From assembly GCA_031291715.1 (NCBI GenBank), contig JARLIN010000056.1:1-36401 (forward strand): a stretch of 36,401 bases of DNA, in the 5' to 3' direction. Under the pieces are notes generated by a model. That model saw only the letters and a list, made by a program, of their open reading frames with translations, searched no databases and was not told the DNA's origin. A program made the position numbers and the translations under genes. The DNA is from Rhodopila sp. (GTDB lineage: Bacteria; Pseudomonadota; Alphaproteobacteria; Acetobacterales; Acetobacteraceae). Shown in pieces: positions 1-36,401 of this stretch (the first letter of the stretch is position 1; each line of letters starts with the position of its first letter).

Positions 1-27
1 GAAGTCATCAAAAAATGCCAGCTTCAT
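1..27 (-). CDS. Partial 5' end, probable fumarylacetoacetate hydrolase (FAH) family protein
   Basis: Only the first nine codons are in the window, reading MKLAFFDDF on the minus strand, and the gene runs off the left edge. The ATG is preceded by a strong purine-rich ribosome binding site (GGGAGGGGG, 6-7 bases upstream), which supports a real start. An N-terminus of this type (MKLAxFDD) is common in FAH-domain proteins, which hydrolyse or isomerise beta-keto acids at the end of aromatic ring-cleavage pathways. That fits the catabolic neighbours. Nine residues cannot prove the family, so the identity is an inference. Confidence 0.45.
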
Positions 28-180
28 GGCGGCCCCCTCCCCAGGGTTGTTTGTTGTGTCGCCAGCCTAGACAGGTTCGGGACGACTGGAAATACGCGCG
101 GGACAACGATCCCCGCGGCGCGAGGCTTTCGCCCTGGCGATCATGCCGAGCGTGTCCCCATGTGCATCAGGATAAGCGCC

Positions 181-201
181 GGACACGCCCGGCCATGACG
201 G
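181..201. repeat. Half copy of an intergenic palindromic repeat
   Basis: Contains GCCCGGCCATGACGG, the reverse complement of the TCATGGCCGGGC core found at 5961-5994 and, with variation, at 19785, 22583 and 22651. The rest of the gap between the left-edge gene and the first LLM gene (28-233) shows no convincing gene. A 7-base inverted repeat CGTGTCC/GGACACG (151-157 and 181-187) could form a weak hairpin downstream of the LLM gene. Confidence 0.4.
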
Positions 202-233
202 AGAAAGAACGGCCCGGTTTCCGTAGAGGACAG

Positions 234-1220
234 CTACTCGGCCGTTAGATCTGCCAGCAATGGCAGCGCCTCCCGCGCGAACCACGCGATCTGTTCGGCT
301 TTCTGTTCGTAGGGGCCAAGCAGATCGAGAATGACGTGACGGACACCAGCAGAGTGGAATTCGCGGATGCGTTCGGCGACCATCTCCGGCGTTCCCAGTG
401 CACAATAACGCTGCGCGGCTTTGCGGAAATCCATAGCGTAACGAACGCTGAGGGTTTCGGTCGCGCGGTCGAGTGCTTCTTCGTAGGTGCGGTCCAGGCG
501 GGTGAAAAGCAAATGCCCGGTCCCGAACGGGGTGGGGCTTCTGCCGGCCTGTTCCGCTGCCTCATTGATCGTTTCCAGCGCGGCGCGATACATATCGGGG
601 GAGACGACGTAGGCCAGGTAGCCATCGCCCAGCCGGCCGATGCGGCGAAGGGCCGGGTCCTTGCGGCCGGCGAACCAGATGGGCGGGCCACCGGGTTGGC
701 GCGGCGGCGGGGACATGGGCACGTCCTCGAACGGGCCATAGAACTTGCCGTGATGGGTGACCGGGTCGCCGCTGAAGAACTTCCGCAGGACTGTCACACC
801 TTCCGCGAGGCGGGCGCCACGTTCGTTATGTGGAACGTCACAGGCGGCATATTCCTGGGGGAATTCTCCACCCACGCCGACGCCCAGGATGAACCGGCCC
901 TCGGTCAGGTGATCCAGCGTGGTGACCTGCTTCGCCACCGGCGTCGGATGCCGCAGCGGCAGCAGCAGCACCGAAGTGCCGAGCAGCAACCGACGGCTGA
1001 CCACGGCGGCCTGCGCCAGTTGCAGCAGCGGGTCCAGGATGGCGACAGGGAATGAAATATGATCGCCGACCCACAGCGAGTCGTAGCCGCTGTCGTCCAC
1101 CAGCCATACCAGATCAACCAGCTCGTCGATCCGCGGCAGCCAGGGGCCATCCGCCGGCTCCGTTCGGCGGTGGATGGTCTGGATGCCGATGCGCAGGCGT
1201 GTATCCAAAGTGAGGCTCAT
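234..1220 (-). CDS. LLM class flavin-dependent oxidoreductase (TIGR03619-like)
   Basis: This 328-residue protein has the luciferase-like TIM-barrel fold typical of FMN- or F420-dependent monooxygenases and reductases. Visible marks are the barrel start RLRIGIQ, the conserved TLDHLTEGRFILGVGVGG segment near residues 100-117 (phosphate/flavin binding), and the late segment PPIWFAGRKDPALRRIGRLG before the C-terminal helices. The start at 1220 was chosen over a longer frame to 1295 because GGGAG lies 7 bases upstream and homologues begin at this point; the extra 25 residues look non-coding. It is divergently arranged with the crotonase gene at 1311 across a 90-base gap that probably holds both promoters. 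Cofactor choice (FMN or F420) and substrate cannot be told from sequence. Confidence 0.9.
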   Translation of the reverse strand: MSLTLDTRLRIGIQTIHRRTEPADGPWLPRIDELVDLVWLVDDSGYDSLWVGDHISFPVAILDPLLQLAQAAVVSRRLLLGTSVLLLPLRHPTPVAKQVTTLDHLTEGRFILGVGVGGEFPQEYAACDVPHNERGARLAEGVTVLRKFFSGDPVTHHGKFYGPFEDVPMSPPPRQPGGPPIWFAGRKDPALRRIGRLGDGYLAYVVSPDMYRAALETINEAAEQAGRSPTPFGTGHLLFTRLDRTYEEALDRATETLSVRYAMDFRKAAQRYCALGTPEMVAERIREFHSAGVRHVILDLLGPYEQKAEQIAWFAREALPLLADLTAE

Positions 1221-1310
1221 GCTGCGGCTCCCATCGTTTGCGGGGACAGTGTTGCAGCCGACGGCACGCCACGCCAAGCTAGCGGGGACTGACATCGCGG
1301 AGAAACGTCC

Positions 1311-2093
1311 ATGCCCGACCTGATCGAGACCGTCGAAGACGGGGTCGCCACCCTCACCCTGAACAGGCCCGAGAACCTGAACGCCCTGTCCGACGAGATC
1401 CGTCTGGGATTGCTGGAATCAATCTACCGCCTGGGTGCCGATGATTCTGTCGGCTGCATCGTGCTGACCGGCGCCGGCCGCGGCTTCTGCGCCGGCGGCG
1501 ACGTGAAGACCATGGCAGGCCGGTCCGCCCGTGGTTTCGAGGAGCGCGCAGCCGGAATCCAGCAATCCAACCGCATCCCGATGCTGATGCATTCCACGCC
1601 CAAGGTCATCATCGGAATGATCAACGGCGTTGCCGTCGGCGCCGGCCTCAGCATGGCGGCCGCCTGTGACCTGCGCGTGGCCGCGCGGTCCGCCCGTTTC
1701 GGCACCGGCTTCATCAAGATTGGCCTGTCCGGCGACTGGGGCGGCACCTGGAGTCTGACCCGTCTGGTGGGCACCGCTAAGACGCGGGAATTGTTCTTTA
1801 CCGGCGACATGATCGACGCGGACGAGGCGTTGCGGATCGGCCTGGTCAACAAAGTCGCCGACGATGCGGATCTACTGGAAACCACGATGACCCTGGCCCG
1901 CAGGATCGCGTCGATGCCGCGCGTGGCGCTGGGCTATACGAAAAAGAACCTGGCCGCGGCCGAGACGGGCGATTTCGCCACCTCGCTGGATATGGAAGCG
2001 TTCAATCAAGCCCGTTGCTCGCAGACGGAAGATCACCGCGAAGCCGTCCAGGCGTTCAAGGAAAAGCGCAAGCCCGCCTTCAAGGGGCGCTGA
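1311..2093 (+). CDS. Enoyl-CoA hydratase/isomerase family protein, PaaG-like isomerase type
   Basis: A 260-residue crotonase-fold protein of normal length. The oxyanion-hole segments are present: GFCAGGD (residues 58-64) and INGVAVGAGLSMAAACD (104-120). Both glutamates used by classical hydratases are missing: the Glu144-equivalent is Ser114 and the Glu164-equivalent is Phe134. An aspartate at 142, in GLSGDWGG, lies where PaaG-type isomerases carry their catalytic Asp. The likely role is therefore double-bond or epoxide isomerisation of an acyl- or aryl-CoA rather than hydration; that is inference from residue positions. The LLM oxidoreductase starts 3 bases after the stop, so the two are almost certainly co-transcribed. 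Confidence 0.9.
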   Translation: MPDLIETVEDGVATLTLNRPENLNALSDEIRLGLLESIYRLGADDSVGCIVLTGAGRGFCAGGDVKTMAGRSARGFEERAAGIQQSNRIPMLMHSTPKVIIGMINGVAVGAGLSMAAACDLRVAARSARFGTGFIKIGLSGDWGGTWSLTRLVGTAKTRELFFTGDMIDADEALRIGLVNKVADDADLLETTMTLARRIASMPRVALGYTKKNLAAAETGDFATSLDMEAFNQARCSQTEDHREAVQAFKEKRKPAFKGR

Positions 2094-2096
2094 TCG

Positions 2097-3146
2097 ATGC
2101 GCGTTCTGAATACCCTGCCGCAAGCCGACCTCCGTAACATCGCTGCCTCGGCGATCGCCTCCGAGGCAGCCGGCTACGACGGCCTGCTGACAATGGAGAA
2201 CAAGCACGATCCATTCCTCGCGCACGCCATCGCCGCGGTAAACACCGAACGCGTCGAGTTGGGCACGTCTGTCGCGATCGCCTTTCCGCGCAGCCCGATG
2301 GTGGTGGCGAACGCATGCTGGGATTTGCAGAACGCCTCGCGCGGGCGGTTCGTGCTGGGAATCGGTCCGCAGATACGGCCGCATAACGAAAAGCGGTTCA
2401 GCGTGAAATGGACGGCCCCGGCGCCCCGGCTGCGCGAATACGTGCAGGCGCTGCGGGCGATCTGGACGACGTGGGAGAAGGGGGAAAAGCTGGATTTTCG
2501 CGGTCAGCACTACACTTTCACGCTGATGCCACCTTACTTCATGCCGCCCTCCACCGGACAGAAGATGGTGCCGATTACCCTGGCCGCGGTGGGTGAACAC
2601 TCGCTCCGCCTGGCCGGTGAGGTCGCCGATGGTGTCCGCCTGCACGGCTTCTGCACACGCCGCTATATCGAGGAGGCAATCATCCCTCGGGTCCAGGAAG
2701 GGATGGCCCGCACCGGCCGGACTCGTGAGCATTTCGAGATCACCGGCGGTGGTTTCGTCGCGACCGGGAAGGACGAGGAAGCCACCGCGAAGGCGTTCGA
2801 AATCGTGCGCGGGCGCGTGGCGTTCTATGGGTCCACACCAGGTTATTGGGGTGTGCTGGAGCTCCACGGTTATGGCGATCTGGGCCGCGAGCTGAACGCG
2901 ATGTCGAAAGCCGGAAAGTGGAATGAAATGGCTGGCCGCGTATCCGACGACGTGGTGCATCTGTTCGCCGCTGTCGGCACACACAAGGAGATCGCGGCGC
3001 GGATCGAGGAGCGCTTCGGCGGATTAAGCGATGCGCTGAACCTTCGTCCGGATTCATCGTCAGCCGGCGGGGATGTGCCGCCTGATGTGATCCAGGAGAT
3101 CAAGCGGATCGCGACGCCATTTCGGGATTACAAGACGGCGTGGTAA
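2097..3146 (+). CDS. LLM class flavin-dependent oxidoreductase (TIGR03617-like)
   Basis: A 349-residue luciferase-like protein. The N-terminus MRVLNTLPQADL, followed by AAGYDGLLTMENKHDPFL near residue 24, and the segment SRGRFVLGIGPQIRPHNEKRF near residues 84-103 match the F420-dependent TIGR03617 group. The barrel ends with an IAARIEERFGG-type helix near 300. It starts 3 bases after the crotonase stop, so translation is probably coupled. F420 use is assigned by family name only; no F420 biosynthesis gene is in the window. The Gfo/Idh/MocA gene follows 43 bases later on the same strand and may be in the same transcript. Confidence 0.9.
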   Translation: MRVLNTLPQADLRNIAASAIASEAAGYDGLLTMENKHDPFLAHAIAAVNTERVELGTSVAIAFPRSPMVVANACWDLQNASRGRFVLGIGPQIRPHNEKRFSVKWTAPAPRLREYVQALRAIWTTWEKGEKLDFRGQHYTFTLMPPYFMPPSTGQKMVPITLAAVGEHSLRLAGEVADGVRLHGFCTRRYIEEAIIPRVQEGMARTGRTREHFEITGGGFVATGKDEEATAKAFEIVRGRVAFYGSTPGYWGVLELHGYGDLGRELNAMSKAGKWNEMAGRVSDDVVHLFAAVGTHKEIAARIEERFGGLSDALNLRPDSSSAGGDVPPDVIQEIKRIATPFRDYKTAW

Positions 3147-3189
3147 CAACGATGAGCAGATTTCGTTTCGTGATCACCGGCCGGCCGCG

Positions 3190-4197
3190 ATGAGCCGCAT
3201 CCCGCTCGCCCTCATCGGACTTGGCCCAGGTGCTGAACCGCATGCGAAAAGCCTCGTCGATCTGGCCGGCCGGGTGGACGTGAAGGCGGCCGCGTCGCGC
3301 ACCGAGGGCCGAACACGTGCGTTCGCGGATCGCTTCGGCTTTCCCGTTACCACCGATATCGATGGGGTGATTGCCGACCCCACGATCCAGGCTGTGCTCG
3401 TGCTGACACCGCCCGCCGCGCATCTCGATATCGCGGAACGCTGCCTGCGCGCGGGCAAACATGTGCTGGTTGAGAAGCCGCTTGAACTCACGGTGGATCG
3501 CGCGGAGCAACTCGTGCGGGCCGGACGGCAGGCGGGGCGGCGGATGGGCGTGGTTTTGCAGCACCGCTTCCGTCCCGCGAGCCTCCGCCTGCGCGCGGCC
3601 ATCGATGCCGGCGCGTTGGGCACGATCACGGCCGCCTGGATGCTGGTGCCGTGGTGGCGGCCGCAAGCCTATTACGATGAGCCAGGCCGCGGAACGATGG
3701 CACGCGACGGCGGCGGCGTTCTGATGACACAGGCGATACACACGCTCGATCTGTTCCGTTCCCTCGTGGGTGTTGAAGCTGTCGTCGCCGCGCAGGCTGT
3801 GACGACGGCCACGCACCGGATGGAGACGGAGGACTTCGCGTCCGCCTTGGTCCGCCTGGGCAACGGTGCGCCGGGCACCATTATCGCCACGACCGCTGCC
3901 TATCCCGGGGGGCCCGAACGGATCGAAATCGCCGGCACGCGGGGCACGGCCTCCCTGGTCGGCGGCTCGCTCCGCCTGTCAACGATCGACGGTGGCGAAG
4001 AGAACATCGTCGCCGAGGCATCCACCGGCAGCGGCGCCAGCATCATGGACTTTCCGCACGACGCCCACCGTGCGGTACTGGCCGACTTCCTCGACGCCAT
4101 CGAGCAGGATCGCGATCCGCTCGTCACCGGCGAGGAAGCGCTGGCGAGCCAGCGCCTGATCGCTGACATATTGGCCGCGGCTGGATGGCGGTCTTGA
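3190..4197 (+). CDS. Gfo/Idh/MocA family NAD(P)-dependent oxidoreductase
   Basis: A 335-residue protein with a Rossmann N-terminus (LIGLGPGAEPH, residues 8-18) and the family signature EKPLE at 95-99, whose lysine helps bind cofactor and substrate. The C-terminal alpha/beta domain carries GGGVLMTQAIHTLD, with the conserved His near residue 180. Members oxidise or reduce hydroxyl groups on sugars, inositols and other cyclic polyols. Its place behind a crotonase and an LLM oxidoreductase suggests a dehydrogenase step in the same pathway, with an unknown substrate. It is convergent with the amidohydrolase, leaving only 3 bases between the stops. Confidence 0.9.
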   Translation: MSRIPLALIGLGPGAEPHAKSLVDLAGRVDVKAAASRTEGRTRAFADRFGFPVTTDIDGVIADPTIQAVLVLTPPAAHLDIAERCLRAGKHVLVEKPLELTVDRAEQLVRAGRQAGRRMGVVLQHRFRPASLRLRAAIDAGALGTITAAWMLVPWWRPQAYYDEPGRGTMARDGGGVLMTQAIHTLDLFRSLVGVEAVVAAQAVTTATHRMETEDFASALVRLGNGAPGTIIATTAAYPGGPERIEIAGTRGTASLVGGSLRLSTIDGGEENIVAEASTGSGASIMDFPHDAHRAVLADFLDAIEQDRDPLVTGEEALASQRLIADILAAAGWRS

Positions 4198-4200
4198 GGG

Positions 4201-5013
4201 TTACCCGCGCTTCCATTCCAGCCAATCGATCACGCCCTGGCCCATCACCTTGTCCAGATCCTTCCCTTTCAGCCAAGGCAGTTCCTCGGTGAAGAACGTC
4301 AGACACTGCCGGTCGCTGCACGGCATCCGCGTGATGTCAGTCCCCCAGAAAAACCGGGCCGGCCCGAACGCATCGAAAATCCGGTGTAGCCCCTCGTGGA
4401 TATCGCGGAACGGATACGCCTCCTTCGAATATCCCGGCGCACCTGTCGCCTTGATCGCCACGTTCGGCAGCTTCGCCAACGGCAGCAGATCATCCAGCGT
4501 CGCGAACGCCGCCTGACCCTGCGCGGAGCGGACCAGCCCCAGATGATCCACGATCAGCTTCAAATGCGGATGCCGCTCCGCGATCTGCTTGAACAGCGGC
4601 AGGAAGCGCCAGGCCATTGTCGCGATCGGCGTGCCGGCCTTCTCGGCCGCCGGCCATAGCCAGTCCATGGTGCCGTCTTGATGCCAGGTCTCCTGCCCCT
4701 CCCGCGTCAGGGACCAGCGTAAACCCACCATGCCGGGCTGCTGCTTCCAGGTCTCGATCCGCTTGCGCTGCGACGGATCGTCCAGCGGGAACCACCCCAA
4801 ACTGCAGAATTTGTCCGGATATTTGACCGCCGCCTCGATCGCCATTTCGTTTGAACCAGCGTCCCAGCTGGGTGGGTGCAGCACCGCGCCGTTCACCCCG
4901 GCTTCATTCATTTCCCCGATGAGTTCCTCGGCCGTGAATATGGAGGTCTGGCGATGATGTCCGCTGGGCTTGCCGCTGCCCCAGATGTGAACCTGTGCAT
5001 CGATGATCAGCAT
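4201..5013 (-). CDS. Amidohydrolase family protein (PF04909-type)
   Basis: A 270-residue TIM-barrel hydrolase. It begins MLIIDAQVHIWG, where His9 is the N-terminal metal-site histidine of the QxHxW type. VDHLGL near residue 160 gives the central His, and WGTDITR near 240 gives the catalytic Asp. Members hydrolyse lactones or decarboxylate ring-cleavage products such as pyrone dicarboxylate, which suits the catabolic setting. The start at 5013 was chosen because GGAGG lies 7 bases upstream; the longer frame to 5091 would run into the opposite-strand SurE start. It is divergent from surE with overlapping promoter space. Confidence 0.9.
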   Translation of the reverse strand: MLIIDAQVHIWGSGKPSGHHRQTSIFTAEELIGEMNEAGVNGAVLHPPSWDAGSNEMAIEAAVKYPDKFCSLGWFPLDDPSQRKRIETWKQQPGMVGLRWSLTREGQETWHQDGTMDWLWPAAEKAGTPIATMAWRFLPLFKQIAERHPHLKLIVDHLGLVRSAQGQAAFATLDDLLPLAKLPNVAIKATGAPGYSKEAYPFRDIHEGLHRIFDAFGPARFFWGTDITRMPCSDRQCLTFFTEELPWLKGKDLDKVMGQGVIDWLEWKRG

Positions 5014-5105
5014 GGACGGGCCTCCTTTTCTTTTCCCCGATGCTGACCCCTTGCCGGCCGGGATGCAACCGGGCCAAACAGGGGCAACCACAAGGAGTTC
5101 GCACG

Positions 5106-5879
5106 GTGCTGGATCGGGTCATGCTGACGAACGATGACGGGATCGACGCCCCCGGCATGAAGGTGCTGGAGGAAATCGCCGCCCAAATTGCTCGCGAAGT
5201 CTGGGTCGTCGCGCCCGAACACGACCAGAGCGGCCAATCCCACGCCATCAGCCTGCATCACGCCCTGCGCATCAGCGAACGCGGCGAACGCCGCTTCGGC
5301 GTAACCGGCACGCCCGGCGACTGCGCCGCGATCGGTCTGTGCCACATCATGAAAGAGGCCCCGCCACAACTGGTGCTATCAGGCGTCAACCGCGGCCTGA
5401 ACCTGGGCATGGAAACCGTTTTCTCCGGCACCGTCGGCGGCGCCATGACCGCCATGATGCTCGGCGTTCCCGCGCTGGCGTTGAGTCAGGCGTTCAAGGA
5501 CCGGAACAATGTTCCCTGGGACACGGCGCGCACCCTGGGCGCCGCGACGATCCGTGAGCTGCTGGCCGTCGGCTGGGGCAAAAGTGCAATCCTGAACATC
5601 AATTTTCCTCCGATCCCCGCCGCCGAAGCCGGACCGATGACACTGGCACGTCAGGGTGAGGGCGCGGTCGCAGGCATGCATGTCGACACCCGCGTCGATC
5701 CGCGGGGCATGTCCTATCACTGGCTGAACTTCAAACGCGGCGACATCCAGCAAGGTCCGGAGAGCGACTACAGCGCCATGCGCGCGGGGAAGATCGTTGT
5801 GACGCCATTGCGTTACGACCGGACGGACGATGAGGCGTATGCCGAGCTGGCAGCGCATTTGCCGCGGTTTGGCGGGTGA
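5106..5879 (+). CDS. surE: 5'/3'-nucleotidase SurE
   Basis: SurE is a divalent-metal-dependent phosphatase acting on nucleoside 5'- and 3'-monophosphates and short polyphosphates. The 257-residue protein shows all hallmarks: LTNDDGIDAPG near residue 7 with the paired metal-binding Asp (10-11), APEHDQSGQSHAISL near 38, VTGTPGDC near 70, and SGVNRGLNLGMETVFSGTVG near 93. I chose the GTG at 5106 because AAGGAG ends 8 bases upstream. The ATG five codons later would be too far from that site. The usual neighbours of surE (pcm, an nlpD-like gene, serS) are absent here; it sits alone between an amidohydrolase and an LLM/SDR operon. Confidence 0.95.
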   Translation: MLDRVMLTNDDGIDAPGMKVLEEIAAQIAREVWVVAPEHDQSGQSHAISLHHALRISERGERRFGVTGTPGDCAAIGLCHIMKEAPPQLVLSGVNRGLNLGMETVFSGTVGGAMTAMMLGVPALALSQAFKDRNNVPWDTARTLGAATIRELLAVGWGKSAILNINFPPIPAAEAGPMTLARQGEGAVAGMHVDTRVDPRGMSYHWLNFKRGDIQQGPESDYSAMRAGKIVVTPLRYDRTDDEAYAELAAHLPRFGG

Positions 5880-5960
5880 ACGGGAACCCGCGCCAGCCGC
5901 AATAGCCGGGGCACGGCCCATGGGAGCCAACCTAAGGGAACGGGCACGGAGCTTTGCTCT

Positions 5961-5994
5961 TGCGTCATGGCCGGGCCGGCCTGGTCATGACGCA
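5961..5994. repeat. Intergenic palindrome, REP-like
   Basis: TGCGTCATG and CATGACGCA form perfect 9-base arms around a GC-rich centre that is itself partly self-complementary. It lies in the 119-base gap between the convergent surE and SDR genes, where it could act as a two-way transcription stop. The TCATGGCCGGGC core recurs in other gaps of this window, so a dispersed repeat is at least as likely as a dedicated terminator. No T-run follows on either strand. Confidence 0.6.
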
Positions 5995-5998
5995 GTCA

Positions 5999-6760
5999 TC
6001 AGCCCGACTGCCCGCCAGTCACATCGATCGTTAGTCCCGTAACAAAATCCGCGTCCGACGAAGCAAGGAAACAAATTACCTTCGCCTGGTCGGACGCCTC
6101 GGCGACCCGCCGCAGCGGTGTGTTCTCGATCTGCGCCGACTGAGCCTCCGGTGACCGCTGGTTCCAATGTGGCCTGATCCGTTCCGTCAGTGTCAGGCTG
6201 GGCGCGATCGCATTGATATTGATTCCGAATGGTCCCAGTTCGAACGACAGCTTGCGCGTGAACGCGATGATGCCGCCCTTCGCCGCCGCATAGGCACTCC
6301 CGCTGGCGACACTCATGCCACGCCCGGCAATGGATGCGAGATTGACGATCTTGCCCGATTTTTGCCGTTTCATCACCGGCACGACCGCATGGGTGAAAAG
6401 AAATGTCCCATCCAGGTTGAACGCGATCACCCGCTGCCAGTCATCCAGGGAGTGCTCCTCCACCATCGCCGATGGCTTGGCGATGATCGTGCTGCCACCA
6501 ACGGCATTGACCAGGATATCAATCCGCCCGAATTCCTTCACCGTATTGGCGACGACCTCATCTACCTGCCCCTGATCCAGCGCGTTGCACAGCCTTCCAT
6601 GCGCCTGGCTCCCGAGCGCGGCCACCGCCGCATCCAGCCGTTCCGAGTGGTTATCCACACAGACCACCACCGCACCTTCCCGCGCCATGATCTCGGCCGT
6701 CGCGCGGCCGATTCCATTCGCCGCCGCTGTGATCAGTGCGACCTTGCCCTTGAAGCGCAT
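5999..6760 (-). CDS. SDR family NAD(P)-dependent oxidoreductase
   Basis: A 253-residue classical short-chain dehydrogenase. The cofactor motif TAAANGIG (residues 11-18) varies the usual TGxxxGxG by having Ala for the first Gly. NLASIAG supplies the catalytic Ser region and YAAAK the Tyr/Lys pair. The C-terminus VTGLTIDVTGGQSG is typical. The start at 6760 follows GGGAGG at good spacing. It is the last gene of a four-gene minus-strand operon, 15 bases behind an LLM oxidoreductase, which suggests it oxidises or reduces a hydroxy/keto product made by those enzymes. Confidence 0.92.
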   Translation of the reverse strand: MRFKGKVALITAAANGIGRATAEIMAREGAVVVCVDNHSERLDAAVAALGSQAHGRLCNALDQGQVDEVVANTVKEFGRIDILVNAVGGSTIIAKPSAMVEEHSLDDWQRVIAFNLDGTFLFTHAVVPVMKRQKSGKIVNLASIAGRGMSVASGSAYAAAKGGIIAFTRKLSFELGPFGININAIAPSLTLTERIRPHWNQRSPEAQSAQIENTPLRRVAEASDQAKVICFLASSDADFVTGLTIDVTGGQSG

Positions 6761-6775
6761 TGTTTTCCTCCCGTT

Positions 6776-7813
6776 TCAGTTCAGGCGGGCTGCCTGCGCC
6801 ATCACCTCGATTGCCTCGGGCTGTCGGGATCTGACCGTCAGGCTTGTCGCCCCCGACTCCTCCCACGCGCGGAACCGCTGCCGAATACGATCCGGCGGCC
6901 CGACCAGCGACTTCATATCCACCCACTCATCCGGCACCGCCGCGATGGCCTCTTCTTTGCGATGCGCCAGATACAGTTCCTGGATGCGATCGGCTGCTTC
7001 CGCGAAACCGCGGCGGATCATCTGATCCTTGTGAAAATTCTTGTCCTTGTGCCCCATGCCGCCGACATACAGCGCCACTTCCGGTTTCAATTTCGCGAGT
7101 GCGGCCTTCACATCATCCGCGACCTCGACGTGGATGGATGCCTGGATCTCGAAATCCTTCAGGCTCTTGCCATTGCCGGCGCGCCGGAAGCCTTCCTCCA
7201 GCCAGGGACCGTATTCTTCCATGCAGCCAGGTACAAAGCCCATCGGCAGCCAGCCATCGGCGATTTCCGCCGTCAGCTTCACGGTCGATTCGCTGCCGGT
7301 CGCCAGATAGATCGGGATATCCGGATTCATGTGCAGGATGGATTTCAGCGGCTTGCCAACGCCGGCCGCACCTTCGCCGGTATAGGGAAGGCTGATCTCT
7401 CGCCCTTCATGCGCCACCGGCTCTTCCCGCCGGAACACCTTGCGCATGATCGCGACGTAGTCCTTCAGCCGGTAATACGGCCGTCCCCACGGTTGTCCAT
7501 ACCATCCCTCGACGATCTGCGGGCCCGACACGCCCAGTCCCGCGATGAATCGTCCACCACCCGCCAGAGCATCCACAGTCCCCGCGCACATCGCCGCGTT
7601 GGCGGGCGTCCGGGCCGCCAACTGCATAATCCCGGTGCCTAGCCGAATCTTCTTCGTCACCGCGGCCAGGAACGCCAGCGGAGTCACAGCGTCCGAGCCA
7701 TATGCTTCCGCCGACCAGACGGAGTCATACCCAAGCTCTTCGGCGCGCTGCACCAGCTTCACAGGCAGATCCATCTTAGCCTTGGAATAACCGATCGACA
7801 GTCCGAGTTTCAT
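6776..7813 (-). CDS. LLM class flavin-dependent oxidoreductase (TIGR03559-like)
   Basis: A 345-residue luciferase-like protein. It begins MKLGLSIGYSKAKMDLPVKL, followed by ELGYDSVWSAEAYGSDAVTP and a flavin-binding segment GGGRFIAGLGVSGPQIVEGW near residues 85-104, as in the F420-dependent TIGR03559 group. The start at 7813 overlaps the stop of the upstream NtaA/SnaA-type gene as ATGA, implying translational coupling. The longer frame (to 7996) is an unused extension lying inside that gene. Third gene of the minus-strand LLM/LLM/LLM/SDR operon. The substrate is unknown. Confidence 0.9.
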   Translation of the reverse strand: MKLGLSIGYSKAKMDLPVKLVQRAEELGYDSVWSAEAYGSDAVTPLAFLAAVTKKIRLGTGIMQLAARTPANAAMCAGTVDALAGGGRFIAGLGVSGPQIVEGWYGQPWGRPYYRLKDYVAIMRKVFRREEPVAHEGREISLPYTGEGAAGVGKPLKSILHMNPDIPIYLATGSESTVKLTAEIADGWLPMGFVPGCMEEYGPWLEEGFRRAGNGKSLKDFEIQASIHVEVADDVKAALAKLKPEVALYVGGMGHKDKNFHKDQMIRRGFAEAADRIQELYLAHRKEEAIAAVPDEWVDMKSLVGPPDRIRQRFRAWEESGATSLTVRSRQPEAIEVMAQAARLN

Positions 7814-9150
7814 GCCAGCCCTCCATGCGGGATCGGTAAGCCGAGGTTCTCCCGCAGCGTCGCCCCTGTGTAATCCTTGTGATACAGCCCACGCCGTTGC
7901 AGTTCGGGGATCACGTGTTTCACGAACTCCATATACGTCCCCGGCACATGAGTCGCGGCGATCACGAACCCGTCGCAAACCCCGGTGCTGAACCATTCCT
8001 CCAGCCCATCCGCCACTTCTTTCGGGCCGCCGACGAACGGCTTGTTCGGGCGAGCCCGATGGCTGAACGTCACGAAATCGCGCGGCGTCGGGTTGCGGAT
8101 GCCACTCGCCTTCAACACCCGGTCCCGCATCGACTGTGTGCCCGAGATTCCATCCAGCTCCGCGTCGGTGAACGGCTCATCAAGCCCCTTGCTGGCGAAA
8201 TCGAAATTCATCGCCTCGGACAGCAGGGACAGCGCATCCTCATCCGTCGCCAGGGTCTCGATCAGCGCCATCTTGTCCTCCGCCTCGGCCTTCGTTTCGG
8301 CCGCAACGACATAGGCGGATGGGGTAATCGATAAATGGGCAGGGTCCCGACCCAGCCGCTCCGCTTCCGCCTTCAATTCGCGGTAGGTCTGCCGCCCATG
8401 TTCCAGGCTGACCGGCGTGCTGACGAATACCAGCTCTCCCCACCGGGCGCAGAACTGCTTGCCGCGCCCGCTCTGCCCCGCCTGGATGATCACAGGATGC
8501 CCCTGCTTCGACCGCGGCACGGTGAACGGCCCCCGCGACTTGAACCATTCCCCTTTATGGTCCAACCGCCGCACCTTGTCCGGATGCGCGAACAGCCCGG
8601 TCTTCTTGTCATGCACGATCGCGTCGTCGTCCCAGGAATTCCAGTGCCCCAGCACCACCTCCATGAACTCATCGGCCCGGTCGTAACGAGAATCATGTTC
8701 CAGATGCTCGTCCTTTCCCATGTTCAGCGCTTCGCCGTCGTTCATCGACGTGACCACGTTCCATGCCGCACGTCCCTCGGTCATCAGGTCCAGCGTTGCG
8801 AACGTCCGCGCCACATCGAACGGCTCGTAATATGTCGTTGACCGCGTCGCCCCGAGCCCCAGCCGCTTCGTTGCCATACCCATCACCGTCAGCACGGTGA
8901 CAGGGTCCATCTTCACGCAGCGAATACCGTGCTCCACCGTATGCCGATGGTCATTGCCGTAACGGTCCGGCATCGCGAGCCGATCGTCGAAGAACCCGAC
9001 GTGGAACTTCCCTTCCTCCAACACGCGGCCGATGGTCTGATAGTAGTCGGCGGAGGTCGAGTCTTCCCGCGAGTCAGGATGCCGCCAGGAACTTACCAAG
9101 TTCGTGCAATTCTGGGCTTGCAGGAAGCCCACCATCACCATCTGCCGCAT
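7810..9150 (-). CDS. NtaA/SnaA/DszA-type FMN-dependent monooxygenase
   Basis: A 446-residue LLM protein of the long-form class that includes nitrilotriacetate monooxygenase NtaA, pristinamycin IIA synthase SnaA and dibenzothiophene sulfone monooxygenase DszA. Visible segments are FLQAQNCTNLVSSWRHP near residue 9, KFHVGFFDDRLAMPDRYG near 48, a GRAAWNVVTSMNDGEALNMG block near 130, and PVIIQAGQSGRG near 218. Such enzymes use FMNH2 from a separate flavin reductase; none is encoded in the window. It follows the upstream LLM gene by 12 bases and overlaps the next one by 4 bases. Confidence 0.93.
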   Translation of the reverse strand: MRQMVMVGFLQAQNCTNLVSSWRHPDSREDSTSADYYQTIGRVLEEGKFHVGFFDDRLAMPDRYGNDHRHTVEHGIRCVKMDPVTVLTVMGMATKRLGLGATRSTTYYEPFDVARTFATLDLMTEGRAAWNVVTSMNDGEALNMGKDEHLEHDSRYDRADEFMEVVLGHWNSWDDDAIVHDKKTGLFAHPDKVRRLDHKGEWFKSRGPFTVPRSKQGHPVIIQAGQSGRGKQFCARWGELVFVSTPVSLEHGRQTYRELKAEAERLGRDPAHLSITPSAYVVAAETKAEAEDKMALIETLATDEDALSLLSEAMNFDFASKGLDEPFTDAELDGISGTQSMRDRVLKASGIRNPTPRDFVTFSHRARPNKPFVGGPKEVADGLEEWFSTGVCDGFVIAATHVPGTYMEFVKHVIPELQRRGLYHKDYTGATLRENLGLPIPHGGLA

Positions 9151-9162
9151 CGCGCTTTCTCC

Positions 9163-10395
9163 CTAACCGGCGGCGGTCATTCTCTCCTTCTCCGCCATAC
9201 GCTGCTTGAGCTGTTCCGGAGTCATCCGGACGATGTCCTCATTCTGGTGCGCGTACAGATCGTACCGATCCGTGTCGAGGTCTTCCAGAACGATACGTCC
9301 CGCCAGCACATCCTGCTTCCACGCATCCTGAGCCGCCTGCCGGCCATGAAACTCCGGCATCACTTCCCGGGCGAACAGGTCCAGGCTTTCGCAGATATCC
9401 TGATGACTGGTTTTTCCCGCCTGGTTCAGCAAGATCACCTGATCGACATGCGCCTCCTCGAACTGTCGCAGACGCTTGCGGATGGTCTCGGGCGACCCGA
9501 TCAACCCGTTTCGGAGCGCCACCTGGGCCTTCTCGCTATGACGCCAGTCCTGATACTCCCGCCACAGGTCGCCCTTGCCCGGCGCATCCACACCCTTCCG
9601 GCCATAGTGCGACAGCGCGAAGATAAAGAACGTCCAGCCCGCGGCTTTCTCCAGCGCTTCCTCATCGGTTGGCGCGCACATGAAGCCGTTGACGATCGCC
9701 ACGTTCGGATTGGTCGCGTAATCCGTCAGCCGCCGGGGCTGATGCAGGTACATGTTATAATACTTATGTACCCAGGCCTTCGCTGCGTCCGGGGACACAA
9801 AACTGAATCCCAGCGCGCCCATGCCCCACTGCCCGGCCTCACCGATCGTGCGGATGTTGGAGCATGCGACCCACAGCGGCGGATGTGGCTTCTGATACGG
9901 CTTCGGCACGACATTGCGCGCCGGGAAGTCGTGATATTTCCCGTGAAACTCCCAGCTGTCCTGGGTGAACATCGGGATGATCGCCTGCACCGCCTCTTCC
10001 CACCGGTCCCGCTTGTCGCGCACCCGCACACCGAACGGATGCAGCTCGGCCGGGCCGGCGCCTTCGCCCATACCCAGTTCCACCCGCCCGCCGGAGATCA
10101 GGTCCAAGGTCGCCACCCGCTCCGCCACGCGATGCGGCTGATTGGTCGTCAACTGAATGATGCCATGCCCCAGCCGGATGTTCTTCGTCCGCTGACTGGC
10201 TGCCGCCAGGAACACTTCCGGTGATGCGGAGTGCGAATACTCCTCCAGGAAGTGATGCTCGACCTCCCATATGTAATCGTAGCCCAGCTTATCCGCGAGT
10301 TCGACCTGGGTCAGGGAATTCTGGAACAGCTCATATTCGCTGTTCGCCGTCCACGGGCGGGGCAATTGATGTTCATAGAAGACCCCGAATTTCAT
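9163..10395 (-). CDS. LLM class flavin-dependent oxidoreductase, bacterial luciferase/limonene monooxygenase-like
   Basis: A 410-residue LLM protein, first gene of the four-gene minus-strand operon. It starts MKFGVFYEHQLPRPW and carries DYIWEVEHHFLEEYSHS near residues 40-56, the LuxA-like His-rich segment. A GGRVELGMGEGAGPAELHPFG block follows near 105-125, with PPLWVACSN near 180. The group resembles LuxA-like and limonene 1,2-monooxygenase-like proteins, which insert oxygen using reduced FMN. A GAGGGGGAAAG Shine-Dalgarno region precedes the ATG. It is divergent from the beta-propeller gene; the shared 123-base gap should contain both promoters. Confidence 0.92.
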   Translation of the reverse strand: MKFGVFYEHQLPRPWTANSEYELFQNSLTQVELADKLGYDYIWEVEHHFLEEYSHSASPEVFLAAASQRTKNIRLGHGIIQLTTNQPHRVAERVATLDLISGGRVELGMGEGAGPAELHPFGVRVRDKRDRWEEAVQAIIPMFTQDSWEFHGKYHDFPARNVVPKPYQKPHPPLWVACSNIRTIGEAGQWGMGALGFSFVSPDAAKAWVHKYYNMYLHQPRRLTDYATNPNVAIVNGFMCAPTDEEALEKAAGWTFFIFALSHYGRKGVDAPGKGDLWREYQDWRHSEKAQVALRNGLIGSPETIRKRLRQFEEAHVDQVILLNQAGKTSHQDICESLDLFAREVMPEFHGRQAAQDAWKQDVLAGRIVLEDLDTDRYDLYAHQNEDIVRMTPEQLKQRMAEKERMTAAG

Positions 10396-10518
10396 CGACT
10401 TTCCCCCTCAAGATCGCTTTCCTGGACGCTTGCAGACCCCCCTTGCAGCGTCAAGGTTGCGCCGCCCCGGCCGGTCGCCTAGCCTGATCGGAACAATAAA
10501 CCAAAGGGGAGACGGACC

Positions 10519-11676
10519 ATGAACATGCGCGCGGCGTTGTTGATGTCTTGCGGGCTTCTGGTGGCGACACCAGCCCTTGCCTCCGTCAACGACATCCTGA
10601 TTGGCCTGGACGAGAAGATCACCTACGACGCCAACGGCCAGGTGAATGGACCGCCCGGCAAGGACGCCGTGCTGGTCATGGATGTCTCCAACCCCGCCAA
10701 GCCCCGTATCCGCGGGTCCCTGCCCCTGATGAACTCCCTGCTTGGTCCGCCGACCAACCTGCAGATCACGCCGGACGGGAAACTGGGGCTGGTGGCGAAC
10801 TCCGTGGTGATGAACCAGGACGGCGGCGCCTGGAAGACCGCGCCGGACAACAAACTGTTCGTGATCGACCTGACCGCCAATCCGCCGAAACTGGCCGATA
10901 CTGTCACCGTGGGCATGCAGCCCTCCGGCATGGCGATCTCCCACAAGGGCGACCTGGCCCTCATTGCGAACCGCAATGGCAAGAGCGTCTCCGTCCTGTC
11001 TATCCAAAATGGCGTCGTCAAGTCGCTCGGCGACGTCCCGCTGGAGCAGGAAGCCGCGGCGGTGGTCATCTCACCGGACGGCAAACGCGCCTTCGTCTGC
11101 CTCAACCTGGTCAACAGGATCGCTGTGCTGAGCATCGACGGCCAGAAGGTGACCTACGACAAGTCGATGGACATTCCGGCCGCGCTCAACCCCTATAACA
11201 TCGACATCACGCCCGACGGCAAATACGTCATCGCCTCCAACACCGGCGCGCAGAAGAACAACGGCGACGCAGAGGTGATCATCGAGGCCACAGGCCCACA
11301 TCCGCACGTTGTCGGCCTGATGTCACCGGGTAACGGGCCGGAAGGCTTTGCCATCTCGCCCAACGGCAAATGGGCCGCGGCCCCGCTGCTGCTGGGCTCC
11401 GGGGCGAAAGATAACGATTGGTTCAAGACCAAGGGCGGTGAGTTGGTCGTCATGTCGATCGGACATGACGGCACACTGACAGTAACCGGCAAGGCGAAAC
11501 TCGGTGCGCTGCCAGAGGGCATTGCCTACAGCCCGAACAGCGAGTATATCTACGTCGGTAACTACATGGACAAGGACTTGCAGGTGTTCCGTGTGAGAGA
11601 CGGAAAGCCGGTCCAGGTCGGTTCCAATATCAAACTGCCTGGCCAGCCAGCGTCGATGCGCGGGACTGCGCGGTAG
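10519..11676 (+). CDS. Secreted YVTN/lactonase-like beta-propeller protein
   Basis: A 385-residue protein with a Sec signal peptide: MNMR, a hydrophobic core to about residue 18, and probable cleavage after ALA at 21. The mature part has at least six blade repeats built on xxxITPDGKxxLVAN, for example NLQITPDGK, AVVISPDGK, NIDITPDGK and GFAISPNGK. This is the pattern of 6-phosphogluconolactonase-like and YVTN surface or periplasmic beta-propellers. GGGGAG lies 7 bases before the ATG. It is divergent from the LLM operon, so it may process or sense an extracellular substrate of that pathway; that link is inference. Enzymatic activity is not certain for this fold. Confidence 0.85.
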   Translation: MNMRAALLMSCGLLVATPALASVNDILIGLDEKITYDANGQVNGPPGKDAVLVMDVSNPAKPRIRGSLPLMNSLLGPPTNLQITPDGKLGLVANSVVMNQDGGAWKTAPDNKLFVIDLTANPPKLADTVTVGMQPSGMAISHKGDLALIANRNGKSVSVLSIQNGVVKSLGDVPLEQEAAAVVISPDGKRAFVCLNLVNRIAVLSIDGQKVTYDKSMDIPAALNPYNIDITPDGKYVIASNTGAQKNNGDAEVIIEATGPHPHVVGLMSPGNGPEGFAISPNGKWAAAPLLLGSGAKDNDWFKTKGGELVVMSIGHDGTLTVTGKAKLGALPEGIAYSPNSEYIYVGNYMDKDLQVFRVRDGKPVQVGSNIKLPGQPASMRGTAR

Positions 11677-11740
11677 CTCCAACTCGCCATCTCCGGGCGA
11701 AGACCTGGGGATCCCCACAAACACTGGTGTGTAGACGGGT

Positions 11741-11761
11741 GCCCGGGTCAAGCCCGGGCAG
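11741..11761. terminator. GC-rich perfect hairpin between convergent genes
   Basis: TGCCCGGG and CCCGGGCA form perfect 8-base arms around a TCAAG loop. It lies between the stops of the beta-propeller gene (11676) and the SDR gene (11778), where a two-way terminator would be expected. There is no T-run, so it could equally be a dispersed palindrome. Confidence 0.5.
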
Positions 11762-11777
11762 GACGAAATAGCCCCCC

Positions 11778-12524
11778 CTACAGCAACTGCCCCCCATCCA
11801 CCACGATCGTCTGCCCGGTCACCCACGACGCGAGCGGGGAGGCCAGGAACATCACCACATTCGCCACTTCCTCCGGCGTACCCAGCCGGCCGAACGGGAT
11901 CGAGTTCAATACGGCCCCATATAGCTTCGGGTTATCCGTCTTCCGCCGGTCCCAGACACCGCCGGGAAACTCGATCGATCCGGGTGCGATCCCGTTCACC
12001 CTGATCCCGCTGCGCGCGTACATCGCCGCCTGCGTGTTGGTGTAATGGATCACCGCCGCCTTGATCGCCCCGTATGGAGGCTGCCTCGCCGCCGCCCGCA
12101 ATGCGGAAATCGAGGAGGTGTTGACCACACTCCCCTTCGACGCCTTCAGGAACGGCAACGCCGCCTGAGTCGCGTGCACGATCGCCATCATGTCGATCGC
12201 CAGACTGGCCATCCAGGCGGCCTCGTCATCCGCCGATCCGAACGCCGACGCATTGTTCACCAGCACGTCGACCCCACCCAGCGCCGCCGCCGCCTCAGCG
12301 ATATAGGCCTCGATCGCCTCCGCATTCCCCAGATCGACCGACGCCGCATGCGCCTTATGGCCGTGCGCCGCGATCTCGGCTCTCGTCTTCTCCAGCGCCT
12401 CCGCGCCACGCGCGCAAATCGAAACGTCGGCGCCGCTGGCAGCCAGGCCGAGAGCGATGGCACGTCCGATGCCGCGACTACCACCACAGATGATGGCCTT
12501 GCGGCCGGCGAAGTCGATGTTCAT
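11778..12524 (-). CDS. SDR family oxidoreductase
   Basis: A 248-residue classical SDR. The cofactor loop reads CGGSRGIG (residues 13-20), the catalytic Ser lies in NTSSISA, and the Tyr/Lys pair is YGAIK. The C-terminus VTGQTIVVDGGQLL is typical of 3-ketoacyl-reductase-like members. Its ATG overlaps the stop of the upstream carboxypeptidase gene as ATGA, and GGGAGG sits just upstream. The two genes therefore form an operon, though a cytosolic SDR with a secreted peptidase is an odd functional pair. Confidence 0.92.
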   Translation of the reverse strand: MNIDFAGRKAIICGGSRGIGRAIALGLAASGADVSICARGAEALEKTRAEIAAHGHKAHAASVDLGNAEAIEAYIAEAAAALGGVDVLVNNASAFGSADDEAAWMASLAIDMMAIVHATQAALPFLKASKGSVVNTSSISALRAAARQPPYGAIKAAVIHYTNTQAAMYARSGIRVNGIAPGSIEFPGGVWDRRKTDNPKLYGAVLNSIPFGRLGTPEEVANVVMFLASPLASWVTGQTIVVDGGQLL

Positions 12525-14014
12525 CGCGTTCCTCCCGTTGCGGTTGCCGTATCGAACACCGCTTTGGCGTCATCGCGCAACGCGGCCCGCGACGAATCAC
12601 CAAAATAGAACATGTGCCCACCCGGATAGGCCCGCAGCTCGATCGGTGCCGCGCCATCCAGCGCGGGCAGCATCCGCAGCATACGCGCCGTGCCGAAATA
12701 CGGCGTGCGCAGGTCGAACAGCCCATGCGCGATCAGCACACGCATATGCGGATCGACAGATCGTGCCGCCTGCAGCGCGCTCAGCGACTCCGGCCTGCCC
12801 ATCCCGTGGCCCCAGTCCCAGGCCTCGAACGCGGCATCGTTCGACAGGTGGTAAACCAGGTCCGGCCGCCAGTTCAGCTTGTCGGCATAGACCGCCAGCA
12901 TCGCGCTGGTTACCGGCGCGGCGAACCCGTCCAGCACCGGATCTGGGAACTGGCTGGACAATTGCCGAGGCGTCGGATTCGGACGCATGATCGTTCCGTC
13001 GTAGACACTGCCGACCCGGCCCGAAACCAGTGACTGCTGAAACACGCGCGCGTCCAATCGTCCGCGCATCCGGCGCACCAACGCCGGATCGAGCCCGGTC
13101 AGGCTGGCGACCCGCGCCGTCAGCCGGTCAATTGCCGTCGCATCCTGTTCGCCACGCAGCATATCAACCAAATAATCGCCGGCGGCATATGCCTCGACAT
13201 CCGCCATGTCGGTCCGCGCGACCGGCCCGCGCTGCGCGCGAGCCACCGCGACCTCCGACGGCAGCAGGTCGGCCCAGCTCAGCGGATCGGCGAAACCGCT
13301 CTCGTCGTGCGAGTCGAGCAGCGGCGACAGCAGCACCAGACCGCTGATGCCGACGCCTTCATCCGCTTGCAGCTTGCGCGCCAGCCGAGGGCCGCGGAAC
13401 CCGCCATAGCTTTCCCCCACGATGTATTTCGGCGACACGATCCGGCCGCTGTGGTCCAGCCAGCGGCGGATCACTTCCGCCAGCGTGTCGATATCGCCGC
13501 CGACGGACCATAGCCGCCGGCGCGCGTCGGCGTCCGTTGCCAGGATTCGGGAGTAGCCCGTGCCCGGCGGATCGATGAACACCAGGTCGGTGAAACCCAA
13601 CCAGGTTTCGGCATTCGGAACCGGCACCGCCGGCGCCGATGGACCATCCGTCCCCGGGTCGAGCCTGACCCGCCAGGGACCGATGGCACCCATCTGCAGC
13701 CAGGCGGAGGCCATTCCCGGCCCGCCATTGAACACGAACGTCACCGGTCGTGTAGCTACATCGGCACCCTCGGCCTGGTAGGCGACGAAGGCGATATCCG
13801 CCAGAGGTGCGTCCTTACCGTCCCGCAACCGGATACTGCCCGCAGTTGCAGTGAATCGCAGGATGCGTCCCGGCAGGTCCAACACCTGATGGGTCGTGAC
13901 ATCCGCCGGCAAATGCATGACCTCCGGCTCGTGCGGCGTATCGGCCCGCTGGGCATGGGCCGAACCGATGAGAACCCACGCCAGCCCGACAAACGCGAGA
14001 AAAACCTGTTTCAT
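12521..14014 (-). CDS. Secreted S10 family serine carboxypeptidase
   Basis: A 497-residue alpha/beta-hydrolase with a Sec signal peptide (MKQVFLAFVGLAWVLIG, then SAHA, cleavage near residue 21). Family marks are FVFNGGPGMASAW (oxyanion region), FIDPPGTGYS, the nucleophile elbow GESYGG with Ser202, an Asp in GLFDLRTPYFGT near 420, and PGGHMF with His467. S10 enzymes remove C-terminal residues from peptides; bacterial homologues of this length are exported. Two TTACGTTACA direct repeats lie directly upstream of the start and may be an operator. The gene overlaps the downstream SDR start by 4 bases. Confidence 0.92.
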   Translation of the reverse strand: MKQVFLAFVGLAWVLIGSAHAQRADTPHEPEVMHLPADVTTHQVLDLPGRILRFTATAGSIRLRDGKDAPLADIAFVAYQAEGADVATRPVTFVFNGGPGMASAWLQMGAIGPWRVRLDPGTDGPSAPAVPVPNAETWLGFTDLVFIDPPGTGYSRILATDADARRRLWSVGGDIDTLAEVIRRWLDHSGRIVSPKYIVGESYGGFRGPRLARKLQADEGVGISGLVLLSPLLDSHDESGFADPLSWADLLPSEVAVARAQRGPVARTDMADVEAYAAGDYLVDMLRGEQDATAIDRLTARVASLTGLDPALVRRMRGRLDARVFQQSLVSGRVGSVYDGTIMRPNPTPRQLSSQFPDPVLDGFAAPVTSAMLAVYADKLNWRPDLVYHLSNDAAFEAWDWGHGMGRPESLSALQAARSVDPHMRVLIAHGLFDLRTPYFGTARMLRMLPALDGAAPIELRAYPGGHMFYFGDSSRAALRDDAKAVFDTATATGGTR

Positions 14015-14024
14015 AGGCGGACCA

Positions 14025-14058
14025 TTACGTTACATCTGTCAATCGGAGTTACGTTACA
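14025..14058. promoter_or_regulatory. Tandem TTACGTTACA direct repeats, candidate operator
   Basis: TTACGTTACA occurs at 14025-14034 and again at 14049-14058, 24 bases apart, each followed by a similar xxxGTCA tail. The pair lies within 45 bases of the carboxypeptidase start, in the 140-base divergent gap to the sulfotransferase. Repeats of this kind are typical of TetR-type operators. No matching regulator gene is in the window. Confidence 0.4.
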
Positions 14059-14154
14059 GTCCGTCAGGGCAAAACAAAAGCGCGCGAAGTCAGCGCCTCC
14101 AGCATGGCCTTATGATTCCAACTGGCGCAAAGAGGAGTTGCGTTCCCCCCGTCG

Positions 14155-15216
14155 ATGAAGCAGCAGCAAATCATGCTCGGCACCGCCCCTGCCCGCAGAC
14201 ATGGATTTTCTTTGGCAGATCAAACGGAATCATCCGGCGCTCGGGCACGAACCGATCGATGGAACCACCTCGCGGCGTCGGCCATATTGGTGTTGGGATC
14301 TCCGCGCTCGGGAACGACATGGCTGGCGAAGATATTCGATAGTCATCCCGAAATCCTCTACCGGCATGAACCGGACGAATTGGCACTGGCGAACCCCGAG
14401 CTCGATCCGGCAAGCCAGGTCCGGGAATGGCTTCGCCAGCGCGGTCTGCGCGTCGCGGCCAAGCGCCCCAACTTCCAAAAATCCTGGCGTCCGGCCACCT
14501 TTGACACGTCACGGAGGACGCTGGCAGCGATGCTGGCGGTCGCGCAGCGGTTGCCGCTGACGTCTAGCATCGCCGAACGGATCGGCCTGCCGGATCTTGT
14601 CGCGCCAGACCAGTGGCGGTCCATTCGCGCCGCGATCAAGTTGGTGAACTGGGACGGAACACGCGTTGCCAGAACGATGCCGGACACGCGCTGCGTTTTC
14701 ATCATGCGCCACCCCTGTGGTCAGATCGCCTCCCTGATGGCCGGATTGGCGGCCAGGCATTTCGCCCGGGCGGCTGATGAGTCCGGGGCGCCGGTACAAA
14801 TGGCCATGGCGGCCGCCTGCGCAGCCCGCCGCAACGTCGATGCGGCGACGTTCGCCACCCTGCCAGATGCCGCCAAATATGCCTGGGCCTGGCTGGCATT
14901 TAACGAACCGGCGGTCGAAAGGTTGCGCGACCTCCCCAATGCCAGAATCGTCATCTATGAAGATCTTTGCCAGCAGCCGGAGGCAACGGCGCGAGACTTG
15001 TTTCGGTTCGCTGGCCTGAACTGGCACCCCCAGGTCGCGGCATTCCTGAGCGACAGCACCCAGCATGACCAGCCGGCCGGTTACTTCGACGTGTTTCGCA
15101 CGACCGGACTGGTCACCGATCGCTGGCGGCAAAACATGAGCCAGCAGGATCAGGACGCGGTGCGGGCCGTCGTTGCCACGTCTTCGCTCGCGCGCTGTTG
15201 GGCCGACCTGGCATAG
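14155..15216 (+). CDS. Sulfotransferase domain protein (PAPS-dependent)
   Basis: A 353-residue protein with the two PAPS-binding signatures: the 5'-phosphosulfate loop GSPRSGTTW at residues 48-56 and the 3'-phosphate motif VFIMRHPCGQIASLM near residues 181-195. A late IVIYEDL segment near residue 268 is also typical. Such enzymes move sulfate from PAPS to hydroxyl or amine groups of carbohydrates, lipids or small molecules. The start is uncertain: the best ribosome-site-like purines (GAGGAG) lie about 18 bases before this ATG, and residues 1-40 show little conservation, so translation may begin further in. The last 67 bases overlap the convergent hypothetical gene. Confidence 0.85.
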   Translation: MKQQQIMLGTAPARRHGFSLADQTESSGARARTDRWNHLAASAILVLGSPRSGTTWLAKIFDSHPEILYRHEPDELALANPELDPASQVREWLRQRGLRVAAKRPNFQKSWRPATFDTSRRTLAAMLAVAQRLPLTSSIAERIGLPDLVAPDQWRSIRAAIKLVNWDGTRVARTMPDTRCVFIMRHPCGQIASLMAGLAARHFARAADESGAPVQMAMAAACAARRNVDAATFATLPDAAKYAWAWLAFNEPAVERLRDLPNARIVIYEDLCQQPEATARDLFRFAGLNWHPQVAAFLSDSTQHDQPAGYFDVFRTTGLVTDRWRQNMSQQDQDAVRAVVATSSLARCWADLA

Positions 15217-16100
15217 CCGGATGCATAGACCTTCAGGCGGCGGGAGTCCCGGCGCGGCTCGACGTCTGCCTCGGGCTGTGAGGCATGGCCGAAGCGCCAG
15301 GCGATATCCTCACGGAATCGCATCAAGTTGGCCAGTCTGACCCGACGCGCATTCTGCTCTGCTTCCAGCAGCCGAGCGGTGCGCGGAGCGCACGAGAGGC
15401 GCGGCAACCGGTCCGGCGTCAGCATATCCACCAGCTCCCGCAGCAGCAGCCGACCGCGATTGGCCGGGGAAAAGCCGCCATGCACCCTGATCCGGCCCTG
15501 CTGGTCGGCGCGCGCCTGATACAGCAGCGCGTCATCCGCGAGCCAGGTGACGACCCCGTTGGCCGCGGGCTCAAGCGGCTGCCGCACCGCGCCTGTAAAG
15601 CTGTACCCTGAACCGGAGGTGCCATAGAAGCGCTCGGTGCAGAAATCCGACACCGGGACGCCGTCGATTGCATAGGCCGCGGTGATATCCTGGCACGGGG
15701 CGCAGACATCGATCAGGTATTCCACCGTACCCTGCCCGGGCATGCAGGACGGGCCCGGCCGCCGAACCGAGCCCGTGGGGTTGGCAAGCATGCGCAACAG
15801 CTCGTGACTCGCCGCGAGCGACCAGTTCGGCCCGTAAGGCACCACGATATAGGGCGTATCGTCACCACGGGTGCGGTGGAAACCGTTGGCATCTTCGGTT
15901 TCCAGCGTGTCCTGGACGATGACAGGAATGTACCCGGCCGGAATGGATTCGAACGAGACCGCCGTGACCACGACGCGGGCACCCCATTCCGGTGAGAAAT
16001 CGCGCGTGACCTGAGTCTGCAGGGCGGCAGCCACCCAGGCCAGTTCTTCCATGCGAATTTGGTCGGTCAGCGCGGTCAACGCGATGTAAGAAGGCAGCAT
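15150..16100 (-). CDS. Conserved hypothetical protein with zincin-like HE motif
   Basis: About 316 residues. It resembles a family of uncharacterised proteins starting MLPSYIAL, followed by VAAALQTQVTRDFSPEWG (residues 23-40) and a WSLAASHELLRMLANP block holding His99-Glu100. That HE pair, in a helix after a beta-strand, is reminiscent of zinc metallopeptidases, but no full HExxH is present and peptidase activity is not established. The start at 16100 is preceded by GGGGGA; an ATG at 16160 is also possible but has no ribosome site. The C-terminal about 22 codons lie inside the convergent sulfotransferase gene. No signal peptide is seen. Confidence 0.75.
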   Translation of the reverse strand: MLPSYIALTALTDQIRMEELAWVAAALQTQVTRDFSPEWGARVVVTAVSFESIPAGYIPVIVQDTLETEDANGFHRTRGDDTPYIVVPYGPNWSLAASHELLRMLANPTGSVRRPGPSCMPGQGTVEYLIDVCAPCQDITAAYAIDGVPVSDFCTERFYGTSGSGYSFTGAVRQPLEPAANGVVTWLADDALLYQARADQQGRIRVHGGFSPANRGRLLLRELVDMLTPDRLPRLSCAPRTARLLEAEQNARRVRLANLMRFREDIAWRFGHASQPEADVEPRRDSRRLKVYASGYARSAQQRASEDVATTARTAS

Positions 16101-16284
16101 TTCCTTGTCCCCCGCCGATCCTCGGATCGGCAATGGTGAGACTGGAATGGTTTCCGTCATGCCAACGTGATTTGGTCCGCTCCGAGGGCGTCGGCCATGA
16201 TCCCGTAAGCGGTGTTTGATGCGATGGCACCGCGACTCGCGCTGCGCCATCCCGCCATGCGCGTGTTACACGGGGGATTATTCA

Positions 16285-16296
16285 ACTATAGATAGT
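16285..16296. promoter_or_regulatory. Short palindrome in the flippase upstream region
   Basis: ACTATAGATAGT has perfect 5-base arms around AG and sits about 56 bases before the GTG start of the flippase gene, within the divergent gap to the zincin-like gene. It includes a TATAGA that could serve as a -10 element. A promoter or operator is plausible but unproven. Confidence 0.3.
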
Positions 16297-16352
16297 GACA
16301 CGGCCGGTCATCACACTGATCAGGTCCTATTCGTTCACGAGGCCACTCACCC

Positions 16353-17819
16353 GTGTACCGCCAGATCATCGGTTACATCCCCGCTAACGTGATCCCCGCG
16401 ATCGTCTCGGTCGTGATGATCTATGCCTATACGCGGCTGCTGTCGCCCGCCGCATTCGGCAGCTACAGCTACGTGTTTTCGGCTGTCCTCGTCCTGCAGA
16501 CATCGTTGTTCTATGCCCTGCCGATCGCGGTGATGCGTTTCTATCCCGGTGCCGCGTTGGCGGGACGGCGAGACGGATTGCTGAAGGAGGCGTATGTCGT
16601 CTTCTATGTCATGTGCGCGGCCGTGGTGGCGGCCGGTGTCTGCGTCTGGCTAATGGTGGACCTGCCAGACCAGTACCGCATCCCGGCCTGGCTCGCGCTG
16701 CCGATGCTGCTGTTCAGATCGCTGGTGCAACTGAACCAGTCGGTTAACCGCTCCGCCAACCTCATGCGGCGGTTCAACACGATCGAATGCGTGCACGCCA
16801 TATTGGGCTTCGGCCTGGGGCTTGCGGCTCTGTATATGCTGGGGCAGGGCCCGGAGGCGATCATCCTGGGGCTATTGATCGCCGGGGTCATTTGCTCGTC
16901 TTTCGACATCCGCCTGCTGCTCTCGCCCTTCCGTCGGACCGCCGGTGCGCTGGACCGGGTCGAGCTGGTGCGACTGGTCGAATACGCCTGGCCCATGGTC
17001 GCGGTGGCCGCGACCGCGGTGATCCTTCAAAACAGCGACCGGTTCCTGCTGGGATCACTGGCCGGCGCCGAGGTGCTGGGGATTTTCGCGGTCGCCTATA
17101 ACCTGGTGGAGCGGCCGACCACGCTGATCTGCTCCTCGATCTCCACCGCGACGTTTCCTCTGGTCGTGCAGGTGCTCGAACAACAGGGCAAAGAGGCCGC
17201 CCGCATCCAGGCGGGACGCAACGGGATCGCGCTGCTGGCCGTCAGTCTGCCTGCCTGCGTGGGTCTGGCCTTGACGGCGGATTACGTCTCCGCCTCGCTG
17301 GTTGGTCCGGCGTTCCGGACCGGAGTCGCCGCGGTGCTTCCGATCATGAGCTTCACCGCCCTCGCACGGGGCATACGTTCGCATTTCATCGACCATGCGT
17401 TTCATCTGTCGGGCCGACCGCTGCTGATGCTGTGGACCTATGGGCCCGCGACGGTGCTGAACATCGCGCTGAATCTGTATATCGTGCCACGCTACGGCAT
17501 GTTCGGTGCGGCCTGGACGGCGCTTTTCTGCCAGTCGGCAACAGTGGTGGGTGGGTGGTTCCTGGGGACGTCCTTGTTCCCTGTGTGGCTGCCGGTTGGG
17601 CAAGTGGTTCGCTGCATCCTCGCGGTGGTGCCGATGACCGTTGCGCTGGCCCTGATCCGGTTCCCGCTGGACTGGTTCGGCCTGTTCGCCGCGATCCTGC
17701 TAGGCGGCGTGCTCTATGTCATCAGCGCGGTGGCGCTGGATGTGGGGGAGGTGCGGTCGCTCAGCCGGCACGCTCTGCGCCAGTGGCTCCGGCGGCGGGT
17801 GCCGGCTCTGACGGATTAA
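16353..17819 (+). CDS. Polysaccharide/oligosaccharide flippase (Wzx-like, MATE-type fold)
   Basis: A 488-residue integral membrane protein, hydrophobic along nearly its whole length with about 12-14 predicted helices. It opens VYRQIIGYIPANVIPAIVSV, followed by YTRLLSPAAFGSYSYVFSAV, the usual start of Wzx/RfbX-type exporters that flip lipid-linked sugar units across the inner membrane. The GTG start follows ACGAGG at fair spacing. Together with the nearby sulfotransferase and the glycosyltransferase at 30956 it hints at cell-surface polysaccharide work, though no full cluster is present. Its TAA overlaps the TAA of the convergent PDZ gene. Confidence 0.9.
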   Translation: MYRQIIGYIPANVIPAIVSVVMIYAYTRLLSPAAFGSYSYVFSAVLVLQTSLFYALPIAVMRFYPGAALAGRRDGLLKEAYVVFYVMCAAVVAAGVCVWLMVDLPDQYRIPAWLALPMLLFRSLVQLNQSVNRSANLMRRFNTIECVHAILGFGLGLAALYMLGQGPEAIILGLLIAGVICSSFDIRLLLSPFRRTAGALDRVELVRLVEYAWPMVAVAATAVILQNSDRFLLGSLAGAEVLGIFAVAYNLVERPTTLICSSISTATFPLVVQVLEQQGKEAARIQAGRNGIALLAVSLPACVGLALTADYVSASLVGPAFRTGVAAVLPIMSFTALARGIRSHFIDHAFHLSGRPLLMLWTYGPATVLNIALNLYIVPRYGMFGAAWTALFCQSATVVGGWFLGTSLFPVWLPVGQVVRCILAVVPMTVALALIRFPLDWFGLFAAILLGGVLYVISAVALDVGEVRSLSRHALRQWLRRRVPALTD

Positions 17820-18724
17820 GCCGGCTGGACGGCGATCGTGAGGTGCGTGGTCACCACGTTGCCGTCGCGCAGCAACTTGACTTCCACTGTGTTGCCGACC
17901 CGCTCCGCCTCCAGGAAGGCACGCAAGGTCTGCGGCCCCGAGGCGCTTGTCCCGTTCAGCGCCAGCAGTACGTCGCCAACCCGCATGCCGGCGTTTTCGG
18001 CGGGGCCACCTTTTGTGATGTTGACCACCATCCGTCCGGAGGTCTGACCCGCCCGGGCCACAAGTTGGTCCGGCACTGTGATCGGTTGCAACGCGACGCC
18101 AAGCCAGCCACGGCGATTGGGTGTGCTTGACGGCGGCGCGGGCGGCAAAAGCGGCGCGGTCGCCACGCGTGGGTTCGGCATCAGCATCCGCTCGATGGCC
18201 GCACTGGGGATGGCCATCGCCTCCCCATTCGGGCCGAGTGCCGACAGACCGACCAGGCGCCCGTTGGCATCCAGCACCGGACACCCTTCATCGGCACCGC
18301 CGCCCGGCAGATCGAGCACAGCCGCCGGTCCGTCGGCAGTGCCGATGAACCGGTGGATCACCGTCAGGCGGACGGTCGGGGACGCATCGACATCGGCTCC
18401 GAGCACAAGCACCAGACTGCCCACCGACGAGACGGTGACCTCCGGATTGAGGCCAGGCGAGGGGGTGTCGAGGCGGAGAGACGCGAGGTTGGCACGAGGA
18501 TCGCGCGGCCCTGGACGGGCGCGGGTCAGCATCCGGTTCGCCAGCACAATGGTATAGCTATCCAGCGCCGGGAGCGCCTGGTCGGTGGTTATGATCGTGT
18601 CGCCCCCGCAGAGCAGGCCGGTGATGTGGCGATTCGGCCCGACGCGGATCGCGGTCAGCAGCGGCGCGGCGGACGCCACGAGCTGCGCAAGCGTTTCGGA
18701 AAACGCGGCGAGCGGATGAGTCAT
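17816..18724 (-). CDS. PDZ-domain protein with a degenerate trypsin-like (HtrA) domain
   Basis: About 302 residues. Residues 20-180 follow the HtrA/S1C protease pattern, but all three catalytic positions are replaced. The His position in TNxHV is Gln49 (ITTDQAL), the Asp position is Asn79 (DPRANLASLRLD) and the Ser position in GNSGGP is Glu146 (ADEGCP). Residues 205-300 form a PDZ domain (GWLGVALQPIT, then GGPAENAGMRVGDVLLALNG). A proline-rich linker joins the two. A binding or scaffold role is more likely than proteolysis. The start at 18724 was chosen because upstream codons look non-coding; the ribosome site is weak. No signal peptide is obvious from this start, so location is unclear. Confidence 0.85.
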   Translation of the reverse strand: MTHPLAAFSETLAQLVASAAPLLTAIRVGPNRHITGLLCGGDTIITTDQALPALDSYTIVLANRMLTRARPGPRDPRANLASLRLDTPSPGLNPEVTVSSVGSLVLVLGADVDASPTVRLTVIHRFIGTADGPAAVLDLPGGGADEGCPVLDANGRLVGLSALGPNGEAMAIPSAAIERMLMPNPRVATAPLLPPAPPSSTPNRRGWLGVALQPITVPDQLVARAGQTSGRMVVNITKGGPAENAGMRVGDVLLALNGTSASGPQTLRAFLEAERVGNTVEVKLLRDGNVVTTHLTIAVQPA

Positions 18725-18962
18725 CAGGGCCTGGACTCGGGAAAGGGCAGGCGTCGGGAAGAAAATTTGCACATTATCAATATTATTGCTTGGCTCGCCG
18801 CCGCTGATGTCACCTGTTGATGACAGAACCGTGATATCGGCCGACTCGCCGCAAGTCCACCGTCTACGCGCGTTATGCGCGCTTTTTGTTACGCGGCCGC
18901 CCTTCCATCCAGCGCGTTCCCGTGGCCTCCTGTCCCGGCTGTTGGAACGGGAGCGGATCATC

Positions 18963-19754
18963 ATGCACACCGAATGGCGCAAGCTGCGGGCGGATGAGTT
19001 GCGGGAACAGGCGCGCCGGGACGCGATCGTCATCCTGGCCGTGGCGTCGCTGGAACAGCACGGCCCGCATCTGCCGGTCGAGGTCGATTCGATGCTCGGG
19101 GAAACCGTCGCCGCACGAACGGCGGAGAAGGTGCTGGCGAAAGGGCGGCCGGTGGTGGTGCTGCCGGTGCTTTGGACCGGATTGTCCGAACATCACATGA
19201 GCTTCGGCGGCACTATCACGCTGGACAATGCGGCTTTCGCGGCACTTATCGAGGGCGTGGTGCGATCAGTCCTACGGCACGGGTTCCGGCGGATCGTCCT
19301 GCTGAACGCGCATGGCGGGAACGAGAACGCACTGCGGACGATCACTGACGACCTGACGCCGAAGCTGGGCGTGCCGATCGTACAGCTCACCTACTGGTTT
19401 GCGGCGGCAGTGGCGATCGCCAAGATCCTGGAGACTCAGGGCGGCTTGCAGCACGCGTGCGAGGCCGAGACCGCGATGATGATGGCGGTGCGGCCCGACC
19501 TCGTCGCTGTTGACCGGATCCCACTGGCGAAAGCCAACACCACACCGGACCTGTCCGACGTGGTCGGCGGCGGGGTTTACATATGGCGCAGCATCGGCAG
19601 CCGGTCGGGATCAGGCGTGATCGGCAATCCGGAAGCGGCGACGGCGGAGAAGGGGGAGCGTCTGTTCGACGCGATCTCCTCCGCGCTGGCGGACAAGCTG
19701 TGCAATCCGGAACTGTGGGAATTGCCGTGGACCTCGGAGACGGTGCAAGGTTAG
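18963..19754 (+). CDS. Creatininase family protein
   Basis: A 263-residue protein of the creatininase/FAPy-deformylase/mycofactocin MftE superfamily of metal-dependent amidohydrolases. The metal-binding motif SLEQHGPHLPVEVDS has Glu31 and His33; LNAHGGNEN near residue 115 and CEAETAMMMA near 165 complete the site. The start at 18963 follows GGGAG at 9 bases; an ORF extension to 18786 lacks the family pattern. It is divergent from the PDZ gene across 238 bases that include an AT-rich patch (18770-18790) suited to a promoter. Substrate unknown: these enzymes open cyclic amides or cleave formamides and peptides. Confidence 0.9.
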   Translation: MHTEWRKLRADELREQARRDAIVILAVASLEQHGPHLPVEVDSMLGETVAARTAEKVLAKGRPVVVLPVLWTGLSEHHMSFGGTITLDNAAFAALIEGVVRSVLRHGFRRIVLLNAHGGNENALRTITDDLTPKLGVPIVQLTYWFAAAVAIAKILETQGGLQHACEAETAMMMAVRPDLVAVDRIPLAKANTTPDLSDVVGGGVYIWRSIGSRSGSGVIGNPEAATAEKGERLFDAISSALADKLCNPELWELPWTSETVQG

Positions 19755-19784
19755 CGGGTTTCGGCTCGAACCGCGCCCCTGTGT

Positions 19785-19824
19785 CATGGCCGTGCCTGGC
19801 GCGGCCGCCCACGACTTGCGGTGC
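19785..19824. repeat. Left copy of a 40-bp inverted repeat
   Basis: This stretch, starting CATGGCCGTGCCTGGC, matches the reverse complement of 22626-22665 at 38 of 40 positions (differences at repeat positions 23 and 30). The two copies flank the molybdenum hydroxylase genes. It also shares the TCATGGCCG core of the smaller intergenic palindromes. Confidence 0.85.
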
Positions 19825-19927
19825 CAAACGCGCCAAAGCCGTGGCTCACCGGACCAGGCCCGATGATGACAGAATTGGGCAAACAGGCGGCGATGCCATG
19901 ATGATGCAGCCTGACGAGGGGGGAACG

Positions 19928-20395
19928 ATGAATATAAACCTGACCGTCAACGGACACGACGCCAGCCTGGACGTGGAACCGACCACGCCGCTGCTAGATG
20001 TGCTGCGCAACCACCTCGACCTGAAAGGTTCTCGCTACGGCTGCGGCCTGGAGCAATGCGGCACCTGCATGGTGCTGATCGACGGCGAACCGGCATATTC
20101 CTGCGCCCGCGAAATTGACTCCGTCTCCGGCCGCTCGATCACAACGATCGAAGGCCTCGGCACCCAGGACGATCCCCATCCGTTGCAGCGCGCTTTCCTG
20201 GAGGAGCAGGCCGGCCAGTGCGGCTACTGCCTGTCCGGCATCCTGATCAGCGCCAAGGCGCTGCTCGACCATAATCCCAAACCGACCCGCGCCGACATCG
20301 TGGCAGCACTGGACAAACATCTCTGCCGCTGCGGCACGCATACGCGGATCATCGCCGCCGTTCAGAAAGCCGCCAGCATGGGAGCACCGGCATGA
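19928..20395 (+). CDS. (2Fe-2S)-binding subunit of a molybdenum hydroxylase
   Basis: A 155-residue electron-transfer subunit like IorA, NicA or CoxS. The N-terminal plant-type ferredoxin cluster is bound by Cys39, 44, 47 and 59 (CGLEQCGTC). The C-terminal helical domain binds the second cluster by Cys98, 101, 133 and 135 (CGYC and CRC). The start at 19928 follows GAGGGGGG; a possible extension (MMMQPDEGGT) is less well placed. Its stop overlaps the start of the large subunit as ATGA, so the two subunits are made together. It passes electrons from the Mo centre to an external acceptor. Confidence 0.95.
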   Translation: MNINLTVNGHDASLDVEPTTPLLDVLRNHLDLKGSRYGCGLEQCGTCMVLIDGEPAYSCAREIDSVSGRSITTIEGLGTQDDPHPLQRAFLEEQAGQCGYCLSGILISAKALLDHNPKPTRADIVAALDKHLCRCGTHTRIIAAVQKAASMGAPA

Positions 20396-22500
20396 GCGAC
20401 ACCCTGCCGCTGAGCATCCTGAACAATCGGCGGATGGAAAAGTGGCTCCGTTTCCAGCCGGACCGTACTGTCAAACTGGCCGTCGGCAAGGTGGAGATCG
20501 GCCAGGGCGTGCTGACCGCCCTGTCGCAGATCGCGGCCGAGGAGCTCGACGTGGCGATCGACCGCATCGCCATCCTGTCCGGCGATACCGCAGATGCGCC
20601 GGATGAAGGCTCGACCAGTTCCAGCCAGTCGATCGAGGTTTCCGGCCGTTCCGTGCGCTTGGTCAGCGCGGAACTGCGTGCGCGGGTGCTGAGCCGGCTG
20701 GCGCAGCGGCTGAACTGTGCGCCAGAGGAATTGTCGGTGGAGGATGGCGCCTTCCTTCAGGATGGTAACCCAACCGGTCACGACTATTGGAGTTTCTCCG
20801 CCCCGGAGGATTTCGCCGCCGAGATCGAGGGATCCGCGATGCCGAAGGCACCCGCGACCTACAAGGTAGTGGGCCAGCCGGTGCCACGGCGCGATCTGAT
20901 CGCCAAGGTGACAGGCGCGGCGTTCATCCACGACATCGTCCGGCCAGACATGCTGCATGCGCGGGTGCTGCGTCAGCCCTCGCGCGGTGCTCGACTGGAA
21001 GCGCTGAATGAGGCGGCGATCCGGAAGGCGGCCGGCAGCGCCATCCGGATCGCACGCGTTGGGAATTTCGTGGCGTTCGTGGGAACGGACGAAACCGCCG
21101 TCCAGCGGGCGGCGGCGGCCGCGCCGGCCCATGCAAAATGGACCGGCGTGCGACAGCTTCGCCCGGCCCAGCAGGAGGCGGCGTGGTTTCGCGATCAACC
21201 GGCAGACGACCGCCACATCGGCGATCCGGGTCCGCCGGCGGAAACCGGGATCATCGTCAGCGAGACATATTCCCGGCCGTTTGTCGCGCACGCGGCCCTG
21301 GCGCCGTCCTGTGGGCTGGCGGAATACCGCGATGGGCATCTCTCGGTCTGGTCGCACACCCAGGGCGTCTATCCGCTGCGCAACAGTATTGCAGACATTC
21401 TGGGGCTTCGGCGCGACCAGGTGACGGTGCGGCACGCCCATGGGGCCGGCTGCTACGGCCACAACGGCGCCGACGATGCCGCTCTGGATGCCGCGATCAT
21501 CGCCATGCAGATCCCGGATCACTGCATCCGCGTGCAGTGGCGGCGCGAGGAGGAGTTTGGCTTCGAGCCCGTCAGCACGGCGCACATGACGCGGCTCCGC
21601 GCTTCGCTGGATGAAAATGGCCGTCCGGTCGATTGGACGGCCGAGGTCTGGGCTGGCTCGCACGTCCAGCGACCGGTGTTCGGCGGCACCATGCTGGCGC
21701 ATGAGGCGCTGCCGACCCCGCCGCCTCCGCCCAAGGCTAACGATCCCTCCGAGGCAAATGGCGGCGGCGGCACGCGCAATGCGTTCCCCCTGTACGACTT
21801 CCCAGCCAGGCGGGTGATCCATCATCTGGCGCTGGAAACGCCGGTGCGGACGTCGTCATTGCGCGGATTGGGGGCGCTGCCGAACGTCTATGCGCTGGAA
21901 TGCTTCATGGACGAGTTGGCCGAACGGGCCGGCGTCGATCCTGTCGCCTACCGCTTGTCGCTGCTGTCGGACCCAAGGGCGAGACGGCTGATCGAGAACG
22001 TCGCGGATCGCTGCGGTTGGGCGTCTCGGGGGCCAGTCGGCACCGGCCGGGGTCTGGGTTTGGCCTGGAGCCGCTACAAGAACAAAGCGGCATACGCGTG
22101 CGTGGCGGTCGAGTTGGACGTGGATTTGGACATTTCCCTCCGCCGGGTCTGGTGCGCCGCCGACGCCGGGCTGGTGATCAACCCGGATGGCGCACGCAAC
22201 CAGTTGGAAGGCGGGATCGTTCAGGCCGCCAGCATGACCTTGAAGGAACAGGTGACGATGGATGGCGACGGAATCACCTCGCTGGACTGGGATCGATATC
22301 CAATCATGCGATTCTCCGAGGTGCCGGAGATTGATACGGTACTGATTGATAATCCGAATCAGCCGACATTGGGTATGGGCGAATGCACATTCGGCCCCAC
22401 TGCCGCGGCAATCGGCAATGCGGTGGCGCACGCGCTGGGGGTGCGGATCAGAGACATGCCCCTGACGCGGGAGAGGATCGCGGCGGCGCTGGTGCGGTAG
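20392..22500 (+). CDS. Molybdopterin-binding large subunit, xanthine dehydrogenase family (IorB/NicB-like)
   Basis: A 702-residue catalytic subunit that would hydroxylate an aromatic N-heterocycle or aldehyde using water. Features include VGKVEIGQGVLTALSQIAAEEL near residue 25 (duplicated Mo-binding module), APATYKVVGQPVPRRDLIAKVTG near 150 (hammerhead domain start), and LGMGECTFGPTAAAIGNAV, whose Glu664 matches the catalytic base. A Pro-run and Gly-run linker (PPPPP to GGGG, residues about 443-461) interrupts the middle. No FAD subunit follows, so it belongs to the two-subunit type that reduces a cytochrome or other acceptor. The enzyme needs molybdopterin; moaD lies at 35353. Confidence 0.93.
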   Translation: MSDTLPLSILNNRRMEKWLRFQPDRTVKLAVGKVEIGQGVLTALSQIAAEELDVAIDRIAILSGDTADAPDEGSTSSSQSIEVSGRSVRLVSAELRARVLSRLAQRLNCAPEELSVEDGAFLQDGNPTGHDYWSFSAPEDFAAEIEGSAMPKAPATYKVVGQPVPRRDLIAKVTGAAFIHDIVRPDMLHARVLRQPSRGARLEALNEAAIRKAAGSAIRIARVGNFVAFVGTDETAVQRAAAAAPAHAKWTGVRQLRPAQQEAAWFRDQPADDRHIGDPGPPAETGIIVSETYSRPFVAHAALAPSCGLAEYRDGHLSVWSHTQGVYPLRNSIADILGLRRDQVTVRHAHGAGCYGHNGADDAALDAAIIAMQIPDHCIRVQWRREEEFGFEPVSTAHMTRLRASLDENGRPVDWTAEVWAGSHVQRPVFGGTMLAHEALPTPPPPPKANDPSEANGGGGTRNAFPLYDFPARRVIHHLALETPVRTSSLRGLGALPNVYALECFMDELAERAGVDPVAYRLSLLSDPRARRLIENVADRCGWASRGPVGTGRGLGLAWSRYKNKAAYACVAVELDVDLDISLRRVWCAADAGLVINPDGARNQLEGGIVQAASMTLKEQVTMDGDGITSLDWDRYPIMRFSEVPEIDTVLIDNPNQPTLGMGECTFGPTAAAIGNAVAHALGVRIRDMPLTRERIAAALVR

Positions 22501-22582
22501 CGAGCGGCGTTCACTCTCGCCGTCATGTCCCGCCAGGCGCTACCCAACGGACCTTGGGGACCGGGCTACGCGCCGCTGTGTG

Positions 22583-22605
22583 ATGACCGGGCATAGCCCG
22601 GTCAT
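22583..22605. repeat. Perfect palindrome downstream of the molybdenum hydroxylase genes
   Basis: ATGACCGGGC and GCCCGGTCAT form perfect 10-base arms around ATA. It lies 80 bases after the large-subunit stop in a 226-base gap, and could stop transcription from either side. The core resembles the palindrome at 5961-5994. Confidence 0.6.
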
Positions 22606-22625
22606 GCACGAGTTTGTCGTATCAA

Positions 22626-22665
22626 GCACCGCAAGACGTGGGTGGCCGCGCCAGGCACGGCCATG
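22626..22665. repeat. Right copy of the 40-bp inverted repeat
   Basis: Inverted partner of 19785-19824 (38/40 identical). Together with the palindrome just before it, it occupies most of the gap between the molybdenum hydroxylase and crotonase genes. No gene is seen in this gap. Confidence 0.85.
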
Positions 22666-22726
22666 AAACGGTTGGCATGGACGGTGGGCAGGCCCCGACG
22701 AAGCGCCGGGGGACGCCAATGTCCAG

Positions 22727-23509
22727 TCAGCCCCCCTTGCGCGCCTTCAACTTCTGAATTGCCTCGTTCACCATCCGCGTCGGTTCATCCGTCTGATATG
22801 CGCGATACATGCAACGAATGCCGGCCTCGACCGCATCGTTGACCGGCATGGCCTCCCATTCGCGGATCAGTTCCTTTTGCAATCGGATCGCCTTCGGGCC
22901 GGATTCGACGATCGAACTCACCCATTCATTCAGCGCCGGGTCCAGATCCTCGGCCGGCACAACTTTCTCGACCAGGCCCCAGTCCAGCGCCGTGCGGGCA
23001 TCGATACAGTCACCCGTGTAGAGCAACAGCTTTGTCCGCCCCCAGCCGATCAGCTGCGGCAGCAGCGCGGCCTCGACCACCGACGGCAGCCCGACCTTCA
23101 CTTCCGGCATGCCGAACATCGCGTTGTCGCTGGCGATATGCATGTCGCAGGCGGCCATCACCTCCAGCCCCGCACCGAGGCAGAAGCCGTTGACGCGCGC
23201 TATCACCGGCACGGGCAGGTCGCGCAGCACCTTGCACATGCGATGGATCAGGGTCAGAAAATCGCGTGCTCGCGGCGGATTCAGTTCGCCCAGTTCGTGC
23301 AGGTTGGCGCCCCCCATGAAGGCACGATCGCCCACACCCGTAACGATCAACACGCGCAGGTCCGGATCATCCGCTAGACCTTCCACCGCCTCGATAAACG
23401 CCGTGATCTGCGCGCGGCCCAGGCAGTTCAGCCGCGCCGGATTGTTGATCGAGACGGTGGCGACGGCGCCTGGACGGTCGCGGTGCACGCGGACGGGGTG
23501 GTCACTCAT
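22727..23509 (-). CDS. Enoyl-CoA hydratase/isomerase family protein, canonical hydratase residues
   Basis: A 260-residue crotonase. Unlike the copy at 1311, both hydratase glutamates are present and 20 residues apart: Glu116 in GAGLEVMAACD and Glu136 in FGMPEVKVG. The first oxyanion segment reads AFMGGANLHEL (residues 63-73). It should hydrate a 2-enoyl-CoA in beta-oxidation or a related path. Its ATG overlaps the stop of the upstream SDR as ATGA, so it is the second gene of a two-gene operon in which the SDR could act on the 3-hydroxyacyl product. Confidence 0.93.
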   Translation of the reverse strand: MSDHPVRVHRDRPGAVATVSINNPARLNCLGRAQITAFIEAVEGLADDPDLRVLIVTGVGDRAFMGGANLHELGELNPPRARDFLTLIHRMCKVLRDLPVPVIARVNGFCLGAGLEVMAACDMHIASDNAMFGMPEVKVGLPSVVEAALLPQLIGWGRTKLLLYTGDCIDARTALDWGLVEKVVPAEDLDPALNEWVSSIVESGPKAIRLQKELIREWEAMPVNDAVEAGIRCMYRAYQTDEPTRMVNEAIQKLKARKGG

Positions 23510-24303
23510 GGTTCGTTCCTCTGATTCCAGCCGATTGGCCCTCGGAACGGCCTCATATCGGGATAGCCGCTGACTGCCCAGGCACCATCGACCAATAAGC
23601 TGGCGCCGTTGACGTAACTCGCGTCGTCGCTGGCCAGATACAGCGCGGGAGCGGCGATCTCCTCGGGTTGCGCCGGGCGCCCCATCGGAATGCGTTCCTC
23701 AAAGGCCGCCAGCGCGTCGGCGTTGTCGAAGTGGCGGCGTGTCAGAGGGGTCTGCACCAGGCCCGGCAGGATCGCGTTCACGCGGATACCGAACTCAGCG
23801 AACTCGAGCGCACCGTTGCGGGATAGCATTTCGACGCCTGCCTTGGCCGCGACGTATGCGGACCCGGCATGCATCGGTACGTGCGCATTCAGGGAGGCGA
23901 TATTGACGATGCTCCCCGTCCCCTGGCGCATCATCTGCCGCGCCTGGTGCTTCATGCCGAGGAACACGCCTTTCAGGCAGAGATCGACTGTGAAGTCCCA
24001 ATCCGCCTCAGCCAGATCGACGATGTAGCCGGCCCGGGCGCCGCCGGCGACGTTGAATGCGGCATGGACGGCACCAAAGCGGTCAACGGCGGTCGCCACC
24101 AATTCCTCGGCCGAGGCTTCCTTCGTGACGTCGCCGGCAATGCCGATGAACCCGGCGCCCAGGTCGTCGGCGACACGCAGGTCAGAGCCGACAACGTTCG
24201 CGCCCTCGGCCAGCAGCCGTTTGGTGATAGCCAGCCCGATGCCCGAAGCGGCACCGGTTACCACCGCGACTTTCCCGGCGAACCGGTCCTTTAACGCGAT
24301 CAT
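23506..24303 (-). CDS. SDR family NAD(P)-dependent oxidoreductase
   Basis: A 265-residue short-chain dehydrogenase with TGAASGIG near residues 16-23, NIASLNAHVP for the Ser region and YVAAK for the Tyr/Lys pair. The C-terminal part reads YVNGASLLVDGAWAVSGY. Two nearby ATGs compete. The one at 24303 sits 6 bases after AGGAGG and is chosen; the one at 24309 directly abuts that site and is too close. First gene of the SDR/crotonase operon. It is divergent from the large helicase gene, with only about 77 bases between starts. Confidence 0.92.
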   Translation of the reverse strand: MIALKDRFAGKVAVVTGAASGIGLAITKRLLAEGANVVGSDLRVADDLGAGFIGIAGDVTKEASAEELVATAVDRFGAVHAAFNVAGGARAGYIVDLAEADWDFTVDLCLKGVFLGMKHQARQMMRQGTGSIVNIASLNAHVPMHAGSAYVAAKAGVEMLSRNGALEFAEFGIRVNAILPGLVQTPLTRRHFDNADALAAFEERIPMGRPAQPEEIAAPALYLASDDASYVNGASLLVDGAWAVSGYPDMRPFRGPIGWNQRNEP

Positions 24304-24380
24304 CTGCATCCTCCTACGCGGCGTTAAGGGTTTGGCAACTTGTTCATGGTTCCGTGCCCGCGTTTCGATGGGAAACGTGC

Positions 24381-27284
24381 ATGGAAGTATCGGTCGGGAT
24401 CAAGGTCGCCGCGCGCGGGCTGGAGTGGGATGTCACCGAGGTCGAGCCGCTCGGTCCACAGCAACGGGTGCGCTTGGCCTGCGCCAGTGGCGATCTGGCT
24501 GGCCTGGAATGGGAGGTGCTGTATCCGGTCGAGCCGCTTGCGGTCCTGCGCACCGATCCGCGGCCCGACGAGGCGGGACCGCTTGATGCATGGCGGCGCT
24601 ACCACATCGCCCGGCTGCTCGATCAGATACCGGGTGCGCCCGCCCCGCCGGGCCGTGTGGCGATCGAGGCTTATCAACGTGTCCCGCTGCTCCGCGCTTT
24701 GGACATGGTGCGACCGAGACTGCTGCTGGCCGACGGCGTCGGCCTGGGCAAGACGATCCAGGCCGGGCTGATCGCCGCCGAACTGATCGTACGGCGGCGT
24801 GCACATCGTATCCTCATCGTCTGCCCGCCCGGCCCGCTGTTGCGGCAATGGGAGCAGGAGATGCGCGTCCGTTTCGGCCTGCGCTTCACGCCGATCATCG
24901 ACAGCGCGAGCCTGCGCGATGCGCGTCGTGGGCTGGAGCTTGGCGGCAACCCATTCGAGGCGACCGCCCTGTGCCTGACCTCGATGGATTTCGCCAAGCA
25001 GGACCGTGTGCTGGAAGAACTGGAACGCGCCCCCTGGGACCTGGTCATCATTGATGAGGCGCATCACTGCGTGGGGGAGGAAAACCAGCGCCATCGGCTG
25101 GCCGAAGTGTTGGCCCGTCGCTCCGATGGGCTGTTGTTACTGACGGCGACCCCGCATGACGGGCACGATCCGCATTTCGCCTCGTTGATGGCGCTGCTGG
25201 ACCCCAGTCTGGTCGATGGGGAGGGGCGGCTGATCGGGTTTGCGTATCGCCGTCATGTCGTGCGACGGCTGAAGTCGCATATCCGAGACCCGCGCACCGG
25301 CGGCCCGCTGTTCCGGGAGCGGATCGTCATCCCGGTCCGCGTTGATGTGACGAATGCCACGCCGGTGCGGAACTTCCATAAGGCGTTGTCGGCACTGGTC
25401 GCGCCCAGGTTACGACGGTCGCGCGACCGGGCCGGGCTGACGGATGCGCTGGCTTTCGTCAGCCTGCTGAAACGGTCGATGTCCAGTATTGCGGCTTGTC
25501 TCGCGACGCTGCGCGTGGTGGCGGAGCGCTATGGCACGGAACCGTTACGCGAAAGGCAAAGGACCTTACGGGCGTATCGTCGGAGGGTGGCCCGGTTTGG
25601 GGTGCTGGACACCGCCGAGGAAGAAGAAATCGCGGAACTGGAAGCCGAGGAAATGGCGGCTTCGCTGGCCGGCGATGCAACAGAAGAAGATTTGCGGGCG
25701 CTGATCCATCTGGGCGAAGCCGCGGCGCCGCATGATCCGAAGCTGGCGGCGCTGGCGCTGGAGATCAGGCTGATCCGGCTGACTTACCCCAGCGCAAATA
25801 TACTTGTGTATACAGAGTATGCCGACAGCCAACGCGCGGCGGTCGAGGCGTTATCGGGCATCGGCGGCACCGTCTTGACCATCAGTGGTGCCGATTCCGA
25901 TGCCGAACGGACCCGCGCGGCGGAACGTTGCTCGGAGGAGGACGGAATTGTCCTGGTCAGTACCGACTCGCTGGCCGAGGGGCTGAACCTGCATCGGCGC
26001 TGTTTCCACCTCATCCATCTCGACCTGCCGTACAACCCGAACCGCCTGGAACAACGCAACGGCCGCATCGACCGCTACGGACAGCGCAACGATCCTGAGA
26101 TCCGCTATCTGTTTCTTGCCGGCACGTTCGAGGAACGGTTGCTGCTCCGCCTGATCGCGAAATACGAGAAGGCGCGATCCTGCCTGTCATTCATGCCGAA
26201 CACGCTGGGCGTCGGCGCTGATCCCGCCAGCTTGCACGAACCGCTGTTCACGGGTTTCGCCGAGGATTTGTTCAGCGCGATGCCTCGGCTGATCCACTCA
26301 CTGGATCTTGCGGCCGAGGATACCGAAAGCGAAGCCTACCGCGACCTACTACGCGAAATCGACCGGGCGTTCCAAAGTTTCGATCACATGGCCGTCCGCC
26401 ACGGTTGGCTGTCCGGCGGGGAGACGATCGAGCCGCCGTCGTCCGAGGCCGGCGATGCCATCGACTTGCCGGCGTTCGTTGCGTCGGTGCTCGCGGCGGA
26501 TACGCACGGATACCGCGTACCGCCCGAATGGGCGCACGAGCTGAATGGGCTGTCAGGCTTCGATGCGACGCATGGCACGGTCCGGCTGACCGCCGACCGA
26601 GACCAGAGTCGCGATGCACAGGGACGGGAGGTGATGTATCCGGGCCGCTCTCATCCGCTGACCAGGCGGGCCATCGCCTCGGTGCGGACGGGGCGTGTCA
26701 GCGCGGCGAAGGCGGACAGGTTGTCCCTTCTCGTGACCTACATCGTGGAGGCCGGTCCGAGGCTGCGGAAGATCATCGCATTGCGTATTCACCCGGACGG
26801 TTCAATCTCGGAACAGCCGGATTTCCTGTCACTGGCGGAAACCGGCCTGCCCCCCGATGGTCTGTGGTGCCGGTGGTTCGCCGGTTGGGCGCCGGAGGCG
26901 ATCGCTGCCGGCAGGCTCCAGGCGCTTGCGGCCGCGGACAGGATCGCCTCCGTCTTCGCGGTCGCGCACCGGGAGCGGATCGAGCGCGATACTGTCGCCG
27001 TCCGCGCATGGTTGGAGCGACGGGCGAACGAATTATGCGGCACGGTCGCTCCCCGGATCGACGACCTGTTCGATCCCGGTCCGCCATCAAGCGATTGGCG
27101 CACATGCCCGGTGCCAGAACAACGCCTGGCCGAGTTCGCCGCCGACCCTTTTGTGGCGGCCCCACAGCGACGAGATGCGATGGATGTCCTGTCGCGCTTC
27201 CGGGCGGTCACGGCCGAGCAGCCGCCGTTGCCACCGCCAACGGTGCGTACCCTCGGCATGCTGATGCTGGTGCCGCAGACGTGA
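24381..27284 (+). CDS. SNF2-type DEAD/DEAH helicase, DrmD-like (DISARM class 1)
   Basis: A 967-residue helicase/translocase. An N-terminal small beta domain (KVAARGLEWDVTEVEPLG, then GLEWEVLYPVEPL) precedes the motor. Motor motifs are Walker A GVGLGKT (119-125), DEAH (225-228), LTATP (254-258), and motif VI QRNGRIDRYGQ (558-568) after STDSLAEGLNL. YRRHVVRRLK after the first RecA lobe is typical of DrmD and related defence helicases. The C-terminal about 350 residues have no recognised nuclease. The residue after Asp in motif I is Gly, where SNF2 proteins usually have Glu. The start at 24381 follows GGGA at 7 bases; a GTG at 24354 is possible. Its stop overlaps the methylase start (GTGA). DrmD is one of the two class 1-specific DISARM proteins; identity here is inferred from motifs and partner. 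Confidence 0.85.
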   Translation: MEVSVGIKVAARGLEWDVTEVEPLGPQQRVRLACASGDLAGLEWEVLYPVEPLAVLRTDPRPDEAGPLDAWRRYHIARLLDQIPGAPAPPGRVAIEAYQRVPLLRALDMVRPRLLLADGVGLGKTIQAGLIAAELIVRRRAHRILIVCPPGPLLRQWEQEMRVRFGLRFTPIIDSASLRDARRGLELGGNPFEATALCLTSMDFAKQDRVLEELERAPWDLVIIDEAHHCVGEENQRHRLAEVLARRSDGLLLLTATPHDGHDPHFASLMALLDPSLVDGEGRLIGFAYRRHVVRRLKSHIRDPRTGGPLFRERIVIPVRVDVTNATPVRNFHKALSALVAPRLRRSRDRAGLTDALAFVSLLKRSMSSIAACLATLRVVAERYGTEPLRERQRTLRAYRRRVARFGVLDTAEEEEIAELEAEEMAASLAGDATEEDLRALIHLGEAAAPHDPKLAALALEIRLIRLTYPSANILVYTEYADSQRAAVEALSGIGGTVLTISGADSDAERTRAAERCSEEDGIVLVSTDSLAEGLNLHRRCFHLIHLDLPYNPNRLEQRNGRIDRYGQRNDPEIRYLFLAGTFEERLLLRLIAKYEKARSCLSFMPNTLGVGADPASLHEPLFTGFAEDLFSAMPRLIHSLDLAAEDTESEAYRDLLREIDRAFQSFDHMAVRHGWLSGGETIEPPSSEAGDAIDLPAFVASVLAADTHGYRVPPEWAHELNGLSGFDATHGTVRLTADRDQSRDAQGREVMYPGRSHPLTRRAIASVRTGRVSAAKADRLSLLVTYIVEAGPRLRKIIALRIHPDGSISEQPDFLSLAETGLPPDGLWCRWFAGWAPEAIAAGRLQALAAADRIASVFAVAHRERIERDTVAVRAWLERRANELCGTVAPRIDDLFDPGPPSSDWRTCPVPEQRLAEFAADPFVAAPQRRDAMDVLSRFRAVTAEQPPLPPPTVRTLGMLMLVPQT

Positions 27285-30200
27285 CGCTCGATCTCGAGGA
27301 CTGCATCCTGGCGGGATCGGCGATAACCGCGCCGTTCCTGCGAGACGGCTTGGCCAGCGTGCTGGACTTGCCGTGCGGGATCGAACCTAGGTGGGACGAA
27401 TTGCGTGGTGCGTTGCGTCGTGGTGGGGCGCACCGTGTGCATCAGCATTTGACCACGAAGCTGGCGAGCGCCTTGGGCTACCGGCGCTTGCTGCGTCAGA
27501 ACCCGATCGCTACGCGGGAGGGACAGGAGGACGGCGGCTGGCTGTTGCAGGCGTCCAACGGCACGAGCCTTCGCGCCTGGTCCATCCCAAGCGATACGGA
27601 CCTCGATGCGCCCGAACGGTCATCGCGCGCCTATCGGTCCAGCCCCACCCGCATCGCCCAGCGCGTGCTGCTCGCAAACGGCGAGCGCGCCGGACTGCTG
27701 ACAAACGGGGATATGCTTCGGCTGTTGCTCTGCGATCCCGCACGCGCCGATAGCCACCTTTCGGTCGCGGTCAGCGGTTGGCGGCAAAATCCGCTGCCGC
27801 CGGACTCGTTTCGTGTGTTCGCGGCGTTGGCGGGCGCGGATGGGCTGCCGCGTCTGCCGGCGGTGCTGGAAGCCGCCCGGCTGCATCAGGCAAGGGTCAC
27901 CACCGAACTGCGCCGCCAGGCCAGGGAGGCGATCGTCGGCTTCATCAACGCACTGCCGAGCCGGACAGGCCTCGATCCGGCAGAGCTGTGGCACGAGGGC
28001 CTGGTGTTGGTCTATCGGCTGCTGTTCATCCTAAAGCTCGAAGGTCCGGCCGAGCCGGGCGTGGGGTTCAGCTTCGCTTCCTCGCGGTTGTGGCGCATCG
28101 CGTTGTCGCCAAATCGGGCGTTGGGTCCGCTGGTACGTCGGCATCTGGACCATGGGCACGACACCGGGCGGATGCTGGAGACGGGGCTCCGGTCCTTGTT
28201 CGCGATCTTCCGCGACGGGCTGACATGCAGCGAGTTGCACATTGCGCCCCTTGGTGGTGCGTTGTTCGGGGCAGGTACGACGCCGTTGCTCGACCGGCTC
28301 GAATGGGGCGACCGGGCGGTGGCGATCCTGCTGGATCGGTTGATCTGGATTTCCACGCACCGCGGCGAACGGGCGCGCGTGCATTATGGGTCGCTGGACG
28401 TGGAGGATCTCGGCAGCGTCTATGAGGGACTGCTGGAGCAGGAACCTGGGATCGCCACCGAACCATTGGTCCGCCTGCGGCGAGGCAAGTTGGAGGCCGT
28501 CGTTCCCGCCGGATACGAGCCTGCCGACATCGAACAAGGCCAGTTCTTCCTGCGCGCCGGCATGGCGCGGAAAGCGACCGGGTCGTTCTACACGCCGCAT
28601 GAATTCGTTCGCTTCCTGGTCCGCGAGACGTTGGACCCAAAGATCGCATCCCTGAGCCCGCCGGAGGACCCACATCCCGCCAGGCTGCTGGCGCTTAAAA
28701 TGGTCGATCCCGCCACCGGGAGCGGTCATTTCCTGGTGGAAGCCTGTCGCTATCTCGGAGAGGCACTGCTGACCGCCTGTCGGCTTTGCGACGAGCGTGG
28801 CCTGCACGACCGCATTGCCGCCCTGCCGGATCCTGACAACACCATCGCGCCGTACCTCCCCAGCCGAGGTTATTCCGAAACCCGCGCCCGCGCGATCTGC
28901 CGCCGGCTGGTCGCGGTGCATTGCCTGTATGGTTGCGATCGCAACAAGCTGGCGGTCGAACTGGCGAAACTCTCGCTGTGGCTGGAATCCTATGCGGAAG
29001 GATTGCCGCTGACGTTCCTGGATCATCGTCTGGTGCATGGCGATGCACTGACCGGGCCGTTCTTCGGATCGCTGTCGACGCTGCCGGTGACCGGCGGGCC
29101 GCTCGATCCGTTGCTGGCACACGGGGTGGCGGAACGGCTGGAGGCGAGCCTGCGCCTGGCGCGACAACTGGTGACGGAGATGAACGCGTCCATCGGCCGG
29201 GATGTGGCCGATCTGGGGATGAAACAGGCGCTCAAGGACCGATTGGACCAGGTATTGCATCCGCTGCGGCAGCTCGCGCGAGCCTGGGCAGGGGCCGCGA
29301 TGCTGCGAGACCGGGACGGGGATGATGTCTGGCTGGGCATGGCCGCCTATGTGGTGGACATGGGATCGTGGCCTGACTCTCTGACCGAACGCCAAGCCGC
29401 GCTACTGGCAGCGGGGATAGACACGGTCGCCTGGGATCTGGTCTTTCCCGAGGTATTTCCAGGCGGCTTCTCCGTTGTGCTGGGGAACCCTCCCTGGGAC
29501 GTGGTGCTACCCAACACCAAGGATTTCGTCGCGGGGTTCAATCCAGCTGTGCTGGATGCACGCACCCGCTCGGAACGAGTGGCGATCGAACAGACAGTGC
29601 TATCGCGGCCGGATATCGCCGCCGCGTTTGATTTTTACCGAGCCGGGTTCGAGCGGACGAAGCGCATCGCGCACCGGTTGTACCGGCATCAGCGCGTCGG
29701 TGTCGGCAGCGATTCAACGGCGGGTAATCTGGATCTGTTCCGCCTGTTCGCAGAACGCAACATGGATCTCGCCGCGAAGGATGGGGCGATTGGCGTGCTG
29801 ATGCCCTCTGCTTTCCATGCCAATGAAGGGACCACCGGTATCCGGCGCCTGTATCTACAGGAAGCCGCCATAACATGGTGCCTATCGTTCGAAAACCGCC
29901 GCCGCATCTTCGACATCGACAGCCGGTTCAAATTCGACCTGCTGGTAGCGCATCGCCCCGGTCCGACGGAGTCGTTACGCTGCGGCTTTTACCTCGATCG
30001 GATCGAAGACGCCGAGGATCCGGAAAAGATCATGACCTACGCGACGGAATTCCTCGAAGCATCCGGCGGGGCCAGCCTGACGCCGCTGGAACTGAGGGGA
30101 AACATCGATCTGGCTATCGCCGAAAGGCTGTTCGCGCACCCTGACCGGCTGGGCGCCTGGTGCGTGGATCGCCATATCCGCCTTGGCCGCGACCTCCACA

Positions 30201-30964
30201 TGACCGATGACGCCGGCGGCTTCAAGCGGATCGGTGCGGGCGACCTGGTTCTGCACGAGGGCAAGACATTCCACCAATACAGCGACTCCTGGGACACCAA
30301 GCCCCGCTACAGCGTCATGTCGCATGGGTTGAGGCCAGCCATTGCCGACGCCGCCCGCTATTACCGCCTGGTGTTTCGCGACATCGCCCAGGCAAATAAT
30401 GAACGGACGATGATAGCCTGCCTGGCACCGCCCGGTGTCGTGTTCGGCCACACCGCGACGGTCGAGAAAGCGCCCTGGGCGCGGGTCACCGCCGATGCGC
30501 TGGTGCTGGGCGCACTGTTCAATTCGTTTCCGTTCGACTGGCTCGTGCGGCAGAAGACGGCTACGCATCTCAGTCTGTATATACTGAACGCCCTTCCCGT
30601 CCCCCGTTTCAGCGACGCGGCGCGCCGCTTCCTGGCACACGGGGCGCTACGCCTCTCCTGCAACCATGCTGGATATGCCGCACTTTGGTGGGAGCAGGTG
30701 CGCGCCGACCAGACGCCTTTGGAGGCACACTGGGACTTGCGTGCCAGGACCGACGCGGTGGTGGCGGACGCTTATGGGCTGGATCGAGACTGCTATGACC
30801 ATGTGCTGCGTAGCTTCAACCATCGGTCCCATCCCGCTGCCGCGGCGCTCTGCCTGGCCGCGTTCGATGCGCTGAAAGCACGAGGACTGGAGGCGTTTTG
30901 CCGGCAGCACGATCCCTATTGGAACGTGCCGCTCCTTACGGCTCGAGCCGAACCGTCAGCCTGA
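27281..30964 (+). CDS. N6-adenine DNA methyltransferase, Eco57I/DrmMI-like
   Basis: A 1227-residue protein starting at GTG 27281, coupled to the helicase stop. The MTase core has GSFYTP (434-439), the AdoMet motif DPATGSGHF (476-484), a YGCDRNKLAVELAKLSLW segment, VHGDALTG, and catalytic NPPW (736-739). A long helical insert separates motif I from motif IV. The part after about residue 880 (FENRRRIFDIDSRFKFDLLV and onward) looks like a target-recognition region as in type IIG, PglX and DrmMI enzymes. Residues 1-400 end a segment ERAGLLTNGDMLRLL that resembles the tail of an HsdR/type IIG nuclease fold, but no ExK catalytic pair is seen. It probably methylates adenine at a specific site, marking self DNA. 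It ends 9 bases inside the convergent glycosyltransferase gene. Confidence 0.88.
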   Translation: MTLDLEDCILAGSAITAPFLRDGLASVLDLPCGIEPRWDELRGALRRGGAHRVHQHLTTKLASALGYRRLLRQNPIATREGQEDGGWLLQASNGTSLRAWSIPSDTDLDAPERSSRAYRSSPTRIAQRVLLANGERAGLLTNGDMLRLLLCDPARADSHLSVAVSGWRQNPLPPDSFRVFAALAGADGLPRLPAVLEAARLHQARVTTELRRQAREAIVGFINALPSRTGLDPAELWHEGLVLVYRLLFILKLEGPAEPGVGFSFASSRLWRIALSPNRALGPLVRRHLDHGHDTGRMLETGLRSLFAIFRDGLTCSELHIAPLGGALFGAGTTPLLDRLEWGDRAVAILLDRLIWISTHRGERARVHYGSLDVEDLGSVYEGLLEQEPGIATEPLVRLRRGKLEAVVPAGYEPADIEQGQFFLRAGMARKATGSFYTPHEFVRFLVRETLDPKIASLSPPEDPHPARLLALKMVDPATGSGHFLVEACRYLGEALLTACRLCDERGLHDRIAALPDPDNTIAPYLPSRGYSETRARAICRRLVAVHCLYGCDRNKLAVELAKLSLWLESYAEGLPLTFLDHRLVHGDALTGPFFGSLSTLPVTGGPLDPLLAHGVAERLEASLRLARQLVTEMNASIGRDVADLGMKQALKDRLDQVLHPLRQLARAWAGAAMLRDRDGDDVWLGMAAYVVDMGSWPDSLTERQAALLAAGIDTVAWDLVFPEVFPGGFSVVLGNPPWDVVLPNTKDFVAGFNPAVLDARTRSERVAIEQTVLSRPDIAAAFDFYRAGFERTKRIAHRLYRHQRVGVGSDSTAGNLDLFRLFAERNMDLAAKDGAIGVLMPSAFHANEGTTGIRRLYLQEAAITWCLSFENRRRIFDIDSRFKFDLLVAHRPGPTESLRCGFYLDRIEDAEDPEKIMTYATEFLEASGGASLTPLELRGNIDLAIAERLFAHPDRLGAWCVDRHIRLGRDLHMTDDAGGFKRIGAGDLVLHEGKTFHQYSDSWDTKPRYSVMSHGLRPAIADAARYYRLVFRDIAQANNERTMIACLAPPGVVFGHTATVEKAPWARVTADALVLGALFNSFPFDWLVRQKTATHLSLYILNALPVPRFSDAARRFLAHGALRLSCNHAGYAALWWEQVRADQTPLEAHWDLRARTDAVVADAYGLDRDCYDHVLRSFNHRSHPAAAALCLAAFDALKARGLEAFCRQHDPYWNVPLLTARAEPSA

Positions 30965-31894
30965 CACCGTCCGCAGCAGCGCCAGCACACTGCCCACCTG
31001 CCGGTCCAGGCCGTAACGGTCCGCGACCCAATCGCGATATAGCCCCGGCCGTCCGGTCCGGATCAGCGCCACCGCATCCTCCACCGAGGCGAACAGGCAC
31101 TCCGCCGGCCACAGCCTGTCCGCACCCGGAAACCCATGCACCACCGGAAAGGCGCCCACCGCCATCGCCTCGCCGATATTCATGCCGAAGCTTTCGTACA
31201 TCGAGGTGGAGAGGATCACCCCCTTGTCGGCGTACCACGCCGAAATATCCGCCACCTGCCCCTCGAAACGCACCCCCCCTGCAAGGCCCAGTGCCGACTG
31301 CATCTGCTTCAAATACCGCGCCGTTCTCAGATCGGTGAATGCCCCGGCAACGTGGAAGCTGAACCGCGGATCAAGCTGCCGGACCCGGTGTGCGATCTGC
31401 ATCAGCAGCATTGGGTTCTTCTTCGGCTCCAGATGTCCCACCCAACCGACACGATACCGGTCCGGTGCACCGGGACGGAACCGGGCCATATCGATTCCGT
31501 TGGGAATAACCCGGATCGGCACCGCCGCGGCAATCGCGGGGAACCCAGCCTGCAGCACCTCGGTAATGTCTTCGGCCACCGTCACCAGGCACGTAACGCG
31601 GCTCCAGTCCATTTGTGCCGGATAATTCGTCTGCAACGCCTCGATCGAGTGCAGCCGGACGATACACGGCTTTCCTGGCGGCATAACGTTGCGCGTGGCC
31701 CAAACAGCATGGTCCCAGCACCACTCCAGCCAGACGATATCCGCCCAGGCTATCGCGGCAGCCAGTTCCGCACCGGGACCGGCCGTGACGAAGCGGGTCT
31801 CATGATGCTGCTCCAGCGCCGGCAGCAATGGGGCCAGGAAACTGTCTTCCCGGCCCTTGACCCGGTCGGCGAGCAGCAGGCGCGGCATGACCAT
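30956..31894 (-). CDS. Glycosyltransferase family 1/4 (GT-B) protein
   Basis: A 312-residue GT-B enzyme. The C-terminal half has the nucleotide-sugar binding pattern: RYRVGWVGHLEPKKNPMLL near residue 143 and the E-x7-E motif ESFGMNIGE at 234-242. The N-terminal half is short for GT4, so this is a compact member. The start at 31894 lies 5-6 bases after GGAGG; the ATG two codons later is less well spaced. It transfers a sugar from an activated donor to an unknown acceptor, probably for surface glycans. The nearest partner gene is the flippase at 16353. Its end overlaps the methylase end by 9 bases. Confidence 0.9.
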   Translation of the reverse strand: MVMPRLLLADRVKGREDSFLAPLLPALEQHHETRFVTAGPGAELAAAIAWADIVWLEWCWDHAVWATRNVMPPGKPCIVRLHSIEALQTNYPAQMDWSRVTCLVTVAEDITEVLQAGFPAIAAAVPIRVIPNGIDMARFRPGAPDRYRVGWVGHLEPKKNPMLLMQIAHRVRQLDPRFSFHVAGAFTDLRTARYLKQMQSALGLAGGVRFEGQVADISAWYADKGVILSTSMYESFGMNIGEAMAVGAFPVVHGFPGADRLWPAECLFASVEDAVALIRTGRPGLYRDWVADRYGLDRQVGSVLALLRTVSG

Positions 31895-31929
31895 TCATCC
31901 CTCCGCTCGCGAAGCTATGTCGCGACCCG

Positions 31930-31944
31930 TTAACGAAGAGTAAA
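31930..31944. promoter_or_regulatory. CtrA-like box upstream of the glycosyltransferase
   Basis: TTAA, seven bases, then TAAA matches the alphaproteobacterial CtrA consensus TTAA-N7-TTAA with one mismatch. It lies 36 bases before the glycosyltransferase start. A chance match is quite possible. Confidence 0.25.
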
Positions 31945-32055
31945 CAGCGCGACCGCGCCCCGGCCGATGTTTCGTGCCACAATAAACGGCAGCTTTGGCG
32001 CAAAAGCAGAAAAACACTAAAAAGCAATAAGAATGCCTTCGATGAGTCCCGAAGC

Positions 32056-32079
32056 CCTTCGTGCCTTAGTGTCTTTGTG
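32056..32079. repeat. Three tandem 8-bp units, consensus YCTTNGTG
   Basis: CCTTCGTG, CCTTAGTG and TCTTTGTG follow each other without spacer; on the minus strand they read CACAAAGA-CACTAAGG-CACGAAGG. An inverted echo (AACACTAA) lies about 50 bases to the left. Short CACxAAGG runs of this kind occur in intergenic DNA of several phyla and have no settled function. Confidence 0.7.
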
Positions 32080-32124
32080 TTGAAGCAGTAAGCGAAACAC
32101 CCATGTCGCCAAACAACGCGCCTC

Positions 32125-32349
32125 CTATACTAACCGCCAGCGCACCAACGCAACCGGCGGGCTGCCTGTCTCATGGTGCTTGAACACGCCCCCAATCGGC
32201 ACCAGCTGCTTCGGATCCTCCAACAGGTTCCCGACCATCCAAACACGCCGCGCCGCTTCGTTCACCAGTCCCAGCCCATGCAGGCCCCCTTCAACCAGGC
32301 TTCCGCCGCCGGTGCTCAGCGCCAGCCTTGCCGGCGCGGGTGTTTCCAT
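32125..32349 (-). CDS. Small hypothetical protein
   Basis: A 74-codon frame starting METPAPARLAL, with TGGGSLVEGGLHGLGLV in the middle and ending VALVRWRLV. Codon use is strongly biased to CTG, GTG, CCG and GGC as in the neighbours, which supports coding. The ribosome site is weak: GAGGG lies about 12 bases upstream. It is divergent from the P450 gene. I do not recognise the family. If it is not a gene, the stretch 31895-32473 is a 579-base non-coding gap. Confidence 0.4.
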   Translation of the reverse strand: METPAPARLALSTGGGSLVEGGLHGLGLVNEAARRVWMVGNLLEDPKQLVPIGGVFKHHETGSPPVALVRWRLV

Positions 32350-32473
32350 GCCTCACACATCCCTCTTCCCGTTTTCGCGGAAATCCGCGCTATAGTGGCG
32401 CGAGGCGGGACTGGGCCAGAGAGCACGGCCCGCCAACGTCCAGGCGTAACGCCTGGAATCAGGGAGGCCGACC

Positions 32474-33736
32474 ATGAACGCACCGGTCCATGCAGACCCG
32501 GGTCAAGACGCCTATTCGATGCCGATCGAGCGGATCGACGTAAGCAATCCGCATCTCTATCAGGATGATACCTGGCGCCCCTATTTCGAGCGCCTGCGCC
32601 GTGAGGACCCGGTGCACTGGTGCGAGAACGGCATGTACGGCTCATATTGGTCCGTGACCCGTTACCGCGAGATCATGGCGGTCGATACCAACCACAAGGC
32701 ATTCTCCTCCGACGCGCTGATGGGCGGCATCGTTCTCCGCGACGTGCCAATGGATTTCCGCCGGCCCAGTTTCATCTCGATGGACCCACCGAAGCACGAT
32801 GAGCAGCGGAAGATCGTGGCACCCATCGTCGCGCCGATGAACCTTCAGAAGCTATCTGGCACGATCCGCGAGCGCGTCGGCCGTATCCTGGATGATCTGC
32901 CCCGCGGCGAGACGTTCGATTGGGTCGACCGCGTCTCGATCGAACTGACCACGCAGATGCTGGCGACCTTGTTCGACTTCCCATTCGAGGAGCGGCGGAC
33001 GCTCACCTACTGGTCTAACGTCGCCACCGTGAACACGCGGGCTGGCACCGAGATCGACTCAGAGATCAAGCGCAACGAAGTGCTGGACAAGGCGCTCGAA
33101 TACTTCACCGAACTCTGGCACCAGCGGGCGAAGCAGCCGCCACGCCCCGACCTGATATCGATGCTCGCGCACGGGGAGGCGACGCGCAATCTGCCTTCGC
33201 GCCCGCATGAATTCATGGGCAACCTGATGCTGCTGATCGTCGGTGGGAACGACACGACGCGCAACTCGATCTCGGGCGGTCTGCTGGCGCTGAACAAATA
33301 CCCCGACCAATACCGCAAGCTGCGCGACAATCCGGCGCTCGTGCTTGGCATGGTGCCGGAGATCATCCGCTGGCAGACGCCGGTGATTCATATGCGACGC
33401 ACCGCACTGGAGGATACCGAGGTCGCCGGCAAGACGATCCGCAAGGGCGAGAAGGTCGCCATGTGGTATCTGTCGGGCAATCGTGACGAAGACGCGATCG
33501 AGCAGGCCGACGATTTTATCATCGATCGCCCGCGCCCGCGGCAACATCTTTCGTTTGGATTTGGCATCCATCGGTGTGTCGGCAACCGGCTTGCGGAGAT
33601 GCAGCTCACGATCCTGTGGGAGGAAATCCTGAAGCGGAACTGGCCGATGATCGAGGTAACCGGCGAACCGACTCGCGCTTACTCAAACGTCCTTCGCTCG
33701 ATCAGTTCGTTGCCGGTGCGTATTCCCGCCGCCTGA
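32474..33736 (+). CDS. Cytochrome P450, CYP153-like
   Basis: A 420-residue soluble bacterial P450. Key parts are SFISMDPPKHDEQRK near residues 97-111, the I-helix oxygen-activation motif GGNDTTRN (257-264), the ExxR pair Glu296/Arg299, and the haem loop FGFGIHRCVG with ligand Cys368. The run from MRRTA through HLSFGFGIHRCVGNRLAE and VRIPA at the end is close to CYP153 enzymes, which hydroxylate terminal carbons of medium-chain alkanes and related molecules. CYP153s use a ferredoxin and a reductase; neither gene is adjacent. An AGGGAGG site precedes the ATG. The acyl-CoA ligase follows 18 bases later, so the pair is likely one operon. Confidence 0.9.
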   Translation: MNAPVHADPGQDAYSMPIERIDVSNPHLYQDDTWRPYFERLRREDPVHWCENGMYGSYWSVTRYREIMAVDTNHKAFSSDALMGGIVLRDVPMDFRRPSFISMDPPKHDEQRKIVAPIVAPMNLQKLSGTIRERVGRILDDLPRGETFDWVDRVSIELTTQMLATLFDFPFEERRTLTYWSNVATVNTRAGTEIDSEIKRNEVLDKALEYFTELWHQRAKQPPRPDLISMLAHGEATRNLPSRPHEFMGNLMLLIVGGNDTTRNSISGGLLALNKYPDQYRKLRDNPALVLGMVPEIIRWQTPVIHMRRTALEDTEVAGKTIRKGEKVAMWYLSGNRDEDAIEQADDFIIDRPRPRQHLSFGFGIHRCVGNRLAEMQLTILWEEILKRNWPMIEVTGEPTRAYSNVLRSISSLPVRIPAA

Positions 33737-33754
33737 AAATCACGGAGGCCGACC

Positions 33755-35269
33755 GTGTCCATTCCGTATTATGACTGCATCGCGCATCACGCCATGCGGC
33801 AGCCGCGGTCGCTGGCGGCGGTGGATCTGGCGACCGGACGGTATCACACCTACCAGGCATTCGATGACCGGATCACGCGGCTGGCCGGCTCCTTGCGGTC
33901 GCGGTTCGGTATCGCACCGGCCGACAGAATCGCCGTACTGGCGCCGAACACCACCGACACGTTCGAGGTTCAGTTCGCCTGCGGCCGTATTGGCGCGATC
34001 TTCGTGCCACTGAACTGGCGACTGGCGAAGCCGGAGCTGCAGGCAATCCTGGCTGACTGCAAGCCGGCGATGCTCGTCTTTGATCTGGAGTTCGCCGAAC
34101 GGGCCCAGGAACTGGCCCAGGATTGTGAGATCGGGCAGCTCTGTTCATTGGGCCCGATGTTCGAGCATGCCGCCACGGCAGGCTCGCCTCTGGATGAACC
34201 GGTCGCAGCGACGTTGGATGATATCTCGACCATCCTTTACACCTCGGGCACGACCGGGCGTCCCAAGGGTGCGATCATTACCCATGGCATGAACTTCTGG
34301 AACACGGTGCACAGCATGAGCCTGGCTGGCATCGCCCGCTCCACCGTGTTTCTTGGATTGCTGCCGCTGTTTCATACCGGCGGCCTGAACGTGTTTTCCT
34401 ACCCGGTGTTCCAGGCTGGCGGCACGGTGCTAATCATGCGCAATTTCGACGCTGGCGAGGCGCTGCGGCTAATTGGCGATCCCGAGATTGGGGTGACCCA
34501 CCTGTTCGGCGTGCCAGCGAACTACCAGTTCATGGCGCAGCATCCGCGCTTTCCGGCGACCGACATGAGCCGGCTGGTGTTCGCCGGTGTCGGCGGCGCC
34601 CCGACGCCAGATGCGATCCTGCGAACCTGGCAGGCGCAGGGCGCGATCCTGCAACAGGGTTACGGCATGACAGAGACCAGCCCACTTGTTCTGGTGCTGG
34701 ACAAGGAAGACGCAGTTCGTAAGGCCGGTTCGGCCGGCAAGCCGGCACTGAACATGGAGACACGCGTGGTCGGCGATGACGGCACCGATGCTCCGTCTGG
34801 CACGATCGGCGAGCTTTGGGTGAAAGGTCCGAACATCACCAAGGGCTACTGGAACCAGCCGGACATTACGGCCGCTTCGTTCACCGATGGCTGGCTGCAC
34901 ACGGGCGACGCCGCCTTGGTGGACGATGAAGGCTACTACTTCATCGTGGATCGCTGGAAGGACATGTATATCTCAGGCGGCGAGAACGTATATCCGGCGG
35001 AGGTCGAGAACGTCCTTTATCAGAACGAATCGATCGCCGAGGCCGCGGTCATTGGTGTACCGGACTCGCGTTGGGGTCAGGTTGGGCGTGCGATCGTGGT
35101 ACTCAAACCGGGCCTGGCATTGACCGAAGACGAGTTGGTGGCCCACTGCGCCGTCAATCTGGCCCGATACAAGCTGCCGCATTCGGTGGTGTTTACCGAC
35201 GCGCTGCCGCGCAATGCGACAGGCAAGGTGCATAAGCCGACGTTGCGGCGGCAGTTCGGAGACGCTTAA
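33755..35269 (+). CDS. AMP-dependent acyl-CoA synthetase (ligase)
   Basis: A 504-residue ANL-superfamily enzyme that activates a carboxylic acid to its acyl-CoA through an acyl-AMP. Motifs are the P-loop YTSGTTGRPKG (162-172), the A5 motif QQGYGMTETSP near 303, WLHTGDAALVDDEGYYFIVD with the conserved Asp near 383, KDMYISGGENVYPAEVE near 407, and the catalytic Lys491 in NATGKVHK. The GTG start follows GGAGG at 6 bases. Placed behind a CYP153-like P450, it may activate an acid made from an omega-hydroxylated product, but alcohol and aldehyde dehydrogenases would be needed in between; the substrate is an inference. Confidence 0.93.
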   Translation: MSIPYYDCIAHHAMRQPRSLAAVDLATGRYHTYQAFDDRITRLAGSLRSRFGIAPADRIAVLAPNTTDTFEVQFACGRIGAIFVPLNWRLAKPELQAILADCKPAMLVFDLEFAERAQELAQDCEIGQLCSLGPMFEHAATAGSPLDEPVAATLDDISTILYTSGTTGRPKGAIITHGMNFWNTVHSMSLAGIARSTVFLGLLPLFHTGGLNVFSYPVFQAGGTVLIMRNFDAGEALRLIGDPEIGVTHLFGVPANYQFMAQHPRFPATDMSRLVFAGVGGAPTPDAILRTWQAQGAILQQGYGMTETSPLVLVLDKEDAVRKAGSAGKPALNMETRVVGDDGTDAPSGTIGELWVKGPNITKGYWNQPDITAASFTDGWLHTGDAALVDDEGYYFIVDRWKDMYISGGENVYPAEVENVLYQNESIAEAAVIGVPDSRWGQVGRAIVVLKPGLALTEDELVAHCAVNLARYKLPHSVVFTDALPRNATGKVHKPTLRRQFGDA

Positions 35270-35352
35270 GGGAATTCGTGGATGGTACCGGGTTCCCGAA
35301 GAAGGGCAAATGGAAGCTCGAAATCACTTGACCAAGACGGATAGTCTAAAGC

Positions 35353-35616
35353 CTATCCGCCGGTCACTGGCGGAAAGAACGCCACCTCGTCACCCGGCCG
35401 AATCGGGCACGAGGGATCGGCGAATTCCTGATTGACGGCGCAGCGGACTGTCCGGCGGTTTTGAAATGCCGCGGCGTGACCCGGTCCACGCCTCGACAGG
35501 AACTCGACGAGATCAGCCACGGTCTCGACGCCATCGGGTAGCGGCAATTCCTCCTGCGCCGAACCGGTTCGCTCCCGCAGCCAAGCGAAATACAGAATGT
35601 TCAGAGGCTTATTCAT
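35353..35616 (-). CDS. moaD: MoaD/ThiS family protein, probable molybdopterin synthase small subunit
   Basis: An 87-residue ubiquitin-like protein starting MNKPLNILYFAWLRE and ending FFPPVTGG. The C-terminal Gly-Gly is the tail that MoeB-type enzymes adenylate and sulfurate, so that it can donate sulfur to precursor Z. The YFAWLRERTG start is typical of MoaD rather than ThiS. The start at 35616 is the only ATG; a TTG three codons earlier is unlikely. There is no clear ribosome site, and CTATATT lies just upstream, so a near-leaderless message is possible. MoaE, normally beside it, is not in the window. It would serve molybdoenzymes such as the hydroxylase at 19928-22500. Confidence 0.88.
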   Translation of the reverse strand: MNKPLNILYFAWLRERTGSAQEELPLPDGVETVADLVEFLSRRGPGHAAAFQNRRTVRCAVNQEFADPSCPIRPGDEVAFFPPVTGG

Positions 35617-35688
35617 GCGGCCCAATATAGGGCGAGATAGCCTGCGGCGGAATCGTCAGACCGTGTAATTTTCGCTCTTAAACAAAGC

Positions 35689-35733
35689 TTGGACCGGTTT
35701 CGGGCTGATTGTTACACCCAGAAACCGGTCCAA
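35689..35733 (-). terminator. Rho-independent terminator of the lipoprotein gene
   Basis: TTGGACCGGTTTC and GAAACCGGTCCAA form a perfect 13-base stem (loop about 19 bases, closing pairs extend it). On the minus strand the stem is followed by GCTTTGTTT. It starts 5 bases beyond the lipoprotein stop and lies before moaD, so it ends lipoprotein transcription and keeps moaD separate. Confidence 0.85.
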
Positions 35734-35737
35734 CCCA

Positions 35738-36355
35738 TCACTTTGGCGTCGGGATCGTCTCAATCCGGCCGTCGGAGTGGATCACTGTGCTGGTCCCATT
35801 GCCGTTCGGCACCACGATGGACTGTCCGCCGCCCGGGGTGGTGGTTGTCTGATACCCCGGACCGCCACCGGTTGTGACAGACGGGCCGCCAGGGGTCTGT
35901 ATGATTTGACCAGCCGCTCCGCGCGCTGGCGGCGCCGCTGGAGGGGAAGCATAGCTTGAAAGCGGTGGCGCTGGCTGCGGCGTAGCGAGAGCGGGCTGGG
36001 CGCTACCCGAGGGCGTGGAACTGCCAGTGCTGGGATGCGGCGACGGCATTGGGGCTTCCGTACCGCGACTCATAGGAGAGCCAGGCACCGGCGCTTCAGG
36101 CCCGGGCGTTAGTTCCCCCGAGGCTTCCAGATCCTGGAGCGTCGGCTGCGGTGCCACTGGACCCGGCCAGATATCACCAGGTTCGGTTGTCATGGGTTCC
36201 ACGGACGGTTCCTGTCCCTGGACCCGACGCATATTTTCACTGTCGTTGACCGGCAGGTTTGGATTGTAGCCGCCTGTGAACGGCGGGTTCCACCACGCCT
36301 TGTAACCGCAGCCGCTAAGTGTCAGCGCCAGACAGAGTAGAGCGATACGCCGCAT
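35738..36355 (-). CDS. Pro/Gly/Thr-rich lipoprotein of unknown function
   Basis: A 205-residue protein with a lipoprotein signal: MRRIALLCLALTLSGC, lipobox LSGC with Cys16 as the lipidation site, followed by GYKAWW. Gly at +2 suggests outer-membrane sorting. The rest is low-complexity, rich in Pro, Gly, Thr and Ser (PAPPLSSYASPPAAPPARG, then TTTTPGGGQS), ending in a short ordered-looking HSDGRIETIPTPK. It is probably a flexible surface or periplasmic stalk. The start at 36355 follows GGGGAG at 9 bases. I do not recognise a family. The right edge (36356-36401) shows nothing further. Confidence 0.8.
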   Translation of the reverse strand: MRRIALLCLALTLSGCGYKAWWNPPFTGGYNPNLPVNDSENMRRVQGQEPSVEPMTTEPGDIWPGPVAPQPTLQDLEASGELTPGPEAPVPGSPMSRGTEAPMPSPHPSTGSSTPSGSAQPALATPQPAPPLSSYASPPAAPPARGAAGQIIQTPGGPSVTTGGGPGYQTTTTPGGGQSIVVPNGNGTSTVIHSDGRIETIPTPK

Positions 36356-36401
36356 CAAGGAGGGCTCCCCGTGAGGAATTGAAGGGGGTTGAGATCGCGC
36401 C

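What the first reader, a model, noticed from the sequence alone, without database searches (positions are those of the whole stretch)
24381..30964. Two-gene DrmD-like helicase plus DrmMI-like adenine methylase without drmABC
Seen: a 967-aa SNF2-type helicase and a 1227-aa Eco57I/DrmMI-type N6-adenine MTase coupled by a GTGA overlap. Known: class 1 DISARM combines drmD and drmMI with drmA, drmB and drmC. Here the upstream neighbour is an SDR on the other strand and the downstream neighbour is a convergent glycosyltransferase that overlaps the methylase end, so no drmABC can lie in the same operon. The pair may be a minimal two-gene defence or epigenetic module, or a DISARM remnant. Both genes keep intact core motifs, which argues against decay.
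Basis: partly seen in the sequence, partly recalled or inferred. Interest (0 to 1): 0.82.

Follow-up and report, generated by a model that had tools for sequence, protein, structure and literature searches.

The report
Genus-wide stand-alone helicase-methylase gene pair
Two neighbouring genes, a DNA motor and a DNA-marking enzyme that resemble parts of known anti-virus systems, are carried on their own by nearly every sampled member of a bacterial genus and look inherited from parent to offspring, which suggests that a piece of an immune system became a permanent part of the chromosome.

Summary
In detail: a RapA/SNF2-type helicase (24381-27284) and a 1227-aa N6-adenine methyltransferase (27281-30964) share a GTGA overlap between a divergent SDR and a convergent glycosyltransferase, with no drmABC. 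The label is approximate: both proteins fall outside the DISARM clade and form their own, nearest in the methyltransferase tree to ARMADA-like rows, whose NPPW motif it shares. The pair is not a remnant. The methyltransferase is in 32 of 33 genomes of the genus (23 of 23 good ones) and 2 of 2 of a sister genus; its tree largely fits rpoB and selection is purifying. DrmA, DrmB and strong DruE occur in a few of the 33, PglZ in none; no DrmABC or YprA homologue was found in the stretches held around 33 copies. Its target-recognition region does not swap, unlike DISARM in the same family; seven ARMADA-like enzymes also keep theirs. Best reading: an effector-less helicase-methylase pair fixed as a constant-target methylation module. 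Stand-alone defence remains possible; no function was tested.

The parts
24381..27284 (+). RapA/BrxHII-type SNF2 helicase (967 aa from ATG; frame open from GTG 24354)
   Evidence: Pfam SNF2-rel_dom, Helicase_C; best solved relative RapA by sequence and by fold
24402..24551 (+). N-terminal small beta domain, Tudor-like by analogy with BrxHII/RapA (inferred)
   Evidence: strands between residues 17 and 66 of the model; architecture of BrxHII described in PMC12839542 (passages)
24732..24767 (+). Walker A, DGVGLGKTIQAG; the G after the first D is a mark of this clade (DISARM and ARMADA-like rows have D there, RapA has E)
   Evidence: DGVGLGKT in 33 of 33 copies and in Pseudanabaena; comparison of clades
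25047..25067 (+). Walker B / DEAH box, IIDEAHH
   Evidence: DEAHH 33 of 33
26034..26084 (+). helicase motif VI, NPNRLEQRNGRIDRYGQ
   Evidence: 31 or 32 of 32 rows at every position
26694..27281 (+). fast-evolving C-terminal alpha+beta domain with long helices and a last strand
   Evidence: helix 846-895, strand 963-974; identity 0.33 in the clade against 0.75-0.76 in the motor
27281..27284 (+). GTGA stop/start overlap of the two genes
27281..30964 (+). N6-adenine DNA methyltransferase, Eco57I/PglX-like, 1227 aa
   Evidence: N6-adenine as product is inferred from the family
27458..27805 (+). N-terminal region that may be a degenerate nuclease-type fold; no conserved D...(D/E)xK seen by eye (inference)
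28703..28744 (+). SAM-binding motif I, VDPATGSGHFLVEA
   Evidence: GSGHF 30 of 30 rows
29486..29497 (+). catalytic motif IV, NPPW
   Evidence: 29 of 29 rows that reach it; comparison of clades
30128..30610 (+). target-recognition region (residues 950-1110; limits set by me from the beta-rich stretch of the model)
23506..24309 (-). SDR, divergent upstream neighbour (context only)
   Evidence: next to the pair in 22 of 33 loci; Pfam
22727..23509 (-). enoyl-CoA hydratase (context only)
30956..31894 (-). convergent glycosyltransferase (context only)
   Evidence: next downstream in 8 of 33 loci; Pfam

Best explanation
A RapA-type SNF2 DNA translocase and a PglX/Eco57I-type N6-adenine methyltransferase, the helicase-methylase half of an ARMADA/DISARM-like system, that became a vertically inherited chromosomal pair in one acetobacterial genus and its sister genus, without a YprA/DrmAB effector. 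Shown: the two coupled genes, invariant or nearly invariant catalytic motifs, largely vertical descent, purifying selection, no known partner in the stretches held around it and partners in only a few of the genomes, and a target-recognition region that does not swap. Inferred: the methyltransferase marks one constant sequence on the chromosome, the translocase is made with it in fixed proportion and works on the same DNA (bringing the methyltransferase to sites, clearing proteins, or checking for unmarked DNA), and the pair now serves as a standing epigenetic or genome-maintenance module rather than as restriction.
For: Methyltransferase in 32 of 33 genomes of the genus, 23 of 23 good ones; helicase orthologue (E below 1e-200) in 31 of 33 plus a fragment at a contig edge in G415; 2 of 2 in the sister genus. 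The one genome without either, G398, is 64% complete. Outside these, no orthologue in the family sample: the best match in the other 382 of 397 genomes is 39% over residues 17-581, and matches up to 46% cover at most 176 residues; 397 other genomes of the phylum gave 8 partial matches of 35-39%. HEL against rpoB on 24 genomes: 14 of 21 bipartitions shared, no well-supported conflict; Mantel r 0.54, 0 of 5000 permutations on 19 genomes. rpoB places the sister genus next to the genus (support 85). dN/dS 0.10-0.32. Target-recognition identity tracks catalytic identity (bin means of the ratio 0.93-0.97, 378 pairs of 28 copies), while in 4 DISARM pairs of the same family with helicases 82-89% identical it is 23-32%. 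One DrmA model hits 5, one DrmB model 3, DruE strongly 3-4, PglZ 0 of 33 genomes. No DrmABC or YprA homologue in 580,695 bases around 33 copies. In E. coli ARMADA type II all four genes are needed for defence (PMC12458937, passages).
Against: No function was tested. The 7 ARMADA-like methyltransferases also keep their target-recognition region (ratio 1.11 over 11 pairs, 0.96 for 1), so that feature does not separate housekeeping from defence. The helicase C-terminal part evolves fast and both genes evolve faster than the SDR beside them, which could mean conflict with phages. Known solitary methyltransferases have no SNF2 motor (recalled). One genome (G401) has a frameshifted helicase. The methyltransferase tree puts the Pseudanabaena plasmid protein inside the clade, next to the sister genus (99*), which needs a transfer, and it has one well-supported conflict with rpoB. 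Most genomes are MAGs. In 4 of 33 loci the downstream side is not held, and partner searches there used single sequences.
Confidence: 0.5

Rival explanations
1. A true two-gene defence system that excludes phage DNA by itself: the methyltransferase marks self, the translocase senses unmarked DNA and blocks or strips it, with no nuclease, and the whole genus keeps it.
For: The relatives with known function are anti-phage genes (PMC12458937). Fast C-terminal evolution of the helicase. The pair is kept as two genes with intact ATPase and methylase motifs.
Against: In E. coli ARMADA type II each of the four genes is needed. DrmA, DrmB, DruE are absent or rare in the genus and PglZ is absent. It is almost never missing and has an SDR and/or hydratase upstream in 25 of 33 loci, unlike a mobile island. 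Phage records gave 2 partial matches (31-34% identity) and a scan of viral contigs, which finds close relatives only, gave none (methyltransferase only).
Confidence: 0.34
2. The pair works with a third protein encoded elsewhere in the genome (split DISARM or ARMADA).
For: G413, G404, G414, G329 and G397 carry DrmA, DrmB or DruE-like genes elsewhere.
Against: Where such loci are complete they bring their own helicase and methyltransferase (G413 C45, C172 and C4). They are in a few genomes, the pair in nearly all. The window's genome has no DrmA or DrmB hit and only a 19-bit DruE hit; it is 91% complete, so one missing gene cannot be excluded there. DrmC, BrxC and DUF499 were not searched genome-wide.
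Confidence: 0.08
3. A decaying DISARM remnant.
For: DISARM minus drmABC is what the gene content looks like by PADLOC names; one helicase of the 33 loci is frameshifted.
Against: Outside the DISARM clade; dN/dS 0.10-0.32; conserved motifs; in 32 of 33 genomes.
Confidence: 0.03
4. An ordinary type IIG-like restriction-modification enzyme with an accessory helicase: the N-terminal region of the methyltransferase cuts DNA.
For: PADLOC type IIG models score up to 168 bits; BpuSI and DrdV are among the fold matches.
Against: No conserved D...(D/E)xK in the N-terminal region of the clade (by eye). PglX/BrxX is the best fold match. The target-recognition region is constant.
Confidence: 0.05

Closest known systems
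ARMADA type I (YprA + BrxHII/RapA-like ArmA + PglX-like ArmB; PMC12458937, abstract, section 5 and passages seen)
   Same: same kind of adjacent helicase and methyltransferase; NPPW motif (7 of 7 ARMADA-like rows); nearest group in both trees
   Different: no YprA (ArmC) homologue in the stretches held around 33 copies; a separate clade; genus-wide and vertical
class 1 DISARM drmD-drmMI
   Same: same gene order and domain types; overlapping genes in the Rhodococcus example; PADLOC best hits
   Different: outside its clade; NPPW where 11 of 13 DISARM rows have NPPF; no DrmA/DrmB nearby; below the NCBI cut-off; no exchange of the recognition part
Pseudanabaena sp. ABRG5-3 plasmid pair (L015)
   Same: about 42% identity over 98-99% of both proteins and the same Walker A mark
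   Different: on a plasmid; Phd/VapC genes between the two; in an island with VWA, PP2C, kinase, DUF2357 and a DruE-like giant helicase
BREX PglX/BrxX and BrxHII
   Same: methyltransferase fold; helicase architecture as described for BrxHII
   Different: no PglZ in 33 genomes; PglX models score only 16-21 bits
Constant-target solitary methyltransferases (CamA, CcrM, Dam: roles recalled; for CamA also the start of the abstract of PMC13395437 in a search listing)
   Same: clade-wide, no nuclease partner seen, constant recognition region; CamA is a top fold match
   Different: coupled to an SNF2 motor; role unknown

Membership tests
class 1 DISARM | DrmA and DrmB in the operon | tested here: not met
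   no homologue in the stretches held around 33 copies; no hit of one DrmB and one DrmA model in the window's genome
class 1 DISARM | helicase over the curated DrmD cut-off | tested here: not met
   367 bits, cut-off 610
class 1 DISARM | both proteins inside the DrmD and DrmMI clades | tested here: not met
   helicase: 15 DISARM-type rows form one group (100*) without the pair; methyltransferase: 14 of 15 do (100*), the 15th row (L082) being a second methyltransferase of that locus
ARMADA | BrxHII/RapA-like helicase next to a PglX-like methyltransferase | tested here: met
ARMADA | YprA-like giant helicase (ArmC) | tested here: not met
ARMADA | place inside the ARMADA type I-like helicase and methyltransferase groups | tested here: not met
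   beside them: helicase support 91 with a long-branch warning, methyltransferase 100*
ARMADA | place relative to ARMADA type II | not tested
   no type II locus was fetched
BREX | PglZ | tested here: not met
   0 of 33 genomes
DUF499-centred (Hma/BR) systems | DUF499 ATPase in the operon | tested here: not met
   the window's flanking genes are SDR, hydratase and glycosyltransferase; not searched genome-wide
type IIG restriction-modification | active PD-(D/E)XK nuclease in the methyltransferase chain | tested here: inconclusive
   no conserved catalytic pattern seen by eye; the model is of low confidence in part
solitary methyltransferase | clade-wide conservation with a constant recognition region | tested here: met
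solitary methyltransferase | effect on gene expression or replication | not testable with these tools
   needs methylome and mutants
RapA | fold | tested here: met
   best fold and sequence matches, with whole-chain TM-scores of only 0.22-0.30
RapA | binding to RNA polymerase | not testable with these tools
   needs an experiment

The most novel reading that the evidence does not exclude
An immune helicase-methylase pair was domesticated once, in the ancestor of two genera, into a strongly retained epigenetic module in which an ATP-driven SNF2 motor controls where or when a single constant DNA sequence is methylated: a motor-coupled methylation system outside restriction and BREX.
Probability: 0.35. 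Interest if true: 0.86.

Novelty: new variant of a known kind. Interest (0 to 1): 0.7.

Why it matters
Helicase-methylase pairs of this kind are known as parts of larger anti-phage systems (DISARM, ARMADA, BREX-like). Here the pair is a fixed part of the chromosome in almost every sampled member of a genus, some of which carry DISARM or ARMADA-like loci separately. That gives a natural experiment on what this half of the systems does without its effector: whether methylation needs the motor, whether the pair excludes phages on its own, and whether immune genes can become epigenetic regulators. The set includes a cultured species, Rhodopila globiformis DSM 161, so the question can be tested.

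Tried and rejected
Filing it as DISARM: rejected after profile scores, clades and partner searches. Filing it as ARMADA: rejected for membership (no YprA, separate clade), kept as the nearest kind. Split system: see rivals. BREX: PglZ absent. The TerY-P lead from the Pseudanabaena island: no bearing on the window, whose flanks lack those genes. Spread by viruses: as told under the rivals.

Failed or spoiled work, and rows left out: one search used wrong-frame rpoB reads for 4 of 17 genomes (G156, G311, G383, G413) and its rpoB results are discarded; one search repeats it with a BLAST-chosen frame on 24 genomes (19 with rpoB over 1100 aa for the permutation test). Left out by its filters or for want of rpoB: G129, G290, G371, G399, G401, G403, G407, G408, G409; G398 and G415 were never fetched. 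Of the 15 rows labelled DISARM have DrmA and/or DrmB in the stretch seen (L020, L073, L074, L076, L082, L084, L099, L102, L145, L146); the other 5 (L072, L080, L081, L086, L101) are so labelled from their DrmD and DrmMI matches only. L075 and L077, also DISARM-like, were not put into the trees. In one search the row L082 is a second methyltransferase of that locus; it was dropped, as were methyltransferase rows of 1000 aa or less (L080, L102). Searches use the quick tree method; one search warns of long branches meeting, also where the ARMADA-like group joins the pair. In some searches only the two best first-look candidates per genome were scored. Several rows flag one or two stops inside the match; the same genes read as single long open frames, so I take these as the genes' own stops, not checked base by base. 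A promoter and terminator scan gave no more than chance. No cyanobacterial survey and no comparison with ARMADA type II were made.
Full report
Observation. The helicase frame is open from 24354 (GTG), and ATG 24381 is the likelier start because that methionine is nearly invariant in an alignment of 25 sequences. The methyltransferase runs from 27281 to 30964 with a GTGA overlap. The neighbours are a divergent SDR and an enoyl-CoA hydratase upstream and a convergent glycosyltransferase that overlaps the methyltransferase by 9 bases. Farther out are genes with molybdopterin-binding and Fer2 domains, a P450 and an AMP-binding enzyme. The G+C content of the pair is that of the window, and there is no tRNA.

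What the proteins are. Pfam gives SNF2/Helicase_C and Eco57I domains. PADLOC's best hits are DrmD (354 bits, over residues 14-608 only) and DrmMI (306 bits); a Rhodococcus class 1 DISARM gives 1245 and 1547 bits in the same library. NCBI's DrmD model gives 367 bits against a cut-off of 610. By sequence and by fold the nearest solved relative of the helicase is RapA. The model (mean pLDDT 72, pTM 0.40; [quoted passage not shown]). The methyltransferase model, residues 1-1195 (pLDDT 72, pTM 0.60), matches PglX/BrxX and CamA best. These Foldseek matches carry low whole-chain TM-scores.

Which family. I compared 10 copies of the pair with 15 rows labelled DISARM, 9 loci of a second kind, 5 other helicases, the Pseudanabaena pair and E. 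coli RapA. Of the 15, 10 have DrmA and/or DrmB in the stretch seen and 5 are labelled from their DrmD and DrmMI matches. The helicases of DISARM, of the second kind and of the pair form three separate groups; the pair joins the Pseudanabaena plasmid protein with 100* support. In the methyltransferase tree of 33 rows the pair and Pseudanabaena again stand apart and join the second kind, away from 14 of the 15 DISARM rows (100*); the 15th, L082, is a second methyltransferase of that locus. In the helicase tree the join of the pair with the second kind has support 91 and falls under a long-branch warning, so 'nearest to ARMADA' rests mainly on the methyltransferase. Of the 9 loci of the second kind, 5 hold a DruE-like giant helicase by my own search (L017, L019, L078, L079, L087); the records of L148, L150 and L151 annotate a large DEAD/DEAH helicase nearby; for L144 only a DEAD/DEAH gene of about 400 codons, cut by the stretch, is annotated. 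Three of the giant helicases were scanned and match DruE models. This is the arrangement that PMC12458937 calls ARMADA type I: a YprA helicase, a BrxHII/RapA-like helicase and a PglX-like methyltransferase (abstract, section 5 and passages seen). Two marks show the difference. The Walker A of the pair reads DGVG in 33 of 33 copies, against DDVG in the DISARM and ARMADA-like rows. The catalytic motif is NPPW in the pair (29 of 29 that reach it) and in 7 of 7 ARMADA-like rows, but NPPF in 11, NPPM in 1 and NPPW in 1 (L082) of the 13 DISARM rows shown.

Where it occurs. The window lies in a MAG of 6.24 Mb, 91% complete. In the genus, 32 of 33 genomes hold the methyltransferase, 23 of 23 of the good ones. 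An orthologous helicase (E below 1e-200) is in 31 of 33, and G415 has a fragment at a contig edge. G398, which lacks both, is 64% complete. Both genomes of genus g52 have it. Among 397 family genomes, orthologues were seen only in the 13 sampled members of the genus and the 2 of g52; the best other match is 39% over residues 17-581, and matches up to 46% cover at most 176 residues. A sample of 398 genomes of the phylum gave, besides the window's own, 8 partial matches of 35-39%. Plasmid records held one relative above 40% over the full length, in Pseudanabaena; the other listed matches are at or below 35%. Phage records gave 2 partial matches to the methyltransferase, and a scan of viral contigs, which finds close relatives only, gave none.

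Descent. On 24 genomes, helicase and rpoB trees share 14 of 21 bipartitions with no well-supported conflict; methyltransferase and rpoB share 14 of 21 with one; helicase and methyltransferase share 16 of 21 with one. On 19 genomes, distances of helicase and methyltransferase agree (r 0.965) and each agrees with rpoB (r 0.54 and 0.52; 0 of 5000 permutations). In an rpoB tree with 27 other family genomes, g52 is sister to the genus (support 85) and the 19 members of the genus are one group (95*). One gain before the split and no certain loss is the simplest account. Against simple descent, the methyltransferase tree puts the Pseudanabaena protein next to g52 inside the clade (99*), which would need a transfer out of or into it. 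The SDR is next to the pair in 22 of 33 loci; in 3 more only the hydratase is. Of the other 8, two are g52 and one (G414) has only 403 bases upstream.

Selection and integrity. dN/dS is 0.10-0.32 for both genes, against 0.04-0.16 for the SDR and 0.10-0.14 for the hydratase and glycosyltransferase (dS near or above 1 in several pairs, so rough). Walker A, DEAH, motif VI, GSGHF and NPPW are invariant or nearly so. The last part of the helicase is much less conserved than the motor (0.33 against 0.75). One genome, G401, has a frameshift in the helicase and an intact methyltransferase frame.

Missing partners. One DrmB model hits 3 of 33 genomes, one DrmA model 5 (G311 weakly), and PglZ none. The DruE model reaches E 0.001 in 12 of 33, but it also rings in 12 of 14 control genomes; strong matches are in G397, G329 and G413, with part matches in G404. 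The window's genome has no DrmA, DrmB or PglZ hit and a DruE hit of only 19 bits. In 580,695 bases around 33 copies no homologue of DrmA, DrmB, DrmC, YprA or the Pseudanabaena island genes was found, save one 22% match to its exonuclease in G051. These stretches run from 4 to 36 kb, and in G290, G371, G403 and G408 the contig ends at or inside the pair, so the downstream side is not seen. G413 carries the pair and, elsewhere, two DISARM loci and one ARMADA-like trio, each with its own helicase and methyltransferase.

Constant recognition region. In 28 copies (378 pairs) identity in residues 950-1110 of the methyltransferase is on average 0.93-0.97 of that in the catalytic part at every level of divergence. 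In 12 DISARM methyltransferases the same region falls to 0.23-0.32 in the 4 pairs whose helicase cores are 82-89% identical, and direct pairwise profiles of three of them show a sharp fall from about residue 700-800 to the end. So DISARM in this family changes its target and the pair does not seem to. The control that cuts the other way: 7 ARMADA-like methyltransferases also keep the region (ratio 1.11 over 11 pairs, 0.96 for 1), so constancy alone does not prove a housekeeping role.

How it most likely works. The methyltransferase adds N6-methyladenine at one constant sequence (motifs shown, product and site inferred). The helicase is a double-stranded DNA translocase of the RapA kind (family shown, activity inferred), made together with it from a coupled message (overlap shown, coupling inferred). 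Without a nuclease or YprA effector, the most likely role is a standing methylation module of the chromosome in which the motor delivers, clears or checks. A stand-alone exclusion system against phages is the main rival. Both genes stay together in the 30 loci that hold both.

Novelty. The parts are known kinds; a genus-wide, vertically inherited pair without effector is not described in what I saw. The searches were in a library of open-licence papers. PMC12458937, PMC12839542 and PMC9142583 were read in passages and named sections only, the rest as search listings, so an earlier mention elsewhere is possible.

Noticed in passing
L015 17331-18036 and L150 6932-7566: A Phd/VapC toxin-antitoxin pair sits between the helicase and the methyltransferase in both the Pseudanabaena and the Acidithiobacillus caldus plasmid loci; a four-helix bundle gene sits there in L019 and L146.
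   Followed up: no
L072, L073, L074; L076, L086: DISARM methyltransferases of Acetobacteraceae with 82-89% identical helicase cores stay mostly at 0.7-1.0 identity up to about residue 700-800 and then fall to 0.5 and on to 0.2-0.3: exchange of the target-recognition part.
   Followed up: partly
L099, L102, L162 (G413): One genome carries the core pair, two DISARM loci and one ARMADA type I-like trio.
   Followed up: partly
L012 9704-12956 (G401): The helicase is split into two overlapping open frames (frameshift or sequencing error) beside an intact methyltransferase frame.
   Followed up: no
L015 1407-13890: A VWA, PP2C and Ser/Thr kinase triad with an AAA protein and a DUF2357 protein lies directly upstream of the Pseudanabaena pair.
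   Followed up: partly
window 18786-22500: Three frames on the + strand, two of them with Fer2 and molybdopterin-binding domains, look like a molybdenum hydroxylase (CO dehydrogenase type) set; the first frame was not scanned.
   Followed up: no
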